A stretch of DNA of 64,000 nt, taken from positions 1 through 64,000 of the IMG/VR virus record IMGVR_UViG_3300032285_001316; one strand, written 5' to 3'. Made by a program: the position numbers and the translations under genes. Source of the stretch: a virus. Below, piece after piece: positions 1 to 64,000 of this stretch (position 1 is its first letter; each line of letters starts with the position of its first letter). The notes beneath the pieces were generated by a model that did no database searches, was not told the DNA's origin, and saw only the letters and a program-made list of their open reading frames with translations.

Positions 1-2
1 AC

Positions 3-1565
3 ACCGTATTCAACGGTACGTGGACCATCTCGGGTCACACTACCACCACGGTTAGTTTTGCGCTGACACACACCAACATTACCGAAGCAAATGTTACGGG
101 TACCATGACTTACTCGTACAGCCAGAACCCTACATACGCTACATTTGCAGCTAAGCACCGTGGTCTGGATGGAAACAACATCCGTATCCAGATTGCTCAG
201 TCAAAGGCTATTCGTGAGACTGGGTACTACGATGTGACCGTTCTGTACGAAGCTGGTGTTCCTGACACCGTTGTTGGAAACGTTGTTACTGCAAACGCTG
301 GTGACGACACAATTGTTGAGCAGTTCAATGGCGTTGTTTTCAATGACCCACTGTCTGGTGACTACATTGTGTCTGTTCTCGAATTTGGCTCAGCCTATGT
401 TCGTGTACTTGAAGGTGCTGTTGTAGAATACCAGAACGACGGTTCGCTGGTTAGCCCAGAGGTTACTTACACCGTTGGTGGTGTAGGAACTCCTACAGTA
501 GACACAGTGTTCCCACTTTCAGGTGCTCCTAGCCCCGAGAATGCCCTTACATATGGTGACTACACAGGTAACTTCTACGTTGCAGGTCCCCCCGCAACTG
601 GTTATGATCCTGCTACTCCATCGGGAACGTTCAACGTTGATGACTGCGTAGTCTTCACGGAGTTCGAGACAATTGACAAGCCACTGGTGTTCTTCCTGCC
701 AGACGTAACGGCAAAGATTGCTGACACCCCAACTGCTACTACCCTCAGCGGTTGGACACGCGCCAAGGACGTCTACAACGCTCTTATTGAGTGGGTTGAG
801 GCTCCTAAGACCAACGGCCGTCACTTTGTTGTTGTTGAGACAGATGGTGGCCTGAGTGTTGACGGTGCTATTAGCGTTTCTGGTGATCTCACCGAAACCA
901 GCCGTGCAGCTGTTTACTACCCTCACGTATACATCAAGGATCCAGTAGGTCGTTCGGGTGCTTCGGTACGTCGTATCGGTCCTTCGGGTTCTGTTGCAGG
1001 TCTGTTCCTGAACACTGACCGTTTGGTTGGTCCCTTCAAGGCAGCTGCTGGTATCGACACCAAGATCGTTGATGCTATCGCTCTTGAGCGTGCATTCAGC
1101 TCAGCTGATCTTGACGCCCTAAACACAGGTGTTACCACAACGGGTATCATCAGCGGAAAGAACGTTGTAAACGCTATTCGTAACGTTCCTGGTGCTGGTG
1201 TTGTTGTTATGGGTGGCCGTACTCTCAAGCAGGATGGTACAGCTAACCGTTACGTCAACATGCGTCGTTCGCTGACCTACCTGGAAAAGCGCCTGAACGA
1301 CCTGGCCTCGTTTGCTGTATTCGAGAACAACACTGAGACACTGTGGGCACGACTCATCACTGTCGTAGGTGCGTTCCTCAATGAGTACCGTAACCAGGGT
1401 GGTCTTCGTGGATCCACCGTTGCTGAGTCATTCTACGTAAAGTGTGACGCAGAGAACAACACTCCCACCACTATCGCCGCTGGCGAGGTTCACGTCGAGG
1501 TTGGTGTTGCTCTTGAGTACCCAGCTGAGTTCGTGGTTATTAACCTCAGCCAGAAGACCGTTTAA
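3..1565 (+). CDS. contractile tail sheath protein (5' partial)
   Basis: This is the sheath subunit that polymerises around the tail tube and contracts during DNA injection. The reading frame is open from base 3 to the stop, so the real start lies left of the window and the internal ATG at 105 is not the start. The C-terminal 150 residues carry the typical sheath C-terminal layout: a RRSLTYLEKRLNDL helix, a stretch about having been cut by WARLITVVGAFLNEY, and a final beta strand ending in FVVINLSQK. The middle part contains NVVNAIRNVPGAGVVVMGGRT, usual for sheath proteins. The tail tube gene follows after 22 nt with a GGAG ribosome site. Assignment rests on motif recognition plus the tube, tape measure and baseplate genes behind it. 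Confidence 0.9.
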   Translation, partial: TVFNGTWTISGHTTTTVSFALTHTNITEANVTGTMTYSYSQNPTYATFAAKHRGLDGNNIRIQIAQSKAIRETGYYDVTVLYEAGVPDTVVGNVVTANAGDDTIVEQFNGVVFNDPLSGDYIVSVLEFGSAYVRVLEGAVVEYQNDGSLVSPEVTYTVGGVGTPTVDTVFPLSGAPSPENALTYGDYTGNFYVAGPPATGYDPATPSGTFNVDDCVVFTEFETIDKPLVFFLPDVTAKIADTPTATTLSGWTRAKDVYNALIEWVEAPKTNGRHFVVVETDGGLSVDGAISVSGDLTETSRAAVYYPHVYIKDPVGRSGASVRRIGPSGSVAGLFLNTDRLVGPFKAAAGIDTKIVDAIALERAFSSADLDALNTGVTTTGIISGKNVVNAIRNVPGAGVVVMGGRTLKQDGTANRYVNMRRSLTYLEKRLNDLASFAVFENNTETLWARLITVVGAFLNEYRNQGGLRGSTVAESFYVKCDAENNTPTTIAAGEVHVEVGVALEYPAEFVVINLSQKTV

Positions 1566-1587
1566 TCACTGAAGGAGAAAGTAATAA

Positions 1588-2223
1588 ATGGCTGGTCCAA
1601 CTATTATCAATAACCGCTCAACTCTTGAGACGGATCCGATTAGGAATTTCCGATTCCTGGTCACATTCAAGCCCCTGACTGGTGGAAACACTGGTGGTGG
1701 CTCATGGCTGCAGACTGCGTCTAAGGTCACCATTGGATTCACCTCGGTATCGGGTCTGTCGGTAAACACCGATAGCATCCCCTACCGTGAGGGTGGATAC
1801 AACACCACGGTTCACCAGATTCCTGGTCAGACCACATTCTCACCAATCACTCTGCAGCGCGGTGTCGTTCTCGGCACGTCGCAGCACTGGGACTGGATGC
1901 GGAAGTTGTTTGCAACGGTTCAGAACGGCACATCTTCACTCCAGGGTGAGAACTTCCGCGCTGACGTTGAGATCGAGGTACTCACACACCCAATCGCTGG
2001 TTCTGGTGGTTCAAATGTAGAGCTTACTTCGGACAACTACAAGGACCACGTTTCAGCACGTTTCCAGGTATACAACGCTTGGCCTACAAGCATTGCTTAC
2101 TCGGACCTTAACGCTGGTGACAACGCCCTCTTCGTAGAGCAGCTTACGCTGGTTCACGAGGGCTTTGACATGACGTGGGCTACCGACCTCACTCAGGGCG
2201 GAAGCGCTCCCGCGTTTAACTAA
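1588..2223 (+). CDS. tail tube protein
   Basis: Inner tail tube subunit of the T4 gp19/conserved phage tail region type. The N-terminus has the characteristic DPIRNFRFLVTF strand, followed by SVSGLSVNTDSIPYREGG, which matches the usual tube pattern of a GL.....YREGG turn. At 211 residues it is somewhat longer than common gp19-like tubes (about 150-170). It starts behind GAAGGAGAAAG with normal spacing, directly downstream of the sheath, the standard order for contractile tails. It would stack as hexameric rings inside the sheath and guide DNA out. Confidence 0.88.
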   Translation: MAGPTIINNRSTLETDPIRNFRFLVTFKPLTGGNTGGGSWLQTASKVTIGFTSVSGLSVNTDSIPYREGGYNTTVHQIPGQTTFSPITLQRGVVLGTSQHWDWMRKLFATVQNGTSSLQGENFRADVEIEVLTHPIAGSGGSNVELTSDNYKDHVSARFQVYNAWPTSIAYSDLNAGDNALFVEQLTLVHEGFDMTWATDLTQGGSAPAFN

Positions 2224-2250
2224 TAGCAATAACTAGGAGAATAATTCGTA

Positions 2251-3063
2251 ATGGAAAACGTAAAAACAGCCTCAGGAAACCAACTCAATAATGACCTTAT
2301 TGATCAAGTACTCTCGGCTACAGAACAACCTGAAGAACAAAATATTCACATCACTCCTCCTTCGGATACTCAGGTGGATCTCCCCGCTGGCTACATTACG
2401 CCAGACGGGGAGGTCGCCCGAGTAGCGGAAGTTCGCGAGCTAAATGGTCGCGATGAGGAAGCCCTCGGAAAGAGCGGTGGCGGAGCAAAGTCGTACAGCG
2501 TACTTCTTAGTCGTGCCGTTGTTTCTATCGGAGGACAGCCCGTCACCGAGCAGGTTCTTGATTCTTTGATTCTTGGAGATCGAGACGCACTTATGCTCGG
2601 TATTTACAAGGCAACATTTGGTCACACGGTAGAGCTGGTGGGTATTTGCCAGGGCTGCGGAGACTTTAAGACTGTTGAAGCAGACTTAAATCGCGATGTG
2701 ACAACAAAAGTATTGACAGATCCTGTAGCTGATCGAACATTTGTAGTTCAGGGACGTAGCAAGGAATTCCTTGTTACTCTTCCTACAGGTGCTCTGCAAA
2801 AGGAACTTGCTAATGCGGGAGACAAGTCAGCTGGAGAAAAGAATACGATTCTCCTTCAGAACACTGTTCTTGAGATTGACGGAAGCCCCGTAATCGGTAA
2901 AGCACAGGTTCAAAACCTAGGAGTAATGGACCGAAACACCATTGCTGCCGAAATTGGTAAGCGACTACCTGGCCCACAATTTGAGGACATCACACTCAGC
3001 TGCCCTGAATGTGAGGGAATGGTGGTGGTTCCGTTTAATCTCGGAACTTTGTTTCAGCTCTAA
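2251..3063 (+). CDS. gp26-like baseplate/tail assembly protein with zinc ribbon
   Basis: A 270-residue protein lying between the tube and the tape measure. Its middle shows the pattern LxLGDRDALMLGIYKATFGHTVEL followed by CQGC near residue 133, and CPEC near residue 251, which may form a split zinc ribbon. This arrangement resembles the T4 gp26-type baseplate hub assembly family, but the position just before the tape measure is also that of tail assembly chaperones (G in lambda). The function is therefore either hub assembly or tape-measure chaperoning. A small frame at 3086-3220 without a ribosome site follows at once, which keeps open a frameshift extension. Family by eye, moderate certainty. 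Confidence 0.6.
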   Translation: MENVKTASGNQLNNDLIDQVLSATEQPEEQNIHITPPSDTQVDLPAGYITPDGEVARVAEVRELNGRDEEALGKSGGGAKSYSVLLSRAVVSIGGQPVTEQVLDSLILGDRDALMLGIYKATFGHTVELVGICQGCGDFKTVEADLNRDVTTKVLTDPVADRTFVVQGRSKEFLVTLPTGALQKELANAGDKSAGEKNTILLQNTVLEIDGSPVIGKAQVQNLGVMDRNTIAAEIGKRLPGPQFEDITLSCPECEGMVVVPFNLGTLFQL

Positions 3064-3085
3064 AGTATCTTCCTACGAAAACCTG

Positions 3086-3220
3086 ATGGTGGACTGGGTT
3101 GTTTTAACCAACTTTTTCCCTGGATGGTCCTTAGAAGAAATTAAGTCTCTTTCACCCAGAGAAAGAAAAAACTGGATAGACCTCTCTACGGGGTTTAGAA
3201 AAGCCCAAGTAAGGATTTAG
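3086..3220 (+). CDS. small ORF between gp26-like gene and tape measure; possible frameshift extension
   Basis: A 44-residue frame starting MVDWVVLTNFFPGWSL. It sits in the +1 frame relative to the preceding gene and its frame is open back to 2942, overlapping that gene by 120 nt. No Shine-Dalgarno sequence precedes the ATG, unlike almost every neighbour. It ends 3 nt before the tape measure ATG. It could be a separate coupled gene or the T part of a G/GT-like chaperone produced by ribosomal frameshifting. No clear slippery heptamer was seen. Confidence 0.45.
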   Translation: MVDWVVLTNFFPGWSLEEIKSLSPRERKNWIDLSTGFRKAQVRI

Positions 3221-3223
3221 CGT

Positions 3224-5755
3224 ATGCCAGAAATCGATAGCTTTGAGAAGCTCGTTTCTGTACTCAATGAGGCAAAGAAACTGTCGTCTCAAATTGAGTC
3301 GTCTTGGGAGAAGATTGAGAAAGCTTCTAAGGGAGCGTCAGAATCAGGCATTGGCGGAAACGTTGGTGGTCAAGCTGGTCACTCTAAAGGACGGCAAGTC
3401 GCATCCAGTTTTTCTGGTAGCGGTGCACCCAAAAAGACTGGGGCCATGCCTTCTCAGGGAGATATGGCCGCTGGTGGTGGAACTGGCTTAGGCAGGGTCG
3501 CTGCAGCTGCTACCCGCGCAGTTTTTGGTGGTTCTCGCGGAGGTGGGAGGGGTTCTGCCCTTAACTCTTTTATGCAGATGCAGCCAGAACAGCAGCAATC
3601 TATTTCTAGTAACTTGTTTGGTTTGGGGGATGCGCTAGCTCTATTCCAAAACATGTCTTCAGCAACTGCTCAGTTCCTCCCTGGTGTATCTGACACCATG
3701 AATCGTGCCACAAAGTATTACAATGCCACTACATACGGTGGAAACCAAATGTCTCGCAATGCTGTTCAGTCGGCTACATTTGGCACGCTTGGCGGTATGG
3801 CTGGGATTACTTCTGCTGGATCTGACGCTGCTGTTGCACAGATTTTATCTGGTCGTGGAATGACTGTTTCATCAGATCCAAACAGCACGTACCAGCAGAC
3901 CTTGCGTACGGTAGCAAATGCGGGGCGCTATCTCAACATCTCCAATGAGCAAGCTGCTGCATCTGTAGAGGGGCTGACCTCTGCTAAGGGTTCCGCAAAT
4001 ATGCTGCGTAACTTTGGTATTTACACGGCTGATCTGAGCACAGGTAAAGAAAAGACTCAGGGGCAGATTTTCCAAGAACTGGCTGACCGACTTACCGCTG
4101 GTCGTGGACAAGCCACAGTAGAGCAGACGCAGGCGTCTATCCGTCGCGGCGCTCTGGGTGTGACTATTGACTCCTTCTTCCAAGGAGATCAGCAAGGTGC
4201 ACAAATGTTCAAGCAGTACATGATTGAACGTGCTGGTGGAAAAACGATGGACCTCTCGCAGGCCACTCCTATGGGTGGTCCCGCAGGCAACCAGAACCCT
4301 CTGCAGCCTCAAATGAATTTGGCGACAAAACAAACTGGCGCAATGGGCATGGCTGAGTCAGAATTCATTAAGGGTGTTACGGCTGCCACAGGAGCACTCA
4401 GTGCCCTGACAGATGCGTCTGGTGGTCTTGCGTCTGTGATTGGTGGGGCTTCCTCCCTTTTGCAAACACTTCTTGGTAATCAGAGTTTTAAGGGTCTGAC
4501 TAGCGGCGCTACCTCTCTTGTTAACTTTGCTAGCAAGGGCATCACGGGAATTAGCAACACTCTTGCGGGGCTAAACCCACTTAACCCCGCTCCTTCACTC
4601 CTTCAGGCGGGAGTAATCGCGGGTGGTATGACAGCTGCAATTGGCGGTGTTGCAGCTATGGGCGGTGTGGCTCAGATGGCGGCTAATGCTTTTGGCGGAA
4701 CTGGAGGGTCTTCTTCGTCATTAACGGGGTCTATAGGAAGCCCTTTTTCTGGAAAGGGAGCGTCAGTATCTACGGCGTTTAATCCATCAAGCGACTTCAG
4801 TAACATTCCTGGTATGCGACAAGGAGACGCTGTAACCAGTTCTTCTGGAACTGGATCCCCCGCTATTGGTCAAGCTATGGTTTCTCTTGATTACCTCTCA
4901 GGAGTTCAGCACACCACAGAATATGGTGAACCTCAGGCGGTTGTTGGAGGAATTCACCACGGAACAGACTACGGCCTTCCTGCTGGAGCAGATGTTAAAG
5001 CGGTTGCCGACGGTGTGGTATGGAGCGTCATCACTTCAGGTCAGGTTTGGACTCAGGCTCAAATTGACTCTGGTAGAGGTCCTGGTGGAATTGACGGAAA
5101 CCAGGTAAAGCTCAAGCACACAGCTGCTGATGGAACGGTGTTCTTCAGTATGTACAACCACCTATCTCAAGTACTGGTTTCCACAAGTGACCAGGTAACT
5201 AGAGGACAGGTAATCGGTAAGGTTGGTCGAACTGGCGCTGCCACAGGTCCCCATCTTCACCTGGAATTCCAAAACTCTCATGGAACACCCATTCCTCCAG
5301 GAGAAGTTATGGGATATTTGGAGGGGGCAAATAGTGGTGGACAGGCAACTAGCTCCTCGGGGTCGTATAGTCAAAAGGCGCTTACAGATGCTATGACCCA
5401 AGGGGCTAAATATCAGCAGATGCCCACCGCTGCAGTAAACGCGTTTAACACACTGCAAAGTCTCTACTCTGGAGATACATCACAGATTCTTGCAGCTGTT
5501 AATACTATGGGCGGTACTCTTGGAATTAGCCCTAGTATCTTAGGGCAGTACATGAACGCGACTAACCCTACAGCAGGTACCCCTGCCGCATCAGCAGCGG
5601 CTGCTGCTGCCTCTGGCGGTGGGGCGGTAAACAACAACGTTAGTATTACAGTTCAAGTTCCCGATGTAACATCTGCTGACGCACTAAAATTTGCCAACCT
5701 TGTTAAGTCCTACCTGGACAACAACACGCTCATGTCTAACACAGGAAGTGTATAG
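3224..5755 (+). CDS. tape measure protein with M23 peptidase domain
   Basis: An 843-residue protein rich in Ala, Gly, Ser and Thr with long hydrophobic and coiled segments, in the tape-measure position between tube and baseplate genes; it would set tail length and leave first during injection. Residues about 555-695 form an M23 (lysostaphin-type) zinc endopeptidase: HHGTD near 577 gives the first His/Asp ligands and PHLHLE near 675 the catalytic and third ligand His. Such a domain on a tape measure is known in phages of Gram-positive hosts and would open the peptidoglycan at the entry site. A further Ala-rich linker (residues 785-800) precedes the C-terminus. Length is short for a myovirus tape measure, suggesting a short tail. 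Confidence 0.85.
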   Translation: MPEIDSFEKLVSVLNEAKKLSSQIESSWEKIEKASKGASESGIGGNVGGQAGHSKGRQVASSFSGSGAPKKTGAMPSQGDMAAGGGTGLGRVAAAATRAVFGGSRGGGRGSALNSFMQMQPEQQQSISSNLFGLGDALALFQNMSSATAQFLPGVSDTMNRATKYYNATTYGGNQMSRNAVQSATFGTLGGMAGITSAGSDAAVAQILSGRGMTVSSDPNSTYQQTLRTVANAGRYLNISNEQAAASVEGLTSAKGSANMLRNFGIYTADLSTGKEKTQGQIFQELADRLTAGRGQATVEQTQASIRRGALGVTIDSFFQGDQQGAQMFKQYMIERAGGKTMDLSQATPMGGPAGNQNPLQPQMNLATKQTGAMGMAESEFIKGVTAATGALSALTDASGGLASVIGGASSLLQTLLGNQSFKGLTSGATSLVNFASKGITGISNTLAGLNPLNPAPSLLQAGVIAGGMTAAIGGVAAMGGVAQMAANAFGGTGGSSSSLTGSIGSPFSGKGASVSTAFNPSSDFSNIPGMRQGDAVTSSSGTGSPAIGQAMVSLDYLSGVQHTTEYGEPQAVVGGIHHGTDYGLPAGADVKAVADGVVWSVITSGQVWTQAQIDSGRGPGGIDGNQVKLKHTAADGTVFFSMYNHLSQVLVSTSDQVTRGQVIGKVGRTGAATGPHLHLEFQNSHGTPIPPGEVMGYLEGANSGGQATSSSGSYSQKALTDAMTQGAKYQQMPTAAVNAFNTLQSLYSGDTSQILAAVNTMGGTLGISPSILGQYMNATNPTAGTPAASAAAAAASGGGAVNNNVSITVQVPDVTSADALKFANLVKSYLDNNTLMSNTGSV

Positions 5756-5758
5756 TAG

Positions 5759-6985
5759 ATGGCTAGTAAAGTTATACAAAGTATTACTAAGAATACACAG
5801 ACATCTCGTGATCGTCTTCTTGCGGAAAAGCGCCGTGCAGAAACGGCCATCAAGGCCGCAACTGCGACGTCTAGCATTGATCAAAAGGTGGCAGATTTGA
5901 CCACTGAAGTAGTTGTTCTTGACACGAGTATTTCTCAAAAGACGCTTGCTCTTCAGAGCCTCATTACTTCGGGAGCGTCACAAGGAGCAATTAATGCAGC
6001 CTTGATTGACCTGAGTACGACTAAAGATACTCGACTGGCTATTTCTGAACAGCTTACAGCTGCTCAGATTCAGAGTGTTAATGCTAAGTCAACTCAAAGC
6101 GCGGCAGGAACTATTGCGGTTGCTTCTGCTGCTGCACGAGTAACCACCCTTGCCTCAGGTACATACCAGGGAAGTAGTAGCCAAATTACAGGGTCTCTGC
6201 TGTACAACGCCAGTGCTGTTAAAGAAGCGTACTTCAGTAACAAGACTAACTTTACTGGCCGTGTTCAAGGCCCCTTTAACCAGCCCTCTGCTGTAAGTGC
6301 CGCTAGTCAACTGTGGGCATCATCTACGGGTAGCAAGGGAATGATCGTTACATCCGAGCAGGTTCTTAAGGCCTGGAACTCTGGCTCGAACAAACCGCAA
6401 AGTGCAAACTACTTTGATAACCACAACTATGGTTTCCAGTTCCAGTACAACCCTGGAACGGTGGGGATGTCGTACTTTACTGCCCCCAATGTAGACGTCG
6501 CCATGATGACAAGTGGTACTGAAATGTTTAACTTGGCGGGTGTTTCTGGTTCTCAAGGATCCGTTAGCTTCCAGATTGTCATTAATCGCATCTTTGATAT
6601 GCAGTACTACACCTCTTCAGGAGCGTTTAAACCTGGCGTATCCGACACGGACATCTACCCCGTGCGCCCTAACAATACATCTGATTATTTGGATATCTAC
6701 AATAAGGGCACCATGTACGACGTAGAATACCTGCTGCGTGTTCTTATGGGAACAACAATGACTAGTTACCTCCGTGGAACCAAGACTGCTGACATGGGGT
6801 GGCTCCCCGCAATTCCTGTGGAACTACACCTTGGTAAGAGTCTTCGTTACTTGGGAACAATCAACTCATTGAACATTAACCACGTTATTTTTGATTCTAG
6901 AATGGTTCCCCTGTTTACAACAATGGATATTGCGTTTGCCCGCCTACCAGACTACCCACCAGCTGGAACGACAGCTACGTCTTAG
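5759..6985 (+). CDS. unidentified baseplate/tail protein
   Basis: A 408-residue protein not recognised at family level. The first 110 residues are helical and coiled-coil prone (RLLAEKRRAETAIKAA and following). The C-terminal two thirds are beta-rich with FQFQYNPGTVGMSYF, FQIVINRIFDM and an ending on FTTMDIAFARLPDYP. By order (tape measure, this gene, LysM protein, gpD-like hub) it occupies the place of P2 gpU or similar tube-terminus or hub-adapter proteins; this is inference from synteny only. Start is separated from the tape measure stop by 3 nt. Confidence 0.55.
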   Translation: MASKVIQSITKNTQTSRDRLLAEKRRAETAIKAATATSSIDQKVADLTTEVVVLDTSISQKTLALQSLITSGASQGAINAALIDLSTTKDTRLAISEQLTAAQIQSVNAKSTQSAAGTIAVASAAARVTTLASGTYQGSSSQITGSLLYNASAVKEAYFSNKTNFTGRVQGPFNQPSAVSAASQLWASSTGSKGMIVTSEQVLKAWNSGSNKPQSANYFDNHNYGFQFQYNPGTVGMSYFTAPNVDVAMMTSGTEMFNLAGVSGSQGSVSFQIVINRIFDMQYYTSSGAFKPGVSDTDIYPVRPNNTSDYLDIYNKGTMYDVEYLLRVLMGTTMTSYLRGTKTADMGWLPAIPVELHLGKSLRYLGTINSLNINHVIFDSRMVPLFTTMDIAFARLPDYPPAGTTATS

Positions 6986-6993
6986 GAGTTATT

Positions 6994-7269
6994 ATGATTT
7001 TTTCAGACAGCAGATACGCTAAAGGACTTGTTACCAAGGTACAGGACCCTAGGAACGGCGTTTATCGCCTAGCGGTTTACCGTAAGTTTCCTACAGCTCG
7101 CGCTCAGTTTTACTTCTACACATGGGTAGAAGGAGATCGCATCGACCGAGTTGCTGCGGACCTATTAGGTAGCCCATCTTTCTGGTGGAAGATCATGGAC
7201 TTTAACCCAGAGATTATTGATCCGTTCAGCATTCCTATTGGTACGACTCTAAGGATTCCGAGTGTCTAG
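6994..7269 (+). CDS. LysM-like tail protein (gpX/gp53-type)
   Basis: A 91-residue protein. The second half carries DLLGSPSFWWKIMDFNPEIIDP and ends IPIGTTLRIP, the usual LysM-like signature of short contractile-tail proteins such as P2 gpX. These connect the hub to the tube or wedge rather than acting as free cell-wall lysins. It overlaps the downstream hub gene by 8 nt, indicating coupled translation. Confidence 0.75.
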   Translation: MIFSDSRYAKGLVTKVQDPRNGVYRLAVYRKFPTARAQFYFYTWVEGDRIDRVAADLLGSPSFWWKIMDFNPEIIDPFSIPIGTTLRIPSV

Positions 7270-8539
7270 TCTAACTACGACTAAATACAGGAAGGGTACT
7301 GCGACCCATGTTTCTTTTCCTACGGTTCCTTCTTTAACTGCGCAGCCTCGAAAGATTGATCTATTACAAAATCAATACAACCACGATATTTTGACGCTGG
7401 AGTTTCCTGCGGAGAGCACACTCTGGTTTGAAACTTTAAAAACGGGTATCCCTGTTGAGTTTAACTGGAGGCAAGATACTCTGGATAAAAATTGGGTGGG
7501 ATACGTCTCGTCTATTTCTAAAATAAATGCTCCTCAGAGAACCAACATTATGCAAGTCATGTGTGTAGGAGGAACCTTTCCCCTTAAGCAGCGTGCCACA
7601 CGAGTGTTTGAAAATTCCACAGTACCTGATGCTGTTAGTGCTATTGCTTCCGAGTTTGGGTTTAATGTACTTACTGAACCTCACAAGCAGGTATTTCCTC
7701 AGCTGGCTATTACTGGAAACTCCTACTGGGAGTGGATCCAAGAGCAGGCCAAGCGTATTGGTTATGGCGTAATTATTGATGGTATGACGTTTGTTTTTAA
7801 GCCTATAGACAAACTAATTGACATGACATTTTCTAATGCTCCTATACTTTCTTTGGGAAATGCTGGCGCTCCTTTTAACACCCAGTTTTTAGACCGAACT
7901 CTTGATGAGTTCAGCATTATTTATGGTGACAATGTTGAAAGTTCTGCTAACTTCAGGACTGTAAAGAATGTTGGTGGTGTGGACCCTGAAACCGCACAGG
8001 TGTTACTCTCTACCGCCAGTCCAGATACAGTAGGAGACTCTCTTCGTCAGGATGTTAGCCAGGTTCTTTTCTCTGAGTTTAGGACAGACAGGGTAGTCAA
8101 CTCTATCGATGACGCCCGTCAAATTGCTAATGCCGCAGCTCAATTGTCTCGGTTTAGCATTCCAGCAAAGATAAAGGGGCAAGGAGACCCTCGGCTGCGT
8201 CCATTTGGAACAGTGTATGTTTCTGGTACGGGAAACCTTACTGACGGATTCTGGATTATTAATTCTGTCCACCACATGTTCCATCAGATTGGTGATTATC
8301 AAGTGGAGATGTCAGTATCTACCGATGGTATTGGGGATACGGTTGTAGAAACTCCTTTTAGAACTAGAACCGAGACGGGCCAAGGCACGATAAACTTAAA
8401 TGAAGCCTTAATTAATGCGGGTGCTGCTGCACTGGCATTTACCATGGAATCAGTAAAGCTTACGGACTACACACAGTACGCGACGGAATCAAACCAAGGT
8501 TATTTACGTACGCCTACTAGATGGCAGAATGCAGGTTAA
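7262..8539 (+). CDS. baseplate hub protein (late control gpD/gp27-like)
   Basis: A 425-residue protein with the hub-domain hallmarks: a first domain with LQNQYNHDILTLEF and WVGYVSSISK, and a second with NSYWEWIQEQAKRIGYGVIIDG leading to FVFKP. This is the pattern of phage late control gpD and gp27-like hubs that form the trimer under the tail tube and carry the spike. It begins with a GTG overlapping the end of the LysM gene. The C-terminal 60 residues (after RTRTETGQG) look disordered. Confidence 0.78.
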   Translation: MSSLTTTKYRKGTATHVSFPTVPSLTAQPRKIDLLQNQYNHDILTLEFPAESTLWFETLKTGIPVEFNWRQDTLDKNWVGYVSSISKINAPQRTNIMQVMCVGGTFPLKQRATRVFENSTVPDAVSAIASEFGFNVLTEPHKQVFPQLAITGNSYWEWIQEQAKRIGYGVIIDGMTFVFKPIDKLIDMTFSNAPILSLGNAGAPFNTQFLDRTLDEFSIIYGDNVESSANFRTVKNVGGVDPETAQVLLSTASPDTVGDSLRQDVSQVLFSEFRTDRVVNSIDDARQIANAAAQLSRFSIPAKIKGQGDPRLRPFGTVYVSGTGNLTDGFWIINSVHHMFHQIGDYQVEMSVSTDGIGDTVVETPFRTRTETGQGTINLNEALINAGAAALAFTMESVKLTDYTQYATESNQGYLRTPTRWQNAG

Positions 8540-8541
8540 CA

Positions 8542-8949
8542 ATGACAGAAGTAGCACTTGTTTTGCCATTCAGTTTGAATCCTCAGACTGGAACTATCAT
8601 GACGACTACAAACCAAGACCTTATTTGGTCTAACAGGGTGCGTATTGCCGTAGAAACCGCCCTTGGGGAACGCGTGATGCGCCCTACTTATGGTACAAAA
8701 ATTCCTAATGCCTTGTTCAATACTGTTGACGGATTTGATGACGTTCTTCAAAAAGAAATTGGCAGGGTTTTTGTTGATCAGCTGCCTCTTTTGAAGCTAG
8801 TTTCGATAAGCACGTCACACGACACTGCTTACAATAAACTTTCTGTAAATGTCACGTACCAACTTCCAAACAACACAGAAATTACAACCAAGGCTGGTGT
8901 CATGGTTATTTCCAATGTTAACCCGCCTTACCAGGAGCTTACATCATGA
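8542..8949 (+). CDS. gp25-like baseplate wedge protein
   Basis: A 135-residue protein of the gp25/GPW family, the wedge component that initiates sheath polymerisation. Characteristic stretches are IRIAVETALGERVMRPTYGT-like sequence near residue 25 and a beta-rich second half ending VMVISN. The ATG at 8542 was chosen because AGG precedes it by about 8 nt; an in-frame ATG at 8521 inside the previous gene has no ribosome site. It overlaps the J-like gene by 4 nt (ATGA type), a common arrangement of this pair. Confidence 0.82.
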   Translation: MTEVALVLPFSLNPQTGTIMTTTNQDLIWSNRVRIAVETALGERVMRPTYGTKIPNALFNTVDGFDDVLQKEIGRVFVDQLPLLKLVSISTSHDTAYNKLSVNVTYQLPNNTEITTKAGVMVISNVNPPYQELTS

Positions 8950-11900
8950 CCGCTGCAGCTAGTAGTACCCCTCTTTCAGTAGATTACACTGGTCGCGATT
9001 ACTACGCGATTAGGGACCAGCTGATCCAGCGTGTAAAGGAGCGCGTTCCCGAGTGGCAAGGCAGCGACCCTAATGATTTTGGTCTTGCTCTTATCGAGGC
9101 ATTCTCTTACATGGGTGACCTCATCAACTACTATGTTGACCGCGTAGCCAATGAGTCATTTATTCTTACTGCAACTCAGCGTGAGTCGCTGCTCAACATT
9201 GCCTCAATGTACGGTTACAAACCAGCAAACTATGTTAGTTCATCCACCACTCTGTCGATTACTAACTCAAAGCAGGGTTATCAGGGGGCCATTGGTGGTG
9301 CCATTATTGAGTCGGGTGACGCCACCCACACTCTGGGTAACTACGCAAAAGTAATTGTTCCTAATGACCATCCATTCACGGTTTCTGGACCAAATAACTT
9401 TATCAAAGTTAACTCTATGCCTAATGTTGCGGTAGGTACTGTTGGGGATGTCACTCTTACGTATAACACATCTGTATTTAACGGCGTATTCCCAGTCTCG
9501 TTTGTTGGATACGATAACTTTGGAAAGAACGTTGTTTGGTACCGACCATCCGCAAATGTAACTAATGTTGCTCCTGTGGCGGTTACTGTTACTGCAGCAG
9601 TAGGTTCTGGAACTGTAGTTACATATACAGCCAGTAACGCATTTGCTGTTGGCGATGTAGTTACTATTACTGGTCTTGGTACGGAATCTGGGTCTTCCCT
9701 TAACCTATCTAACGTTGTTATCGCGTCTGTTACTTCAACGCAGTTTACGGTAAACAACACCACTACGGGTGTCTCCTCTGGTACGGGAACCGCTACAGCA
9801 TCTTCACGCTTTGTTATTACCGTGTCAGATACCAACAGAACTCTAGAAGCCTATAATGGTCAGAAAATTCTTCTTCACGGTGTTGTTTCTAGTGGAAACA
9901 ACTACAACGGTAAGTGGGTTGTAGATTCCTCTATTGATTCCACGCTGACCACTCCAACTCAGATTGTTGTAACAACTACTGCTGCTGATACGGTTGCGGA
10001 TATCAGCAACGCTCGAGTTTCTGGTTCAAACATCCTTTACTCTGCTTGGAATGACTTTATTGTTGGCGAGTATATTAGTGTAACTAAGGCTTCGCCAAAT
10101 AACTTCAACGTTTCCAATAAGGCCGTTACGGTATCAAAAAACGTAGAGGTAGCCATTTCAAAGACAACCTACACGTCGAGTCCAAACACAATTACGTACT
10201 ATGTCAGCGATCAGCTTGCTGTTGGTGATTACGTTTCAATTAGAAATATCTCTAGTACGGATAATGTACTGGCGCAAAAGGATCTTGGATACAACCTTAC
10301 AGATCAAACGGTAGCTGATACCTCTGCCACTACATCCATTGGTATTACATCAGTTGTGGGAGCGTCTCCTATTACTGGTCAGATTACGTACCAAACGGTA
10401 TCCAACCACAGCTTTGTTGTTGGTGATTATGTCACAATGACTGGTATTGCAAACTCTGTTAACACCGCAGTTACACAAACCGATGTGTACAACCTCAAGT
10501 CAGCAAAGATCATTAATGTTCCAAGCCCAACTACTTTTGTTGTTGAGGGTTACTGGACTAATGCTTTTGACGCTGTAAACTCCTCATCTCCTACAGCAAC
10601 AATGTATGCATTTACTTTGACTGGGTTGGCAACGGCTCCTGGAAACATGCTTTCTACGGGTATTGCCGTTTCTCAATACTTTGGTGTTGCTAAGGGAAGC
10701 GTCAGTGCTTCTTGGTTCTCTTCGGCATCAGTTACTGCCGCTACAGGAAACGGAACAACAGTTACCTACACGGCTACTAACTCTTTTGTTCCAGGACAAT
10801 CCGTCAGTATTACTGGCCTGGGAACCGCTTCAGGGGCATCTCTTAACCTCACAAATGTTATAGTGGCCACAGCTTCTGGAAGCCAGTTTACTGTAACCAA
10901 TAGTACTGTAGGAACAGCTTCTGGTACAGGAACGGCAACTCTCTCATCTGCTGCTCTCGCAACCCCTCAGGTAGGCGGAACCTATTCTTCTGGTGGAGAA
11001 GTTGTTTACGCAGAGATCCCCACACTGATTGTCAGTGGTCCTTATGTCACCTCTGTAGGCTCTACCGTTGTTCCAAAGGGAACCCAGGTAAGTACTCAGG
11101 TTACAGTTGATGGGGGAACAAAGACTATTGTATTTTCAACTCAGTCTGATATTGCCGTACCCTACCGTGATACAGCATCTGTTCTGGCTATTCAGGGTGA
11201 AGATATTTCTCTGAGGGCTGCAAATGCTGCAAACACAACAGCTAAACCTTATGACATTGCTGGTGAACTTCTCGGCTATTCAGACGGAACTGCCGATCAG
11301 GTATTCGCGCTTAAAGAAGTAACGGTAGACCCGCACAATGTACGCGTGTTTATCGACAACGGTACCGCATGGGAAGAGTGGACTCGGGTGGACTTCATCC
11401 AGGACTATACTCCATCGTCTGCTGTTTTCTCAGTGTCTGTTGCTGCTTCTGAAGAGGTCAGTGTTGTCTTCGGTGATGGAATTTCGGGAATGATTCCTCC
11501 CAAAGAATCTGGCGTAAAAGCTGTGTATATTTCTGGTGGCGGTGTTATCGGTAACGTTTCCGCTGACTCCCTCACCACTTGGGACTCTGTTCTCGGTGTA
11601 AACGCACCTGCTATCCGAACAATGTCGGTCACTAATGCAGTTGCTGCCACTGGTGGTGCTGACCCTGAAAGTAACGACTCTATTAGGTATAACGCGCCAC
11701 GTTCTCTCCGATCTCTTAATCGAGCAGTTACTCTTGAGGACTTTGCTAATCTTGCCTTGTCAATTGACGGTGTTGTTAAAAGCAATGCTATTGCTGATTC
11801 ACGCAGTTCGGTAACGGTCTACATCGCGCCTAATGCTACGGGAAGCGCTGAAGAGACTCCAGGTGTAGACAGCTCCAATGCTGATACCCCGCAGATGACA

Positions 11901-12590
11901 AACTACATCTCTTTGGTGTCTCAGTATCTTGCTAACAAGAAGCAGATCGGAACAACTGTCACTGTTTTGTCGCCAGCGTACTCCCCAGTACATGTTGATA
12001 TTCAATACAGTGCTCTTCCGCAGTACAACCCCAGTACGGTTTCAACAGCTATCAAGCAGGCTTTATTGTCTGACTTCTCATACAGCAATGTTGACTTTGC
12101 CGACGTCATTACTCCTGAAGAAGTTGAGTTTAAACTTCGTCAGGTCGAAGGTGTATCCAATGTTAAGGTTACTGGTTTGTTCCGAGTCGGAGGTAGCGGA
12201 AGAAATAGCCTTATAGGCGATCCCTCAGAAATATTTGTTTTCACTGAAGCTGAAACAGTTATTACTCCTACTAGCCCTCTTGCTTTGGCTAATACAATCA
12301 CGTTTGTTCCTGAAGATAGCGCGGGATCATCAACGGGCTCTGCGATTGTAAGCCCAACGTTTAACCAGGGCGTATACGCATACGCCTTGTCTTTGCCGAC
12401 TGGCACAAAGCAGGTCGCTATTACTCTTGGGGTTAGTGCTAATGCAAGTATCACGGTTAATGACAACGCGGTTAGTGGAGGAACAATTACTGTTCCTGTA
12501 GCTAGCTACGAAACATTGGCTGTAACAGTTGTTGCTCAAGATGGAATCACAACCAACACCTACCGATTTAAAGTAACTATTTCATCGTGA
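8946..12590 (+). CDS. baseplate J/gp6-like wedge protein with inserted beta-domains
   Basis: A 1214-residue wedge protein. The N-terminal part (LVDYTGRDYYAIRD-like opening, then PEWQGSDPNDFGLALIEAFSYMGD) and the part around residues 900-1080 (ATGGADPESNDSIR, RSLNRAVTLEDFANLAL, KRSVTVYIAPNA-like strand) are those of baseplate J/gp6. Between them lie several beta-rich insertions, including a 73-residue unit present twice. The last 90 residues resemble a cadherin-like beta-sandwich ending VTVVAQDGITTNTYRFKVT. Normal J proteins are about 300-450 residues, so about two thirds of this protein is decoration, probably exposed on the baseplate and possibly carbohydrate-binding. Confidence 0.85.
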   Translation: MTAAASSTPLSVDYTGRDYYAIRDQLIQRVKERVPEWQGSDPNDFGLALIEAFSYMGDLINYYVDRVANESFILTATQRESLLNIASMYGYKPANYVSSSTTLSITNSKQGYQGAIGGAIIESGDATHTLGNYAKVIVPNDHPFTVSGPNNFIKVNSMPNVAVGTVGDVTLTYNTSVFNGVFPVSFVGYDNFGKNVVWYRPSANVTNVAPVAVTVTAAVGSGTVVTYTASNAFAVGDVVTITGLGTESGSSLNLSNVVIASVTSTQFTVNNTTTGVSSGTGTATASSRFVITVSDTNRTLEAYNGQKILLHGVVSSGNNYNGKWVVDSSIDSTLTTPTQIVVTTTAADTVADISNARVSGSNILYSAWNDFIVGEYISVTKASPNNFNVSNKAVTVSKNVEVAISKTTYTSSPNTITYYVSDQLAVGDYVSIRNISSTDNVLAQKDLGYNLTDQTVADTSATTSIGITSVVGASPITGQITYQTVSNHSFVVGDYVTMTGIANSVNTAVTQTDVYNLKSAKIINVPSPTTFVVEGYWTNAFDAVNSSSPTATMYAFTLTGLATAPGNMLSTGIAVSQYFGVAKGSVSASWFSSASVTAATGNGTTVTYTATNSFVPGQSVSITGLGTASGASLNLTNVIVATASGSQFTVTNSTVGTASGTGTATLSSAALATPQVGGTYSSGGEVVYAEIPTLIVSGPYVTSVGSTVVPKGTQVSTQVTVDGGTKTIVFSTQSDIAVPYRDTASVLAIQGEDISLRAANAANTTAKPYDIAGELLGYSDGTADQVFALKEVTVDPHNVRVFIDNGTAWEEWTRVDFIQDYTPSSAVFSVSVAASEEVSVVFGDGISGMIPPKESGVKAVYISGGGVIGNVSADSLTTWDSVLGVNAPAIRTMSVTNAVAATGGADPESNDSIRYNAPRSLRSLNRAVTLEDFANLALSIDGVVKSNAIADSRSSVTVYIAPNATGSAEETPGVDSSNADTPQMTNYISLVSQYLANKKQIGTTVTVLSPAYSPVHVDIQYSALPQYNPSTVSTAIKQALLSDFSYSNVDFADVITPEEVEFKLRQVEGVSNVKVTGLFRVGGSGRNSLIGDPSEIFVFTEAETVITPTSPLALANTITFVPEDSAGSSTGSAIVSPTFNQGVYAYALSLPTGTKQVAITLGVSANASITVNDNAVSGGTITVPVASYETLAVTVVAQDGITTNTYRFKVTISS
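9588..9806 (+). repeat. intragenic 73-residue repeat, copy 1
   Basis: Encodes a beta-rich unit starting VTAAVGSGTVVTYTA and ending GTGTATASS. More than half of its residues match the second copy at 10731-10949 while the DNA has diverged strongly, so the duplication is old and kept by selection on protein. Confidence 0.85.
10731..10949 (+). repeat. intragenic 73-residue repeat, copy 2
   Basis: Encodes VTAATGNGTTVTYTA through GTGTATLSS, the same length as copy 1 without gaps. Conserved core strings are ITGLGT, SLNL and SGTGTAT. Confidence 0.85.
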
Positions 12591-12934
12591 TAAAAGACTC
12601 CTATGGTAATACACGCTTCTTTGGTGTTTACCGAGGAGTGGTGTTTAGCGCGGACGACCCACTAAGTAAGAATAGGGTTCGTGTAAAGATCCCTCAAATT
12701 TTGGCAGATAATGCTACCCAATGGGCTTGGCCTGTTGGAGTAGTTGGAACCACACCTAATGTGGGAGATGGTGTTTGGGTTCAGTTTGAGGGAGGTGACC
12801 CCGCCTACCCAATTTGGCAGGGTTCTTTCAATGAAAATGCTGTGACAGCTGGAGCGGCAACATCAACAATAACCAATAATGTTACCACTATCTCGCCTGC
12901 TTACAACGGTACAATAGATGGTGGAAGTGCCTAA
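12587..12934 (+). CDS. gp5-type OB-fold baseplate spike protein
   Basis: A 115-residue protein with the gp5/phage_base_V OB-fold pattern: FFGVYRGVVFSADDPLSKNR, VRVKIP, then VGDGVWVQFEGGDPAYPIWQG. It would form the collar of the central spike attached to the hub. It lacks the lysozyme and long beta-helix of T4 gp5, so it is a minimal spike; wall digestion may instead be left to the M23 domain of the tape measure. GTG start overlaps the stop of the J-like gene. Confidence 0.8.
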   Translation: MIKDSYGNTRFFGVYRGVVFSADDPLSKNRVRVKIPQILADNATQWAWPVGVVGTTPNVGDGVWVQFEGGDPAYPIWQGSFNENAVTAGAATSTITNNVTTISPAYNGTIDGGSA

Positions 12935-12947
12935 CCTAGGAGTTTAA

Positions 12948-13232
12948 ATGGCCGCTAGTTACCCAACCTCAATTAAGTCTTTTACCTATCGCGTAGATAA
13001 CCAAGACAAGGTTATTGCTGCAGACGTTAACGTCAGCTACGACGAGATCACGGCTATTGAGCTGCAGCTTGGTGCTGGCGGCGTTGCTTCTCGCACCACT
13101 GCTTTCGGTTCGGCTAACTTTGACAGCACTACTATTGACTGGACAAACTCTGGCGGTCTTAGGGCTCGTATTGAAAATTTGGAAAATGGCGTTTACTTTG
13201 CCAGCACCAATGTTGACGGTGGAACACCCTAA
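12948..13232 (+). CDS. unidentified small tail protein
   Basis: A 94-residue protein between spike and tail-fibre gene. It opens with AASYPTSIKSFTYRVDNQDK and a short helix YDEITAIELQLG, a combination often seen at the N-terminus of fibre or minor tail proteins of actinophages. Good ribosome site (AGGAG). No enzymatic motif. Likely a fibre attachment or tip protein by position. Confidence 0.6.
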   Translation: MAASYPTSIKSFTYRVDNQDKVIAADVNVSYDEITAIELQLGAGGVASRTTAFGSANFDSTTIDWTNSGGLRARIENLENGVYFASTNVDGGTP

Positions 13233-13236
13233 ATAA

Positions 13237-15399
13237 ATGCCTAAATATAATGAGTTTTATTACCTTAACGGGTACTACGGAGTCAAGAGTGCGGTTGCGT
13301 ACTCCGCTGAGCCTGTGCAGGCCACAGCTATTAACTATGACAACGTACTTGTTACATGGCTTACCCCCACAGGTTCTTACTCTGACTTTCGTGTAGTTAG
13401 AAACCAAAACTCTATCCCACAGACACAGGAAGATGGAGTAGTAGTTTACTCCTCTTTGGGAAAACCCGTTAATAATTCCGTAGTAGATTCATCTAATAAT
13501 TCTCTGGCTCCCCTTGTTGCTGGACACTTTGCTTTTTATAGGGTTTGGGTTCGTAGGGCTGACTCCTCTTCCTGGATTCCAGCGGGAGACACCTACACCC
13601 TAGTCCCTTCCCCTCACTCATTAAGCGTTGGGCGCGATGCTGTTTACTCTAGTGTGGGCATTGATGGGGTCAGTACGTCTGATGCATTAGTTTATTCCGA
13701 TACTCGTGTCAGCCCTATTGTGTCGACTACTCATCAGCGATTCCTTGACATGCTGCCTAGGGTTATCACGTCAAATACTAACAGTGCCGTGGATGTAGTC
13801 CAAGATGTTTACGATCAGTATGGTGAGCCAACAGGTGTTAAGGAAAACTCATTAATCTCTGCTTTTCTCTCTGGGTTCTCTTTTACTTTAGATGAGTTCC
13901 TTACTTTTGCATCTTTGATCGTACCCAATACAACGCAACACTTTTCTAGCCCTACCACGATATTTTTAGGTAGCCATGAGTTAGCAATGACTCTAGATGT
14001 GGAGCCCGTTACAGATACTCAGCGCAGGCTTCTTCGTCACGCCACAGAAATCTATTCTGAAAAGGGTACTGCTGCTGGTTTGGAGCTGCTTACACAAAGC
14101 ATGACTGCGTATGACGCCACCCTTACTGATACCGCAAATCTTCTTCTTTCTGTTGGCGATGCCACATTTAACCTGCTTAATTGGTACCCTGGCGATAACG
14201 TAGGTAACTGGTCTTCTCTATCTAGCAGCCTCACCTTGTCTGTAGAGTCTGGTGCGGTTCCCCTGACTGCAGCTGACGTTCCCGCAACTTTGGACACGGT
14301 GTATTGTGCAAAGATCCTTTCAACTGTTGCAAACAAGTCAATTGGTCTAGGTATTACAAATCCAGTAACCACTGCTATTCCAGTAACTGCTGGTCTTCCT
14401 TACAGTTTTTCTTTTTATGGAAAAGAAGGAACCGAGTCAGAGGGTGGCGGAGAAACAGATGCCGTTACTGTAGAGCTTCGTTGGTATGACCGAAAAGGGC
14501 AAACAATCTCTTCCTCGATCTCTTCGGATACGCTGGAAGGCTCGAGCTGGGCCCGATATTCGGTTGCAAATAAAGTTGCTCCTACTGGAGCTGTATATGT
14601 AGGCATTGTTCTTACCTTTGCTGCTACCTACCCCATTTACATTGACATGGTTCAGCTTGAGCAATCAACAACAGTGACAGCATATCAAGAACCTCGTGGT
14701 GTCCAGATTATGTTGGCCCCAGCAAAAGTTAACTTTATTAAGAACCCCAACTTCCAGGTAGATGCCAACTTCTGGACAACAGTTAATACGTCCTCTACGG
14801 CTGTTGTAGCGGCTACGTCTACTCAGTTGGCCCGTTCTGGCCCAAGCTACTTTAAGGCTGTATCAAATGGTTCTGGTCCGCTTAAGGTGTACTACAACCA
14901 GTACATTCCAGTAACTCCTGGACTCTACTACTCTGGCTCAATGTATGTCGAAGACTACAACACTAATAAGCAGTACGAAGCGTACATTGAGTTCTACAAC
15001 TCTTCTAATACTTTGATCTACACCGAAACAGGCGATCCTACATCGGTACTTACGTCTGATTGGACGCGAGTAACCGTAAGTGGTAAGGCTCCTGTAAACG
15101 CTGCTTCTGCACGTTTGTTTATCAAGTCAATTGGAAGCACAAACCCCGCTTCTGGGCAATACGCATTGTTTGACTGCGGTCAATTTGAGCAGTCTGCTCT
15201 ACCAACCGATTACTTTGACGGTTATCTTGTCGATGATGGTGGAGAGTTTTTTGGTACGGCCAATCTTTCTTACTCAGGAAACTACCCCTCTAAATCCGTG
15301 CGTATTGGTCGACTGGTGAATGAGATTCAAAACTTTATTGGATTTGATACTCCCTACTATATTCGTACTTATCAGACAGCGTACTCAGGCATCTCGTAG
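13237..15399 (+). CDS. tail protein I-like / receptor-binding fibre with carbohydrate-binding-like domains
   Basis: A 720-residue mosaic. Residues 25-110 resemble a fibronectin III-like strand set (AINYDNVLVTWLTP, FAFYRVWVRR). Residues about 160-295 are helical with RFLDMLPRVI, DTQRRLLRHATEIY and EKGTAAGLELL, the pattern of tail protein I/YmfQ-like proteins that link wedges to fibres. The remainder contains two jelly-roll-like units, each starting near an N(W/F) segment (NLLNWYPGDNVGNW and NFIKNPNFQVDANFW), typical of carbohydrate-binding modules. Probably the host-recognition protein. No ribosome site is evident before the ATG, which lies 5 nt behind the previous stop, so coupling is likely. 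Confidence 0.7.
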   Translation: MPKYNEFYYLNGYYGVKSAVAYSAEPVQATAINYDNVLVTWLTPTGSYSDFRVVRNQNSIPQTQEDGVVVYSSLGKPVNNSVVDSSNNSLAPLVAGHFAFYRVWVRRADSSSWIPAGDTYTLVPSPHSLSVGRDAVYSSVGIDGVSTSDALVYSDTRVSPIVSTTHQRFLDMLPRVITSNTNSAVDVVQDVYDQYGEPTGVKENSLISAFLSGFSFTLDEFLTFASLIVPNTTQHFSSPTTIFLGSHELAMTLDVEPVTDTQRRLLRHATEIYSEKGTAAGLELLTQSMTAYDATLTDTANLLLSVGDATFNLLNWYPGDNVGNWSSLSSSLTLSVESGAVPLTAADVPATLDTVYCAKILSTVANKSIGLGITNPVTTAIPVTAGLPYSFSFYGKEGTESEGGGETDAVTVELRWYDRKGQTISSSISSDTLEGSSWARYSVANKVAPTGAVYVGIVLTFAATYPIYIDMVQLEQSTTVTAYQEPRGVQIMLAPAKVNFIKNPNFQVDANFWTTVNTSSTAVVAATSTQLARSGPSYFKAVSNGSGPLKVYYNQYIPVTPGLYYSGSMYVEDYNTNKQYEAYIEFYNSSNTLIYTETGDPTSVLTSDWTRVTVSGKAPVNAASARLFIKSIGSTNPASGQYALFDCGQFEQSALPTDYFDGYLVDDGGEFFGTANLSYSGNYPSKSVRIGRLVNEIQNFIGFDTPYYIRTYQTAYSGIS

Positions 15400-15411
15400 T
15401 AAACTGTCCGC
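15400..15411 (+). promoter_or_regulatory. leaderless promoter -10 candidate (TAAACT-N6-ATG)
   Basis: TAAACT overlaps the stop region of the tail gene and lies exactly 6 nt before the ATG at 15412, which has no ribosome site. The same spacing recurs at several other genes in the window. Confidence 0.45.
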
Positions 15412-15681
15412 ATGGACATCTTCATCTGGACTCTTTTAGCTGGAACAGCTACCGCCTTTACTACGGAGTTCATCAATACCGTCTTTGCACGGGTTTGGTG
15501 GTTCCCCATCCCAAGAATTATTCGCCTTACTTGTACGCTCCCTTTTTGCTTCGGAGCCGCTTGGTTATTGGGATGCGAGTGGCCCAGTATCGTCGTCGTT
15601 ACACTTGCGGCTGGATTTTTTTCCAATGCCCTCTTGCTTCTCCTTGAGCGAGCATCTATAGTTGTAACTCCACGACGCTAG
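15412..15681 (+). CDS. small membrane protein
   Basis: An 89-residue hydrophobic protein with about three predicted membrane helices (residues 3-18, 37-53, 58-77) and a basic C-terminus ending TPRR. Family not recognised. It has no Shine-Dalgarno sequence and seems to be leaderless. It lies between the tail and replication modules. A holin-like role is possible but the endolysin is 42 kb away. Confidence 0.6.
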   Translation: MDIFIWTLLAGTATAFTTEFINTVFARVWWFPIPRIIRLTCTLPFCFGAAWLLGCEWPSIVVVTLAAGFFSNALLLLLERASIVVTPRR

Positions 15682-15690
15682 GAGGGCAAC

Positions 15691-16590
15691 ATGCACGGAT
15701 TAAAACCCCGTGAGCGTTCTCTTCTCTCAGTAATGGAATCCAACACGGATCGCTGGGGGGAGGTACGACTGACGATGAACGAATTGACTGAGATAACTTC
15801 GATGAGCCGTACCACCCTTTGGCGTGCGTTGGTGAACTTGACTGAACGTGGTTTGGTGACTACTGTTCGTACTAAGCGCAATCTAGGGCGTCTGTACAAG
15901 AACGTGTACAAGGTTGTCAAAGTTGAAACATCAACAGCTGATACAAGTAGTCAAGTTAACCAAGTTAACTCAGTTAACCAAGTAACTACCTTGACTACCT
16001 TAACTATCAAAGTAAAGAATACTTCGTATTCTTTAGTGCGCTCCGCGCACGGAGGAACAAAAATGGTAAATAAATGGAACGAAGAAGATGGGGATCTCAT
16101 GGGATTTGGTTTAGTTGACGTTGTTGCACCTACGGAGAAAGTGAAGAAGGTCCCTAAGACCCGTCACTTGCGACCCCAGGAAGAGTGGACAGCCATGGAT
16201 GTGGCTTCAGAGTTCACGGCTCAGGTCTACGACAAGGTGCGGGGTATTCCAGGCCTGGTAAACACCCAGCGTTTGGGCATTGCCTTGGCTACCAACCGCA
16301 AAAAGCATGGCATCACAGCTACTCAGGAAATGCAGATCCTGCAGAAGTTCTTTGCAGATGACCGCAACCTGGTCACTATCAAGAAATTCCCTAAGCGCAC
16401 GGCAGGTATCTTTTTGAACTTCATCACCCAGAACATCTCTGAGGTCTCAGATGTGGTTACGATTGAGACAGCCATTGCAATGGAAGACCAACTAGAGTAT
16501 ATTTATGCTTCAGATGGCCGTAAGTTTGTCCGCTCCATTTCGGGACGTGCAGAGCTGGCTCAGTATGAGAAGCAATTAAAGGAGGAGTAG
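15691..16590 (+). CDS. winged-helix replication initiator candidate (lambda O-like layout)
   Basis: A 299-residue protein. Residues 1-75 form a winged helix-turn-helix: MNELTEITSMSRTTLWRALVNLTERGL followed by a wing with RTKRNLGRLYKNVY. Residues 85-125 are a low-complexity Thr/Val linker, and 125-299 form a second, helical domain (EWTAMDVASEFTAQVYDKV and following). The linker DNA holds 9-bp direct repeats and two perfect hairpins, as in lambda O where the origin lies inside the initiator gene. Genes for a DnaC-like loader, helicase and primase follow. An internal GGAGG-ATG at 16051-16065 could give a separate 176-residue C-terminal product. Initiator function is inferred; a transcription regulator is the alternative. 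Confidence 0.65.
   Translation: MHGLKPRERSLLSVMESNTDRWGEVRLTMNELTEITSMSRTTLWRALVNLTERGLVTTVRTKRNLGRLYKNVYKVVKVETSTADTSSQVNQVNSVNQVTTLTTLTIKVKNTSYSLVRSAHGGTKMVNKWNEEDGDLMGFGLVDVVAPTEKVKKVPKTRHLRPQEEWTAMDVASEFTAQVYDKVRGIPGLVNTQRLGIALATNRKKHGITATQEMQILQKFFADDRNLVTIKKFPKRTAGIFLNFITQNISEVSDVVTIETAIAMEDQLEYIYASDGRKFVRSISGRAELAQYEKQLKEE
15952..16003 (+). repeat. iteron-like 9-bp direct repeats (candidate replication origin)
   Basis: Four units with 9-bp period (CAAGTTAAC, CAAGTTAAC, TCAGTTAAC, CAAGTAACT) at 15952-15987 run into two 9-bp units CTACCTTGA and CTACCTTAA at 15986-16003. They sit in the linker region of the initiator candidate. Confidence 0.6.
16013..16050 (+). promoter_or_regulatory. 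two adjacent perfect hairpins next to the iterons
   Basis: First hairpin: 10-bp arms 16013-16022 and 16026-16035 with loop TTC. Second: 6-bp arms GTGCGC (16036-16041) and GCGCAC (16045-16050) with loop TCC. They touch each other, lie directly after the repeats and directly before a GGAGG ribosome site, so they could act in origin structure or control the internal start. Confidence 0.6.
16051..16065 (+). promoter_or_regulatory. internal ribosome site and ATG inside the initiator gene
   Basis: GGAGG at 16051-16055 is followed after 7 nt by an in-frame ATG (16063). Translation here would make a C-terminal 176-residue form beginning MVNKWNEEDGD. Confidence 0.5.
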
Positions 16591-16757
16591 TGATCACGTT
16601 ACTAGCGTTCTTCCTTTTTGTTTCGGGAGTTATGACCTCCGTTATCGGACTGTATTACTCTCACGCCAAGGTTTTCTTCGCTGGTATTCTTTTGATCGCC
16701 GTATCCTTATCGATTGTTTTCTTCTCAATCCTCTCTTTTTTATTTGGAGTTAAATAA
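16590..16757 (+). CDS. small two-helix membrane protein
   Basis: 55 residues, GTG start overlapping the previous stop and preceded by AAAGGAGGA. Two hydrophobic segments (residues 3-20 and 28-51) separated by a short YYSHAK loop. No family recognised. Stop and the next ATG overlap by one base, so these small genes are translationally coupled. Confidence 0.6.
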   Translation: MITLLAFFLFVSGVMTSVIGLYYSHAKVFFAGILLIAVSLSIVFFSILSFLFGVK

Positions 16758-16882
16758 TGGAAGTCGCACTAACCGCCGCACTGTGGACAGGCGCAGTAAT
16801 GTTTTTAACCGTGACAGCTGTAGGTGTAGCCGTGCTTGTAACGGCAATTGTTCTCGCAGTTAAGATGCGTGCAGGAAAGTAA
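16757..16882 (+). CDS. small single-helix membrane protein
   Basis: 41 residues, almost entirely one membrane helix (residues 9-34) ending in the basic tail KMRAGK. Coupled to the preceding membrane protein through TAATG. Function unknown; two consecutive membrane microproteins next to replication genes may anchor or inhibit host membrane functions, which is inference. Confidence 0.55.
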   Translation: MEVALTAALWTGAVMFLTVTAVGVAVLVTAIVLAVKMRAGK

Positions 16883-16883
16883 C

Positions 16884-17054
16884 TTGCCTACTTACAACTA
16901 TGTATGCCAGCAGTGTGGCGATACCGAAGAGGTGTTCCACTCTATGACGGCAACCGTTCGCATTATCTGCGAGAAGTGCAACGTTGACAAGATCCGCAAA
17001 CCAGCAACAACCGCCATCTCGTTTACTGGCGGAGGATGGGCAAGTAAAGAGTGA
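16884..17054 (+). CDS. FmdB-type zinc-ribbon protein
   Basis: 56 residues starting MPTYNYVCQQCG, the standard opening of FmdB-family zinc ribbons (MPTYEYxCxxCG), with the second pair CEKC near residue 33. This fixes TTG at 16884 as the start, with AGGAAAG upstream. FmdB-like proteins are common in actinobacteria; their biochemical role is poorly known. Overlaps the next GTG by 4 nt. Confidence 0.75.
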   Translation: MPTYNYVCQQCGDTEEVFHSMTATVRIICEKCNVDKIRKPATTAISFTGGGWASKE

Positions 17055-17266
17055 CTCCTGAAGAGATCATCATGGAAGCAATCGATCGACTTACAGACGC
17101 GGAGTTTTTACTTACTTATCCTCGTGCTCAGGACTTGGCTCGAGCCATCCCTATGCAGATCCAACTGCTTGAGGACGCCCTGCCAACATATGAGAACAAT
17201 GCACCCCCTTCCCCCACAGATATTTACGCGCTAGACTTTGCTACACAGATCGTAGGAGAACAGTAA
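17051..17266 (+). CDS. unidentified small acidic protein
   Basis: 71 residues with an amphipathic helical N-terminal part (EEIIMEAIDRLTDAEFLLTY) and no recognisable motif. GTG start overlaps the FmdB-like gene, and its stop overlaps the next ATG, so it belongs to the same coupled run of small genes. Confidence 0.55.
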   Translation: MTPEEIIMEAIDRLTDAEFLLTYPRAQDLARAIPMQIQLLEDALPTYENNAPPSPTDIYALDFATQIVGEQ

Positions 17267-17430
17267 TGGGACTATTCAACTTATTCAAAAAAGCAAAGCC
17301 AGTGGTAGACATCACTGAAACAGAGTGGATTCTCGTTCAAAAGGCTGAGTTGTACCCCGACAAGCTCACGCTCAAAGAGGTTGAGGCACTGAAGAAGATT
17401 GTCGACCGTGTGGAGAAAGCTAATGGCTGA
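17266..17430 (+). CDS. unidentified small protein
   Basis: 54 residues beginning MGLFNLFKKAK, then a mixed acidic/basic helix (LTLKEVEALKKIVDRVEKANG). A GGAG lies about 10 nt upstream of the ATG. No homology recognised. Confidence 0.5.
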   Translation: MGLFNLFKKAKPVVDITETEWILVQKAELYPDKLTLKEVEALKKIVDRVEKANG

Positions 17431-17746
17431 CTACACGCCAACAATTGAGGAAGTTCGTGAGGCTTACCGCAAGACACTTCGCAAGGTCGAGGGCGTTTAT
17501 TCGTTGGTTCTTCCTGAAGATGCTGATGCAGCGTTTGACCGTTGGCTTGAAGCCGAACGACTTGCTGAACGTGAACGCATCATCGCACTACTTGAAGAAG
17601 AATATGCGCTTGCTGTTAAGTACGACTTTGAGATTGTTCATGGACTACACGCAGCTATCGCTCTTATCAAGGGAGAACAGCCAGTATCCGCAAATCCTGA
17701 TACGAGCGTTGTATCTGAAAAAACAGATAAGAAAGAAGAAGCATGA
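17423..17746 (+). CDS. unidentified helical protein
   Basis: 107 residues; start at the ATG behind GGAG with 8-nt spacing rather than at the upstream in-frame ATG. Mostly helical with EAERLAERERIIALLEEEY, a sequence pattern frequent in small phage proteins. C-terminus is a charged tail EKTDKKEEA. Function unknown. Confidence 0.6.
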   Translation: MADYTPTIEEVREAYRKTLRKVEGVYSLVLPEDADAAFDRWLEAERLAERERIIALLEEEYALAVKYDFEIVHGLHAAIALIKGEQPVSANPDTSVVSEKTDKKEEA

Positions 17747-17832
17747 GTGAATGGCTACAGGGATTCCTTACAGCATTATTGTTCTCTGTGATTATTGAAA
17801 TTGTGTGGCAATTAGTTAAGGGATGGAAGTAA
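17743..17832 (+). CDS. 29-residue membrane microprotein
   Basis: ATG overlaps the preceding stop; the product MSEWLQGFLTALLFSVIIEI... is one membrane helix with a short basic end (LVKGWK). It uses a GAAGAAG upstream as ribosome site. Its stop shares a base with the following ATG, favouring a real coupled gene. Confidence 0.45.
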   Translation: MSEWLQGFLTALLFSVIIEIVWQLVKGWK

Positions 17833-18092
17833 TGGGTAAGACACTTGCAGAGCAAAAGTGGGAGCAGGTTCAGGTAGAAGCTGCCACCGCTTGGGCCAAT
17901 CTTGACATTTCGATCGAGATGATTGAGAATAATAAAGACGAGTTGACCGAAGAGCAATACGCCGAGATTATGGCAAAGGTCGACGAGCAACAGAAGTACA
18001 TTCAGGACTACCTGCTTCAGGCAAAGGTAGACTACGAGGCTTCACTAAAAAAGGGAGAAATAAATGTCGTACGATCTGGCGGAGCTGACTAG
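17832..18092 (+). CDS. unidentified helical protein upstream of helicase loader
   Basis: 86 residues; ATG at 17832 is preferred because AAGGGA stands 9 nt upstream, whereas the ATG at 17823 has that sequence directly adjacent. It is helical and acidic (EQKWEQVQVEAATAWANLDIS). It overlaps the loader gene by 29 nt. Confidence 0.55.
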   Translation: MGKTLAEQKWEQVQVEAATAWANLDISIEMIENNKDELTEEQYAEIMAKVDEQQKYIQDYLLQAKVDYEASLKKGEINVVRSGGAD

Positions 18093-18786
18093 CCTCAAGC
18101 GCCAATGGTTACTTCGTTCCTCTAACATCCCCCGCCGATTCCTTGGCTGGGGTTCTGAGGACATTGCACGAGACATGGGGGAGTTCTCTCCTCAAATTGA
18201 GTCCTGGCTCAAGACTGCGCTTAATGGAGACGTTATTAAGCAGATTGGTGGCCTGGGTACAACTGGCGTTGGAATCCTCTTAGACGGCGGTCCAGGCAAG
18301 GGCAAGACCACTCACGCGGTAACTACTCTCATGGAGTTTGTCCGCCGCCTCCCCGAGAAGGATACAGCCGCCCGTGACGTGCTAGCCATGTCACCTGAGG
18401 TCTACGGGATGAACGCTCGTCCCGTTTACTACCTCACCTTCCCCGAGTTTCTTTCTCGCAAGAAAGCTATCTTCGAAGCAGATGCTGACACCAAACGCGG
18501 TATGTTCGAAGAGATGGAGGGTCTTCACGGTCGCGCTGATGATGACCGCTTAAACGTGCGCCTCCTCGTACTTGACGATCTTGGTAAGGAGTACGGCTCG
18601 AAGTACGACGACACGTCATTTGACGAGATCCTTCGTGCTCGTTACGATAAGGCATTACCAACAATTATCACCACCAACGTTCCTCTGGAAAACTGGGGAA
18701 AGAAGTACGGTGAAGCAATGGGAAGTTTTGGTCACGAGGCATTCCGCCTTGTGCGTATTATGGGAGAGGATCTTCGTAAAAAATGA
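18064..18786 (+). CDS. DnaC-like AAA+ helicase loader
   Basis: 240 residues with Walker A GGPGKGKTT near residue 75, Walker B LLVLDDLGKEY near 167 and a sensor segment ALPTIITTNVPLENW near 198, which matches the DnaC/IstB-like loader family. It would load the phage DnaB-like helicase encoded a little downstream. Start is supported by AAGGGAGAAATAA ATG. Neighbours include the initiator candidate, helicase and primase, forming a complete initiation set. Confidence 0.82.
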   Translation: MSYDLAELTSLKRQWLLRSSNIPRRFLGWGSEDIARDMGEFSPQIESWLKTALNGDVIKQIGGLGTTGVGILLDGGPGKGKTTHAVTTLMEFVRRLPEKDTAARDVLAMSPEVYGMNARPVYYLTFPEFLSRKKAIFEADADTKRGMFEEMEGLHGRADDDRLNVRLLVLDDLGKEYGSKYDDTSFDEILRARYDKALPTIITTNVPLENWGKKYGEAMGSFGHEAFRLVRIMGEDLRKK

Positions 18787-18797
18787 AGGAAGTAAGC

Positions 18798-19091
18798 ATG
18801 GACATCACGTGGCGTACCGTACAGGTATTTCTTGAGGACTACGGCGTCATTGAGGTCGAGGTAGATCAGGAAAACAATCAGAAGGCTCGTTGCACCTGCC
18901 CAGGGTTTATGCGTGCGGGTCGCTGCAAGCACACCAAGCACGTCAAGGATGTTATGGCCGAGAACGATGGCCACTACTCCATTCACATCCCTGTTGATGT
19001 AGACGAAGCAGAGGCTATCCGCGCTCTTCGTGATCCAGAACTGTTCCGTGACTTCGTAATCAAGTACGGTAAGGTCGAGGTAATTGATTAA
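18798..19091 (+). CDS. SWIM-type zinc-finger protein
   Basis: 97 residues. Residues 32-48 contain CTCPGFMRAGRCKHTKH, the CxCx(n)CxH pattern of SWIM zinc fingers that bind DNA or protein. The ATG at 18798 has AAGGAAG 7 nt upstream and is preferred to the ATG overlapping the previous stop. A SWIM protein in a replication cluster may work in recombination or helicase support, as SWIM proteins do with Rad51-type systems; that is inference. Confidence 0.7.
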   Translation: MDITWRTVQVFLEDYGVIEVEVDQENNQKARCTCPGFMRAGRCKHTKHVKDVMAENDGHYSIHIPVDVDEAEAIRALRDPELFRDFVIKYGKVEVID

Positions 19092-19497
19092 CGGAGACAT
19101 CTCAAACGCGACTCCACCTCGCATCGTTGTGATGGTGGACGTTGTTGCTGAGGTAACCTTTGCGGAAGAACGCAAGGGTCTTCGTAAAACCAAAGTACCA
19201 AAGGCAAAGTGGCGCAAGGAAAACCTGAGCCACCTATGGAACCTTGCCTATAAGTTTGGTTTGTCCGTAGAGCTAGCTGCCACAGAAGAAGATGGCTGGA
19301 CTGACGAGATGCTTTCGGGCATGATGGACAAACTTGACAACCGTGGTGGTAACCCGTTTAATTACTACTACGTGTACGAAAGCATCCAGGAAGTAGTGGA
19401 AGAGCTTCCGTACAAGGCAAACTTTAAGGGCATAGTAGATGTCCCAGGACGAGTCGCACGATTCGGTTCATGGGGTATCGAGATTCAAAATCTTTAG
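19084..19497 (+). CDS. unidentified protein before helicase gene
   Basis: 137 residues from a TTG preceded by GAGG and overlapping the SWIM gene by 8 nt; an ATG at 19132 is a possible later start. Contains a basic helix RKGLRKTKVPKAKWRKENL and ends with a small beta region. No family recognised. Translation coupling with both neighbours is likely. Confidence 0.55.
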   Translation: MINGDISNATPPRIVVMVDVVAEVTFAEERKGLRKTKVPKAKWRKENLSHLWNLAYKFGLSVELAATEEDGWTDEMLSGMMDKLDNRGGNPFNYYYVYESIQEVVEELPYKANFKGIVDVPGRVARFGSWGIEIQNL

Positions 19498-19517
19498 AAA
19501 CAAATGGAGGGCACACC

Positions 19518-20765
19518 ATGGCGGCAGACAACGAGTACCGCCTCGTAAGTAAGATCATTCTTGATCGCAACATCATTCCTGTACTGGAACGTGGCATCAA
19601 GGATGACTGGATTGTCGATGACGATCTGCGCCGTGTGTACAAGTTTATTCGTGAGCACTACGCAAACTACCGCGAGGTACCTACAGCCGTAGCGGTCAAT
19701 GATAACTTCCCTAACTTTAAGACTCTTAAGGTTGAGGACACCATCGACTACCTCATTGACAAGATGGTTGAGTTCCGTCGCCGCACCATCACGCGACGCG
19801 GTGTCGAGTCGGTAGTTGAGCAGCTCAATGGTAACGACCACGAGTCAGCGCTCCTAGAGATGAGCAAAGCCCTCACGCTTGTCAACGAGCAGGGCATCGT
19901 AGGTACCACTCACATCGACGTTTCGGCAGACCCAGACAAGTTCTGGACTGAGTACGAGAACGTTCACAACTCTAAGTTCTTAGGTATTCCTACAGGGTTT
20001 AAGAAGATTGATGAAGCCACTGCTGGCCTTCAGGGGGGACAGCTGATTACAATCATTGCTCCCCCAAAGACAGGTAAGTCTCAGATCGCTCTTCGTGTTG
20101 CCGCGAACGTGCATAATGACGGGTTTGTTCCTCTGTTCCAGTCCTTTGAGATGAACAACCATGAGCAGGCTCTGCGCTATAACGCAATGCAGGCACACAT
20201 TTCTACTGCAAACTTGCGTCAAGGAAAGCTTTCTACAGACGAAGAAGACCGTTTCCTCAAGCACCTCGACGCTCTCAAGGAAAGCAAGTCCTTCCACTTT
20301 GTAGACGCGGTTAACGGTCTCACCGTGGACTCGTTGGTGGCTAAAGCAGAGCAGCTTAACCCAGACATTCTTATTGTTGACGGTGTGTACCTGATGATGG
20401 ACCAAGTAACTGGTGAGGCTAACACTCCTCAGGCATTGACCAACATCACACGTGGACTCAAGCGCGTTGCTCAGAAACTAAACATTCCTGTAATCATCAC
20501 TACGCAGACACTGCTATGGAAGATGAAGGGAGGAAAGGTCTCCGCAGACTCTATCGGTTACTCGTCCTCGTTCTTCCAGGACTCTGATGTTATCTTAGGT
20601 CTTGATCCCATTGAAGGCGCAGACGACCTGCGCATGCTTCGCATCGTTCAGTCCCGTAACTCTGCCCCAGAGGAAACCTCCATTACTTGGAAGTGGGACA
20701 CTGGTTGCTTCCACGACGAAGACGCTAGCTGCAAGCACTGCACCACGTTTGGGTACAAGTTCTAA
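19518..20765 (+). CDS. DnaB-like replicative helicase
   Basis: 415 residues. A helical N-terminal domain is followed by the RecA-type motor: Walker A APPKTGKSQ near residue 180, DIVIVDG-like Walker B ILIVDGVYL near 284 and the conserved VIITTQ strand near 330. The C-terminal DASCKHCTTFGYKF contains a CKHC pair. The ATG with GGAGG 6 nt upstream is preferred over an upstream in-frame ATG at 19470. It would unwind the fork, loaded by the DnaC-like protein. Its stop overlaps the primase ATG. Confidence 0.85.
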   Translation: MAADNEYRLVSKIILDRNIIPVLERGIKDDWIVDDDLRRVYKFIREHYANYREVPTAVAVNDNFPNFKTLKVEDTIDYLIDKMVEFRRRTITRRGVESVVEQLNGNDHESALLEMSKALTLVNEQGIVGTTHIDVSADPDKFWTEYENVHNSKFLGIPTGFKKIDEATAGLQGGQLITIIAPPKTGKSQIALRVAANVHNDGFVPLFQSFEMNNHEQALRYNAMQAHISTANLRQGKLSTDEEDRFLKHLDALKESKSFHFVDAVNGLTVDSLVAKAEQLNPDILIVDGVYLMMDQVTGEANTPQALTNITRGLKRVAQKLNIPVIITTQTLLWKMKGGKVSADSIGYSSSFFQDSDVILGLDPIEGADDLRMLRIVQSRNSAPEETSITWKWDTGCFHDEDASCKHCTTFGYKF

Positions 20766-21763
20766 TGCTTCTTGATATTCCAGCAGCTCTCGATGCCTTG
20801 GGTATGGAGTACATGGAGCACGGGCATGAGGCTAATGCATTATGCCCAGCCCACCTAGCTCGCACAGGAAAAGAAGATAACTCTCCCTCATGGTGGATAA
20901 ACCTTGAGACAGGGCAGCACATCTGCTTCTCTTGTGGTTACAAAGGAAACCTCACTCAACTTGTCTGTGATGTTAACGAGTTCTACATCAAGACATGGGA
21001 CAACAAGTACTCCTATGACTATGACACTGCCCAGGCATGGTTGGCAGATATCTCTTCAGTTCCCATCGAGGAGCTGCTGCAGATGGTTAAGTCCCTACCT
21101 AACCGTATTGAGGCATACCCCAAACCTTTAGAAATGTCTGAGGCTCGTCTTGTTGTTTTTGACGCGCCACCTGCAAAACCCCTTGCAGATCGAAACCTAA
21201 CTCCAGACTCAGCGTCTAAGTACGGCGTGCTGTGGGATAATAAGAAAGCGACATGGATCCTTCCCCTTCGTGAACCAGAGAACCACCGCCTAATGGGGTG
21301 GCAGGAAAAAGGCACGGAACAGCGCACTTTCTTTAACCGCCCAGCTGGCCTACAAAAGGCCAAAACCCTGTTTGGAGTTGATGTCCAGGATGTGGATCTG
21401 GCTATCGTGGTTGAGTCTCCCCTTGATTGCCTTCGTATTGCTTCTGCTGGATATCGCGGAGCGGTGGCTATCTGCGGAGCGACGCCATCAGAAGAACAAA
21501 TCAAAATCATCCGAGGATCCGAACGAGTCATCGTCGCACTAGACAACCCAAATATTGATTCAGCTGGTAAAAAGGGTTGCGAAGAGTTCCGTAAGTTTGC
21601 AAACAAATACGGCATAAACCTGTTCTTTTTCAACTATGGTAAGAGTGGTAAAAAAGACCCAGGTGGTATGACTGATGAAGAAATAGCCTGGGGAATCCAG
21701 AACGCTAAATCGTCAGTACTCGGAGAACTCGCATATGTTTCAGGGGACACTCAAGCCAATTAA
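20765..21763 (+). CDS. DnaG-like primase
   Basis: 332 residues. The N-terminal zinc site is CPAHL near residue 26 with CFSCGYKG near 55 (CHC2-type ribbon), and a Toprim domain begins near 215 with VVESPLDCLRIA and continues with VIVALDNPNIDSAGKKG. It is shorter than bacterial DnaG (about 600 residues) because no C-terminal helicase-binding domain is present. It would make RNA primers for the phage fork. Confidence 0.85.
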   Translation: MLLDIPAALDALGMEYMEHGHEANALCPAHLARTGKEDNSPSWWINLETGQHICFSCGYKGNLTQLVCDVNEFYIKTWDNKYSYDYDTAQAWLADISSVPIEELLQMVKSLPNRIEAYPKPLEMSEARLVVFDAPPAKPLADRNLTPDSASKYGVLWDNKKATWILPLREPENHRLMGWQEKGTEQRTFFNRPAGLQKAKTLFGVDVQDVDLAIVVESPLDCLRIASAGYRGAVAICGATPSEEQIKIIRGSERVIVALDNPNIDSAGKKGCEEFRKFANKYGINLFFFNYGKSGKKDPGGMTDEEIAWGIQNAKSSVLGELAYVSGDTQAN

Positions 21764-21766
21764 GGG

Positions 21767-21772
21767 TACACT
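21767..21772 (+). promoter_or_regulatory. -10 box TACACT upstream of HNH gene
   Basis: TACACT about 28 nt before the HNH start in the only short gap between primase and SNF2 genes. The gene itself has a good AAAGGAAAC ribosome site. No good -35 seen. Confidence 0.35.
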
Positions 21773-21799
21773 GTTTCCATCAGTTAAAAGGAAACAAAA

Positions 21800-22294
21800 A
21801 TGCCAGTAAAAGCCATAGATCTATCAAACCAAACATTCGGACGGTTAACAGTTATTGACCGAGCAAATAACCGAGGGCAGTATGTTTGCTGGAATTGTTT
21901 ATGCGAGTGTGGGGCAAAGGTAGTCGTCTCTTCTGCTGATCTTCGCAGAGGAGACACCCGTTCATGCGGTTGTTTAGCCAAAGAAACTTGGCAGCGTATA
22001 TCCTTAGCTAAAAAGCACGGACATAGCGGGGATTCTCGAACACCCGAATACCGCTCTTGGGAGTCGGCTAAACAACGTTGTTTTAATCCCAATACTACTG
22101 GGTATAAAAACTATGGTGGTCGAGGCATAACGATGTGCGCTACTTGGGCCAATGACTTTTCTTCTTTTCTAGAGAGTATGGGCCCCCGCCCAGAAGGGAC
22201 TAGCTTAGACCGAATTAACGTTGACGGTAATTATGAGCCAGGAAATTGTCGCTGGGCAGATCGATCAATGCAACGAAATAATCGGAGACGTTAG
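21800..22294 (+). CDS. free-standing homing HNH endonuclease
   Basis: 164 residues. The C-terminal half has the phage HNH family signature YKNYGGRGITMC, W..DF..F..MG and SLDRINVDGNYEPGNCRWA. The N-terminal zinc-like part CWNCLCECG...CGC resembles the small DNA-binding units of these homing proteins. It separates primase and SNF2 helicase genes that would otherwise be contiguous, the usual habit of a mobile free-standing endonuclease. It has its own promoter-like sequence. No disruption of neighbours is visible. Confidence 0.82.
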   Translation: MPVKAIDLSNQTFGRLTVIDRANNRGQYVCWNCLCECGAKVVVSSADLRRGDTRSCGCLAKETWQRISLAKKHGHSGDSRTPEYRSWESAKQRCFNPNTTGYKNYGGRGITMCATWANDFSSFLESMGPRPEGTSLDRINVDGNYEPGNCRWADRSMQRNNRRR

Positions 22295-23862
22295 TGTCTT
22301 TTACTGGAAAATTAAAGCCTTATCAGGTTGAGGCCGTTGAGAAGATGGTCAGTCAAAAGACCATCCTTGTAGCGTACGAGATGGGTCTCGGTAAGACCCC
22401 CATGACCATCGCCGCTATCGAAGAGCTTAGAGCTAAGGGCGAGATCACTACATCTGTTCTTGTCCTCTGCCTTGCCAGCCTTAAGTATCAGTGGCAAAAA
22501 GAGATAGCCAAGTTCAGCGATGCTGATTCAATCGTCATTGACGGTACTCCCAAGGCTAGGGCCGCGCAGTACGCCGAAGCCGCTAACTATGAGTACATCA
22601 TCATGAACTACGAGCAGGTAGTCAATGACTGGGAAACCCTGAAGCAGTTTGCATTTTCTGCAATCATCTGTGATGAAGCTACCGCGATCAAAGGGTTCAG
22701 GGCTAAAAGAGCAAAGAAGGTAAAGGAACTTTCCAAAAAGATTCCAGTCAGGTTTGCTCTTACGGGTACCCCAATTGAGAACGGTAAACCCGAAGAGATC
22801 TTTTCGATCATGCAGTTCGTCGACCCCAAGGTGCTGGGTAGGTTTGACATCTTTGATGACACGTTTATCGTTCGTAATCATTTCGGTGGCGTACAGAGGT
22901 ATAGGAACCTGCCTCTCCTAAACAAGACCGTAATGAATAGCACCGTCCGCAAATCTCAAAAAGATGAAGACGTAAAGCCGTACCTACCCGAAGCAAATTA
23001 TCGAGAGCCAATTATCGTAAAGCTAGATCGTGGCGGTCAGGTTCTATACAACAGGGTTGCCACAGATCTCCTTGAGCTACTTACTCAGGCTAAGGATATG
23101 TTTGGTTCTTCCTTTAACATTGCTGCACACTACGGGCAGACTTATCAGCCAGGTGATCCCGCAATGGAGATGCGCGGTGAGATCATGTCCAGGGTTGGTG
23201 CACTCAGGATGCTGTGCTCAAGCCCCAACGTTCTCCTTTCCAGCGCAGAAAAGTTCGACCTGCAGAACGGGGGAAGCGCGTACATCCACTCGCTAGGTAA
23301 CTTGCTTAATGGACTCTCAAAGACCCCCAAGCTTGACGCTGCGATTGACTACTTGGTAGAGCACCTCAGTATTGATGAGTCTTACAAGGCCGTTGTCTTT
23401 GCCTCCTACCTTGATTCTGTAGGAGAGCTAGTCGACAGGCTTAATGCTAAGAGCTTTGGAGCTGTGGCATACACGGGCGAGATGAACGCTGTCCGCAAAG
23501 AGGACGCTAAAGTTAAGTTCCAAACTAGGTCACACATCCGTGTACTAGTAAGCAGCGACGCTGGTGGGTACGGTGTCGACCTTCCACAAGCTAACCTTCT
23601 ACTCAACTATGACCAACCCTGGTCATCAGGGCTGCTTGTTCAGCGCAATGGTCGCATCAATAGAACATCCAGCGAGTGGACAACAATTACTATCCAGGAC
23701 ATTCTAATTAAAGACTCAATTGAGCAGCGTCAGTACGACATGCTTCAACAAAAGAGCGACATTGCGGGGGCGATCCTTGACGGAGAAAACATCAACGCCA
23801 AAGGAGGGGTTGACCTCACGGTTGGCAGTATGTTAGAGTTCATTACCAACAAGCTTATTTAG
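22294..23862 (+). CDS. SNF2-type DNA helicase/translocase
   Basis: 522 residues. Motifs in order: LKPYQVEAVEKM, Walker A MGLGKTP near 31, DEATAIKG (DEAx box) near 126, LTGTPIEN near 157, and a C-terminal helicase domain with VLVSSDAGGYGVDLPQA and QRNGRINRTS (motifs V and VI). Phage proteins of this kind often act in recombination or fork reversal, like T4 UvsW. GTG start overlaps the HNH stop; a GGAG lies upstream. Confidence 0.82.
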   Translation: MSFTGKLKPYQVEAVEKMVSQKTILVAYEMGLGKTPMTIAAIEELRAKGEITTSVLVLCLASLKYQWQKEIAKFSDADSIVIDGTPKARAAQYAEAANYEYIIMNYEQVVNDWETLKQFAFSAIICDEATAIKGFRAKRAKKVKELSKKIPVRFALTGTPIENGKPEEIFSIMQFVDPKVLGRFDIFDDTFIVRNHFGGVQRYRNLPLLNKTVMNSTVRKSQKDEDVKPYLPEANYREPIIVKLDRGGQVLYNRVATDLLELLTQAKDMFGSSFNIAAHYGQTYQPGDPAMEMRGEIMSRVGALRMLCSSPNVLLSSAEKFDLQNGGSAYIHSLGNLLNGLSKTPKLDAAIDYLVEHLSIDESYKAVVFASYLDSVGELVDRLNAKSFGAVAYTGEMNAVRKEDAKVKFQTRSHIRVLVSSDAGGYGVDLPQANLLLNYDQPWSSGLLVQRNGRINRTSSEWTTITIQDILIKDSIEQRQYDMLQQKSDIAGAILDGENINAKGGVDLTVGSMLEFITNKLI

Positions 23863-23871
23863 GAGGGCAAC

Positions 23872-24315
23872 ATGGCTAAGGTCATAGAAGAAGAGGTATC
23901 GCGGTTCCAAGACCCCGATAGCCTTGAGTCGCAGGTCAGCGAGTACGCAAAGCTAAAGGCGTCTATTGAGATCATGGAGTCTCGTAGCAAGGAGATTCGC
24001 ACAAAGCTGTTCAGTCAGCTAGACCTCGAAGGTCTGGAAGATGACAAGGGCAATATCATCCTGGAGCTTCCTGCCGTTATCGACGGTATTGCTCGTATCG
24101 AGAAGCAACGACGTGCAACCCGCAAACTTGACGAAGATGTTGCAGAAGCCATTATTGAGCAGACTGGTCTGCAGGACATGGTTTACGAAATGAAGCGCGT
24201 CATTAACGAGGACGCCCTCATGGCTGCTTACTATGAAGGCATCCTGTCTGAGGAACAGCTCGACGAAATGTTTCCTACAACTGTTGTGTGGGCACTTCGC
24301 ACTGTAAAGAAGTAG
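23872..24315 (+). CDS. unidentified coiled-coil protein
   Basis: 147 residues, strongly helical with SLESQVSEYAKLKASIEIME at the N-terminus, then a short beta hairpin (GNIILELP) and an acidic C-terminal helical part. Start behind AGGAGGGCAAC. Resembles phage accessory proteins placed near helicases, but no family was recognised. Possibly a nuclease inhibitor or structural cofactor. Confidence 0.55.
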   Translation: MAKVIEEEVSRFQDPDSLESQVSEYAKLKASIEIMESRSKEIRTKLFSQLDLEGLEDDKGNIILELPAVIDGIARIEKQRRATRKLDEDVAEAIIEQTGLQDMVYEMKRVINEDALMAAYYEGILSEEQLDEMFPTTVVWALRTVKK

Positions 24316-24318
24316 CCC

Positions 24319-24789
24319 ATGGTAGGTATTCGCGGTGTAGACGAGGTCCTCAAATCTTTTGAGGGTCTCGAACACATCCCTGGGTCTAAGCAAAAGCGCC
24401 GTGAAGACAGCCCCGCTGCAGAGAAGCGTCGCAGAAAAGCCGCAGGTGAAACTAACGGCTGGGATGCTAACCCAATTATTAAAACTCTTAAAGGCGAAGA
24501 GGTCGAAGTTTTTACCATCGGCGCTCTAGCTAACGCTCTCGAAAAGAAGATCGTTACTGTTCGTCTTTGGGAAAAGAAGGGCTACATTCCTGTTGCCCCA
24601 TATCGACTCCGTTCCAAAAGCCTCAATGGCCAGAAGGTAAACGGTAACCGCGTGTACACCCGTGACCTCATTGAGATCACAATCGCTGAGTTCGAGAAGC
24701 GAGGAATCATGGGTGCTGCACGGGTAGAATGGAAAGATCACGCTGATTTGCCAGGGGTACTTGCGCAACTTTGGCGTGAAGCACTATAG
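24319..24789 (+). CDS. MerR-like HTH protein
   Basis: 156 residues. A basic disordered N-terminus (KQKRREDSPAAEKRRRKAAG) precedes a MerR/excisionase-like helix-turn-helix: FTIGALANALEKKIVTVRLWEKKGYIP, then a beta wing with RVYTRDLIEI. It may bind DNA as a regulator or replication accessory factor. No strong ribosome site (AAGAAG upstream). Confidence 0.65.
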   Translation: MVGIRGVDEVLKSFEGLEHIPGSKQKRREDSPAAEKRRRKAAGETNGWDANPIIKTLKGEEVEVFTIGALANALEKKIVTVRLWEKKGYIPVAPYRLRSKSLNGQKVNGNRVYTRDLIEITIAEFEKRGIMGAARVEWKDHADLPGVLAQLWREAL

Positions 24790-24860
24790 TAATAAAAGTG
24801 GTTCAGATGAACCCAAGACCGAAAAAGTAGACGCAAGTCTCAAGACCGAAAGATACCAAA
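24785..24860 (+). promoter_or_regulatory. promoter and structured leader of the SSB candidate gene
   Basis: TATAGT at 24785-24790 could be a -10 box. The leader then contains a hairpin GGTTC-AGAT-GAACC (24800-24813) and a direct repeat CAAGACCGAAA at 24814-24824 and 24841-24851. No Shine-Dalgarno sequence stands before the ATG, so the leader may control translation. Confidence 0.45.
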
Positions 24861-25511
24861 ATGATTAACACTCCATCCGTTGACGCTGAGTCCTACTTGG
24901 CTGAAGACACCGTAGATAACATCCCTGCACACGGCACCACCGTGCAGGCTGGCTGGGGAGCCGCTAAGGACGCCCTCAAGCCCAAGAAGGACAGCCAGTA
25001 TCCTACTGACTTCCGCTTCTCTGAGCAGGCACAGCTTGTTCGCTTCCTCCAGGACGAGCCTTTCGCTGTATACGAACAGCACTGGGTAGACCGCACCGAA
25101 GGTAAGCGTTCGTTTGTATGCCTCGGAGACGAGTGCCCCCTGTGCACCATCGCTGGTGACAAGCCTCGCCCCAAGTTCGCTTTCAACATCATTGTTCTCT
25201 CTGATGGTGAACCAAACGTCCAGATTCTGACTGCGCCACCTTCGTTCGCACGTCAGCTTCAGGCAGCTAACGACGACGCACGTCGCGGACCGCTGACGAA
25301 GTACTACTGGGCAATCGCTCGCACTGGTTCGGGTAACACGACGCAGTACACGCTTGACCGTGTTCGCGCCACCGACCTTGCTGAGGAGTGGGAGCTGGAT
25401 GCAGACTCGATTGACGAGTTCGCCGCATCCGCCGTGTCGTATGACACATCTGCAGTCTACGTGAGCCCTCGCGAAGAACTGCTGACGTTGGCACGTACGC
25501 TCGTATCGTAA
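24861..25511 (+). CDS. putative single-stranded DNA-binding protein with zinc motif
   Basis: 216 residues. Has a beta-rich core and a CLGDECPLC cluster near residue 88-97, as in phage ssDNA-binding proteins where zinc stabilises an OB-like core, plus an acidic segment DLAEEWELDADSIDEFAA toward the C-terminus. Adjacent to the DNA polymerase gene. No clear Shine-Dalgarno sequence precedes the ATG, and the leader contains a hairpin and repeats; T4 gene 32 protein represses its own mRNA, so similar control is conceivable. Assignment by composition and context. Confidence 0.6.
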   Translation: MINTPSVDAESYLAEDTVDNIPAHGTTVQAGWGAAKDALKPKKDSQYPTDFRFSEQAQLVRFLQDEPFAVYEQHWVDRTEGKRSFVCLGDECPLCTIAGDKPRPKFAFNIIVLSDGEPNVQILTAPPSFARQLQAANDDARRGPLTKYYWAIARTGSGNTTQYTLDRVRATDLAEEWELDADSIDEFAASAVSYDTSAVYVSPREELLTLARTLVS

Positions 25512-25524
25512 CCACTCACTAACT

Positions 25525-25570
25525 AGGGGAGCCATGGTCTTTTCCCCCCATTTTTGGCCATGGCTCCCCT
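25525..25570 (+). terminator. long perfect hairpin between SSB candidate and DNA polymerase
   Basis: Arms AGGGGAGCCATGG (25525-25537) and CCATGGCTCCCCT (25558-25570) match over 13 bp, with a 20-nt loop containing a C6 and a T5 run. Only weakly T-rich sequence follows, so it may be a terminator, an mRNA-end stabiliser or an operator. Confidence 0.5.
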
Positions 25571-25591
25571 TCATTATCTTCAGAGGGCAAA

Positions 25592-27595
25592 ATGAACATA
25601 ATCACAACACAGGAACAACTCGACGAGTTTGTCAACGCCTATTCAAAGGTTGACGCATTTGCGTGGGACGTAGAGACGATCGGTGAAAACCGCCTCTACC
25701 CAGTCATCAATGACGTATGCTGGATTTCTTTTGCGACAGAAGGTCGCACTGATGTTATTCCTATGGGCCACCCCAACGGTGAGCTAGAAGGATGGGACAA
25801 GCCGCTTCTCCTCCCTGGACAGCGTCGTCTTGCGGAGGGGAAGCCCATCCTCGAATCCCACTACTCAAAGGACCAACGGAAGTGGGTTCCTAAGTTTGGT
25901 GAGCCTCCTGTACAGCTGACTCCTCGTCAGGTGTTTGACGCAATCAAGCCCCTGATGTTTGGTCCTGCTCTTAAGATCGCTCACAATGCTAAGTTTGACT
26001 TGAAGTCTGTTGCCAAGTACTACCGTGGCGTTGTCCCAGCTAAGCCACACTTTGATACTCTCATGGCCGCATTCCTTGTAAACAATCTGAACAAGTTTGA
26101 ACTTGGTTTGGCCGCATGTGTCAAGCGCGAACTTGGCATTGAGGTAGAGAAGGGCGTAGGAGAAAACGTGGCTCTCCACGCATTCTCAGAGGTCGCCAAG
26201 TACTCTGGTATTGACGCAGAAGTAACCTGGAAGCTCTACAAGGCACTCGCTCCAAAGATTGAGGGAAACCTTCAGCGCGTATGGCGTCTGGAGATGGACG
26301 TACTATCCGCTCTCTGTGACATGGAACTCACTGGTGCTTACATCGACCAGGACGCCCTCAAGGTGCTTGCGGAAGAGATTGAAAAGGGCAAGATTGCCGC
26401 TGAAGCCAAGTGCTACAAAGCCGCAGGTAAAGCTTTTGCCATCAACTCTGTACCAGCCAAACAGAAGCTCCTATTCGGGTCTGAGAACGGCGAGAAGCCC
26501 CTTCTGCCGCGTCCAAACCCCAAGTTCAATACAGCGCTTACCCCCAAGGGTAAAGAGGCTTACAAGGCAAATGAGCCCCTCACTGACGCACACTACTCCG
26601 TGTCCGCAGATGCCTTGGAGTACTACCGTGGTAAGCACGAGTTGGTCGATGCAATTCTGGAATACCAGGACCTCAACAAACTCATGACTACCTATGTAAC
26701 GCCCTACACTGGCGGAGATGTAAAGCGCGTTACCAACGGTAAAGAGAAGGTAACCAAGCGCGAAAGCATCCTGATCAATGGACGTGTGCACACTAACTTC
26801 AAAGCACATGGTGCGGAGACAGGGCGTTTCTCTTCCTCTAACCCCAACCTGCAGAACATCCCATCCTCAGGTGAATACGGAAAACTTATTCGTAACCTGT
26901 TTGTGGCTCCTCCTGGGTACAAGCTAGTCGTCGCTGACTACTCTCAGATTGAGCCTCGCATCATTGCTGCATTCTCCGAGGATCCCGTGATGATGGAGAA
27001 CTACCTGACTGGTGGAGACATCTACACCACCATCGGTGACACCATGGGCGTAGACCGTAAGGCAGGTAAGGTTCTGGTTCTTGCCATCTCATACGGCGTA
27101 GGCCCCGATAAGATCGCCGCATCAATTGGGTGTACCGTACAGGAAGCAAAGGACCTACTTAACCGCTTCGAGGAGAAGTTCTCTTCAATTAATAAGTACA
27201 AAGCCAAGGTCATCCGCATGGCAAAGCAGGCTGGCAAGGTTCCTTTCGTGGAGACCATGTTCGGTCGTCGTCGCTACATCCCTGAACTAAACGCCAAGGA
27301 GTTTGGTCCTTTAGGACGTGCAGAGCGCCAAGCGTTCAACACGATCATTCAGGGATCTGCCGCAGACCTGATGAAGCTTGCACTTATACGCGCCCACTCT
27401 TGCTTTCTAGACGAACCTGATGTTAATGTTATCTTGACAGTTCACGACGAACTCGTGACCATTGCCCCTGAAGACAAGGCTGACGAGGTAGCAGAAGCTA
27501 TCCGCCAATCAATGGAAGGAATCAAATTGCCTCAAATTACAGTTCCATTGATCGCGGAAGTCTACGTAGTAGACAAGTGGGGCCAAGCAAAATGA
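25592..27595 (+). CDS. family A DNA polymerase with 3'-5' exonuclease
   Basis: 667 residues. Exonuclease motifs: FAWDVETIG near residue 26 (Exo I), IAHNAKFDLK near 130 (Exo II), YSGIDAEVTW near 207 (Exo III). Polymerase motifs: motif A VADYSQIEPR near 447, motif B RQAFNTIIQGSAADLMK near 578, motif C TVHDELV near 617. No N-terminal 5' nuclease domain. Replicates the phage genome with the helicase and primase. AGAGGGCAA ribosome site. Confidence 0.93.
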   Translation: MNIITTQEQLDEFVNAYSKVDAFAWDVETIGENRLYPVINDVCWISFATEGRTDVIPMGHPNGELEGWDKPLLLPGQRRLAEGKPILESHYSKDQRKWVPKFGEPPVQLTPRQVFDAIKPLMFGPALKIAHNAKFDLKSVAKYYRGVVPAKPHFDTLMAAFLVNNLNKFELGLAACVKRELGIEVEKGVGENVALHAFSEVAKYSGIDAEVTWKLYKALAPKIEGNLQRVWRLEMDVLSALCDMELTGAYIDQDALKVLAEEIEKGKIAAEAKCYKAAGKAFAINSVPAKQKLLFGSENGEKPLLPRPNPKFNTALTPKGKEAYKANEPLTDAHYSVSADALEYYRGKHELVDAILEYQDLNKLMTTYVTPYTGGDVKRVTNGKEKVTKRESILINGRVHTNFKAHGAETGRFSSSNPNLQNIPSSGEYGKLIRNLFVAPPGYKLVVADYSQIEPRIIAAFSEDPVMMENYLTGGDIYTTIGDTMGVDRKAGKVLVLAISYGVGPDKIAASIGCTVQEAKDLLNRFEEKFSSINKYKAKVIRMAKQAGKVPFVETMFGRRRYIPELNAKEFGPLGRAERQAFNTIIQGSAADLMKLALIRAHSCFLDEPDVNVILTVHDELVTIAPEDKADEVAEAIRQSMEGIKLPQITVPLIAEVYVVDKWGQAK

Positions 27596-28005
27596 GCTGG
27601 TTGAAAAAAAAGAAGAACGAACTTTCGCTAGCTGACGTGACAAATCGTATTCGTGGACTAATTTTGGATTCGCAAATACAGAACGCACACGAGTTGAGTG
27701 TTATCCTAGGATGCACCGCAATTAGCGATGATGTGCAGGAGCGCGAAGAAGAGGAATCCGACAAGCGCGTTGCCAAAATCTCCTATTTGGTCCCCTTGCT
27801 TTATGCCCACGTTCACCTCCTTTCTGAAGGTGCCGTAGAGTTTCAGAAGAGCAACTTACCAGAGGATATGGAAATAGAACTTCCTGAAGAACTCTGGTAC
27901 GAATCCCGCAAAATGATGGAACAAGTGTCGTTGTCCGCAATAATGGGGTCCATATCTCAACTCATTGATATGGGCCTACTAGAAATCCCAAGAAAGTACA
28001 AGTAA
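27592..28005 (+). CDS. unidentified helical protein
   Basis: 137 residues starting MSWLKKKKNELSLADVTNRI; ATG overlaps the polymerase stop. All-helical, with an acidic patch REEEESDKR in the middle. It may be a polymerase accessory factor by position only. Family not recognised. Confidence 0.6.
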   Translation: MSWLKKKKNELSLADVTNRIRGLILDSQIQNAHELSVILGCTAISDDVQEREEEESDKRVAKISYLVPLLYAHVHLLSEGAVEFQKSNLPEDMEIELPEELWYESRKMMEQVSLSAIMGSISQLIDMGLLEIPRKYK

Positions 28006-28008
28006 ACT

Positions 28009-28092
28009 ATGAATGAAAACAAAGACAACGTAGGCGGATACACCATCCCCATCGATCCCATGGACGCTTTCCAGTGCGAGAGCTGCCAGTAA
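28009..28092 (+). CDS. 27-residue CxxC microprotein
   Basis: The frame starts 3 nt after the previous stop and codes a product ending DPMDAFQCESCQ. Too short for most gene callers. A CxxC pair at the very C-terminus could bind metal in a dimer. No strong ribosome site, so expression probably depends on coupling. Confidence 0.45.
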   Translation: MNENKDNVGGYTIPIDPMDAFQCESCQ

Positions 28093-28108
28093 AACTATAG
28101 GAGCATAA

Positions 28109-28498
28109 ATGAGCAACGCCGACTGGTGGGCAAACAGGCTCGCTGGAACCACCTCTAACCAGGGACAGCAGTTCCGCCCAGATCCTACTCCCCCCATGCC
28201 GCCGTCGCAGCTCCCTATGACGCCTATGCCCACGCCTCAGCAGATGCAGCAGCCTTCTGCTGGGCGTGCGCAAAGCGCATACCAAACACAGACTTGTCCT
28301 GAATGTGGTTCTTCTAACTACATGGCTGCCGACAACAGCAAGCCTCGATGCTTCGAGTGCGGATACCCCGTCAATCAATCGGGAAGCCGCTACGGAAATC
28401 TCTCTACTGCCCGAGTAGAAGGCACTGCACAAGCCTCCTTGGGTAATGACCCAGTAAGTAACTGGAACCCTCAAGGGATTATCGGCAACATCGGCTAA
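28109..28498 (+). CDS. proline-rich zinc-ribbon protein
   Basis: 129 residues. Residues 25-55 are a Pro/Met/Gln-rich disordered stretch (PPMPPSQLPMTPMPTPQQ), followed by a zinc ribbon CPECGSSNY...CFECGYP near 63-85 and a Gly/Asn-rich tail. Good TAGGAG ribosome site. Ribbons of this form often bind DNA or RNA polymerase; function unknown. Confidence 0.65.
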   Translation: MSNADWWANRLAGTTSNQGQQFRPDPTPPMPPSQLPMTPMPTPQQMQQPSAGRAQSAYQTQTCPECGSSNYMAADNSKPRCFECGYPVNQSGSRYGNLSTARVEGTAQASLGNDPVSNWNPQGIIGNIG

Positions 28499-28533
28499 AA
28501 CTAAACACTCGGAGAATAACTAGGAATATGAAA

Positions 28534-29583
28534 ATGGCAATCAATCCCGAAGCACTAAAGATCATGGCCCAGATAAACAAGAGGTTGGGCGAAGGGTCTG
28601 TCGTTATCGGCCAGGACATCCGCTCAGACCTCATTGAGCGAGCCACAACGGGGTCTACAACGTTCGATTACATCCTTGGTGGAGGATTCCCCACCAACCA
28701 ATGGAACGAGCTTGTAGGCGAACCTAGCCACGGTAAGACTGCAATTGCGTTTAAGACAATTGCAGCTAACCAGGCTAAGAATCCTGAGTTCACTGCTGTG
28801 TGGGTCGCCGCTGAGCAGTGGGTTCCTGAGTATGCAGAGATGTGTGGTGTAGACACTAGCCGCGTGATCGTTATTGAGACGAACATCATGGAAGAAGCGT
28901 ACGATGCTGTACTTGCTTTTGCTGAGTCCAAGTCTGTAGATGCTATCATTATCGACTCCCTGCCAGCCCTAGTTCCTGGACCAGAGGACGAGAAGAGCAT
29001 GGACGAGATGACCGTTGGTCGTGGCGCACTGATCACCAACAAGTTCTTCCGTAAGGCTGGCGCAGCCATGAAGCGTTCCATGGTGGAGGCAGAGCGCCCC
29101 ATCCTCGGTATCGTTATCAACCAGTACCGCATGAAGATCGGTGTTATGCACGGAGACCCCCGTACAACTCCTGGTGGTCAGGGTAAGGACTACGCGTACT
29201 TCACTCGCACCGAGGTTCGCCGCAAGGAGTACATCGAGACTGGCCCCGCAGGTAACAAGACGCGCGTAGGACAGACGATTGCCCTGAAGACCCTGAAGAA
29301 CAAGACTGCTCCCCCTTCGCGTACTGCGTTCGTAGACTTCTATTTTGCTCCTTTGGGAATCTACGACGCAGGTGACTTTGACACCGCAAAGGAAATTGCT
29401 GCAATGGCAATTGTTCTAGGTGTTGTAGACCGCAAGGGTGGCTGGATCTACTACGGAGAGCGCAAGTGGCAGGGTGTAGAAAACCTGACCAGCTCTATTC
29501 GTGAAGAGGTAGACCTGTTTGACGAGCTTCGCGAAAAGGTGCTGAGCACCACGGACACTCCTACACCAGAAATGGTTGACTAG
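28534..29583 (+). CDS. RecA-like recombinase
   Basis: 349 residues with Walker A GEPSHGKTA near 61, Walker B AIIIDSLPAL near 138 and an L2-like stretch IVINQYRMK near 191, matching phage RecA/UvsX-type recombinases. Within this core the fold is that of strand-exchange proteins; it lacks the RecA C-terminal domain length. ATG at 28534 with AGGA 8 nt upstream is preferred; an ATG at 28528 is too near the ribosome site. Followed by nucleases and a resolvase, forming a recombination module. Confidence 0.82.
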   Translation: MAINPEALKIMAQINKRLGEGSVVIGQDIRSDLIERATTGSTTFDYILGGGFPTNQWNELVGEPSHGKTAIAFKTIAANQAKNPEFTAVWVAAEQWVPEYAEMCGVDTSRVIVIETNIMEEAYDAVLAFAESKSVDAIIIDSLPALVPGPEDEKSMDEMTVGRGALITNKFFRKAGAAMKRSMVEAERPILGIVINQYRMKIGVMHGDPRTTPGGQGKDYAYFTRTEVRRKEYIETGPAGNKTRVGQTIALKTLKNKTAPPSRTAFVDFYFAPLGIYDAGDFDTAKEIAAMAIVLGVVDRKGGWIYYGERKWQGVENLTSSIREEVDLFDELREKVLSTTDTPTPEMVD

Positions 29584-29585
29584 GC

Positions 29586-29903
29586 GTGAAGAGCGAAGGC
29601 CAGAAGCAGTCCCAGAAGCATGAAAAGCGTATAGCTAAAACGGTAGGAGGGCGACCCACCGCTGCTTCTGGGGCCTTCTGGTCCAACAAGGGAGACGTTC
29701 GTGCAGACGGTCTCCTTATTGAGCACAAGTGGACTGGTAAAAAAACCAAGACCATTAGCTCAGCAGAGCTGAAGAAGATCAGCATGGAGGCGTTCATGGA
29801 CGGTCGCCTCCCTATTTTTGGTATTCATCTTGACGGTGAAGACTACGTCATTCTCGCGGAAACTGATTTCCTTGAAATTTGGAACAAACTAAACAATGAT
29901 TGA
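29586..29903 (+). CDS. PD-(D/E)XK Holliday-junction resolvase-like nuclease
   Basis: 105 residues. Contains GDVRADGLLIEHKWT, giving the D...ExK core of the PD-(D/E)XK fold, then a helix SAELKKISMEA and strand LPIFGIHLDGEDYVIL. The size and pattern match archaeal Hjc-like and phage resolvase-like nucleases that cut branched DNA. GTG start 2 nt after the RecA-like gene; overlaps the WhiB gene by 8 nt. Confidence 0.65.
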   Translation: MKSEGQKQSQKHEKRIAKTVGGRPTAASGAFWSNKGDVRADGLLIEHKWTGKKTKTISSAELKKISMEAFMDGRLPIFGIHLDGEDYVILAETDFLEIWNKLNND

Positions 29904-30234
29904 ATATGAGCACTGGACCGAAGACGCTAGGTGCTACGGCATCGAAGACCCAGACATCTTCTTCCCACCCAGGGATAAGGTCCTTTACAAGCAGATCGCG
30001 GCAGAAGCAAAGGTGCACTGCCTAGGAGCTAACGGAAAGGACCCATGCCCTGTTAGAGCACAGTGCCTGTGGTCTGCCGTTAAGGATGACGAACAGCACG
30101 GTATCTGGGGAGGCCTCAGCCATAGAGAACGCAACGCACTTGTGCGTAAGTGGTCTCGTGAGCTAAGATCAAAAATGACGCTGCAAGAGTACATCCTGCA
30201 GATAGACAAAAAAGGAGCAACTAAATGGCAGTAG
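29896..30234 (+). CDS. WhiB-family regulator with unusual cysteine spacing
   Basis: 112 residues. Cysteines at 13, 42, 51 and 57 and the GIWGG turn at about 69-73 mark the actinobacterial WhiB family, whose 4Fe-4S cluster lets it bind the principal sigma factor. Canonical members have CxxC between the second and third cysteine; here eight residues separate them (HCLGANGKDPC), an insertion that also occurs in some phage WhiB proteins to my knowledge. A basic end follows. Phage WhiB proteins can block or redirect host WhiB regulation, for example TM4 WhiB. Confidence 0.85.
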   Translation: MIEYEHWTEDARCYGIEDPDIFFPPRDKVLYKQIAAEAKVHCLGANGKDPCPVRAQCLWSAVKDDEQHGIWGGLSHRERNALVRKWSRELRSKMTLQEYILQIDKKGATKWQ

Positions 30235-31082
30235 TGAAGTCAGACCTAAAAAAGTTTTTAGAGGCTAAGACAAAGCCTTCTCGCTTGCTTGGGGATATTG
30301 AACGTCACCTGCAGAAGCGCCCTGTAGGAGACCGCTCCACCACAGTTCTGCACCCCTCAGAAATGATTAAGAAAGACTTCTGTCGTCGCGGCTCGTTCTT
30401 TCTACTGAGTGGTCGTACCAAGATTGCTGAGAAGCCAGGACTTCGCCTGCAGTCCATCTTTGATGAAGGACACGCTATCCACGCCAAGTGGCAACGCTGG
30501 TTCCAGGAGATGGGTGTGCTGCACGGACAGTTCCAGTGCCAGCGCTGTGACAAGATCACGTGGGGTACTTCCCCCGAGCAGTGTGAGCACTGCGACGCTC
30601 CTTGGCAAAAGCTCACCTACGAAGAAGTAACCCTGTTTGACAATGACCTGCGCATCAAGGGTCACACGGATGGTTGGATCAAGGGCATCGGTGACGATAC
30701 TCTGATTGAGATCAAGTCCATTGGTCCAGGAACAATTCGCTCTTCAGCTCCTGGGTTGTTTATGGACGCTGACGGAGATTTCATGAAGGCATGGAGCAAC
30801 GTTCGCCGCCCATTCTCCGACCACATCATGCAAGGCCAAATGTATCTGGAACTCATGAAGCGTATCGGTAACCCCATCAACGAAATTACCTTCTTGTACG
30901 AACTCAAGGCAGATCAGTCTTACAAAGAATTCAACGTCAAGGCAGACTATGAACTGGTACGTCACGTATTTGACAATGCCAAACTTATCGTGGATGCTGT
31001 AGATGCAGGCATTGCGCCTGAATGTAACAATAACCCTGGTGGCACGTGCAAGCAGTGCGCACCTTACGAGGAGGAAAATTAA
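30225..31082 (+). CDS. Cas4-like PD-(D/E)XK exonuclease with zinc ribbon
   Basis: 285 residues. The nuclease core shows HTDGWI near 147, LIEIKSI near 160 (D...ExK) and QGQMYLE near 204 (motif with Gln and Tyr), as in Cas4/RecB-type exonucleases. A zinc ribbon CQRC...CEHC near 105-125 is inserted before it and C-terminal Cys residues ([12 protein letters not shown]) could hold an iron-sulfur cluster as in Cas4. It would process DNA ends for the RecA-like protein. AAGGAG ribosome site; overlaps the WhiB stop by 10 nt. Confidence 0.75.
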
Positions 31083-31360
31083 TGCAAGAAACATCGGTAG
31101 AGGCAAAGAAGAGCCTCAAGAGCAAGAACATCGAGGAAGTTCGCAAAAACATTCTGATGATTCTGAAGCGTAAGCCTATGGTCGACTGGGACATGATTGA
31201 CGCCTACAAGGCCCGCAAGCGTGCTCCTAAGGCATCTGACTCAGGTCTCCGCACTCGTCGTTCAGAACTGGTCAAGCTTGGTCTGATTCGCGACAGCGGT
31301 AAGCGCGCGCAGCTTCGCTCAGGACGCTACTCAATCGTATGGGAAGTCGTTAAGAAGTAA
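31082..31360 (+). CDS. winged-helix DNA-binding protein
   Basis: 92 residues; ATG behind GAGGAGGAAAA. Basic N-terminus, then [32 protein letters not shown] and a beta wing [15 protein letters not shown], a compact winged-helix. A recombination or transcription accessory by context; family not named. Confidence 0.6.
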
Positions 31361-31815
31361 TGTCAGCAGTAAAGAAGTTCGAGGGGTGGGGCCTGACATT
31401 CCAGCGCCCCACTGGTGATCAGGTGCAGTTACCACCAGATATCACCGACATCTCTTCTGAGAACCTTGGCCTACTGTTTACTCAGTTAACAGCGTGGACG
31501 GACTACATCGCTTCACAGGCAACCATGGCTCAGCTTGAGGAGCGTGCAGCCCTCAAGAAGAAAGAGCAAGTAGAGAACGCTCTCATGTTTAAGCGCATGG
31601 GCGCTCAGGCTAAAGGAGAGCGCGTAACTGCCATTAAGGCAGAGATTGCCGCGATGCAGGACGTTATCGATCTTGACAACGACTACGAAGAGAAGTACGC
31701 TTATCGTAAGTTGGTAGAGATGCTCTTGAGCAATCATGAGCGTGATCTATCACTGGTTAGCCGAGAGATTACTCGACGGTCTAACGAATCACGGTTCACA
31801 AGAAAGGAATTTTAA
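31360..31815 (+). CDS. unidentified coiled-coil protein (possible recombination mediator)
   Basis: 151 residues. The second half is a long basic-acidic coiled coil (AQLEERAALKKKEQVENALM onward). The position after RecA-like and Cas4-like genes recalls UvsY-type mediators, but no sequence signature was identified. ATG overlaps the previous stop. Confidence 0.5.
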   Translation: MSAVKKFEGWGLTFQRPTGDQVQLPPDITDISSENLGLLFTQLTAWTDYIASQATMAQLEERAALKKKEQVENALMFKRMGAQAKGERVTAIKAEIAAMQDVIDLDNDYEEKYAYRKLVEMLLSNHERDLSLVSREITRRSNESRFTRKEF

Positions 31816-31816
31816 A

Positions 31817-32173
31817 ATGGGTAAGATGAAGAATTTGTTCACTGAAATGAATGAAGTTCCCGAAGACCTTTGGGATAGCTGGGAAGATTTTCAGTTTGAA
31901 CAGGCAGCTGAGGCACAGTACCTTGAAGCCCTAAGCATTTTGCTATCAAAGCACCGCGACTACGGACCCAACAACATCGCTGGAAGCCCTGGTGGTCCTC
32001 TCAATGGACTACGTGTTCGCATGTGGGACAAATTGGCGCGTATCAACCACTTGATCGAGCAGGAAGTTTCTCCTAACCACGAAAGCCTTCGTGACTCATT
32101 CCTCGATCTTGCAAATTATTCCATGATTGCACTTATGGTTATTGACGGAGAGTGGCCCGATGGAGTTTCCTAA
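31817..32173 (+). CDS. DUF1599/Nmad1-like protein
   Basis: 118 residues; ATG at 31817 with AAGGA 8 nt upstream. Contains KHRDYGPNNI, GLRVRMWDKLARINHL and DSFLDLANYSMIALMV, the pattern of the DUF1599 (nucleotide modification associated domain 1) family, usually alone or beside nucleotide-metabolism genes in phages. The exact activity is not established. Overlaps the next ATG by 14 nt. Confidence 0.65.
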   Translation: MGKMKNLFTEMNEVPEDLWDSWEDFQFEQAAEAQYLEALSILLSKHRDYGPNNIAGSPGGPLNGLRVRMWDKLARINHLIEQEVSPNHESLRDSFLDLANYSMIALMVIDGEWPDGVS

Positions 32174-32363
32174 TCTAGCAGCCTTGCCAGAAGATCAGGT
32201 ACAGCTAGTTCTTCAGGGGTACGTTGCAGGAATGATGGACGAAAAAGAATCCATCATTGCTCTCCTTAAGGACATGCAGGCAGACACCCAAGACCTGGTA
32301 GAGAAAGCTGTATACGAAAGTATCTTCGAACAACTCTCCGAGGGAGATATCAGTGGCGAGTAA
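32160..32363 (+). CDS. unidentified small acidic protein
   Basis: 67 residues from the ATG at 32160, lying in the end of the Nmad1-like gene. Acidic helical sequence (LLKDMQADTQDLVEKAVYE). No motif. Translational coupling likely, since its own end overlaps the next GTG start. Confidence 0.5.
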   Translation: MEFPNLAALPEDQVQLVLQGYVAGMMDEKESIIALLKDMQADTQDLVEKAVYESIFEQLSEGDISGE

Positions 32364-32904
32364 GTGGGTCTATAGCCTCACTCCTAAGGAAGAAGCCGTT
32401 GCTGCCCGTGTAGGGTGGGAGCGGCAACTTCCTATGTTGGGGCAACCAGAACGCAATCGTAATTACAGCGAAGGTGATATCTGGGAAACCTGGCAGCACA
32501 TGATCTGTGCAGCATCCGAGATCGCCGCAGCCCGAATGATGGGCATGGATGATTTCGAGCCACACGCCAACACGTTTAAGAACGTGCTGGATATCCCAGG
32601 ATATGAAATTCGTTATTCCTTTACGCGGGAATGGGGAGACGCCAAGTACTCCCTCCGTTTCAAGGAAGGCGTAGACGATCCCAACCAGATCTACATTTTG
32701 ATCGTAGGTGGACCAGAGCAAAAGACGCGCCGTTCTGCGGAAGACGGGTATGTAACCCCTCCCTTCCGTGCCATAGGGTGGATGCGAGGAGCAGACATGG
32801 TACAGGAAAAGTACCGTGCACCATACGGTAAAGATAATTTCGCAGTAACTCCGATGGACCTTAACGAGATGGCAACCCTGCCCGTGGTGGAAGCCGTACA
32901 ATGA
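32353..32904 (+). CDS. putative PD-(D/E)XK-like nuclease-fold protein
   Basis: 183 residues. IPGYEIRYSFTREWGDAKYS and YILIVGG...RAIGWMRGADM recall phage endonuclease-fold proteins in which an EIR/EVR strand is followed by a beta strand and an I.GW..G segment. The catalytic residues cannot be set with certainty. GTG start inside the end of the preceding gene; GGGAG ribosome site. Confidence 0.45.
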   Translation: MASKWVYSLTPKEEAVAARVGWERQLPMLGQPERNRNYSEGDIWETWQHMICAASEIAAARMMGMDDFEPHANTFKNVLDIPGYEIRYSFTREWGDAKYSLRFKEGVDDPNQIYILIVGGPEQKTRRSAEDGYVTPPFRAIGWMRGADMVQEKYRAPYGKDNFAVTPMDLNEMATLPVVEAVQ

Positions 32905-33509
32905 GTGTCAAGGAGTTCGACGGACATCTGCAAAAGAACCACAAAGTTTCAGTTGGTATTGACCAGTCGTTGACAGGGTTCGCTTTTTCAGCGGTGTCCG
33001 TCGAATCTCCCCAAGAGCATCACACGTGGGTGTTTAAGTCTCCGTACAAAGGCGTGCAGAGGTTACAAGACATTCAGGACTTTCTTTATGAGCGGTTTGA
33101 AGAACTGCGAGAGAATGACAACGAGATCCACGACATTGCCATGGAAGGCACTGTTTTGGCATCCCAAGCTGCCCTAGTGTTGGGTGAGCTGGCAGCCACA
33201 GTAAAGCTGTTTATGTATGAGCACTTCTGGGGCCTCAACCACTACACGTCTGAACCCCCCAGACACCTACTGACTCCACTGCAGGTACCTCCGATGACAC
33301 TAAAGAAGTATGCCACGGGTAAAGGAACAGCCAAGAAGCAGGAGATGCTCCTACAGATCTTTAAACGCTGGGGTATTGAGTTCAATGATGATAACGCTGC
33401 AGACGCATACGCACTCGGAAGACTTGCTGGTGGTCATGCAATCGATAAGATCGAGCAAGAAGTTGTAGACAAAATGAATGACATTAAATACAGGGACGTC
33501 ATTCAGTAA
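32901..33509 (+). CDS. RuvC-like Holliday-junction resolvase
   Basis: 202 residues with SVGIDQSLTGFAF (first Asp near 21), IAMEGTV (Glu near 80) and PMTLKKYATGKGTAKKQEM with DDNAADAYALG (acidic pair near 162-165), the RNase H-fold active site of RuvC-type resolvases. It would cut recombination intermediates before packaging. Last gene of the replication-recombination operon; a 62-nt gap follows. Confidence 0.82.
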   Translation: MSVKEFDGHLQKNHKVSVGIDQSLTGFAFSAVSVESPQEHHTWVFKSPYKGVQRLQDIQDFLYERFEELRENDNEIHDIAMEGTVLASQAALVLGELAATVKLFMYEHFWGLNHYTSEPPRHLLTPLQVPPMTLKKYATGKGTAKKQEMLLQIFKRWGIEFNDDNAADAYALGRLAGGHAIDKIEQEVVDKMNDIKYRDVIQ

Positions 33510-33571
33510 CTCCTGTATCCTTATTGTTGAGGACGGCGCACTAATTTCGACAATTAAAGGACCACAAAATC

Positions 33572-33868
33572 GTGAGTGAAGAAGTAATTGCCCTGCCCTC
33601 AACCGAAGAACCGTTTCTCCGTGTAAGTGCAGGCTCAAACCCACAATCCGTTGCAGCAGCAATTGCACACGCAATCTACGAGAACCGAGCCGTAAAGCTC
33701 CGTGCCGTAGGAGCAGGTGCAGTTAACCAGGCAGTTAAGGCCATGGCAATCGCACGAGGCTACGTAGCCCCTCGAGGTTTAGACCTCACCTGCAAGCCAG
33801 GCTTTACCACAATTGAATCTCGTGACGGTGAGATTTCCGCAATTGTGTTTGCCATTTCAGCAGCCTAA
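33572..33868 (+). CDS. SpoVS-family (Alba-like) protein
   Basis: 98 residues closely following the SpoVS pattern: LRVSAGSNPQSVAAAIAHAI, AVGAGAVNQAVKAMAIARGYVA and GLDLTCKPGFTTI. SpoVS is a small Alba-fold nucleic-acid-binding protein of sporulation in Bacillus, also common in actinobacteria; phage copies are rarely discussed. GTG start with AAAGGA 10 nt upstream. It could bind RNA or DNA or interfere with host development; the role is unknown. Confidence 0.85.
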   Translation: MSEEVIALPSTEEPFLRVSAGSNPQSVAAAIAHAIYENRAVKLRAVGAGAVNQAVKAMAIARGYVAPRGLDLTCKPGFTTIESRDGEISAIVFAISAA

Positions 33869-33873
33869 AAATA

Positions 33874-33892
33874 GCTTATTCTGGTAATAAGC
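33874..33892 (+). promoter_or_regulatory. palindrome and extended -10 upstream of unidentified operon
   Basis: GCTTATT-CTGGT-AATAAGC is a perfect 7-bp hairpin (33874-33880 and 33886-33892) just before the ribosome site of the following gene. It also holds TGG-TAATAA, an extended -10-like element. Could be an operator-covered promoter. Confidence 0.4.
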
Positions 33893-33905
33893 GAAGGAGT
33901 CATTA

Positions 33906-34337
33906 ATGGCAACTCAGTACAGCGTGGGACACGGTATGCGTCGTCGTAGCGGAATCCCCTCGAACCCTCTGGAAGCAGCAGGAACAAGCATGGCACGTAG
34001 TCACCAGACCTCAGAAGAGGCCCACGAGGCAGCCTCGGCAGCAGGCAGCCACCGTATTGCTATCGGTAGCGACGTATACGGCACCACCGCCGTTCCCGCT
34101 ATTGCTGGTACTCCCGTTCCCCGTAAGAACACTCAGGCAGCTGACCCCACCGCTGGTGGCAAGGCAAACCGTAGGAACATCGAGAACATCGGCGCTACTT
34201 ACCGCGTACAGCCTAAGTCGACTTTCGTACAGCTGGACCCTTCGGCTGGCCCCACAATGGCTAACGCCCGTATCGTTCCCTCGGTTCAGGGTCGCGAAAA
34301 CCCTAACTTCGAAAGCGGCATCCAGGCCTCTTACTAA
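33906..34337 (+). CDS. unidentified disordered protein
   Basis: 143 residues rich in Ala, Gly, Asn and Thr with few hydrophobics (opening GHGMRRRSGIPSNPLEAAG, closing IQASY). No fold recognised. AAGGAGTC ribosome site. First of about ten consecutive unidentified genes that look alike in composition; possibly virion-internal proteins. Confidence 0.6.
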   Translation: MATQYSVGHGMRRRSGIPSNPLEAAGTSMARSHQTSEEAHEAASAAGSHRIAIGSDVYGTTAVPAIAGTPVPRKNTQAADPTAGGKANRRNIENIGATYRVQPKSTFVQLDPSAGPTMANARIVPSVQGRENPNFESGIQASY

Positions 34338-34347
34338 GGAGTAGGGT

Positions 34348-34551
34348 ATGAACCCTAACCTTTCTAACACGGCATTCCAGGACACTGGCATTCCGAGTGC
34401 AAACGCGCCTCACGCGCGTGTTCTTCCTATTGCCAAGGGACAGGGAGGCGGAATGCGTACTACGCAAGAAGCCTCGGTAGCCTCAATGTGGATGAACCCC
34501 GTAGATAGCCCACGCCCTGGCGGACTTTACATGGGATCGGTGGCACAGTAA
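34348..34551 (+). CDS. unidentified small protein
   Basis: 67 residues of low hydrophobicity (SNTAFQDTGIPSANAPHARV), ribosome site AAGGAG. Similar in style to its neighbours (short, Pro/Asn-rich, disordered). Its stop overlaps the next ATG. No recognised family. Confidence 0.5.
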   Translation: MNPNLSNTAFQDTGIPSANAPHARVLPIAKGQGGGMRTTQEASVASMWMNPVDSPRPGGLYMGSVAQ

Positions 34552-34823
34552 TGGAAACTCCACGCGATGTAGCTGCTCCCCAACACAGCGCCTTACCACA
34601 ACGTTCTTATGCAGAGGTTTTGGGAGGCGCTAATACTGCTTCCTCGCACGTTACAAGCCTCGCTCAGTTTAAACAGCGTGGTGCACGTCCCCTCTCCTTG
34701 ATGAAGGAGACTGCCACATCGTCACCTCTAATCTGGCAGTCAAAGGATGTTAACGCTGGAGAAGGCCACATCGCTGGTTTGAACAAGACCAACCGAGGAA
34801 CCGCACTAGAGACTGGTTTCTAA
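34551..34823 (+). CDS. unidentified small protein
   Basis: 90 residues, disordered in character (AAPQHSALPQRSYAEVLGGA), ending NRGTALETGF. ATG coupled to the previous stop. No motif identified. Confidence 0.5.
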   Translation: METPRDVAAPQHSALPQRSYAEVLGGANTASSHVTSLAQFKQRGARPLSLMKETATSSPLIWQSKDVNAGEGHIAGLNKTNRGTALETGF

Positions 34824-34825
34824 TT

Positions 34826-35359
34826 ATGGCTGGTGCAGTAAACAACTTTTCTCCTCAGCAGAACTGGCAGTCCATTGGTGGTAATGGACTAAACGGGTAC
34901 AACAACCAGGGCGGATATGGTGGCCCCGTAGCTCGTGGTGATCTAGATGCCATTCGTATCGGTACTGGCCGTGTTCCCCAGGCGGAATACCCCGATGGCT
35001 ACCTCGGTACGATCCGTTCACGTCGCGATGACCGCATCCTGGACTCCATTAAGAGTCGCGTAAATCAAAAAGCATATCAACGCGGTGTTCACAAGGGTGA
35101 GCGTGTTGAGCCTTCGGCATACTACTGGACCCCAGACTTTAATGATCAGTCTGGTCTGCAGCGTCAAATGAAGGCCAAGCAGGTTGAGATCAATGGTGTA
35201 ACCGTATGGAAGTCACCCCGATACACCCAGGATGTTCGCCTGGTTCCTGCACCACACCTTGTTAATGACGGTAAGTCCAACATGGTTTCCGATTCTCCTG
35301 GAACCATTAATGTGCAGCGATCCAACCAGCTGAACTACCTGAAGCCAAAGTGGGCCTAA
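34826..35359 (+). CDS. unidentified protein
   Basis: 177 residues. Gly/Asn-rich N-terminus (FSPQQNWQSIGGNGLNGYNN) then a charged helical part and beta segments (VEINGVTVWKSPRYTQDV). Weak ribosome site; likely coupled. Might be a minor structural protein by composition only. Confidence 0.55.
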   Translation: MAGAVNNFSPQQNWQSIGGNGLNGYNNQGGYGGPVARGDLDAIRIGTGRVPQAEYPDGYLGTIRSRRDDRILDSIKSRVNQKAYQRGVHKGERVEPSAYYWTPDFNDQSGLQRQMKAKQVEINGVTVWKSPRYTQDVRLVPAPHLVNDGKSNMVSDSPGTINVQRSNQLNYLKPKWA

Positions 35360-35360
35360 T

Positions 35361-35723
35361 ATGAGCCAGTTTGACGGACGTTATGATTACACTAAGCCCT
35401 GGAACAACCAAGGGCCTATTACCCCTGGAGGAAACACTCGGTGGACCTACAACGGTCCCTGGTCCTCCAACGAAGAGCGCCTAACACAGCAGGCCCTCGC
35501 CGTAGCGTTGATTCCTGGCGCTGAATTACAGGAATTGGTGCGCCCGAACCTTCCCCAAATCCAATTGTTCCCACCTCGATTTGGGTATGGCCCCCGTCCT
35601 CAACCAGAGATTGATGACGTTGTAAGTATCGACAGAAACTACGTGGAGCCTCGCGTTTCCTGGTATTCTGGAGGAGTTGGCTCCTACAGCGGTAGCAGCC
35701 GAAATGACTTAGGAGCAAACTAG
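35361..35723 (+). CDS. unidentified aromatic-rich protein
   Basis: 120 residues with many Trp, Tyr and Pro (RYDYTKPWNNQGPITPGG, RFGYGPRPQPEID). No recognised family. Separated by 1 nt from the preceding stop. The aromatic, low-complexity style suggests a structural or adhesive role; unproven. Confidence 0.55.
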   Translation: MSQFDGRYDYTKPWNNQGPITPGGNTRWTYNGPWSSNEERLTQQALAVALIPGAELQELVRPNLPQIQLFPPRFGYGPRPQPEIDDVVSIDRNYVEPRVSWYSGGVGSYSGSSRNDLGAN

Positions 35724-35727
35724 TCCA

Positions 35728-37227
35728 ATGGGTATTGAGCACTTTAACGCAGGGGCCGAAGCAGCACGCGGCAACGAAGCGCCTACACGCGACGCATCTG
35801 TAGCCCGAGATGAACGTGGAAACAGGCAAGTAGTTGACCCAGAAACAGGGATCATTGCTCCCCGCAACCCTAACGCACCAGAAAACCAGGGCCTGCGGAT
35901 GACTCCTGCTGGAAAGACCCCCGCATTTAAGGGAACAGGTAGGGGCCGCGCCACAATATCTGGAGGACGTGCATCGTCGGTTCCCACACGTCCTGCATTG
36001 CCCCACCCAGAATTTATTGATGAAGAGGGTAACCGCCGTGCATCAAACGCACAGCACCAGGCTGAAAACGACGCCGTTCGTTCACAGGTATCTTCCTCTC
36101 AGGCAGAGTGGGACTCCAAGTACGCTCCAAAAAACGCTGCAGGAACTTCTACCCCAAAGCAGGTAGGTCCATCACACCCCACAACCGACCGTAGAGAACT
36201 CTACAATGCAATGAATGAAGGCGGAGGACGTGAGCTAAAGAGCAGTAAAAAGCTCCTACAAGAAGCAAATGAGCACGCCAGCGTACTCCAGGGCCACATT
36301 ACTCAGCTTATGGCAACACACGGAGATCATCCCGTAGTAGGTCCGCACATCCAGCGAGCACAGCGGTCACTTGTGGCGGCACAAAAAATCATGTCAGACA
36401 GCAGTCCTGCACGAAAAGACGGCGCAAACTCTATGTCGTATGGTCGTTACGCCAATACCGAGACGATGCAAAAGGCTCGACCAGCAGTCGCAGATATTCT
36501 TAAGCACGTTCTTGATGCGCACGATCACCTAACTCATAGCGATGTAACATCCGCAGGAGTATCTGCCCCCAGCGTTCCTCGCGTAGCATTAGAGCAAAAC
36601 CACGCCATCGCAGAGGTGCAAGCGCGACACCCCAAGCTAAACTTCAAGCAAAGAGGTAAGGCTCCCAAGATTGTTGACTGGGGTCCCGTAGGTAAAGTCG
36701 ACATGACCACTACTCATGGGCAAAACCTTGCGGCAGCCGCACGTGAGCAGCACGAAGCCAAGACTCCTGGAGTCGACGTTAATGTTTCTGGTGAGCTGGG
36801 CGCTCCACAAGGAACTGCGCGCGTTCGTAAACGTTTTGAGAAAATGCCTGTTTCTGAAAGCACAAAAATAAATCGAAGCGGTGCCGCTCAGCAGCCTCGT
36901 CGTCGTCCAGCAAAGGCAGCCAGGGCAACCTCGTCAGCAAATATAGACGCTCCCAAAGCTAACGTTGAAACTAGAGCATTTACTACAAAAGATAGTAAAA
37001 AAGTAAAGGCTGATCAGGACCAGCCTACGCGTAAGCCACTACCGCAGGTAGAGGACGGTAAAACGTACGCTCCAGACCAGATTTACACACAACTTCGTAT
37101 GCCTAAGGAAAACCCTGTAGCAGCTGGGCGTGTTGCAGAACGCAAGGCAAAGCGTAAGCCAGCCCAGACTCCTGAAATTAAGTCTGCACTGAAAAACATT
37201 GACAAGAAGCTTCGCGGCGGTAAGTAA
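35728..37227 (+). CDS. unidentified helical protein with N-terminal HFNAGA tag
   Basis: 499 residues. Starts MGIEHFNAGAEAARG, matching a terminal motif shared with two other proteins here. Residues about 170-275 hold helical hairpins (HVLDAHDHLTHSD, IQRAQRSLVAAQKIMSD) resembling those of the next gene and of the 38395 gene. The last third is basic and Pro/Lys-rich (QPRRRPAKAARATSS). No enzyme motif. Likely a virion or nucleoid-associated protein; inference from composition. Confidence 0.6.
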   Translation: MGIEHFNAGAEAARGNEAPTRDASVARDERGNRQVVDPETGIIAPRNPNAPENQGLRMTPAGKTPAFKGTGRGRATISGGRASSVPTRPALPHPEFIDEEGNRRASNAQHQAENDAVRSQVSSSQAEWDSKYAPKNAAGTSTPKQVGPSHPTTDRRELYNAMNEGGGRELKSSKKLLQEANEHASVLQGHITQLMATHGDHPVVGPHIQRAQRSLVAAQKIMSDSSPARKDGANSMSYGRYANTETMQKARPAVADILKHVLDAHDHLTHSDVTSAGVSAPSVPRVALEQNHAIAEVQARHPKLNFKQRGKAPKIVDWGPVGKVDMTTTHGQNLAAAAREQHEAKTPGVDVNVSGELGAPQGTARVRKRFEKMPVSESTKINRSGAAQQPRRRPAKAARATSSANIDAPKANVETRAFTTKDSKKVKADQDQPTRKPLPQVEDGKTYAPDQIYTQLRMPKENPVAAGRVAERKAKRKPAQTPEIKSALKNIDKKLRGGK

Positions 37228-38195
37228 TGGCCAAGTTTAGGGTCGGTAAAAGCGGAAAGGCCACCACGGTTTCTGGTCAGGCCGCTGTTAGTGATGTAAC
37301 TAACAAACGAGAGGCGCAGGAAACCGAGCTGAAAGCTAGAGACAACGCGTATTCCACCCTAAACGCAGCAAAGCCAAACCTAAAGTCACTGGGTTTTGTG
37401 GGCCGTGATGCAGCTAATCCTCAAGGTGGTATGGCATCGCAGTTGACCAAGCAAATTGGTAAGGCAAGTTCCATCAGCAACAACCCCATGCACGGTCTCG
37501 CCATGACACGTATTGGCGATGAGCTAATGACGCGTATTGGTCACGCCGTTGCAGGTAGTGAGTCGGACGCAGAAGCCCTGGCAACCAGCCACGCACACAT
37601 TGACAACGCTCGCGCAGATATTGCTGCTCATCAGGCAGCTCACGGAGCAGGAAACACCAAGGCAGCCCTTGGCTACCTGCACAGGGCGGGGATGCACCTG
37701 TCTAGTGCAGTAAACTCAATGCCTGAAGGATCCAAGGAAATCCTCAAGGACTCCTGGACTCCTGCACAAAAGACACCGTGGCGAGTTCCCACAACAGAAA
37801 AAGACATAACTGGTTCTGGGTCTGTAAAGCAAGAAGCAGCTGATTTTGTTTCCTTGGCAAATGCCCACAGAGACATCAACAACATTGTTGGCGCATACCA
37901 CGATCATGTTAAGGACATGACTGGTAGCCTGCCAGAAGGCATGGAGCGTCCCAAAAAGGTATCGAATACCACCAATCTAGACCTCAGTCGACCAGTAATT
38001 GCCACTCCTTTGCGTTCATACGTACATGAGTCAAAGCACCGTGATATTGCCGCCAAGGGCATGGAAGACGCAATGAAAGAGCGCATTCAGCAGATGGCGG
38101 AGGATGCCGTTGCATCCGCATCAGAACTGGGTGGGTCCTCCTCTGCAAAACTTGGAGAGCATTTTAACGCTGGCGCAAAACACGGGAGGTCATAG
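37227..38195 (+). CDS. unidentified helical protein with C-terminal HFNAGA tag
   Basis: 322 residues. Ends KLGEHFNAGAKHGRS, a copy of the motif at the start of the previous protein. Central helical repeats (SHAHIDNARADIAAHQAAHG, ALGYLHRAGMHLSSAVNSM) match its neighbours. Coupled by overlapping stop and start. Function unknown. Confidence 0.6.
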   Translation: MAKFRVGKSGKATTVSGQAAVSDVTNKREAQETELKARDNAYSTLNAAKPNLKSLGFVGRDAANPQGGMASQLTKQIGKASSISNNPMHGLAMTRIGDELMTRIGHAVAGSESDAEALATSHAHIDNARADIAAHQAAHGAGNTKAALGYLHRAGMHLSSAVNSMPEGSKEILKDSWTPAQKTPWRVPTTEKDITGSGSVKQEAADFVSLANAHRDINNIVGAYHDHVKDMTGSLPEGMERPKKVSNTTNLDLSRPVIATPLRSYVHESKHRDIAAKGMEDAMKERIQQMAEDAVASASELGGSSSAKLGEHFNAGAKHGRS

Positions 38196-38395
38196 TGTTT
38201 GATGGAGATGGTGCAGATACCCTAGAGCTGCAAGCCTGGAAGATCGCACAAAATCAAATTGAGTACCGTGGGTCAGCCCCCTGTCCTACATGCGGTGTAA
38301 TCATGAACCCAGTGGAGTTTATGTACAGCAAGGGCCTGTGTGCACCTTGTTATGAAAACCGCATGGCAGGACGAGTAAAGCGAAAGCTCGCATAA
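38195..38395 (+). CDS. zinc-ribbon protein
   Basis: 66 residues with CPTC near residue 29 and CAPC near 49 plus a basic end RVKRKLA. A compact metal-binding ribbon, probably binding nucleic acid or protein. GTG start overlapping the previous stop and GGGAGG ribosome site; stop overlaps the next ATG. Confidence 0.6.
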   Translation: MFDGDGADTLELQAWKIAQNQIEYRGSAPCPTCGVIMNPVEFMYSKGLCAPCYENRMAGRVKRKLA

Positions 38396-38733
38396 TGGCC
38401 GAGATAGAGGCTGCATACGACATTCACCAGCGTGCACGTCACCTCGCGACGTTTAGTCAAGATCCCAAAGTAGTCCGTTATGCTAACCTCGCAGCAGACC
38501 ACGCTGAAAAGGCTAATGGAGCCCACAACACGGGAGACACCGTTGGTGCTAGCGCTCACTTAGGTGAGGCAGCAAAGTATTTGCAGTCCGCCGCTACCCT
38601 TCATACTGGTAAAATGAACCGTGGAGATGTCGCATCCCCAGAGATTTTGGACGTGGCGCACCTCGGTAAAGCACAAGAGCTGCACCAGAACTACGTAGAC
38701 GAAATTAACAAAGGAAAGAACGATGGCCGTTAA
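38395..38733 (+). CDS. unidentified helical hairpin protein
   Basis: 112 residues, all-helical: ARHLATFSQ, NLAADHAEKANGAHNTGD, GASAHLGEAAKYLQSAATLH. The His/Ala pattern repeats that of the 35728 and 37227 proteins, suggesting one paralogous family. No ribosome site beyond coupling with the previous gene. Confidence 0.55.
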   Translation: MAEIEAAYDIHQRARHLATFSQDPKVVRYANLAADHAEKANGAHNTGDTVGASAHLGEAAKYLQSAATLHTGKMNRGDVASPEILDVAHLGKAQELHQNYVDEINKGKNDGR

Positions 38734-38935
38734 CACAAGCCGTTCAATGAACGAAAGCCTTGCTGAAGGAGCAACCGACGGTAAGTACCGTAAGGCGCGC
38801 CCAGATACTGAGGTCCTCGACATCGCAGGTCACGAAAAGACCATGGACAACCGTCAGACACTGCACCCATTTGCAGGTTACGGTTTCTCCACATCTGAAG
38901 CTCCTGCAGAAGCACGCGTAAACCCAGGCAAGTAA
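38723..38935 (+). CDS. unidentified small protein
   Basis: 70 residues, opening AVNTSRSMNESLAEGATDGK. The first part weakly resembles the HFNAGA-type tag. AAGGAAAG ribosome site. Otherwise low complexity and no family. Confidence 0.5.
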   Translation: MAVNTSRSMNESLAEGATDGKYRKARPDTEVLDIAGHEKTMDNRQTLHPFAGYGFSTSEAPAEARVNPGK

Positions 38936-39087
38936 TGTCTGCCCCAATGCCGCAGCCTCCTAAACCTGGGTTGCCAGTAAAAAACGCAACGCAGTTTCCC
39001 GTATCATCCCCCTCACAGGCCATGGGAGCTGCCAAACAGCGGTTACTTTCGCACATTCGCACAACCGCCGCGTTGAAAAAACTGTAG
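38935..39087 (+). CDS. unidentified 50-residue basic protein
   Basis: ATG overlaps the previous stop (TAATG). Pro-rich first half (APMPQPPKPGLPVKN) and a basic helical end (AAKQRLLSHIRTTAALKKL). It is the last gene before a promoter-like sequence. Confidence 0.45.
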   Translation: MSAPMPQPPKPGLPVKNATQFPVSSPSQAMGAAKQRLLSHIRTTAALKKL

Positions 39088-39101
39088 GAACATAGTAGAC
39101 T
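39073..39101 (+). promoter_or_regulatory. sigma70-type promoter candidate
   Basis: TTGAAA (39073-39078), 17-nt spacer, TAGACT (39096-39101). It sits in the gap before the gene at 39130, the first of a new run of genes with a proper AGGAG ribosome site. Confidence 0.5.
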
Positions 39102-39129
39102 AATCCGTAACACTAATTAGGAGCATTAC

Positions 39130-39699
39130 ATGTCGAAGTTGGTCGACCCAACGGGTAAGCCACTCATCGGATCCAAAGAGATCGATGGACCAGTTATCCG
39201 TTTGCTGCGTTGTTTTGTATGCGAATCGTGGGAAGAGCTGCCCGATTATGAGGGCCCATCCAACAAGGATTACCTGTTGGAGATTACCCTAGAGAAGCAC
39301 GTGTTTCCATCGGGGGACCCACACGTAGGAAAGCTGTTCAAAGTACCCGTTAAGACGTGGGCAAACGCCGAACAGCGCAAAGCAGTCCTAGACAATTTGG
39401 GTTCAGGGTCACGTGGTCTGGATGATCTGGACCCAGAGAAGTCGTTTTACGACACCAAGATGACGTTTGCCGCAGATGCAATGACGTGTTGGAAGCAGCA
39501 CAACAGCCCCAAGCAGGATTGCAGCGATTACCAAAAGGATTCCAAGCGCCTGTTGCCTAACACGGCAAAGGAGCGTGCAGACCTAAACCTGCCCAAGCCA
39601 GAGCATCTGGATGGCCCAAAGATTTATACATGCAATTTCTGTCCCGTTCACTCAATGGTCCTGCAGCGCAAACGTGCGTTTCTGGGCATGTACGATTAA
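39130..39699 (+). CDS. unidentified cysteine-containing protein
   Basis: 189 residues. Cysteines are spread as CFVC near 28, C...C near 120 to 132 and CNFC near 169, which might bind one or two metals. No known family. First gene behind the promoter candidate. Confidence 0.55.
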   Translation: MSKLVDPTGKPLIGSKEIDGPVIRLLRCFVCESWEELPDYEGPSNKDYLLEITLEKHVFPSGDPHVGKLFKVPVKTWANAEQRKAVLDNLGSGSRGLDDLDPEKSFYDTKMTFAADAMTCWKQHNSPKQDCSDYQKDSKRLLPNTAKERADLNLPKPEHLDGPKIYTCNFCPVHSMVLQRKRAFLGMYD

Positions 39700-39713
39700 T
39701 AAGGAAAAACACA

Positions 39714-40019
39714 ATGGAAGACAACAAGGTAGTAGAGACGGTTTACACCGTTACCATTTTCACCGATGGCACATTTTCGGCAGCACTAGAGCAGCCCGAA
39801 GCACCCGTCGAGGTTCAGCGTACCGCAACAGTGTACGATGTCCTGAGCATTTCGCAGGCACTGGCAAAGGAAATTGAGCACTCACAGCTGACCGACCGCA
39901 TCATCATGTCGCTGGTTCAGGTACTGCAGGCAATGGCCCCCCAGACACCCGCAGAGACCGTAAAGGACGCCCTAAAGGAGCGCGGTATTGACCCAGAAAG
40001 CACCGCAGCAGCCAACTAA
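39714..40019 (+). CDS. unidentified protein
   Basis: 101 residues from the ATG behind AAGGAAAAA (an upstream in-frame start overlaps the previous gene and has no ribosome site). Beta-rich first half (VYTVTIFTDGTF), helical second half. Ends at the stop that forms part of the TAAACT -10 of the next gene. Function unknown. Confidence 0.5.
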   Translation: MEDNKVVETVYTVTIFTDGTFSAALEQPEAPVEVQRTATVYDVLSISQALAKEIEHSQLTDRIIMSLVQVLQAMAPQTPAETVKDALKERGIDPESTAAAN

Positions 40020-40028
40020 ACTGGGTAT
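40017..40028 (+). promoter_or_regulatory. leaderless promoter -10 candidate (TAAACT-N6-ATG)
   Basis: TAAACT (40017-40022) contains the stop codon of the upstream gene and lies 6 nt before the ATG at 40029, which lacks a ribosome site. Same layout as 15400 and 61080. Confidence 0.4.
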
Positions 40029-40913
40029 ATGAGTTATTTTGGCGAAGAACCCACGAGTTATTTCAGTGCACCCGCAAACACACTAGATCCAAAACTGTTT
40101 GAGGGACGCACACTGCGTTCGTGGGCACGCCAAGGAATCCTGTCATTACTGATGGATTTCCTAAACCTGCACTACCGTCACCCAGAGCTGTGGGCACAGC
40201 CCTGGTTGGCGGGGTCAGGTGTCTCATACCAATGGAGCGCCGCCAGAGAGCCAGGAGACCTGGATTGTTTGGTAGGCGTTGATTTCGTTCAGTTCCGTAA
40301 GGCAAACCCAGAGTTTGCAGGATTGCTGGACAAAGAAATCGCCGCAATGCTAAACGAAGAGTTCCACGAAAACCTTCAGTTGCAGACAAGTAACTGGAAC
40401 GGTTACGAGCTGACGTTTTATGTTAATCCTTCAGCCACAGACATCAGGGCAATTAAGCCATACGCAGCGTACAACCTGAAGCACGATGACTGGACAGTAA
40501 GCCCAGACCCAAATGCACACCCAGTAGAAAACGCTGAATGGGACCGCATCGTTCAGAGTGACGCAGAAGCAGCCAATCAGTTCCACACGCAGTTTACAGG
40601 AGCATTACAGGACATTCAGGGGTCTAGGAACAGCCCCATGCAGCGTAATGCGGAAAATAAGCTGACAATGATTGCCGCCAGTGCCAATGCGTTGTACAAC
40701 ATGATTCATGAGAATCGTTCAATGGCGTTTTCCGCAACAGGTGAGGGGTACAACGATTTCCACAACTACCGTTGGCAGGCAGGAAAGCGTTACGGAACCA
40801 TCCAAAAGCTGCGTGGTATCCGCGAATACATGAAGAATAACCTGTCCTACGGCGTAGAGATGCCTGATGCGGACACAATGATTCGTCGTGCAGCGACGTA
40901 TAGGAACATTTAG
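40029..40913 (+). CDS. nucleotidyltransferase-like protein
   Basis: 294 residues. GSGVSYQWSAAREPGDLDCLVGVDF near residues 62-86 follows the G(G/S)...DhD pattern of the minimal nucleotidyltransferase fold, with DLD as the metal-binding pair. The rest is helical (RGIREYMKNNLSYG near the end). It may transfer nucleotides to RNA, protein or small molecules. Directly upstream of the HAD-like and TGT-like genes. Substrate unknown. Confidence 0.55.
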   Translation: MSYFGEEPTSYFSAPANTLDPKLFEGRTLRSWARQGILSLLMDFLNLHYRHPELWAQPWLAGSGVSYQWSAAREPGDLDCLVGVDFVQFRKANPEFAGLLDKEIAAMLNEEFHENLQLQTSNWNGYELTFYVNPSATDIRAIKPYAAYNLKHDDWTVSPDPNAHPVENAEWDRIVQSDAEAANQFHTQFTGALQDIQGSRNSPMQRNAENKLTMIAASANALYNMIHENRSMAFSATGEGYNDFHNYRWQAGKRYGTIQKLRGIREYMKNNLSYGVEMPDADTMIRRAATYRNI

Positions 40914-41023
40914 TGTCCATTACCGACTACTGTCATTGGTGCGGACACGAATTACTGAAGGGTATCTGCACCGAGGATTATTGCAAGTGTGATTGCAATG
41001 GAGCTGACGACGAGGATTATTAA
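40913..41023 (+). CDS. 36-residue zinc-finger microprotein
   Basis: GTG overlapping the previous stop; product has CHWCGH, then C...CKCDC and an acidic end. Six cysteines in 36 residues strongly suggest metal binding and a real gene despite the size. Confidence 0.5.
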   Translation: MSITDYCHWCGHELLKGICTEDYCKCDCNGADDEDY

Positions 41024-41025
41024 TA

Positions 41026-41514
41026 GTGCATGTACTGGTGGATTTAGATGGTGTACTGCGAGGCGGTGACAAAGATCAACCGATTTCGCAAGGAATTATT
41101 ATGGTTGGATCGCTGAGTGCGTGGAACCAAATCACGCTGATGTCGCCGTTAAACGCGAAGCAGACACAACAGTGGTTGGATGTAAATAAGATTGTTGAGT
41201 TCGACCGTATTATCGACAGTTCAGTAGGACTGGTTGATGAGTCGTTGGCAGAACGTCAGATTAGGTTTGCACGTTCCGTTGGTCCTGTAGACCTGTTTAT
41301 TACCAACAGCCCCACGAGCTGGGCATTTGCGTTCAATCAGGGAATTGCATGCGTGATGTTTGGAGTCCCCTCCTACACACGCCCAGAGTTTAGGCCAGAT
41401 GCGCCCCGCAGAGTACGCGCATGGAGCGATATTGAGCAGGCCATTGAGGAGCAAAATGCGTTAAGGACGCAAGATGCCCGCCTGACACGAACAGAGGGGC
41501 TGATGTTCGAGTGA
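41026..41514 (+). CDS. HAD-superfamily-like phosphatase
   Basis: 162 residues starting MHVLVDLDGVLRGG, the HAD motif I (DxDG) at residues 6-9. A TLMSPLN segment gives motif II-like Ser near 40, and a later ITNS region precedes a glycine-rich end. It lies between a nucleotidyltransferase and a TGT-like gene, so it may be part of nucleotide modification or RNA repair. Overlaps the next gene by 4 nt. Confidence 0.55.
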   Translation: MHVLVDLDGVLRGGDKDQPISQGIIMVGSLSAWNQITLMSPLNAKQTQQWLDVNKIVEFDRIIDSSVGLVDESLAERQIRFARSVGPVDLFITNSPTSWAFAFNQGIACVMFGVPSYTRPEFRPDAPRRVRAWSDIEQAIEEQNALRTQDARLTRTEGLMFE

Positions 41515-42998
41515 CCGACGTTATATTTGGTGGCGTAGAGATTCCGTCAAACCGCACATTACTAGAAGCCAGTGGAGTAACCAATGTGTTGCTGAATTAT
41601 TGGGGACTTAGACGAAGAGGATTACCCAAGACAAAACCATACCTCATTGGGGAGCATTTTTACCCAGAGATGAAGGTATGGGTTGATAGTGGAGCAACAC
41701 AGGCAGACAAAGCAAACCTGTCAGCACGTGAGCTGGAAGAATACGCAGCAGATTACGAAGAGTTCATTGCCCTGAATTATGACCGCATTGAGGGGTTCAC
41801 AGAGTTTGATTCCCAAGTACTGGGGTTGCCAGCCATCGTGCAGAACCGTGCAGTATATGAAAACGACCCAAAACTGTGGGTTGTCTGGCACGAAGGGTAC
41901 AACGTAGCGTTATTGGAGCAGTGGGCCCAGGAATGGCAGAACATCGCCATTCCAGGCAGCGCAATCGACACGGTTACAACACTGGCCGCCATAGTCCGTA
42001 GGATTAAAGGAGCGTACGACGTACAGTTCCATGGATTGGCCGCAGCAAAACCAGATAACCTGAGATCAATACCGTTTGATACGGTGAGCACATTGTCGTG
42101 GTTGTCGCCAATGCGGCGAGGAGAGACAATCGTGTGGGACGGAAGTAAATTGGTCCGTTACCCAAAAAAAATGAAAGCCCAGGCACGATTGAGGTACAAA
42201 ACAGTCGTGGAGAAAGCTGGGCTAGATTTCAGAAAGTTCGTCGACGATGACACAAAAGAAGCCACAAAAGTCGCAATTTGGTCCTACATACAGTTAGAGA
42301 AGTCCATGTTAAACAACCAAAAGGGCCCAAAAAAGCCCGTAGTATCTGATAATAGTGATGACACCCTATACACAGGTTTGATGGAAACTGGTATAGGGGG
42401 TTCTAATAACAGTGTGTCCGAAATGCGGAAACCTGAAACCACAGAAATCATCCAAAGAGACCCTCAAGAGATAGTTTCCATGCCTGTTTTTGGGTATGAA
42501 ATGAAGACAGTTGTCGAGACAGAAGACGGTCGCGATATCCTGAAGGATGTCCCAGTTGTGCAGAGCAATTCGGGCAGTTTACGACAGTGCGATACGTGTT
42601 TTGTATCCTCAAATTGCCCCGCATTCAAGCCGTCAAATACGTGTGCGTTTAGTTTGCCAGTAGAGGTAAAGACAAAGGACCAATTAAAGGCGTTGTTGAC
42701 CACGATCGTTGAAATGCAGGGCCAAAGAGTGGCATTCATGCGTTTTCAGGAAGAGCTAAACGGTGGATACGCTGACCCAAATGTGTCACAGGAAATCGAT
42801 CGTTTGTTCAAGTTGGTGGGTAACATGAAGGACCTAGAGACCAACAAAGAGTTCGTTCAGATTACTGCCTCAAGGGAGACATCTGGAGGAGTCCTTAGTG
42901 CCATTTTTGGTGATAAAGCATCCGCTCTAAAGGAGATGCAGAAGCCCCTGGACGAGGAGCAAACCACCATCATCATTAACAACAGCCTAGAGAAGTAG
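41511..42998 (+). CDS. TGT/DpdA-like TIM-barrel protein with cysteine-rich C-terminal domain
   Basis: 495 residues. The first 240 have KVWVDSGATQ near 60, YDRIEGFTEFDSQVLG near 86, FHGLA near 170 and STLSWLSPMRRGE near 190, a pattern by eye like queuine tRNA-ribosyltransferase/DpdA TIM barrels (DSG motif with Asp near the base-binding site). Residues 360-495 form another domain with CDTC...C...C, then LFKLVGNMKDLETNK helices. It could exchange a base in tRNA or DNA; no other 7-deazaguanine gene is in the window. The fold is my reading and no catalytic Asp nucleophile was confirmed. Confidence 0.5.
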   Translation: MTDVIFGGVEIPSNRTLLEASGVTNVLLNYWGLRRRGLPKTKPYLIGEHFYPEMKVWVDSGATQADKANLSARELEEYAADYEEFIALNYDRIEGFTEFDSQVLGLPAIVQNRAVYENDPKLWVVWHEGYNVALLEQWAQEWQNIAIPGSAIDTVTTLAAIVRRIKGAYDVQFHGLAAAKPDNLRSIPFDTVSTLSWLSPMRRGETIVWDGSKLVRYPKKMKAQARLRYKTVVEKAGLDFRKFVDDDTKEATKVAIWSYIQLEKSMLNNQKGPKKPVVSDNSDDTLYTGLMETGIGGSNNSVSEMRKPETTEIIQRDPQEIVSMPVFGYEMKTVVETEDGRDILKDVPVVQSNSGSLRQCDTCFVSSNCPAFKPSNTCAFSLPVEVKTKDQLKALLTTIVEMQGQRVAFMRFQEELNGGYADPNVSQEIDRLFKLVGNMKDLETNKEFVQITASRETSGGVLSAIFGDKASALKEMQKPLDEEQTTIIINNSLEK

Positions 42999-43063
42999 TA
43001 TCTGATAGGAGCACGCGTGTAGGCATGGAACGTGTGTCCCCCGCAAATCGCGCCCAACACAAA

Positions 43064-43097
43064 CAAATGCCCCCCACCATAAAGTGAGGGGCATTTG
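43064..43097. terminator. terminator between convergent operons
   Basis: CAAATGCCCC (43064-43073) pairs perfectly with GGGGCATTTG (43088-43097), loop of 14 nt. It separates the plus-strand operon from the minus-strand block and could stop both transcripts. Confidence 0.65.
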
Positions 43098-43106
43098 CTA
43101 TTGGTG

Positions 43107-43382
43107 CTAGTGCGTATAGTTAATTGGCTCGAGAGGTATGTGGAACTCTCGGCGGTAATCTGCTCGCTCTGGAGCGGTCGCTCCACCCCAGATACCGTCG
43201 CGCTCATGACGTATTCCATGATCGAAACAGTTGAGCTTCTCAGAACATCCCGCACATATCTGCTTGGCTAGGACTACGCTCTCAATGTGAGAGTCGCTTC
43301 CATTAGGAAAGAAGATATCGGGAGTGTCTACTTTGGTACATGCTGCTTGGTCGTAATCGATGTTGATGCTGTATTGCGTCAT
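43107..43382 (-). CDS. WhiB-family regulator
   Basis: 91 residues. Cysteines at 15, 43, 46 and 52 with CxxCx5C spacing, then GIWGGATAPER at about 63. A regular WhiB core for a 4Fe-4S cluster. C-terminus is short and lacks the long basic tail of DNA-binding WhiBs, suggesting that it acts by contacting sigma factor or host WhiB proteins. Last gene of the minus block; ATGA overlap with the HicA-like gene. Confidence 0.85.
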   Translation of the reverse strand: MTQYSINIDYDQAACTKVDTPDIFFPNGSDSHIESVVLAKQICAGCSEKLNCFDHGIRHERDGIWGGATAPERADYRREFHIPLEPINYTH

Positions 43383-43612
43383 CGCTTCTTCCTTGTCTGC
43401 TTGTGCTTGATCTCGATAAAGCCATTCATGCGTAGATCCTTTCTGATCTTCATCACTACGCGCCAGTCACTAGGTGAGCTGGAAGAGTAGAACAACCCTC
43501 CATTAGGATTGGTCCACTTGAGGTGAGAGTTTTTAGTGATGGTCACTAGCCACCCTTGCCTCTCGGCATCCTTGATTAGTTCGTTGACATCTTTGTTAGT
43601 TGTGAGTCCCAC
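43379..43612 (-). CDS. HicA-like (dsRBD-fold) small protein
   Basis: 77 residues; GTG behind AAAGGAGAATCT is preferred to an upstream TTG. Contains VNELIKDAERQGWLVTITKNSHLKW and SPSDWRVVMKIRKDLRMNG, the HicA/YcfA-type pattern with the catalytic His in NSHLKW. HicA toxins cleave mRNA with a HicB partner; no HicB-like antitoxin is present, so this may be a solitary phage RNase or an RNA-binding relative. Confidence 0.65.
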   Translation of the reverse strand: MGLTTNKDVNELIKDAERQGWLVTITKNSHLKWTNPNGGLFYSSSSPSDWRVVMKIRKDLRMNGFIEIKHKQTRKKR

Positions 43613-43860
43613 AGATTCTCCTTTTGTTGTTCCCAATCAAACATTACCTCATACGTCTGACGTATAAGCTCACTGGTCGGCATACCAAGAGCAGAGGCAA
43701 TAACCTCAACCATTTCTGATGAGGCGTCTTTCTGTCCACGTTCAACTTCGCTTAGATAGCTTAATGCGATGAACGCCTTCTTGCATACATCTCGCAAACC
43801 AAGCCCTTGCTTTAGTCGTTCGGTCCGCATGACATACCCAAGTGCTGTTTTAAATAACAT
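43576..43860 (-). CDS. ClgR-like XRE-family regulator
   Basis: 94 residues. Helix-turn-helix with LGYVMRTERLKQGLGLRDV, then ALSYLSEVERGQKDASSEMVEVI and ALGMPTSEL, very close to the ClgR pattern of actinobacteria (SLGYLSEVERGQKEASSELL). ClgR activates clpP1P2 and other proteolysis genes in the host. Start chosen at the ATG with AAGGACGG upstream. A phage copy could control Clp proteolysis or compete at its promoters. Confidence 0.75.
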   Translation of the reverse strand: MLFKTALGYVMRTERLKQGLGLRDVCKKAFIALSYLSEVERGQKDASSEMVEVIASALGMPTSELIRQTYEVMFDWEQQKENLWDSQLTKMSTN

Positions 43861-43862
43861 TG

Positions 43863-44144
43863 TTACCGTCCTTCGTACTGCCACATGACTGCGTTGCACA
43901 GTGAGTGCACTGCGCCCTCAGTCATGCCTGTATCGTGATTGTGCTGTAGGTGTACGGGGTACTTAAGGAACTGAGGAGGAAATAAGTTCCAATTGACTTC
44001 CTTGTTACGTACTTCCTCTGAAGGAGACCAGTTAAGCGCTTTGCCACAGTAGTAGCACTTACCTTCTTGTAGCTTGACGTACTCTTCACGTACTTCCTTG
44101 CGTTCAAGTGTGGTTAGCTCCTCATAGTTAACAGGTAGTTCCAT
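43863..44144 (-). CDS. HNH endonuclease-like protein
   Basis: 93 residues. CYYCG near 29, then LQHNHDTGMTEGAVHSLCNAVMW near 67-89, the His-Asn-His arrangement of small phage HNH proteins with a zinc ribbon. Start behind AAGGAGCAAACA. May nick host or competitor DNA or function in packaging; unknown. Confidence 0.7.
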   Translation of the reverse strand: MELPVNYEELTTLERKEVREEYVKLQEGKCYYCGKALNWSPSEEVRNKEVNWNLFPPQFLKYPVHLQHNHDTGMTEGAVHSLCNAVMWQYEGR

Positions 44145-44155
44145 TGTTTGCTCCT

Positions 44156-44629
44156 TTACACAGGCCAGATATATTCGTAGTCAGTTGGTTGGTAGCCTGG
44201 ATCTTCAGCCCAACCGAACTGTGAGTACCACTCGTAGTCCTTAACAAGTAGCGCCTTGCGGTGAGTACTTGCGATGCTCTCGTAGTCAGGACCAGTCATC
44301 CACAGTGGGGCAACGTCTACAAAGGTATCGTGAGACGCCTGAATAGTTGCTGTTGCCTTTTCACCGATGGTTGACTTGAAGCCACGTCGCTTCCACTCCT
44401 CCACCATCGTGACGATGTAGTTGTAAAGGACGAGCTCGTGACCGCGCCACATCTTAGCTGCGGGATGGTTGTACCAGCCCTTGGGTTCACGGTGATTACC
44501 TTGTGGGTCAAGCTTGAGGTTGGTCATAAGTATCTGCCAGCCCTCAAGTGCTTGCTTGTTAAGGCGTTTGTTGTCTAGTACTTTAGCGATGTCCGCGAAG
44601 GAACTCGTCAAAGGAACGAACGTCTGCAT
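44156..44629 (-). CDS. MSMEG_6728-like conserved protein
   Basis: 157 residues. MQTFVPLTSSFADIAKVLDNKRLNKQ and GWYNHPAAKMWRGHELVLYNY match a conserved family in actinobacteria and phages that starts MQTFLPY..F and keeps NHPA..MW.G. Its biochemical function is unknown to me. Has only a weak ribosome site. Confidence 0.6.
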   Translation of the reverse strand: MQTFVPLTSSFADIAKVLDNKRLNKQALEGWQILMTNLKLDPQGNHREPKGWYNHPAAKMWRGHELVLYNYIVTMVEEWKRRGFKSTIGEKATATIQASHDTFVDVAPLWMTGPDYESIASTHRKALLVKDYEWYSQFGWAEDPGYQPTDYEYIWPV

Positions 44630-44738
44630 ATTTTCTCACTTCCCTTTCTTCCAATAGTCCACGTACACTGACGCAGATTCCAAATACACAAAAGGACATA
44701 AGCCCGATGCTTACTGCGGTAAAGATGTCCTCAATCAT
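44583..44738 (-). CDS. small membrane protein
   Basis: 51 residues starting MIEDIFTAVSIGLMSFCVFGI, a single membrane helix followed by a charged helix. TAATG overlap with the preceding gene, and its end overlaps the next gene by 47 nt. Too small for standard gene calls, plausible by coupling. Confidence 0.45.
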   Translation of the reverse strand: MIEDIFTAVSIGLMSFCVFGICVSVRGLLEEREVRKYADVRSFDEFLRGHR

Positions 44739-44857
44739 TAATCGTCTCCAAACATCTCAAAAGACTTCTCTTGATAGTCGTCATACATCTCGTCACAGTA
44801 ACAGGGCGAGAATCCGCAGGTAGAACAAGGCTCGTCCTGTTCCTCTTCCTCAATCAT
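44738..44857 (-). CDS. 39-residue cysteine-rich acidic protein
   Basis: Strong AAAGGAGAAAACA ribosome site. Acidic sequence with CSTCGFSPCYC, four cysteines in eleven residues suited to metal binding. Similar in style to other small phage zinc proteins in this block. Confidence 0.55.
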   Translation of the reverse strand: MIEEEEQDEPCSTCGFSPCYCDEMYDDYQEKSFEMFGDD

Positions 44858-44868
44858 TGTTTTCTCCT

Positions 44869-45060
44869 TTATTCGTGGCTAATGCCGTGTTCTTGATCGA
44901 TCTCAGTGTGGATGTCCCGCCTCAATCGGGGCAAGATCCATTTTTTAAATACTACGTTGTACAGCAGGGCAATAACAATACCGTCAAAGATAACTGTCCA
45001 AAATAGTTCAGCGATGATGTGATTGGGGTCAGTGGCTATGTCCCACCATGTCTCAGTCAT
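44869..45060 (-). CDS. small membrane protein
   Basis: 63 residues; one membrane helix at 20-38 (FWTVIFDGIVIALLYNVVF) then a basic stretch KKWILPRLRRD. AAAGGAGT ribosome site. Overlaps the next gene by 8 nt. No family recognised. Confidence 0.55.
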   Translation of the reverse strand: MTETWWDIATDPNHIIAELFWTVIFDGIVIALLYNVVFKKWILPRLRRDIHTEIDQEHGISHE

Positions 45061-45256
45061 CTAAGTACTCCTTTAGGCACACTACACATATTGGCGTGTA
45101 GTCCCCTTTATTGGAGAACATGACTGGGATATCGGGATGTCTCTCACACATCCCCATATCCTCGTCTAGCCAGTTGTAATTTGTTTGTGTTGGACGTTTA
45201 CGCAGCCCCTTGATAGAACCGCGTAATGTCTCCCACACGTCGTGCACGCGCGACAT
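45053..45256 (-). CDS. small zinc-ribbon-like protein
   Basis: 67 residues from the ATG behind GAGGAGG. N-terminal half basic (RGSIKGLRKRPTQTN), C-terminal half with CERHP and CVVC, a two-pair metal site. The gene starts inside the 3' end of the adjacent WhiB gene, in another frame. Confidence 0.55.
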   Translation of the reverse strand: MSRVHDVWETLRGSIKGLRKRPTQTNYNWLDEDMGMCERHPDIPVMFSNKGDYTPICVVCLKEYLDD

Positions 45257-45581
45257 CTGCATCCTCCTCTTTCTTAGTAAGGACCTTCTTACGTTTCTCC
45301 ATGGCACGGATGTGCTCTGGGATTATTGACTTGTCTCGTTCCATGATTCGGCGCTCATATTGTGTTGCGCCTCCCCAAATACCAAACTCCTCTTCGTTGG
45401 TAAGTGCGTAGTCTAAACACTGTTGCAGGATGTCACAGCGAGCACACACGTCGATTGCTTTAAGCATCTTGTGTGTCTTCTCACTTCCAGCACTAAACAC
45501 TTCAGGAAAGAATATGTCTGGGTCAGTGTTTTGACAGTTAGCCTCATCGGCATTGGGTACGTAGTTGATGAGGTTGAACAT
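45198..45581 (-). CDS. WhiB-family regulator with basic tail
   Basis: 127 residues. Cysteines at 16, 46, 49 and 55 (CxxCx5C), GIWGGATQYERR near 67, then a long basic tail EKRKKVLTKKEEDADVARARR expected for DNA binding. Strong AAGGAGG ribosome site. The full canonical WhiB layout suggests a working sigma-factor partner and promoter-binding regulator. Second of two WhiB genes in this block. Confidence 0.88.
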   Translation of the reverse strand: MFNLINYVPNADEANCQNTDPDIFFPEVFSAGSEKTHKMLKAIDVCARCDILQQCLDYALTNEEEFGIWGGATQYERRIMERDKSIIPEHIRAMEKRKKVLTKKEEDADVARARRVGDITRFYQGAA

Positions 45582-45591
45582 TGCATCCTCC

Positions 45592-45759
45592 TTAGGACTT
45601 CATCATGAGTGACTGCAGGTGTCGGTATGCTTCATAGTTACCTTGCGTCCATTCATCCATGTCCTCTCCATCAAAGCCCCACATCTCCATGTCATCTTCG
45701 ATGGCGCGTACACGATCGCAGATGTACTTGAAGATGTCCTCGTTACTCATGAGTGCCAC
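45592..45759 (-). CDS. unidentified small acidic protein
   Basis: 55 residues. The GTG start is preferred, having GGAG about 10 nt upstream and sharing bases with the preceding stop (TAGTG). Acidic helical sequence (DRVRAIEDDMEMWGFDGEDMDEW). No family. Confidence 0.5.
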   Translation of the reverse strand: MALMSNEDIFKYICDRVRAIEDDMEMWGFDGEDMDEWTQGNYEAYRHLQSLMMKS

Positions 45760-45938
45760 TAGTTATCTTCTCCTATGATGTCGTGCTCAAGAGCGAACGG
45801 CTCGAGAGTGTTATAGTCATCGCCCAGCGTCATGTTGAGCGATATAAGGATGTTACCGTCAGCCTGTGACATTGCCACAGCCTCGGGAGCAAACGCGAGA
45901 ACGTGCTCCATGATGTCGCTTAGTGTTGCCTTACTCAT
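45759..45938 (-). CDS. unidentified small protein
   Basis: 59 residues; AAAAGGAGAAACAG precedes the ATG. Contains LSDIMEHVLAFAPEAVAMSQ and a beta strand GNILISLNM. Fits a short chain of coupled small genes. Function unknown. Confidence 0.5.
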   Translation of the reverse strand: MSKATLSDIMEHVLAFAPEAVAMSQADGNILISLNMTLGDDYNTLEPFALEHDIIGEDN

Positions 45939-46095
45939 CTGTTTCTCCTTTTATCTCATCTATCGCTCTCCACCAGTTGAAGTGCGCGATTGTTCCTGAA
46001 GGCATATTACCGAAGATTTCAGTCACGATTTCCATCGCTCGTTTTCTTTCGTCTTGTCGTGCCTTTGCTATTGCTTGCTCCTTGTTCAGTGCCAT
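45931..46095 (-). CDS. unidentified small basic protein
   Basis: 54 residues, GGAGAAAGTAA precedes the ATG. Very basic first half (AIAKARQDERKRAMEIVTEI). The ATG of the next gene lies within its last codons. No motif. Confidence 0.5.
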   Translation of the reverse strand: MALNKEQAIAKARQDERKRAMEIVTEIFGNMPSGTIAHFNWWRAIDEIKGETDE

Positions 46096-46210
46096 TTACT
46101 TTCTCCTTATGACAATCACACGGACACACTAGGGGTGCGTTGTTCCATTCGAACTCGTTGATACATTCGCTATGCTGGCTGGTTAGACACCACCCGAACT
46201 TCAGACTCAT
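46019..46210 (-). CDS. small cysteine-rich protein
   Basis: 63 residues, strong AAAGGAGGAAG ribosome site. CLTSQHSEC and CPCDCH resemble the short actinophage zinc proteins ending in a C.C.CH signature; the tail is basic and disordered. It overlaps the neighbouring gene by 77 nt, so one of the two frames may be weaker. Confidence 0.5.
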   Translation of the reverse strand: MSLKFGWCLTSQHSECINEFEWNNAPLVCPCDCHKEKVNGTEQGASNSKGTTRRKKTSDGNRD

Positions 46211-46952
46211 CTTCCTCCTTTGTTCCTGCGTTACGATACTCCTCTGCGTACTCTACGTCCTTGATTTCAGCAGCCTCGGGAAGGTCATACCCAGACTCGG
46301 CTGCCTTAGCTGCCTCAAGAGCATCAACCTCAGTGCGCGCTTGTACATAGTACTTGGTTACTACCTCAACTACATAAACGCTTTTGGTTTTGCCTGGGCA
46401 GTCATCGAACCAGTCGTCAGGGTCACTAGAGTTGGCGCACCAACACCCGTCTTCATCGTCACGTTTGACATAGTCTGCGTGAGATGATGGGCTGTCCCAC
46501 TCCTCCATAGAGGTAAGGATGTTAGCCTTCATCGTGTACTCTGCGCCGTACTGTTGCTCCTCTTCCCACCAGACATCGAACTCAAGAGCAGGATACTTAG
46601 CAGACATAGCTTCAATTACAGGCAGAGGGTGACTCCACGCTGTCTCAAAAGAGATGTACACGCTTGTAGGATCAACGGAGACCTCTGCGTTACAGGCATC
46701 CCATTTCGTATTCCAGTGGGCGTTGTTCCAGTCATACCAGACACCTCCTTTAGTTTCGCCAAAGGAGCTACCCTCTACAGGAGTTCCAAGGTATTCTTCC
46801 TTTGTTAGGTCAGGCGTTACAAAGGAGTGGAATGAGAATGGGGATGGTTCATTACCAGCAAGCTTAGGGGTGTCCTCAATGTGTTCTAGGAACGCTATGC
46901 GGTCATCCTCTGGCCCAGTAATGCTAATGCGGTTGTATACCCAGTTAGGCAT
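46170..46952 (-). CDS. Api92-like (DUF1281) protein
   Basis: 260 residues starting MPNWVYNRISITGPEDD, the standard opening of Api92-like ferredoxin-like proteins, followed by WNNAHWNTKWD and FETAWSHPLPVIEAMS, typical of the family. The C-terminal part has CWCANSSDPDDWFDDC and an acidic end. Members are encoded by many phages and conjugative elements; the function is unknown. Confidence 0.7.
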   Translation of the reverse strand: MPNWVYNRISITGPEDDRIAFLEHIEDTPKLAGNEPSPFSFHSFVTPDLTKEEYLGTPVEGSSFGETKGGVWYDWNNAHWNTKWDACNAEVSVDPTSVYISFETAWSHPLPVIEAMSAKYPALEFDVWWEEEQQYGAEYTMKANILTSMEEWDSPSSHADYVKRDDEDGCWCANSSDPDDWFDDCPGKTKSVYVVEVVTKYYVQARTEVDALEAAKAAESGYDLPEAAEIKDVEYAEEYRNAGTKEEDESEVRVVSNQPA

Positions 46953-46980
46953 GATTATTCCTTTCGTTTGTTTGTGTTGG

Positions 46981-48930
46981 CTACACGCCAGCGTTGATTA
47001 GGTTGCGCTTGATGCCAAGGTTGACGATGCCACGACCAAGTGCGAACAGGTCATTGGTATCAGTGATGTGTACGGCTACCTCGCATCCGTGAGTATCTAC
47101 GGGAGTATCATCATTGTGATACGTTTCTCGTGGGTCAGATACAAAGGCTAGTGCGGTAAGCACACCAGCACGACGGAACTCTTTGAGTAGCTTGTCACTT
47201 GCTTCGCTGTCACTCCATACACCATCAGTGATAGTGATACAGAGCTTGATAGCACGCTTAGACTCAGCAAGAACATTCTTGGCATACTTGAGCGTTTGTA
47301 GTGGCTCAGTACCACCACGACACCAAGACATGCGTACGTTAGTACTTACTCGCTCCTCAGAGGAGTAAAGGACAAACGGACGGTGGTCATAGGCAAGGAC
47401 TGTAGTACTTGCGTTAGCACGATCAAGGGCACGCTTCATAGCCCACATGGACTCGAACGCTCCCTTGGCCATACCCTGCATAGACCCAGAGATATCTAGC
47501 AGGATGACTGCCTCGATGTCTACGGCATCCTCACGCCCGATATCCCACTCATCGAAGCACTCGTCAAGGTCAGTGCCTGTAACGTAGCGTTGGATGTTGA
47601 GACGCCCGTGCTCAGTACGGCGTAGCCAACCTGGGTCAAACTCTGCTCGCAATCGCTCTAACTCGGTAGCAAAGGACTTGGAAGCCTGTGCTATTTCCTT
47701 AGGAACAACCTCGTCAAAGGTATCGAGACGTGATGGCTTGCCAGCATTGGTAGACGTAAGCTCAGCGTCTGCGTTGTACTGCTTGATTGTCTGGGCAATC
47801 TCACGCGCCTTAGACTGCTTGACCGTGTTGATGATGTCCTTGGCAATATCTGACAGGGACTTGTCACCAGTAGCAGAGCCACTGCCCATGGAGTCAGGCG
47901 TACCATCTTGAGCGCCCTCGTTGCCGTTGGTATCTGCGGATGTTGCGTTATCCTGCTCGATAGCATCAGCCACACGTTCGCTAACCTTCTGCTGTTCTGC
48001 CTTGGACATGGGCTTAGACTTGGAAGCCTTCCACTCACCAGTAGCACGGTGGTCATGACCTGATGGGTCACTTACACGCTTCCACCCACTGTTGTTGTTC
48101 CAACTGTTGTTGTTCCAGTAGTCCGTAGACGTGCTAGGCAACTGGGTGATTAGTGCGTCGTACTTTTGGATAATGTCTAGCGCAACTGCGTAGTTCTTAG
48201 GGTCAGCAAGGTTGAGCACAATGTACTGGTCAATCAAGCTACCAATTTCCTGTACGTGCTGAGGCTGTTCGTACAAGTCAGCTACCTGCTTACGCAATTC
48301 CTTAGGCAAGTACTTGCGCCCATGGAGTAAAGGAAACGCTACATTCCATTGCTCAGGCTCATCCATGATGAACTTAGCGACTGCCGCCTTGAGCCAGTCA
48401 GCTACATTACCGAAACGCTTAGTCATATACATCTCGATACGCTGGTCTTCTAGAGCATTGAACGCCCGCCATAGACCCTGCTTCTGTACATCCTTGGCAA
48501 GGTTGCTACCAGCACGTGGGGTAAGGAGGATGTGGGCAATCTCGTGAAGGCTAAGCCCCTTGATGTTGAGCACGGTGTCGGGGCTGGTGAGATCCTGTAA
48601 CGAGTTCTCGTGAAACCAGATGTTATCGGAGTCTGACCATGCGGGAGCGTCAGGCGTGCCCTGAGCCATCTTGCCCCCCATGTCTACACGGATGGGGCGC
48701 AAGGTAAGAGTGCTAGCGAACTTAGACACAACTTGTAGCATACGTACACGTCTAGCAGTGTCGGGGTCTAGCAGGTCGGTGTTGTAGAACTTAGGCGTGG
48801 AAATGTTTGTGTTGGTAGCATCCTCGCCTACTTGGATGTTGTCGATAGCGTCTACCATGTTCTGCACGTGCTTGTCCTTGGAGGACTGTATCGCAGACAG
48901 GATTGACTGTAGTGCGTCATCAGGGTTCAT
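46981..48930 (-). CDS. zincin-like/VWA fusion protein (CobT-like)
   Basis: 649 residues. LHEIAHIL at 128-135 is an HExxH zinc site, with NALEDQRIE (158-166) offering the third Glu ligand, so the N-terminal half is a metallopeptidase-like domain. A disordered N/S/T-rich region at 270-360 follows. VWA domain from about 474: VILLDISGSMQG (MIDAS DxSxS at 479-483), a GGTEP Thr and ITDG. VWA proteins paired with MoxR ATPases act as chaperone machines on specific targets; the gene next door encodes such an ATPase. AAAGGAGCAAACA ribosome site. Confidence 0.75.
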   Translation of the reverse strand: MNPDDALQSILSAIQSSKDKHVQNMVDAIDNIQVGEDATNTNISTPKFYNTDLLDPDTARRVRMLQVVSKFASTLTLRPIRVDMGGKMAQGTPDAPAWSDSDNIWFHENSLQDLTSPDTVLNIKGLSLHEIAHILLTPRAGSNLAKDVQKQGLWRAFNALEDQRIEMYMTKRFGNVADWLKAAVAKFIMDEPEQWNVAFPLLHGRKYLPKELRKQVADLYEQPQHVQEIGSLIDQYIVLNLADPKNYAVALDIIQKYDALITQLPSTSTDYWNNNSWNNNSGWKRVSDPSGHDHRATGEWKASKSKPMSKAEQQKVSERVADAIEQDNATSADTNGNEGAQDGTPDSMGSGSATGDKSLSDIAKDIINTVKQSKAREIAQTIKQYNADAELTSTNAGKPSRLDTFDEVVPKEIAQASKSFATELERLRAEFDPGWLRRTEHGRLNIQRYVTGTDLDECFDEWDIGREDAVDIEAVILLDISGSMQGMAKGAFESMWAMKRALDRANASTTVLAYDHRPFVLYSSEERVSTNVRMSWCRGGTEPLQTLKYAKNVLAESKRAIKLCITITDGVWSDSEASDKLLKEFRRAGVLTALAFVSDPRETYHNDDTPVDTHGCEVAVHITDTNDLFALGRGIVNLGIKRNLINAGV

Positions 48931-48977
48931 TGTTTGCTCCTTTGTTTGTAGGAGGGGGGCTTGCGCCCCCCACCTGG

Positions 48978-50399
48978 TTAGTTAGTGGAGTACTTACCGA
49001 TGCTAACGCCAAGCTCGTTGGCGATAGTAGGCGCTTCAGCATCAAAGCGCATCTTGATAGCGTCACGCTCACCGTCCATCTTGGGGTAGTTGGACAGGAG
49101 AGAGTTGACCGCGAACTCAAAGTTCAGGCTCGTAGCATGAGACACAAAGTTCTTGAGGATACGAGTGGACATTGGTACAGAGAACTCATCGTTCATCTCG
49201 GATGCTTCACGGATATTGCTAGCAAATCCTAGGAGCGTGAAGGATGGGATGAAGTTACTCTCGATGTTGGTATCGTAGGTGAACTCCAACTTAGTACCGA
49301 AGCGGTCAATCAGCGCGGCATCTTGACGGCTAGTACCTGTGTACCCAATGCCTGTGTTCTGGTCGGCAATGAATAGCACGTCGGGGTGTACCTTGATGAC
49401 CTCATTGAGTGGGTCGATACGCAACTCGCGCTCTTCCAAGAGGCTAAGGAACAACGGAGCAGCCTTAGGAGTCATACGCGTCAACTCGTTGATGAGGATA
49501 ACACTAGGCTGTTGGATTGCCGTAGCCAGTTGGCTGTACTTCCAGCGGGTAGTGTTACCTACGCCTGTCGGTACGAACCTACCCTGTGTAACTGTCTGGT
49601 CAATCTGCTGGGTACATTCGATGGTTACGAATGGCAAGCCCTTGATTGCCGCGTAGTTACGGGCACTCGATGTCTTACCTGTACCAGCATCACCAGTAAG
49701 CAAGACATTGTCTTGCTTGCTACGTGCGTTGTCGTATATCTGCTCCTCAGTAAGTCCAAAGAACTTACGTGTGAAGTAGGGCTTGACATCTGGCACGGTA
49801 AGCACTGCGCCATTCTCTGCGGTGCTGGCAACGATTGTGCTGTAATCCATGTCTGGCTCACTTTCTGTTGTCGGAGGCAATCCCACGGTGGGAAGCTCGT
49901 AGATAGGCTCACTCAAAGGTTGCGAAGCAACCCCCGCGTAAGCGGGCTCTAGTACTACTGGCTGTTCTACGGGAACAGGAACAACCTGAATGCTAGGGCT
50001 TACTACCACTGGGGTAGCAACAAGATACTTAGCAAGTACTGCTGGGTTAGCGATCGCGGCATCCATCACTTCGTCATAGACTTCGTGGAATGGGCGACCA
50101 CTTACCGTATCCATATCCTTTACTGTGCGTACAAGCTTCTGTACTAGCACGGTAGGGGTGATTGGGAACTGAAGCATCTGGTAATCGGCTGGGGTAAGGG
50201 CTACTGACATAGGCACGCCTACGCTATCACCTACGAAGCTCAGCACATCTCCACCAGATAGCTCTCGCCAAGCACCTGCCGTACCCCTAAGCCCCTTACC
50301 ATCACGGGTGAACCTACGGATATTGCCGTCTTGTAGAGGCACAATAACTACCTGCTGAATACCTGTTGGGGTATCTTGCTGAAGGATAGTCGCGAACAT
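48978..50399 (-). CDS. MoxR-type AAA+ ATPase (CobS-like)
   Basis: 473 residues. Walker A LTGDAGTGKTSS near 235-246, Walker B VILINELTRM near 293, and a MoxR-like insert and sensor region (FLSLLEERELRIDPLNEVIKVHP, IADQNTG). An N-terminal 200-residue extension with a Pro/Val-rich linker is unusual. MoxR/CobS ATPases work with VWA partners, here the downstream gene. Strong ribosome site AAAGGAGATAAGTA. Confidence 0.8.
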   Translation of the reverse strand: MFATILQQDTPTGIQQVVIVPLQDGNIRRFTRDGKGLRGTAGAWRELSGGDVLSFVGDSVGVPMSVALTPADYQMLQFPITPTVLVQKLVRTVKDMDTVSGRPFHEVYDEVMDAAIANPAVLAKYLVATPVVVSPSIQVVPVPVEQPVVLEPAYAGVASQPLSEPIYELPTVGLPPTTESEPDMDYSTIVASTAENGAVLTVPDVKPYFTRKFFGLTEEQIYDNARSKQDNVLLTGDAGTGKTSSARNYAAIKGLPFVTIECTQQIDQTVTQGRFVPTGVGNTTRWKYSQLATAIQQPSVILINELTRMTPKAAPLFLSLLEERELRIDPLNEVIKVHPDVLFIADQNTGIGYTGTSRQDAALIDRFGTKLEFTYDTNIESNFIPSFTLLGFASNIREASEMNDEFSVPMSTRILKNFVSHATSLNFEFAVNSLLSNYPKMDGERDAIKMRFDAEAPTIANELGVSIGKYSTN

Positions 50400-50686
50400 T
50401 ACTTATCTCCTTTGTTGTTTAGAACAATGCGCTTGTATTGGACATTGTCTGTGTGGTTGTTTACGTACTCGCTATCAAACTCGATGCGACTACTGGGTAG
50501 GTCATTGTCTAACAACCTATCCTCTAAGTACCTGACTAGGTCAAGCACTGCGTAGGGGTCATTACTTGTGTCGAAGTACAGGGCATCTAGTACCGTGTAC
50601 AACTCTCGTGCCGTAAACACTACGTCTACGGTTGTGCTGTCGATGGGGTCTAGAGTCTCTACAACCTCATCATCTATCTCTAACAT
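50399..50686 (-). CDS. unidentified acidic protein
   Basis: 95 residues; AAAAGGAGAG before the ATG and stop coupled to the MoxR-type gene. Acidic and helical (LYTVLDALYFDTSNDPYAVL). May be a small partner of the AAA+/VWA machine because of the overlap; no motif. Confidence 0.5.
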   Translation of the reverse strand: MLEIDDEVVETLDPIDSTTVDVVFTARELYTVLDALYFDTSNDPYAVLDLVRYLEDRLLDNDLPSSRIEFDSEYVNNHTDNVQYKRIVLNNKGDK

Positions 50687-50728
50687 GGGCTCTCCTTTTG
50701 ACTCATCAGGCTAGGCTCTTACCTAGCG

Positions 50729-50760
50729 ACGTGTAGCCCCCACACACAAGGGCTACACGT
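50729..50760. repeat. 11-bp inverted repeat
   Basis: ACGTGTAGCCC (50729-50739) and GGGCTACACGT (50750-50760) pair perfectly around a 10-nt loop. A second small hairpin GCTAGG/CCTAGC lies beside it at 50710-50727. No U-run follows on the minus strand; may be an operator or RNA processing site. Confidence 0.45.
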
Positions 50761-50782
50761 TTCGTCATCTCCGAAGAGGGGC

Positions 50783-50950
50783 TCAGATAATCTCTGTGCG
50801 TGTCTCGCAGTAATCTACGCAACTAGGGCAGTCAGGGTCACCACAAGGGCAAGGCTCACCGTCTAGGTATGCGTACATCTTTGCGAGTGCTTCATCCTCA
50901 CTGTCTGCTGTGACAGTGTAGGACTCTCCTGTGAGGATTGTGTACTCCAT
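50783..50950 (-). CDS. small cysteine-rich protein
   Basis: 55 residues with CPCGDPDCPSCVDYC at residues 33-47, six cysteines for a probable zinc or iron cluster. GGAGTAAGTA precedes the ATG. Sequence outside this cluster is unremarkable. Function unknown. Confidence 0.55.
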   Translation of the reverse strand: MEYTILTGESYTVTADSEDEALAKMYAYLDGEPCPCGDPDCPSCVDYCETRTEII

Positions 50951-51108
50951 TACTTACTCCTTAGGTTGAGTAGTACTAGGGCTAGTGCGCTCCCTAGGGC
51001 TACGGCTATGCTGACGGAATTGTTTGTGTTGGCAAGGCTTGCGCCTAGTGCGCTTGTCACGCCTAGCAGGGCGCACATTGTCGCGCCTAGCTTGAGATAC
51101 CTAATCAC
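50950..51108 (-). CDS. small membrane protein
   Basis: 52 residues, GTG overlapping the preceding TGA. Two hydrophobic segments (KLGATMCALLGVTSALG and VSIAVALGSALALVLLNL). Nearly all Leu codons are CTA. Stop overlaps the next ATG. No family. Confidence 0.5.
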   Translation of the reverse strand: MIRYLKLGATMCALLGVTSALGASLANTNNSVSIAVALGSALALVLLNLRSK

Positions 51109-51356
51109 TTTGCGCTCCAATCAACTTGGTAGTACAAGTCCATGTGTAACTTGTACTCGTACTCTGACTCTTCTTGTGAGTTTGAGTAGGCGTCGTTGAT
51201 TAGCTCCCAACCGTAATTGGCAGACTCATCTTTGACGTAGGTCTGTACTGCGTACCATGAGTCACCGTCGCTCTGGTCTACCAAGATAGTCAGGTAGTAA
51301 TCATCGCTGTACTCGTGTAGTACATTCTCTGTTTCTTCCCAAGTGACTAGGGACAT
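51105..51356 (-). CDS. unidentified acidic protein
   Basis: 83 residues from the ATG behind AAAGGAGCAAGCA (an earlier in-frame start is unsupported). Rich in Tyr, Asp and Glu (EYSDDYYLTILVDQSDGDSW). It overlaps the membrane protein gene by 4 nt. Function unknown. Confidence 0.5.
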   Translation of the reverse strand: MSLVTWEETENVLHEYSDDYYLTILVDQSDGDSWYAVQTYVKDESANYGWELINDAYSNSQEESEYEYKLHMDLYYQVDWSAK

Positions 51357-51596
51357 TGCTTGCTCCTTTGTTATGTGTGTGAGAGTAGGCAGTTTAGACA
51401 CTTGCCTAGGTGCTTCCTTTGATCCAAGGGCGGTCACTTTAACGGCTCGTGCTACGGACGCTCGTCATGATTGCCTAACGCGGTCATAAATCGCGACTAT
51501 TTCAAAGGTCTACTATGAGCCAAGACATCATCACTAGCCCTTGCGGGGGGACTATAGTCTCGTCACTGCGCGCCCTCAGGCATAGTTACCTCTTAC
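51357..51596. other. 240-nt gap in the minus block
   Basis: No minus-strand gene is supported here. It holds several short palindromic stretches and on the minus strand a TAAACT about 30 nt before the next ribosome site. It probably carries the promoter and leader for the genes downstream; nothing else was recognised. Confidence 0.4.
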
Positions 51597-51764
51597 CTAT
51601 CGAGAATTACATCTCTCTAGGAAGTTCTTGACGGCTTCACTCTTGGTGAAGTCGAAGTACTGGCAGTGCTCTAGGTAGGCGTGGATACCATCCACTACTA
51701 CGGCTGAACACTCCCAAGCACCTTGAGAGGTACGTCTTACGGATACGTCACTCTTGGTAACCAT
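51597..51764 (-). CDS. unidentified small protein
   Basis: 55 residues beginning MVTKSDVSVRRTSQGAWECS; ATG is shared with the upstream stop (TAATG). Two widely spaced Cys residues, no motif. Function unknown. Confidence 0.5.
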   Translation of the reverse strand: MVTKSDVSVRRTSQGAWECSAVVVDGIHAYLEHCQYFDFTKSEAVKNFLERCNSR

Positions 51765-51973
51765 TAGTCCGTGTACCCTTCTACGAGCGTGCCATCTTCG
51801 GCAAGACTATCTGCGTAGTCTGCTTCTCCTACACGGTAGGCGATAGGGTCGCACAACCTAAGAATTGCGGAAGGCGAAAAGCTTACGTACCCCATCTTGT
51901 AGATTGGGTAAACCTCATCGAGCATCTCTTCGTAAAGCTCAATGAACTTCTCGTGTGTGATTGTTGTTGCCAT
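51764..51973 (-). CDS. unidentified small acidic protein
   Basis: 69 residues, AAGGAGATACTC before the ATG. Sequence HEKFIELYEEMLDEVYPIYK is an acidic helix. No family recognised. Confidence 0.5.
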   Translation of the reverse strand: MATTITHEKFIELYEEMLDEVYPIYKMGYVSFSPSAILRLCDPIAYRVGEADYADSLAEDGTLVEGYTD

Positions 51974-51983
51974 GAGTATCTCC

Positions 51984-52325
51984 TTAGTTCTTGTGTGTGA
52001 TTAGTGTTAGTACTTCTTCGAGCTTAGAGTCGGATAGACCTAGGTCATCTCCCTCATCATCTACGCCCCCAACTAGGATGGCGTCGCCCATGATGATGTC
52101 TGTCGCCCCAAAGCGCGTTCTAAAGAGCAACGTCGCTAAGAGGTTGAGAGGTAAGCCGTCGAGCTTTCCCTCTTCGTTGACGTACATAGTGAGGTCATCA
52201 TCTAGGCTAACGGCTTCGATGTATCCTCCTACGGCGTCGCTAATGACTCTGTATGAGCCCTCAGGTGCGTCTAGGTCGACTGTCTGTATGCTCTTAGAGG
52301 CTCTGACAATAAGTGCTTTGCGCAT
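51984..52325 (-). CDS. DUF3846-like protein
   Basis: 113 residues. VGGYIEAVSL, MYVNEEGKLDGLPLN and ATDIIMGDAILVGG follow the DUF3846 pattern, a small domain common in phages and plasmids of Gram-positive hosts with unknown function. Good ribosome site. ATG coupled to the previous gene. Confidence 0.7.
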   Translation of the reverse strand: MRKALIVRASKSIQTVDLDAPEGSYRVISDAVGGYIEAVSLDDDLTMYVNEEGKLDGLPLNLLATLLFRTRFGATDIIMGDAILVGGVDDEGDDLGLSDSKLEEVLTLITHKN

Positions 52326-52585
52326 TAGAGGCTCCTCTCTATGTATTCTGATTGTGCTTTGACTAGACGCTTTAGGGCGCTAATCGTGTCGTGCATTTTC
52401 TCTACGCGATGCTCATAGGCGTTGACTGTTGCCTCTAGGTCTCGCTCTAGGTCTTTCTCCACACTAGAAAGGTTCTCTACTGTGAACTGATGCTCTAGCA
52501 AGTACCTTTCGTAATTGCTAATGTCTTGCGCTTTGTCTGCGAATAGAAGCTCATACTCCCACTCCGCTAATGGCTCTTTGCTCAT
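52325..52585 (-). CDS. small coiled-coil protein
   Basis: 86 residues, strong AAAGGAGCAAAGCAAG leader. Almost entirely coiled coil (VEKDLERDLEATVNAYEHRV). Its stop overlaps the DUF3846-like ATG. Function unknown. Confidence 0.5.
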   Translation of the reverse strand: MSKEPLAEWEYELLFADKAQDISNYERYLLEHQFTVENLSSVEKDLERDLEATVNAYEHRVEKMHDTISALKRLVKAQSEYIERSL

Positions 52586-53027
52586 CTTGCTTTGCTCCTT
52601 TACTCTAGGGCTACCCTAAGGACGCCCAAGCTTGTGGGGGTTCTAGGGGGCGAGAGCCCCCTAAGTCTCTTTCGAGAGGCTTTGTGTGTTATCTAGAGAG
52701 ATAAAGACTTATAGAGAGAGACACACATACGTCTATACACGCTCTCCCTATAAGCCCTCACCTGTTACATATGACATACCCTAAGAGAGTTTCTCTATCG
52801 TGGGGATTCTGTCTTATGCCTGACTTATGTACATACCATGCCTAAGAGTGACTCTCACCCTTGTTAGCCTATGGCGATGTGCTTCCTAAGCCTAGAAACA
52901 CAAAAAGCCCTACAGGCTTACCTGTAAGGCTCTCTCTGATGCTAGTACCTGATACGAGTAAGGGGGGCTAGTCTGCGACCTGGCGGTACACTCGCTTAGC
53001 CCCCCTCTCTCTTAGAGCAGTAGCCTA
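52586..53027. other. 442-nt noncoding region with hairpins
   Basis: No gene of confident length on either strand. Contains TAGGGGGC-GAGA-GCCCCCTA (52644-52651 and 52656-52663), a TATCT-AGAG-AGATA hairpin in an AGAG-rich stretch, the intrinsic terminator at 52902-52931, and GGGGGGCTA / TAGCCCCCC (52962-52970 and 52997-53005). Probably leader RNA plus a promoter for the minus-strand genes to its left. Confidence 0.45.
52902..52931 (-). terminator. intrinsic terminator of the 53028-53387 gene
   Basis: On the minus strand AGCCTTACAGG pairs with CCTGTAGGGCT around TAAG and is followed by TTTTTG. It ends transcription of the gene just to the right and separates it from the next operon. Confidence 0.7.
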
Positions 53028-53387
53028 TTAGGCGTTGATCAGCTCTACAATGTCTTCCCAGCCTGCGTTGAGACCGAGACCCTTGATGATGCTAAGGCAT
53101 TCGGTGCTTACCGCGTAGGCAAAGGAGTCTTTCCGTGCCTGCTCACTCTCGTAGGCAGACTTAGGCATACCCTTGAAAGCCTGGTATGCCTGGGCAATCT
53201 GAGGGATAGTGAAGAAACCGCCAAGGCTAGTTACCTCGTATTCGCGCGAGAGAACCTCAGCACGCTTAGCGCGCTTGAAGTCAAGCACGAATGGGCGGAA
53301 CTGGGGCATACCCTCTAGCACGCGTAGTTGTGCGGGCGTAGCGGTTTCGAGGTTGAGTGCGTCGGCGGTAATAACTGAAGTAGACAT
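53028..53387 (-). CDS. unidentified highly expressed early-type protein
   Basis: 119 residues with its own terminator and a strong GGGGG ribosome site. No family recognised. Middle part helical (AEVLSREYEVTSLGGFFTI). It is the first gene of the minus strand next to the divergent region and so is a candidate for an abundant early protein; expression level is inference. Confidence 0.55.
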   Translation of the reverse strand: MSTSVITADALNLETATPAQLRVLEGMPQFRPFVLDFKRAKRAEVLSREYEVTSLGGFFTIPQIAQAYQAFKGMPKSAYESEQARKDSFAYAVSTECLSIIKGLGLNAGWEDIVELINA

Positions 53388-53788
53388 ATGTCTACCCCCT
53401 TTCTTATGTGTGTGTTTAGTTGGGGCGAATACCCCTTAGAGCCTAGGTGCGAGACATAAGCCCTAAGGGGAACAGGGTGCGCACGCGCCTTAGAGACACG
53501 CACGCGCCCTGCCCGTGTAAACACACGGAAAGATTACCTAGCCCCGTTAGCGCGTCTCTCACACGCGCCTAGGGGCGTTGCCGTATTAGGGCGGAAACCA
53601 CAGTTGCCGAAGCCCCTGCGTCTAAGACAAACCTAGCCCAAGACCTGCCAAAGTAACCGCACGCTTAGCCAGTAAGCACCAGGTGAGAAACACGGTTGAG
53701 GCCCTCTCAATCTAGGCAGTAGCCTAAATCGGCCACAGTAGCTCAATTAACAGATAGATCGCCCCTACCGATGTGGCAGACTTGATAT
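53388..53788. other. 400-nt divergent intergenic region
   Basis: Divergent region between minus and plus operons. Contains CCCCTTAG / CTAAGGGG (53432-53439 and 53463-53470), CCGTGT-AAAC-ACACGG (53513-53528), many GCGC and CTAG motifs, and near its right end TGGCAGACT before the 53789 gene. Likely promoter region for both directions; an origin or small RNA cannot be excluded. Confidence 0.4.
53774..53788 (+). promoter_or_regulatory. leaderless promoter candidate (TGGCAGACT-N6-ATG)
   Basis: TGGCAGACT ends 6 nt before the ATG at 53789. It is the first of the TGGCA-type boxes that recur at 54913, 55210 and 55733. Confidence 0.45.
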
Positions 53789-53920
53789 ATGGACGAGTTT
53801 GACGAGATCATCGAAGTGTCATTTACTGACCGCGAAATCGCCACGCTCAACATGCGCGCCCTCACCTTTGAGGAGTGGAAGGCCATGGTAGAGGGCAACG
53901 GGATCGAATTCGAACCCTAA
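53789..53920 (+). CDS. 43-residue acidic protein
   Basis: A short frame, product starts MDEFDEIIEVSFTDREIAT. It lacks a ribosome site but has a promoter-like box 6 nt upstream, as expected for a leaderless gene. No family. Followed by a long hairpin region. Confidence 0.45.
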   Translation: MDEFDEIIEVSFTDREIATLNMRALTFEEWKAMVEGNGIEFEP

Positions 53921-53923
53921 GAT

Positions 53924-54028
53924 CGCCCCTGCTATAAACGCTGTGTAGTTATCAAGCTGCTAGTACTAATCTAGTCAAAGTGGCTACCTGAGTCAAATTA
54001 GCGGCGCGCGTATAAGCAGGGGCGTTTT
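53924..54028 (+). ncRNA. structured region closed by a terminator-like stem
   Basis: CGCCCCTGCT (53924-53933) pairs with AGCAGGGGCG (54015-54024), followed by TTTT. The 81-nt interior contains TAGTACTA and further self-complementary pieces. May be a small RNA or the 3' end of the 53789 transcript. Confidence 0.4.
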
Positions 54029-54087
54029 AAGGGTAAAAATTGTGTCACAATGGGATGAACATCCCCCCAGGCGAATAGGAAACCGTC

Positions 54088-54201
54088 ATGGCAGCAAAGA
54101 AGTCTCGTGGAGACCGTAACGACAACCGTCCCAGTGGCAAGGCGTCAAAGAAGACCCCTAAGGTATTTGACCCCATTAAGCGTCGTCTCGTAACGAAGTA
54201 A
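54088..54201 (+). CDS. 37-residue basic protein
   Basis: Starts MAAKKSRGDRNDNRPSGKAS, strongly basic (Lys/Arg-rich) and likely to bind nucleic acid. AGGA precedes the ATG by 8 nt. No motif; too short for family assignment. Confidence 0.5.
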   Translation: MAAKKSRGDRNDNRPSGKASKKTPKVFDPIKRRLVTK

Positions 54202-54213
54202 GGGCTCTCGGTA

Positions 54214-54555
54214 ATGACAACCCCAGAAAATACCCCCAAAAGCTCGTGGACACCAGCAGAGTGCGCGCACTGTGGCTATGAGGTAGTACCTGCAGAAGTA
54301 GGTCACGAGATCCACGGTAGTCACTGGGAAGAACCTTCCCCAAATGGTTGGGTACACAACCCCGCCACGGTAGGCAAGCACTGGACAGAGAATTACGACA
54401 CCAAGACTCACGCAGCCATGCCTTACGACGGACGTACAGTAGAGCAGGAGCACGCTGGGGCTGAGGAGTTCCAACGTCAACTGGACGCGACGCACACAAA
54501 AGCGGCCTTCGAACAGATCATGAAGAACAATAACCTAGGGCGACAGTTCGACTAA
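54214..54555 (+). CDS. unidentified protein with CxxC
   Basis: 113 residues. CAHC at residues 17-20, then His-rich sequence (VGHEIHGSHW) that could complete a zinc site. The second half is helical (AEEFQRQLDATHTKAAFEQI). Stop overlaps the next ATG. Function unknown. Confidence 0.55.
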   Translation: MTTPENTPKSSWTPAECAHCGYEVVPAEVGHEIHGSHWEEPSPNGWVHNPATVGKHWTENYDTKTHAAMPYDGRTVEQEHAGAEEFQRQLDATHTKAAFEQIMKNNNLGRQFD

Positions 54556-54908
54556 TGAGCCAAAGAGAAGCCTTTGAGAACGGTAAAGAACACTTTACCT
54601 ATCAGTTCCACCAGGCACCAACGTACGCAGGTACGCACGAAGTAACTGCCCACGACACCAAGGGCAAGAAGGTTGGCTCCCTCACATGGAACGCCAACGA
54701 GATCGAGAACATCGACGTAGCTAAAAAGCATCAGGGCAAGGGTATAGCCGAGAGTATGCTCGTCCATGCTAGGCGTCAAGCAAATGACGAAAAAGCCCCT
54801 GTGCCCTCACACAGCCTCACTCGCACCCGTGCAGGACATGCATTTGCTAAAAAAACTGGCGGCGCAGGAAGCGCCATTCCAGATAAGTACATCACGTTCC
54901 TAGACTAG
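54555..54908 (+). CDS. GNAT-like acetyltransferase
   Basis: 117 residues. VAKKHQGKGIAESMLVHARRQA is the GNAT motif A (Q/RxxGxG/A, acetyl-CoA pyrophosphate loop), preceded by VGSLTWNANEIENIDV as the strands of the core. It is a minimal GNAT. Coupled to the previous gene. Target unknown. Confidence 0.65.
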   Translation: MSQREAFENGKEHFTYQFHQAPTYAGTHEVTAHDTKGKKVGSLTWNANEIENIDVAKKHQGKGIAESMLVHARRQANDEKAPVPSHSLTRTRAGHAFAKKTGGAGSAIPDKYITFLD

Positions 54909-54912
54909 GTTT

Positions 54913-54922
54913 CTGGCACACT
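54913..54922 (+). promoter_or_regulatory. CTGGCACACT promoter-like box
   Basis: Second occurrence of the TGGCA-type box. The gene at 54953 begins 30 nt downstream and has a GGAG ribosome site, so this one would drive a normal leader. Confidence 0.45.
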
Positions 54923-54952
54923 AGTTAATGGGGAGCTGACTAGTGGAGTGAC

Positions 54953-55189
54953 ATGTCACGCATTCTTGATATCTTCTTGCGTATCTTAGCGGTGTTCAGC
55001 ATTTCGGCCCTTTCTGTAGTTGGAGCTGGTGCGGTCGTGCATGTGGACCCCCTCCAAACGATCTTGATGGCAGGCATTCTTGGTGTAGCCAATGTTCTAG
55101 AAGAACTAGCTCGTAAGTATGTTAATGACGGTCGTTTAAGTGATGACGAGATCAACGAGACGTTTAAAAAGGCTAGCGAGGCCGATTAA
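54953..55189 (+). CDS. small membrane protein, holin candidate
   Basis: 78 residues. Two membrane segments (residues 3-30 and 36-52), then a helix ending EINETFKKASEAD with the pattern ELARKYVNDGRLSDDE. A small two-helix protein of this shape is often a holin, but the lysin gene lies 2 kb away and has its own membrane domain. GGAG upstream. Confidence 0.5.
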   Translation: MSRILDIFLRILAVFSISALSVVGAGAVVHVDPLQTILMAGILGVANVLEELARKYVNDGRLSDDEINETFKKASEAD

Positions 55190-55209
55190 CCATAAAACGA
55201 GGGTTCTTC

Positions 55210-55219
55210 CTGGCACACT
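55210..55219 (+). promoter_or_regulatory. CTGGCACACT box (leaderless promoter)
   Basis: Third occurrence. CACACT as the -10 lies 7 nt before the ATG at 55227, which has no ribosome site. Confidence 0.5.
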
Positions 55220-55226
55220 TGAATCT

Positions 55227-55712
55227 ATGAACAGAAACGAGCACTTTGCTGCGGGAACTGATGACGGTCGGTCGCATGAGGTCCCATACTGGCATTGGGA
55301 TCCTAACGGGGGCTCTGAGGTACGGCACTCTACCTTAGGTAAAACCGTTACAGACGAAGATCGCTGGGTGTTTCAAAACGGTCAGTGCCATGCGTTGGCG
55401 GAGCATCTCCATAAGTCCGAAGGGCACCCTATTTACTCGGTGTCAGAGCACGGCATGTCTGGCAAGCGAGAGGTCACACACTTTGTTAACGCACACAAAG
55501 ATGACCCCAACCTTATTCACGATGCTGATGGTTGGCAAAATATTCAAGATTTTCATGAAAAGTGGGATCCAAGTGGGAACAACCGCGTAATTCTGCGTAA
55601 AGTCAGTTTGAAGGCTATGCAGCAACGTACTGAAAATAACCCAGACTGGCTAGCCCCACACCACGAGGGTGCAGCGGCGTTTTACTCCCGTAGCAACAAG
55701 GGAAATCGTTAA
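55227..55712 (+). CDS. unidentified protein, possible papain-like fold
   Basis: 161 residues from the ATG behind the box; an upstream in-frame start at 55140 overlaps the previous gene. Opens MNRNEHFAAGTDDGRS, a version of the HFNAGA tag. NGQCHALAEHL near 50, THFVNA near 82 and LIHDADGW near 92 have the order Cys, His, Asp of papain-like or NlpC-like folds; activity uncertain. Leaderless gene. Confidence 0.5.
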   Translation: MNRNEHFAAGTDDGRSHEVPYWHWDPNGGSEVRHSTLGKTVTDEDRWVFQNGQCHALAEHLHKSEGHPIYSVSEHGMSGKREVTHFVNAHKDDPNLIHDADGWQNIQDFHEKWDPSGNNRVILRKVSLKAMQQRTENNPDWLAPHHEGAAAFYSRSNKGNR

Positions 55713-55732
55713 CCCTTAACACACTGGTTATT

Positions 55733-55742
55733 CTGGCACAAT
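55733..55742 (+). promoter_or_regulatory. CTGGCACAAT box (leaderless promoter)
   Basis: Fourth occurrence; CACAAT lies 6 nt before the ATG at 55749 and is preceded by TGG as an extended -10. Confidence 0.5.
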
Positions 55743-55748
55743 TGTTCT

Positions 55749-55892
55749 ATGAGTGATAACTGGCGTAAGGCCCTAGAGCAGAAGGCCAAAGAAGCTGAGG
55801 CGGCGGATAAGCGTCCCCTGGCTACGGTTACTCCTATTACCCAGGCTCCAAGTGTTCGTTCAAAGATGCAGGCTGAGTCAAGTAAGCACTAA
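55749..55892 (+). CDS. 47-residue basic protein
   Basis: Sequence MSDNWRKALEQKAKEAEAADKR, helical and charged. Leaderless gene behind the CTGGCACAAT box. Short and without family. Confidence 0.45.
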   Translation: MSDNWRKALEQKAKEAEAADKRPLATVTPITQAPSVRSKMQAESSKH

Positions 55893-55906
55893 AACAGCTT
55901 TGCTTA

Positions 55907-55916
55907 CTAGCACAAT
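55907..55916 (+). promoter_or_regulatory. CTAGCACAAT box upstream of 55944 gene
   Basis: Fifth, slightly divergent copy (A in place of G). The next gene starts 28 nt later with AAAGGAGC. Confidence 0.4.
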
Positions 55917-55943
55917 TAATTAACAAGCTTTAAAGGAGCCCTC

Positions 55944-56183
55944 ATGGCTAAGAATCTCAAAGACTTTGGTAATAAGGTAGCTACAGCTGCTGGCTGGGCA
56001 ACAGTCCCTGCCATTGTTACCGCTCAAGCATTGGGTGCAGGCACTAACGTAGCTGCAAACTTGGGCGCTGCTGGCTTGGCTGCAGGTATCGGTGCTGGAG
56101 CTGCAGTAGTTGGCCAACGTCGTCAGGTTGTTCGCAACCGTAAGGCCCACGCAATGGACGCATTTAACAGCGCACGCAAGTAG
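55944..56183 (+). CDS. small Ala/Gly-rich protein
   Basis: 79 residues, AAAGGAGCC before the ATG. Long hydrophobic Ala/Gly segment (VTAQALGAGTNVAANLG...) then a basic end QRRQVVRNRKAHAM. Could associate with membranes or pack inside the virion. No motif. Confidence 0.5.
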   Translation: MAKNLKDFGNKVATAAGWATVPAIVTAQALGAGTNVAANLGAAGLAAGIGAGAAVVGQRRQVVRNRKAHAMDAFNSARK

Positions 56184-56206
56184 CAGGGGCCTTCTTAGGT
56201 TAAAAA

Positions 56207-56365
56207 ATGATGCGAAACCGCTATATCCTTAAGGGAGCCAACTACCTGGCAGCTGAGGCATATGCTGAAGAGCAGGGCTGGGAAGCCACCGAATGGATCT
56301 ATTTTGGCGCTACAACCGCCGAATTGATCATTATTGATCTCGAAGACAAGGATGTGAACTGGTAA
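56207..56365 (+). CDS. unidentified small protein
   Basis: 52 residues: MMRNRYILKGANYLAAEAYA, then EQGWEATEWIYFGA. Mixed alpha/beta pattern; a second ATG follows immediately. Stop overlaps the next ATG. No family recognised. Confidence 0.5.
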   Translation: MMRNRYILKGANYLAAEAYAEEQGWEATEWIYFGATTAELIIIDLEDKDVNW

Positions 56366-56562
56366 TGCGCGACAATCACGAAGCACGTACCAATCTGTAC
56401 GAAACAGCCAAGAAAATCGGTCTAGGCAACAGCATCGAAGACCCTCAGACAGGCACACACTGGGTAGACCTCTCTGGCTTGACCCCCGAACAGGTGTACC
56501 AGCACCCTCTTTTTGGCTCTGAAAAGCCTTGGGAACGCGAAGAACGAGAAAAAGGCAAGTAA
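56365..56562 (+). CDS. unidentified small protein
   Basis: 65 residues, charged and helical; THWVDLSGLTPEQVY in the middle and a very charged end PWEREEREKGK. Coupled to the previous gene. Function unknown. Confidence 0.5.
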   Translation: MRDNHEARTNLYETAKKIGLGNSIEDPQTGTHWVDLSGLTPEQVYQHPLFGSEKPWEREEREKGK

Positions 56563-56769
56563 ATGGCATCTATCTCTGACTCAATTGCCCTTATTGGCCT
56601 CATTTTGGGCTTTTCATTCCTCTACATCGTCAAATATGACAGTCTGAACCCCAAAACTAAGCGTTTTATGTGGGTTCTTGGCCTTCTTATCCTTCTCTAT
56701 GTTGTTTTTACTTACGCTGACGACTTCGTTATCGACGTAAAGAACTTCATTGCCGCGATCAACGCGTAA
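56563..56769 (+). CDS. small two-helix membrane protein
   Basis: 68 residues with two clear membrane helices (residues 7-25 and 40-58) and a soluble tail DFVIDVKNFIAAINA. Located upstream of the lysin gene, so it might be the holin or a partner, inferred from topology. Confidence 0.5.
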   Translation: MASISDSIALIGLILGFSFLYIVKYDSLNPKTKRFMWVLGLLILLYVVFTYADDFVIDVKNFIAAINA

Positions 56770-56814
56770 AAAAATAGGTCGCGTCGGGAAAAAACGGGTA
56801 GGAAAGATAAAAGT

Positions 56815-57066
56815 ATGGGCCAGAGCAAGCGTGGGCGCACCTTTAAAACGGGTGAAGCCAAAAAAAGCTACTATGAGCGCCTAGAGCACTACAATGCTAC
56901 TGGGACATGGCCTAAGGCTAAAAGTGCTCTTAGCGGGGCACAGAAGGCTCCTGAGGCACATTCTGAGGTGCATCCAGAAGAACAAGCGCCTGCAGCTGCT
57001 CCTCACCCCACTCTTTTTGATCTAGACATCCCTACCCCACCTTCTAGGGGCACGTTCGACCACTAG
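56815..57066 (+). CDS. unidentified small basic/Pro-rich protein
   Basis: 83 residues. Basic start GQSKRGRTFKTGEAKKSYYE, Pro/Ala-rich end. No family. A AGGAAAG ribosome site is present. Followed by a strong terminator. Confidence 0.5.
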   Translation: MGQSKRGRTFKTGEAKKSYYERLEHYNATGTWPKAKSALSGAQKAPEAHSEVHPEEQAPAAAPHPTLFDLDIPTPPSRGTFDH

Positions 57067-57110
57067 TAGCCTTATTGACACCGTTTTTTTATGGTGTAAC
57101 ATAGTTACTA

Positions 57111-57154
57111 GCTGGGCGGCGGTTTTTCCTCCTTTCTTCCGCCGCCTAGCCTTT
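57111..57154 (+). terminator. intrinsic terminator upstream of endolysin
   Basis: GCTGGGCGGCGG (57111-57122) pairs with CCGCCGCCTAGC (57139-57150), 12 bp with one GU, followed by CTTTTC. A small ACACC/GGTGT hairpin with a T7 run precedes it at 57077-57097. Confidence 0.65.
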
Positions 57155-57231
57155 TCTCAGTTTTTTTAGGCAATGCCTTCTGAGGTTGTTCTCTACACTT
57201 AAAAATAGAGATTACAACCCTAGGAGATATC

Positions 57232-58395
57232 TTGACTATTTACGACTTCCCACCCATGACATGGAGCGACTTCCTCGCTATCCCAGATGGTGAGACTGTC
57301 CACAACTACGGCGCGCAGGAATGTGTCGCTCTTGCAAACCTGTACGCAACATCCGTACTTGGCTGCAACCTCCGCACTGTAAACATCGGTTCTGCCGAAG
57401 AGTGGTGGACCACTGACGCGATCCTCGATGCATGGGGCTTTGACCGTGTTACCGAAAACCCACAGGTTGGTGACATCTTCATTGGTTCGTTCGGTCTGTA
57501 TGACAGCCAGTTCGGTCACATCGGTGTTGTTGTCCGTGCATGGGATGGCTCGACCTTCGGAACCATGGAGCAGAACGTAGGCCGTGAGGTTGTCTCACGT
57601 CACGACCGCACCATGCGTAACATTGACGGATTCCTGCGTACCCGCAACCAGGCTGCTATTGGTGGGGGCGCTCCTACACCTGCCCCTGCAGCTAACCTCG
57701 CTCCTACACAGCGTCAGGCTGGCCCTCTCGGTGTATTCCGTCGTGCAGAGCCTAATCAGTCGTCAGAGCACCTTGACGGTGACCTCGAGGCTGGCGAAGT
57801 TGGTAACTTCGTAGGCTATGTCCACGGTGAAGACCGTGGCGGAAACGACATCTGGTTCCAGGGTGTATCGGGCAACTACTTCTGGTCAGGTGCCTTCACA
57901 GACTCAGGAACACACGATTTGCCTGATCTGAACGCTCCTGCAGCTCCTGCACCTGCTCCCGAGCCAGCACCAGTGGCTGACCCAGCTCCAGCAGCACCCG
58001 TTGCTGATCCAGCTCCCGTAGAGCCTGCGCTTGTAAATGTAGACCCTACTCCCCTCCCCTCCGTAACCCCCACCTCAACAACGTCTGACGTTGTTGCCCC
58101 AGTAAAGGAAGCCCCCGTGCCACTCACCGCTGAAGAAATTGCAAAGCAAACCGCTTCGATCGAGGCTCTTCCCGAGCCAGACCTCGGTGCGATCATCCCT
58201 ACCGCTAAGGGTCGCAAGGTTGCTTACGCACTGTACGCAGGTGTTTCACTTGTCGTAGCTAACACCGCAGTAGCATTCGCCGCACTCCAGACGGCATTCC
58301 CCGCATGGTTGGTAGTTGCCCTTGCCGTAGTTGGCAACCTGGCCACACCATTCAGCGCGATTGCTATCGCCAACGCGAAGAACGCATCTAAGTAA
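57232..58395 (+). CDS. CHAP endolysin with C-terminal holin-like membrane domain
   Basis: 387 residues from TTG (AGGAG 6 nt upstream). CHAP amidase/peptidase domain about 1-140: QECVALAN with the catalytic Cys near 30, HIGVV near 96, EQN near 113. Residues 165-235 hold an SH3-like wall-binding region with HLDGDLEAGEVGNFVG. A Pro/Ala/Asp linker (235-300) follows. Residues 325-380 form two membrane helices (YALYAGVSLVVANTAVAFA and WLVVALAVVGNLATPFSAI) ending NAKNASK, a holin-like piece. It cuts host peptidoglycan at lysis; fused membrane domain suggests self-delivery. Confidence 0.8.
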   Translation: MTIYDFPPMTWSDFLAIPDGETVHNYGAQECVALANLYATSVLGCNLRTVNIGSAEEWWTTDAILDAWGFDRVTENPQVGDIFIGSFGLYDSQFGHIGVVVRAWDGSTFGTMEQNVGREVVSRHDRTMRNIDGFLRTRNQAAIGGGAPTPAPAANLAPTQRQAGPLGVFRRAEPNQSSEHLDGDLEAGEVGNFVGYVHGEDRGGNDIWFQGVSGNYFWSGAFTDSGTHDLPDLNAPAAPAPAPEPAPVADPAPAAPVADPAPVEPALVNVDPTPLPSVTPTSTTSDVVAPVKEAPVPLTAEEIAKQTASIEALPEPDLGAIIPTAKGRKVAYALYAGVSLVVANTAVAFAALQTAFPAWLVVALAVVGNLATPFSAIAIANAKNASK

Positions 58396-58412
58396 CACCC
58401 GACAAGGAATTT

Positions 58413-58446
58413 CCCCCAGTAGCTGAAAAGTTATTGGGGGATTTTT
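58413..58446 (+). terminator. intrinsic terminator after endolysin
   Basis: CCCCCAGTAG (58413-58422) pairs with TTATTGGGGG (58431-58440) using GU pairs; ATTTTTC follows. Confidence 0.65.
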
Positions 58447-58481
58447 CTTTGTTAGTAGAAGGGTCCTTTGCTCCTAAGTTG

Positions 58482-58537
58482 TAGACTGGAAATCCTTCAA
58501 GCCGCTCCTTGCCTTTCGAGATGTGGGGCGGCATTTT
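58482..58537 (+). promoter_or_regulatory. promoter -10 and attenuator-like leader of the RNR gene
   Basis: TAGACT at 58482-58487. Beginning about 10 nt after it, GCCGCTCC (58501-58508) pairs with GGGGCGGC (58525-58532) and is followed by ATTTTTC, an intrinsic terminator, ending 32 nt before the RNR start. It looks like an attenuator or short transcript. Confidence 0.5.
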
Positions 58538-58569
58538 TCACCCCTAATTACAAACGAAAAGAGACCGCC

Positions 58570-59547
58570 ATGGGCATTCTAGGAACGGGCATTCAAGAGG
58601 GAATTCTCCTCAAGCCAATCAAATATCAGTGGGCAATGGACCTTTATGACCAGGCGGTAGCAAATACCTGGTTCCCTAATGAAATTCAACTGGGTGAAGA
58701 TATTGCAGACTTCAAAAAGATGTCTGAGGATGAGCAGCATGCCATCACCTTCCTGCTGTCATTCTTTAACCCCTCTGAGCTCATTGTAAACAAGGCCCTA
58801 GCATTTGGCGTGTACCCCTATCTAAACGCGCCAGAAGCCCATTTATACCTTGCTAAGCAGATGTGGGAGGAAGCCAACCACTGCATGAGCTTTGAGTACG
58901 TTCTGGAGACTTTCCCCGTGGATCGTGCCAAGATCTATGACCAGCACGTATCTGTACCCTCTATCAAGGCCAAGGAGGACTTTGAGGTCAAGTTCATTAA
59001 GCGAATGACCGAGCAGACTCTCGACATCACTACTGTAGAGGGCAAGCAGGACTTCGTACGCAACCTGGTGGCCTACTCGGTCATTATGGAAGGCATCTGG
59101 TTCTACAGCGGCTTTATGACCGCTTTGTCGTTCCGTCAGCGTAACCTACTTCGTAACTTTGCCTCGTTGATCGACTGGGTAGTGCGCGACGAAAGCCTCC
59201 ACCTCAAGTTCGGCATTAATCTCATTGTGACCGTACTGGAAGAGAACCCAGAGATTGTTACTGAGGAGTTTGCCGCTGAGATCCGCAAGATGATTCTGGA
59301 TGCTGTAGACATGGAAATCGCGTACAACCAGGACCAGTTCCCCAACGGTATCCTCGGTCTAAACGCTAAGTACGTAGCTCAGTACACGCAGTACCTGGCA
59401 GATCGTCGCCTGGAAGAACTTGGGTTTGCTCCTGAGTACAACGTGGCTAACCCAGCCCAGTGGATGGCCACAGCTAACGATACTCTGCAGCTCGTGAACT
59501 TCTTTGAGTCCACCAACACTTCGTACGAAAGTAACGGAGCAAAGTAG
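58570..59547 (+). CDS. ribonucleotide reductase small subunit, class Ic-type
   Basis: 325 residues. Metal ligands: PSELIVNKA (Glu near residue 71 in place of the usual Asp), EEANH near 100 (ExxH), EGIWFYSGF near 173, DESLHLKFG near 207. The residue at the normal tyrosyl-radical place is Phe (H...SFEYV, four after the first ligand His), and Glu replaces Asp at the first ligand; both are the marks of chlamydial-type class Ic R2 with a Mn/Fe cofactor. The large subunit is not in the window. Weak ribosome site; leader holds a terminator hairpin. Confidence 0.85.
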   Translation: MGILGTGIQEGILLKPIKYQWAMDLYDQAVANTWFPNEIQLGEDIADFKKMSEDEQHAITFLLSFFNPSELIVNKALAFGVYPYLNAPEAHLYLAKQMWEEANHCMSFEYVLETFPVDRAKIYDQHVSVPSIKAKEDFEVKFIKRMTEQTLDITTVEGKQDFVRNLVAYSVIMEGIWFYSGFMTALSFRQRNLLRNFASLIDWVVRDESLHLKFGINLIVTVLEENPEIVTEEFAAEIRKMILDAVDMEIAYNQDQFPNGILGLNAKYVAQYTQYLADRRLEELGFAPEYNVANPAQWMATANDTLQLVNFFESTNTSYESNGAK

Positions 59548-59552
59548 TCTGC

Positions 59553-59717
59553 TACACTAATCACGAAAGCTAACACAGGCTGTTAGCCGTAGGACTCTCC
59601 TTAACGGGAGGTGCCCTAGCTGGGCCTCACGAGTGTGCCCCTCCAAAACAGTTGTATGCCATAACCCCCGCCGTTGACCTCCCTACTATCTGGGAATGCC
59701 GATGACGGGGGTTTTGT
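59553..59717 (+). ncRNA. candidate noncoding RNA 1
   Basis: TACACT at 59553-59558 could start an RNA near 59565. It contains GCTAACA-CAGGC-TGTTAGC (59569-59587), GCCC-TAGCT-GGGC and other stems, and ends in a terminator AACCCCCG (59663-59670) with CGGGGGTT (59706-59713) and TTTG. No reading frame with a ribosome site. Not recognised as a known RNA family. Confidence 0.5.
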
Positions 59718-59719
59718 GC

Positions 59720-59886
59720 TAATATCTCTACTACGAGACTGAGCCTCTGTTGGACAAGTTACTGCAGTAACCCCATCACGCAAATGAGCTTAGCTAGCTC
59801 CCCCAGGTATCAGGGCGGTCATATTTGAGGCGGTACCGCCGCACACCCCCATCACTAAGCGCTCTACAGTTGGTGGGGGTTTTGTG
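59720..59886 (+). ncRNA. candidate noncoding RNA 2
   Basis: TAATAT at 59720-59725 is a -10 candidate. The RNA holds palindromes GTTACTGCAGTAAC (59758-59771) and GGCGGTACCGCC (59829-59840), stem GAGCT-TAGCT-AGCTC, and a terminator pairing ACCCCCATCA with TGGTGGGGGT then TTTGTG. Same architecture as the preceding one. Confidence 0.5.
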
Positions 59887-59891
59887 TTTAC

Positions 59892-59923
59892 AAAAAGCCC
59901 CCCAGTAGTTAGCTGGGGGGCTT
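59892..59923. terminator. bidirectional intrinsic terminator
   Basis: AAGCCCCCCAG (59895-59905) pairs with CTGGGGGGCTT (59913-59923) over 11 bp. An A-run on the left gives a T-run for minus-strand transcripts, and the right has CTTCTTATT. Ends the minus-strand NlpC gene and the plus-strand ncRNAs. Confidence 0.75.
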
Positions 59924-59936
59924 CTTATTGGCTGTC

Positions 59937-60446
59937 TTAAGACAGCCGAATGATCACTGCATAGTGGGATGGGGAACCATCTGTTGATGTCTCAACAGTG
60001 CGTCCTTCAAACCCCCCCTGAACAGCAACACCATTGCCAGCGTAAATGGCCACATGGCCCCAACGCATCATGATGTCTCCTGGCTTGGCATCAGCCGCTG
60101 TTACTCGTGTACCGTATCCCCCGAAGTCCATAGGACCGAGGTCTCCAACGCTAAAGCCGATAGATCGTAGGGATTTCTCAACTAGAGCGGTGCAGTCTTG
60201 ACGTACACCGAGTTGTGATCGTGCAGCGGCAAGTAGCGCCAACCCAGCATCATAAGCTGGGGCTGCGGGTGCGGGAGCAATAACTACTTCAGGTACAACA
60301 GTTTCCTGTGTAACTGGAGCGTTGCTCGCTTCGATGATTTCTTCTCCGTGAGCAGGAGCCGCATTTGCGAGCGTAGCTGCTACTAGAAGAACGGAAGCCA
60401 CCAAACTAGTGGTGGCTACTTTTGTTACTGTGATTAGCTTCTGCAC
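59937..60446 (-). CDS. secreted NlpC/P60 peptidase-like protein
   Basis: 169 residues, GTG start. Signal peptide at 1-30 (TSLVASVLLVAATLANAA). Then a linker rich in Pro and Ala, and an NlpC/P60 domain with RQDCTALVE (Cys85), GDIMMRWGHVAIYAG (His131) and a short C-terminus. Such enzymes cut peptidoglycan peptides outside the cell. It could help release, superinfection control or lysis. AAAGGA lies 11 nt upstream. Confidence 0.75.
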   Translation of the reverse strand: MQKLITVTKVATTSLVASVLLVAATLANAAPAHGEEIIEASNAPVTQETVVPEVVIAPAPAAPAYDAGLALLAAARSQLGVRQDCTALVEKSLRSIGFSVGDLGPMDFGGYGTRVTAADAKPGDIMMRWGHVAIYAGNGVAVQGGFEGRTVETSTDGSPSHYAVIIRLS

Positions 60447-60554
60447 CTGGGTTCACGTCCTTTCAGCCCGTGGGTATTTCCCGTGGCTTGTTCTAGTGAC
60501 TTGCGTGTGAAGTTGTCTGAATAGACTAGCACACGTTTTGGTGCTGTTAACCTG

Positions 60555-60926
60555 CTAGCAACCTCCCACCCCAACAATGGGACATATCCACTGAGGGTTA
60601 ACTGTGCTTGTAGGTGTGGGTGTTGGCGTGGGTACAGGGGTTGCACTTGGGAGGGGGACTTGTGTGGGAGAAGGGGTCGGAGTAGGCGTTGCGACTATAG
60701 CGGGAGCCTGAGGAACTACTGGGGGCGCGGGAGCTACAGGAGCTACCTGTGCTGGTGCTGCGGGAATCAGGGGTTGTCCTACAGGGGCACTGACAACTGT
60801 TATGTTTAGGGATTTTATGAGGCTCTCCATTGAACTCATTCCCAAAGGGTACGCCCAGCTTATTACCCATAGAAAAAAGGGTATAAATAAGACGCTAAGT
60901 AAAAAGTTAAGTAATAACTTAATCAT
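60555..60926 (-). CDS. proline-rich membrane-anchored protein
   Basis: 123 residues from the ATG at 60926. One membrane helix (LLLNFLLSVLFIPFFLWVIS), then a Pro/Thr/Ala-rich stalk (TPTPTPSPTQVPLP and so on) ending WICPIVGVGGC. Probably sits in the membrane with a stalk across the cell wall. Leaderless gene with a strong promoter 7 nt upstream. Function unknown. Confidence 0.6.
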   Translation of the reverse strand: MIKLLLNFLLSVLFIPFFLWVISWAYPLGMSSMESLIKSLNITVVSAPVGQPLIPAAPAQVAPVAPAPPVVPQAPAIVATPTPTPSPTQVPLPSATPVPTPTPTPTSTVNPQWICPIVGVGGC

Positions 60927-60933
60927 GTTGAAC

Positions 60934-60962
60934 ACAGTACCCCTGTGTGTTAGAGTAGTCAA
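60934..60962 (-). promoter_or_regulatory. strong minus-strand promoter, leaderless
   Basis: TTGACT (60962-60957), spacer of 17 nt, TACTGT (60939-60934), then 7 nt to the ATG of the proline-rich gene. Divergent from the tRNA gene beside it. Confidence 0.6.
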
Positions 60963-60978
60963 GCCCCCAGAGGGCAAT

Positions 60979-61055
60979 GCCCCCTTAACTCAGTTGGTCA
61001 GAGTGCGATACTTGTAATATCGAAGTCAGGCGTTCGAACCGCCTAGGGGGCCCCA
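60979..61055 (+). tRNA. tRNA-Thr(UGU)
   Basis: Acceptor GCCCCCT/AGGGGGC, D stem ACTC/GAGT, anticodon stem CGATA/TATCG with loop CTTGTAA (anticodon TGT), T arm AGGCG-TTCGAAC-CGCCT, CCA encoded at the 3' end. It reads ACA codons. The only tRNA found. Confidence 0.92.
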
Positions 61056-61056
61056 T

Positions 61057-61085
61057 TTGTCCACATTAATGCTAGCTGCTATACT
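61057..61085 (+). promoter_or_regulatory. promoter of the HNH gene, leaderless
   Basis: TTGTCC (61057-61062), 17-nt spacer, TATACT (61080-61085), then 6 nt and the ATG. No ribosome site. Confidence 0.6.
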
Positions 61086-61091
61086 TTTTAC

Positions 61092-61550
61092 ATGAAACTT
61101 TGTCATGTATGTAAAGAAGGCCCAGTAGTTAATTCTGGAAAGTGTCGCCCATGCTACAACGCCTACATGCTTACGTACACTACTGCACGATATCACCGTC
61201 GCCGCAAGGAAGCAATTGAAAAGCTGGGCGGAGCGTGTGTTGTTTGCGGTGCTGTTGACGGGCTAGAGTTTGACCACAAAGACTCTAAAGATAAGGCTTT
61301 GGAAATCAGTAAGGTTCTGACTCACTCTTGGGCAAAGATCGACACGGAACTGTCTAAGTGCCAGCTACTATGCAATAGCTGCCACGTAGAAAAGAGTTTC
61401 CGAGAAGGAGACATTGAGTCTGTAGAGCATGGCGGTGGAAAAACAGGTAAACGAAATTGTCGTTGCGAACTTTGCAAGCCACTAAAGAACGCTTACATGC
61501 GAGAACTTAAAAATAAACGACGCACAGCCCTAGAACTACAGAAAGAGTAA
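61092..61550 (+). CDS. HNH endonuclease with zinc ribbons
   Basis: 152 residues. N-terminal ribbon CHVCKEGPVVNSGKCRPC, then CVVCG...LEFDHKD and CQLLCNSCHVEKS, an HNH site with zinc ribbons (DH...H), and a C-terminal CRCELCKPLKNAYM repeat-like ribbon. Possibly homing or restriction-like. Leaderless start next to the tRNA. Confidence 0.75.
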   Translation: MKLCHVCKEGPVVNSGKCRPCYNAYMLTYTTARYHRRRKEAIEKLGGACVVCGAVDGLEFDHKDSKDKALEISKVLTHSWAKIDTELSKCQLLCNSCHVEKSFREGDIESVEHGGGKTGKRNCRCELCKPLKNAYMRELKNKRRTALELQKE

Positions 61551-61552
61551 AA

Positions 61553-61861
61553 ATGATCAAGCACATCACGCAAGATGAATACGCAGAGGCTACAGGCAGC
61601 GGTCTGAAGCTTGTTAAGTTCTGGGCACCATGGTGCACGTCCTGTGTAGCTATTGAGCCTGTCCTTCAGCAGGTACAGGAACAGATCCCCAGCGTAGACG
61701 TTCTTAAGATTAACGTAGAGGATGCCGTGGAGTTCTGCATGGGTCTGGGCGTCTCTGGGCTTCCTGCTTTGCACCTTTACAAGGATGGCGAAGTAGTTTG
61801 GAAAGAAAAGGGCGCTAAGCCTTTCGGCTATTTGGTAGAGAAGATCTCACCGTTCGTCTAA
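61553..61861 (+). CDS. thioredoxin-like protein
   Basis: 102 residues with FWAPWCTSC near 22-30 (active-site CTSC, unlike the usual CGPC), GVSGLPALHLYKDGE with the cis-Pro, matching the thioredoxin fold. It may supply reducing power to the phage ribonucleotide reductase. Starts 2 nt after the HNH stop. Confidence 0.82.
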   Translation: MIKHITQDEYAEATGSGLKLVKFWAPWCTSCVAIEPVLQQVQEQIPSVDVLKINVEDAVEFCMGLGVSGLPALHLYKDGEVVWKEKGAKPFGYLVEKISPFV

Positions 61862-61868
61862 AACGGTT

Positions 61869-61906
61869 TAGGGGGTTGGCGAGTACGTCAGCCCCCTATA
61901 CTTTTT
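61869..61906 (+). terminator. terminator of the thioredoxin gene overlapping the next promoter
   Basis: TAGGGGG (61869-61875) pairs with CCCCCTA (61892-61898), with inner pairs around AGTA, and CTTTTT follows. The TATACT -10 of the next gene (61897-61902) overlaps the 3' side of the stem. Confidence 0.6.
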
Positions 61907-61908
61907 AG

Positions 61909-62382
61909 ATGAGTAGAAACAACGAGTTCGAGACACAGCGTGCGCTACACAAGCGCAACGACACTGTCGTATTCGATCTCGACGGCACTATTGCCGATAC
62001 CATGACTTACGAAAAGCACCACAAGGCTAAAAAGGGCAAGAACGAAGACTTTGCCAAGGAAGCTCTTGATGTAGGTGTCAATGACGACATCCTAAAAAAA
62101 ATGAAAAAGGCCGCTGATCAGGGAAAAAACGTTGTTATCCTGACTGCTCGCTCTGCTCACTACCGCGATGAAACCAAGAAGTGGCTTCATGAGAACGGTG
62201 TTCCTCACGACGCTTTGGTTATGCGTCCTACCGATAACACAGACAAAGACGCCAAAGTAAAGCGCAATTTGCTTGAGGAAAACATCCTTCCAGAGTTCGA
62301 TGTCAAGAAAGCATACGACGATAGGGCAAAAAATCGTCGAATGTTTGAGAAACTTGGTATTAACGCTAAAGGAGTAAAGTAA
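61909..62382 (+). CDS. PseT-like HAD phosphatase
   Basis: 157 residues. VVFDLDGTIADTM (motif I DxDG) near 24, VVILTARSAHYRDETKKWL near 77 and DDRAKNRRMFEKLG near 134, as in the phosphatase domain of T4 Pnkp/PseT. The kinase domain is absent. It may remove 3' phosphates from nucleic acids or nucleotides. Leaderless start. Confidence 0.75.
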   Translation: MSRNNEFETQRALHKRNDTVVFDLDGTIADTMTYEKHHKAKKGKNEDFAKEALDVGVNDDILKKMKKAADQGKNVVILTARSAHYRDETKKWLHENGVPHDALVMRPTDNTDKDAKVKRNLLEENILPEFDVKKAYDDRAKNRRMFEKLGINAKGVK

Positions 62383-62564
62383 TGTGCGCAGGTTGTGGTA
62401 GCAGCGGTCAGTTCACTGACAATAATGGCGCACAGTCTGACACAGGCTCAGTAGCGGAAAACTCTAAGTACACTGGCGCTAGTTCTACTGACGAGAAGTT
62501 TGAGGGACAACACCCTGGCAGCGAGGCTAACCCCCGCATTGGAAATGTAGGTTGGGGTAACTAG
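62382..62564 (+). CDS. unidentified small Gly/Asn-rich protein
   Basis: 60 residues: MCAGCGSSGQFTDNNGAQSD and so on; a CAGC pair at residues 2-5. ATG overlaps the previous stop. AAAGGAG upstream. Low complexity and no family. Confidence 0.5.
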   Translation: MCAGCGSSGQFTDNNGAQSDTGSVAENSKYTGASSTDEKFEGQHPGSEANPRIGNVGWGN

Positions 62565-62887
62565 TGAAGCAGCAGAGAAAGCTTAAAGATCAAACTACTG
62601 GCATGTTTGCTGGTCCTCGCGGATCTATCGGGCAGTACGACACCGAGAACGCAGCAGAAACATCGGGAACCACATACGGTGGTCAGGGCCTAGGTTGGTT
62701 CTGGCAAGGATATCCAGCAGTAATCGGTGGACTTACTGAGTACGACCCTCGGGCTTTACAGCCAGGGTCTAACCTCAATGCAGCTCAGTTTAACTCGGAC
62801 ACACTAGCTAAACGGGCTGGTTACGATGACAACGTTTCTACTGGCGCTAGCGTGGGCGGCACAGCCCCGTACATGGGAGCAATCTAA
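62564..62887 (+). CDS. unidentified Gly-rich protein
   Basis: 107 residues, GTG start, Gly/Asn-rich and disordered (GPRGSIGQYDTENAAETSG). Resembles the 33.9-38.9 kb proteins in style. Coupled to both neighbours. May be a virion protein; unknown. Confidence 0.5.
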   Translation: MKQQRKLKDQTTGMFAGPRGSIGQYDTENAAETSGTTYGGQGLGWFWQGYPAVIGGLTEYDPRALQPGSNLNAAQFNSDTLAKRAGYDDNVSTGASVGGTAPYMGAI

Positions 62888-63135
62888 TGGCATTTGCAGC
62901 ACTTATTCCCGAGTTGCTTGCTGGCGGAGAGGCCGCTGGAGCAGGCGCAGGACTCTTCGGTGGTAGAGTGGCCGCTGGTGGACTTTTCGGATCCACCGAA
63001 GCCGAGGCAGCAGGAAACATTGCCTCTATGGCCCCTAGTGGACGACGTGTAAACGGAAACGTAAGTTCACAGCAGCAGTCAATTGCTTCTCCTGTGTACC
63101 ACCCAGAAACTACGGCTGAGGAAATCCACGGATGA
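62887..63135 (+). CDS. unidentified Ala/Gly-rich protein
   Basis: 82 residues, ATG coupled to the previous stop; Ala/Gly-rich first half (LLAGGEAAGAGAGLFGG). No motif. End overlaps the next ATG by 4 nt. Confidence 0.5.
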   Translation: MAFAALIPELLAGGEAAGAGAGLFGGRVAAGGLFGSTEAEAAGNIASMAPSGRRVNGNVSSQQQSIASPVYHPETTAEEIHG

Positions 63136-63323
63136 TCCCCCGTAAACCACTGCGACCCAACAACAGTCGCAAGTCTTTGAAGCAGCTCTTTAACTCAGCA
63201 GCTGCCCCTGCACCATTTGTGAAGTCTATTGAAGAACCATCTATCGCAACATACGCTGGACCAGGCCGTCAAAACGGCGAGGGCTTTGGGGGCGGCAACC
63301 GAGTAACGAGGCGTCAGCGATGA
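63132..63323 (+). CDS. unidentified small basic protein
   Basis: 63 residues; basic start IPRKPLRPNNSRKSLKQL and a basic end VTRRQR. No family recognised. Overlaps the next gene by 4 nt. Confidence 0.5.
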   Translation: MIPRKPLRPNNSRKSLKQLFNSAAAPAPFVKSIEEPSIATYAGPGRQNGEGFGGGNRVTRRQR

Positions 63324-63691
63324 CCATTCAAGACGTTCTCTATTGGGCTGCTGCCATTATCGCGATTGGCGGTGCGGGTACAGTGGTGTGGAAAATTACT
63401 AAGCCCCTGGTTGTTCAGACCAAGAAACTACTTCACTCTCTCGACAAGTTTACTGAAGACTGGTTTGGCACAGAGGCGGGACCTGGTAGGGACGCTGTTC
63501 CAGGAGTAATGGCTCGACTCAACAACATTGACGGTGAACTCAAGCACAACGGCGGGTCTACAATGAAAGATGCGGTTAAGCGCATTGAGGAACGCCTGAC
63601 TACTATCGACGGTAGACTTGAAGAAGGAAACGCTCGTTTTGACGAGTTTGACAAGCGCCTTACAGAAGTTGAAAAAGGATCACAATCATAA
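63320..63691 (+). CDS. membrane-anchored coiled-coil protein
   Basis: 123 residues. One membrane helix at 5-24 (VLYWAAAIIAIGGAGTVVW), then a long helical/coiled-coil part with DAVKRIEERLTTIDGRLEEG. This pattern is common in phage proteins near the head or packaging genes, sometimes annotated DUF2746-like. Function unknown. ATG of the next gene overlaps its stop. Confidence 0.55.
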   Translation: MTIQDVLYWAAAIIAIGGAGTVVWKITKPLVVQTKKLLHSLDKFTEDWFGTEAGPGRDAVPGVMARLNNIDGELKHNGGSTMKDAVKRIEERLTTIDGRLEEGNARFDEFDKRLTEVEKGSQS

Positions 63692-64000
63692 TGCCTGAAA
63701 CAATGCAGTTTGGTTTGCCTATGGGGGAGTCAAAGGGTGGGCTAACAAACGCGATTAAGAATGCGATTGAAGCCAAAAAGAAAGCGGTGCTGAGTGGCCG
63801 TGCGCGGCTCGATGCGCAGATCAAAGAGCAGAACGCCAAGAGGGAAGCTGGTGGAGCAGAACAGATCGACGCGTCTACTGGGGCATCTTCTCACCCCGAA
63901 GACGCATACTCAGACTGGCTTCAGAAGCGTGACATCAAGAATAACGCACAGTTTGCAAAGCAACAAGAGCAGCAGCACTTGAACCTTCAGGCTGAAAAAA
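63691..64000 (+). CDS. unidentified protein, 3' partial
   Basis: Starts MPETMQFGLPMGESKGGLTN and is open to the window end, at least 103 residues. Basic helical beginning (AIEAKKKAVLSGRARLDAQI), then charged coils. Could be an internal virion or packaging-linked protein; too little is visible to name. Confidence 0.5.
   Translation, partial: MPETMQFGLPMGESKGGLTNAIKNAIEAKKKAVLSGRARLDAQIKEQNAKREAGGAEQIDASTGASSHPEDAYSDWLQKRDIKNNAQFAKQQEQQHLNLQAEK

Follow-up and report, generated by a model that had tools for sequence, protein, structure and literature searches.

Organization of the locus

The 64,000-nucleotide stretch analysed here (hereafter the window) originates from the 93,151-base IMG/VR virus record IMGVR_UViG_3300032285_001316, and its gene content includes tail sheath, portal, terminase and baseplate genes as well as PolA, a DnaB helicase and a UvsX-like protein. 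Between 43 and 54 kb, the minus strand holds a cluster of small genes that accommodates an AAA+ ATPase and its VWA partner, the two being separated by a gap of 47 bases. In this genome, the pair is encoded on the strand opposite to the structural genes and apart from them. The genes considered are the following:

50399..50686, minus strand: small acidic ORF (95 aa), overlapping the ATPase start
48978..50399, minus strand: MoxR/NorQ-type AAA+ ATPase gene (473 aa; Pfam AAA_5 5e-21; fold match NorQ 2e-15, CbbQ 2.5e-15)
46981..48930, minus strand: zincin-like/VWA partner gene (649 aa; ORF; AlphaFold2 model m62b8ef053fdc)
46170..46952, minus strand: DUF1281/Api92-like gene, downstream of the pair (Pfam 1.8e-10)
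45198..45581, minus strand: WhiB regulator (Pfam 1.5e-19)
44156..44629, minus strand: pyrimidine-dimer DNA glycosylase of the T4 endonuclease V type (Pfam 1.3e-16)

The original prediction of two adjoining minus-strand genes, a MoxR-type ATPase and an HExxH/VWA fusion, agrees with what is found, since both ORFs, the Walker A and B motifs, the HExxH motif and the MIDAS are as described. Hence, a gene with intact Walker A/B motifs stands beside a VWA gene with a MIDAS, as in MoxR AAA+/VWA pairs in general, and the combination of N-terminal HExxH, C-terminal VWA, adjacent MoxR gene and phage origin corresponds to the type reported in PMC7824862. The small acidic gene had additionally been proposed as a third subunit. 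Its position overlapping the ATPase start is real, but the proposed role is unsupported and was rejected, the sole detectable homologue being that of one relative (L009; 60% identity, same place); in front of every other related ATPase, no homologue could be detected.

WhiB is present in all 39 related virus records searched, that of the window included, while of 14 control genomes Corynebacterium glutamicum alone gave a match; therefore, the host of this phage is likely actinobacterial. A megablast search with 24 kb against a phage collection gave no match, and thus the collection contains no close isolate. The window also features a lone tRNA-Thr (TGT) gene at 60979-61055.

The ATPase

The following elements were distinguished within the ATPase gene:

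50025..50399, minus strand: N-terminal domain of no known family, residues 1-125 (pLDDT mostly >90)
49815..50024, minus strand: disordered linker, about residues 126-195 (pLDDT about 45)
49671..49694, minus strand: Walker A motif GDAGTGKT, residues 236-243
49542..49583, minus strand: helix-2-insert-like segment GRFVPTGVGNTTRW, residues 273-286
49485..49502, minus strand: Walker B motif VILINE, residues 300-305

Among 53 ATPases, the Walker A residues G236 and G241 are invariant and K242 is found in 52 (one X), while G273 and W286 of the helix-2-insert-like segment as well as E305 of Walker B occur in 53/53. Judged by sequence, residues 273-286 may be the counterpart of the GRxLL/IxxxxT region of NorQ, which is reported to grip the finger of NorD (PMC13036017). 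In both fold and AAA profile the ATPase is nearest to NorQ and CbbQ, midasin aside, with profile values of 1e-27 for NorQ and 1e-26 for CbbQ versus 1e-11 for CobS; despite this nearness, no match to the CbbQ_C domain (PF08406) was obtained in the window's genome.

The N-terminal domain has no Pfam match. It is present in 55 ATPases of the set examined, always fused to the AAA domain, and shorter related ATPases devoid of these 125 residues exist as well. An N-terminal extension of 200 residues had been described beforehand; the extension itself is real, but it consists of a folded domain of about 125 residues followed by a disordered linker of about 70, and the domain, shared by 55 ATPases, is not special to this phage.

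The zincin-like/VWA partner

Within the partner gene, the features are as follows:

48145..48765, minus strand: N-terminal zincin-like domain, about residues 56-262 (AlphaFold2, pLDDT mostly >90)
48532..48546, minus strand: HEIAH (within LHEIAH), residues 129-133
48433..48453, minus strand: LEDQRIE, residues 160-166, with a candidate third metal ligand
47701..48144, minus strand: variable linker, about residues 263-410 (low-confidence stretches in the model; poorly conserved)
47518..47700, minus strand: finger-like segment ahead of the VWA domain, about residues 411-471
46984..47517, minus strand: VWA domain, MIDAS D479-x-S481-x-S483, T541, D569 (fold match NorD 1e-7, MDN1 MIDAS 4e-7)

AlphaFold2 predicts the N-terminal domain and the VWA domain with confidence (mean pLDDT of the protein 81.9). 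The former is mostly helical, with strands at 81-107, an HExxH-bearing helix at 117-136 and a second helix at 154-172 that carries ED-R-E. Both HExxH and the candidate third ligand thus reside on predicted helices, with a strand region preceding the first, so that motif and secondary structure are compatible with a zincin; among the PDB matches listed there is no zincin. The domain matches phrog_1576 and, weakly, the phrog_459 'peptidase', and the partner gives no match above the Pfam cut-off to the DUF2201_N putative metallopeptidase (PF13203). In 5,000 shuffles of the partner, HExxH alone arose in 1.3%, while HExxH, E-x4-E and DxSxS jointly arose in 0.02%. The expected coexistence of a zincin-like site (LHEIAH) and a VWA MIDAS (DISGS, residues 479-483) in one protein is therefore confirmed, with residues that are invariant or nearly so in 61 relatives, and the zinc-protease-like metal site appears to be intact as far as its residues indicate.

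Conservation and pairing among relatives

A scan of IMG/VR with a single protein yielded no relatives, whereas an alignment query recovered them. In the resulting non-redundant set, H129, E130, H133, E161, D162, R164, D479, S481, S483, T541 and D569 are identical in 61/61 proteins, 60 of which came from the IMG/VR scan, whose seeds were the motifs HE and LEDQRIE. W435, G442 and R448 of the finger-like segment are equally invariant (61/61), and E166 is found in 59, with D in the remaining two. Because the seed comprised two of the scored motifs, a set reached independently of the motif, by similarity or adjacency, is of particular weight: it encompasses seven Gordonia/Brevibacterium phages together with RHEph10, OC, S-ShM2, syn9, N4 gp25, Mareelih gp115 and a Miltoncostaea plasmid, and HExxH is present in all 14.

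The ATPase gene lies directly upstream of the partner gene in each of 87 related loci (80 from IMG/VR and seven from isolates), and gene pairing played no part in the seed of the scan; co-occurrence in related phages, on which the original prediction was to be judged, is thereby borne out. Outside phages, close relatives are all but absent: a collection of 84,980 genomes contained relatives on two contigs only.

Genomic neighbourhood and probable time of action

Within 6 kb of the pair, WhiB recurs in 42 of the 80 relatives and the DUF1281/Api92-like gene in 16. The glycosylase was found in 50 of the 80, and downstream of the pair on the same strand in 49. Co-directional ATPase, VWA partner, glycosylase and WhiB genes were observed here (43863-46952, minus strand) and in the relatives L009 to L088, an arrangement conserved across many uncultured phages that are probably actinobacterial. 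The pair of the Gordonia and Brevibacterium phages is situated between primase/helicase genes and SSB or DnaE genes; that of T4-like relatives adjoins the sliding clamp gene, and two of the three examples also have the clamp loader nearby. In phage N4, the homologous gp24 and gp25 are reported as core genes of N4-like phages and their transcripts as middle ones (PMC4193335). Because of the repair and regulatory neighbours, the replication-gene contexts in relatives and the middle transcripts of N4, the data suggest a role in early takeover or DNA maintenance over one in virion assembly.

The latter role, namely that of a chaperone-peptidase which folds and trims structural proteins, has been explicitly proposed for the same architecture in jumbo phages, and the MoxR-VWA pair of Acidianus two-tailed virus is reported to be required for tail assembly (both PMC7824862); moreover, the N4-like phage RPP1 is described as having a second structural module near its gp24/gp25 homologues (PMC4193335). 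We nevertheless consider it rather unlikely here, given the opposite strand and distant location of the structural genes, the replication-type surroundings in Gordonia and Brevibacterium phages, and the middle rather than late transcription of the N4 homologues. In addition, when the 6-kb flanks of the pair in the 80 relatives were compared by blastp with ten proteins of this phage that are structural or putatively so, no homologue was detected; this marker test is weak for distant phages, and the replication markers likewise found none.

Alternatively, the pair might be a host-takeover or anti-defence factor directed at a particular host complex, which it would inactivate by proteolysis or by other means. 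Neighbours of the takeover type (WhiB, the glycosylase and small uncharacterised genes) and the essentially phage-only distribution of close relatives would accord with such a function, yet its marked conservation in different lineages points to a general requirement and away from a narrow defence target. We regard this explanation as unlikely.

The cobalamin reading

Pairs of this kind have also been interpreted as auxiliary metabolic CobST, which would join the host CobN and boost cobalamin supply for ribonucleotide reductase. This proposal is published for viral cobST (PMC8651126), it is echoed by the database names 'CobT-like' and 'porphyrin biosynthesis', and the finger and VWA segments do match CobT clearly by profile (E=1e-7). 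The family models speak against it: the check for CobS/CobT membership suggested at the outset returned no match of either window protein to TIGR01650 or TIGR01651, the NCBIfam models of CobS and CobT. Furthermore, the ATPase profile is much nearer to NorQ/CbbQ than to CobS, genuine CobT proteins lack HExxH in 12 of 12 cases, CobN was found in none of 50 phage records, although the host itself may encode one, and no large subunit of ribonucleotide reductase was found in this genome or in seven related isolates. Membership of the pair in a cobaltochelatase is hence not supported, we regard a CobST function as very unlikely, and a cobalamin auxiliary metabolic gene was rejected on the negative CobS/CobT model and CobN searches.

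Proposed mechanism

We favour, with somewhat better than even confidence, a NorQD-like remodelling machine that belongs to a phage takeover or DNA-maintenance cluster and whose partner has kept its metal site. The likeness to NorQD is based on the best folds of the ATPase (NorQ/CbbQ) and of the partner (NorD), the same order of parts and the pairing in 87/87 loci, while retention of the metal site is based on its full invariance and on HExxH in the 14 motif-independent proteins. Beyond architecture, pairing, site conservation and family placement, which follow from sequence comparison, six ATPase subunits would assemble into a ring whose pore accommodates the finger ahead of the VWA domain. 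Cycling of ATP would then turn the finger/VWA module and pull on the linker, and a client protein would be gripped at two places, by the zincin-like domain at the N-terminus and by the MIDAS. Since the N-terminal domain has a complete HExxH plus Glu site, the client may be cleaved, or bound at the putative metal, during remodelling. The mechanism of NorQD is reported to be backed by cryo-EM and mutants (PMC13036017); in the open full-text literature, no experiment on any member of a phage pair was found.

Comparison with known systems

The pair had been thought little described, which does not hold. A MoxR-VWA pair with a fused metallopeptidase domain was reported from jumbo phages in 2021 (PMC7824862), as was 'cobST' across tailed viruses (PMC8651126); N4-like phages have it among their core genes (PMC4193335), and a relative, in most cases under the name 'peptidase', is present in hundreds of cyanophage genomes. 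Architecture and pairing are thus already published (PMC7824862; PMC8651126). What is new is a member of a branch with a NorQ/CbbQ-like ATPase and a gene order reversed relative to cyanophage cobST. The jumbo-phage pair ASV44729.1/ASV44728.2, likened here by its description in PMC7824862, shares the ATPase and the VWA cochaperone with N-terminal metallopeptidase domain but stems from another phage group, as opposed to an actinobacterial phage of about 93 kb. Viral cobST (cyanophage 'peptidase'/cobS, RHEph10, OC and haloarchaeal tailed viruses; PMC8651126) has the same HExxH-linker-VWA fusion with a MoxR-type ATPase nearby. However, the order in the examples examined is CobT-then-CobS instead of ATPase-then-VWA, and the ATPases of RHEph10 and OC match the CobS model (1e-49 and 5e-27, below its cut-off), while the one studied here is NorQ/CbbQ-like. 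Phage N4 shares the order of ATPase followed by HExxH/VWA protein, although gp25 is 380 aa long with a different second motif and gp24 is a divergent ATPase. In its record, N4 gp25 (3165-4307 of locus L101) is labelled 'HNH endonuclease', while its HELWH and DTSGS correspond to an HExxH/VWA layout.

Several further relatives were noticed. In Gordonia phage Mareelih (L093, 2500-7669), genes for WhiB, an AAA ATPase, a small protein and an HExxH/VWA protein follow one another as a distant counterpart of the cluster described here; the HExxH/VWA gene is annotated, apparently by misnaming, as 'AAA-ATPase'. An 816-kb plasmid of Miltoncostaea oceani (L100, 2483-4939) encodes a VWA protein with HELCH and NIIEDGRIE; the genes annotated within 4 kb of it include no ATPase. 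Relatives of the RHEph10 HExxH/CobT protein occur in 995 plasmid records, the best-scoring of which, from Rhizobiales and Acinetobacter, measure about 68-119 kb and are possibly phage-plasmids.

Among cellular systems, NorQ/NorD, which serves iron insertion into nitric oxide reductase, provides the best fold matches for both window proteins, and the partner shares with NorD the succession of N-terminal domain, linker, finger, VWA and C-terminal helix; the client of NorQ/NorD is a denitrification enzyme. The cellular set, taken from 150 genomes that belong to the same phylum as a Thiotrichales MAG, comprised 12 CobT proteins over the curated cut-off, nine NorD-type and nine CbbO-type proteins, the last so named by similarity and position and not by a curated model, and all 30 lack HExxH. 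CbbO-type proteins, the counterparts in the Rubisco activase CbbQ/CbbO, have a longer N-terminal region than the partner and retain HxAAH...E-D-x-R-x-E/D at the matching place, that is, possible ligands without the catalytic Glu (absent in 9/9). CobT aligns KRACH...EQARVE at the metal site, and NorD has neither motif. By local hhalign, homology of finger and VWA to NorD, CbbO and CobT is clear (E 1e-7 to 5e-6; NorD 8e-7), whereas that of the N-terminal domain is weak (CbbO E 0.04, CobT 0.17, NorD none); because of this weakness, an eroded zincin in the N-terminal domain of cellular NorD, CbbO and CobT is put forward as a suggestion from sequence. The contrast between intact and lost HExxH in phage and cellular members is not stated in the published text consulted, and no priority is claimed, as only open full texts were covered.

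It is conceivable, if tentative, that the pair studied here, like the other phage pairs named 'CobS/CobT', encodes no cobaltochelatase but an ATP-driven remodelling machine with an active metal site, be it a protease or a metal-holding grip in a NorD-like cochaperone; cellular NorD, CbbO and CobT would then possess eroded forms of the zincin domain. If so, the annotation of hundreds of auxiliary metabolic genes as 'cobalamin' genes would be wrong. Viral ecology assigns the pair, a core component of N4-like phages that is also common among cyanophages, to vitamin B12 metabolism. That HExxH differs between the phage proteins and CbbO, CobT and NorD offers a simple mutational test of catalysis by the zincin domain and constitutes a reason to recheck cobST annotations.
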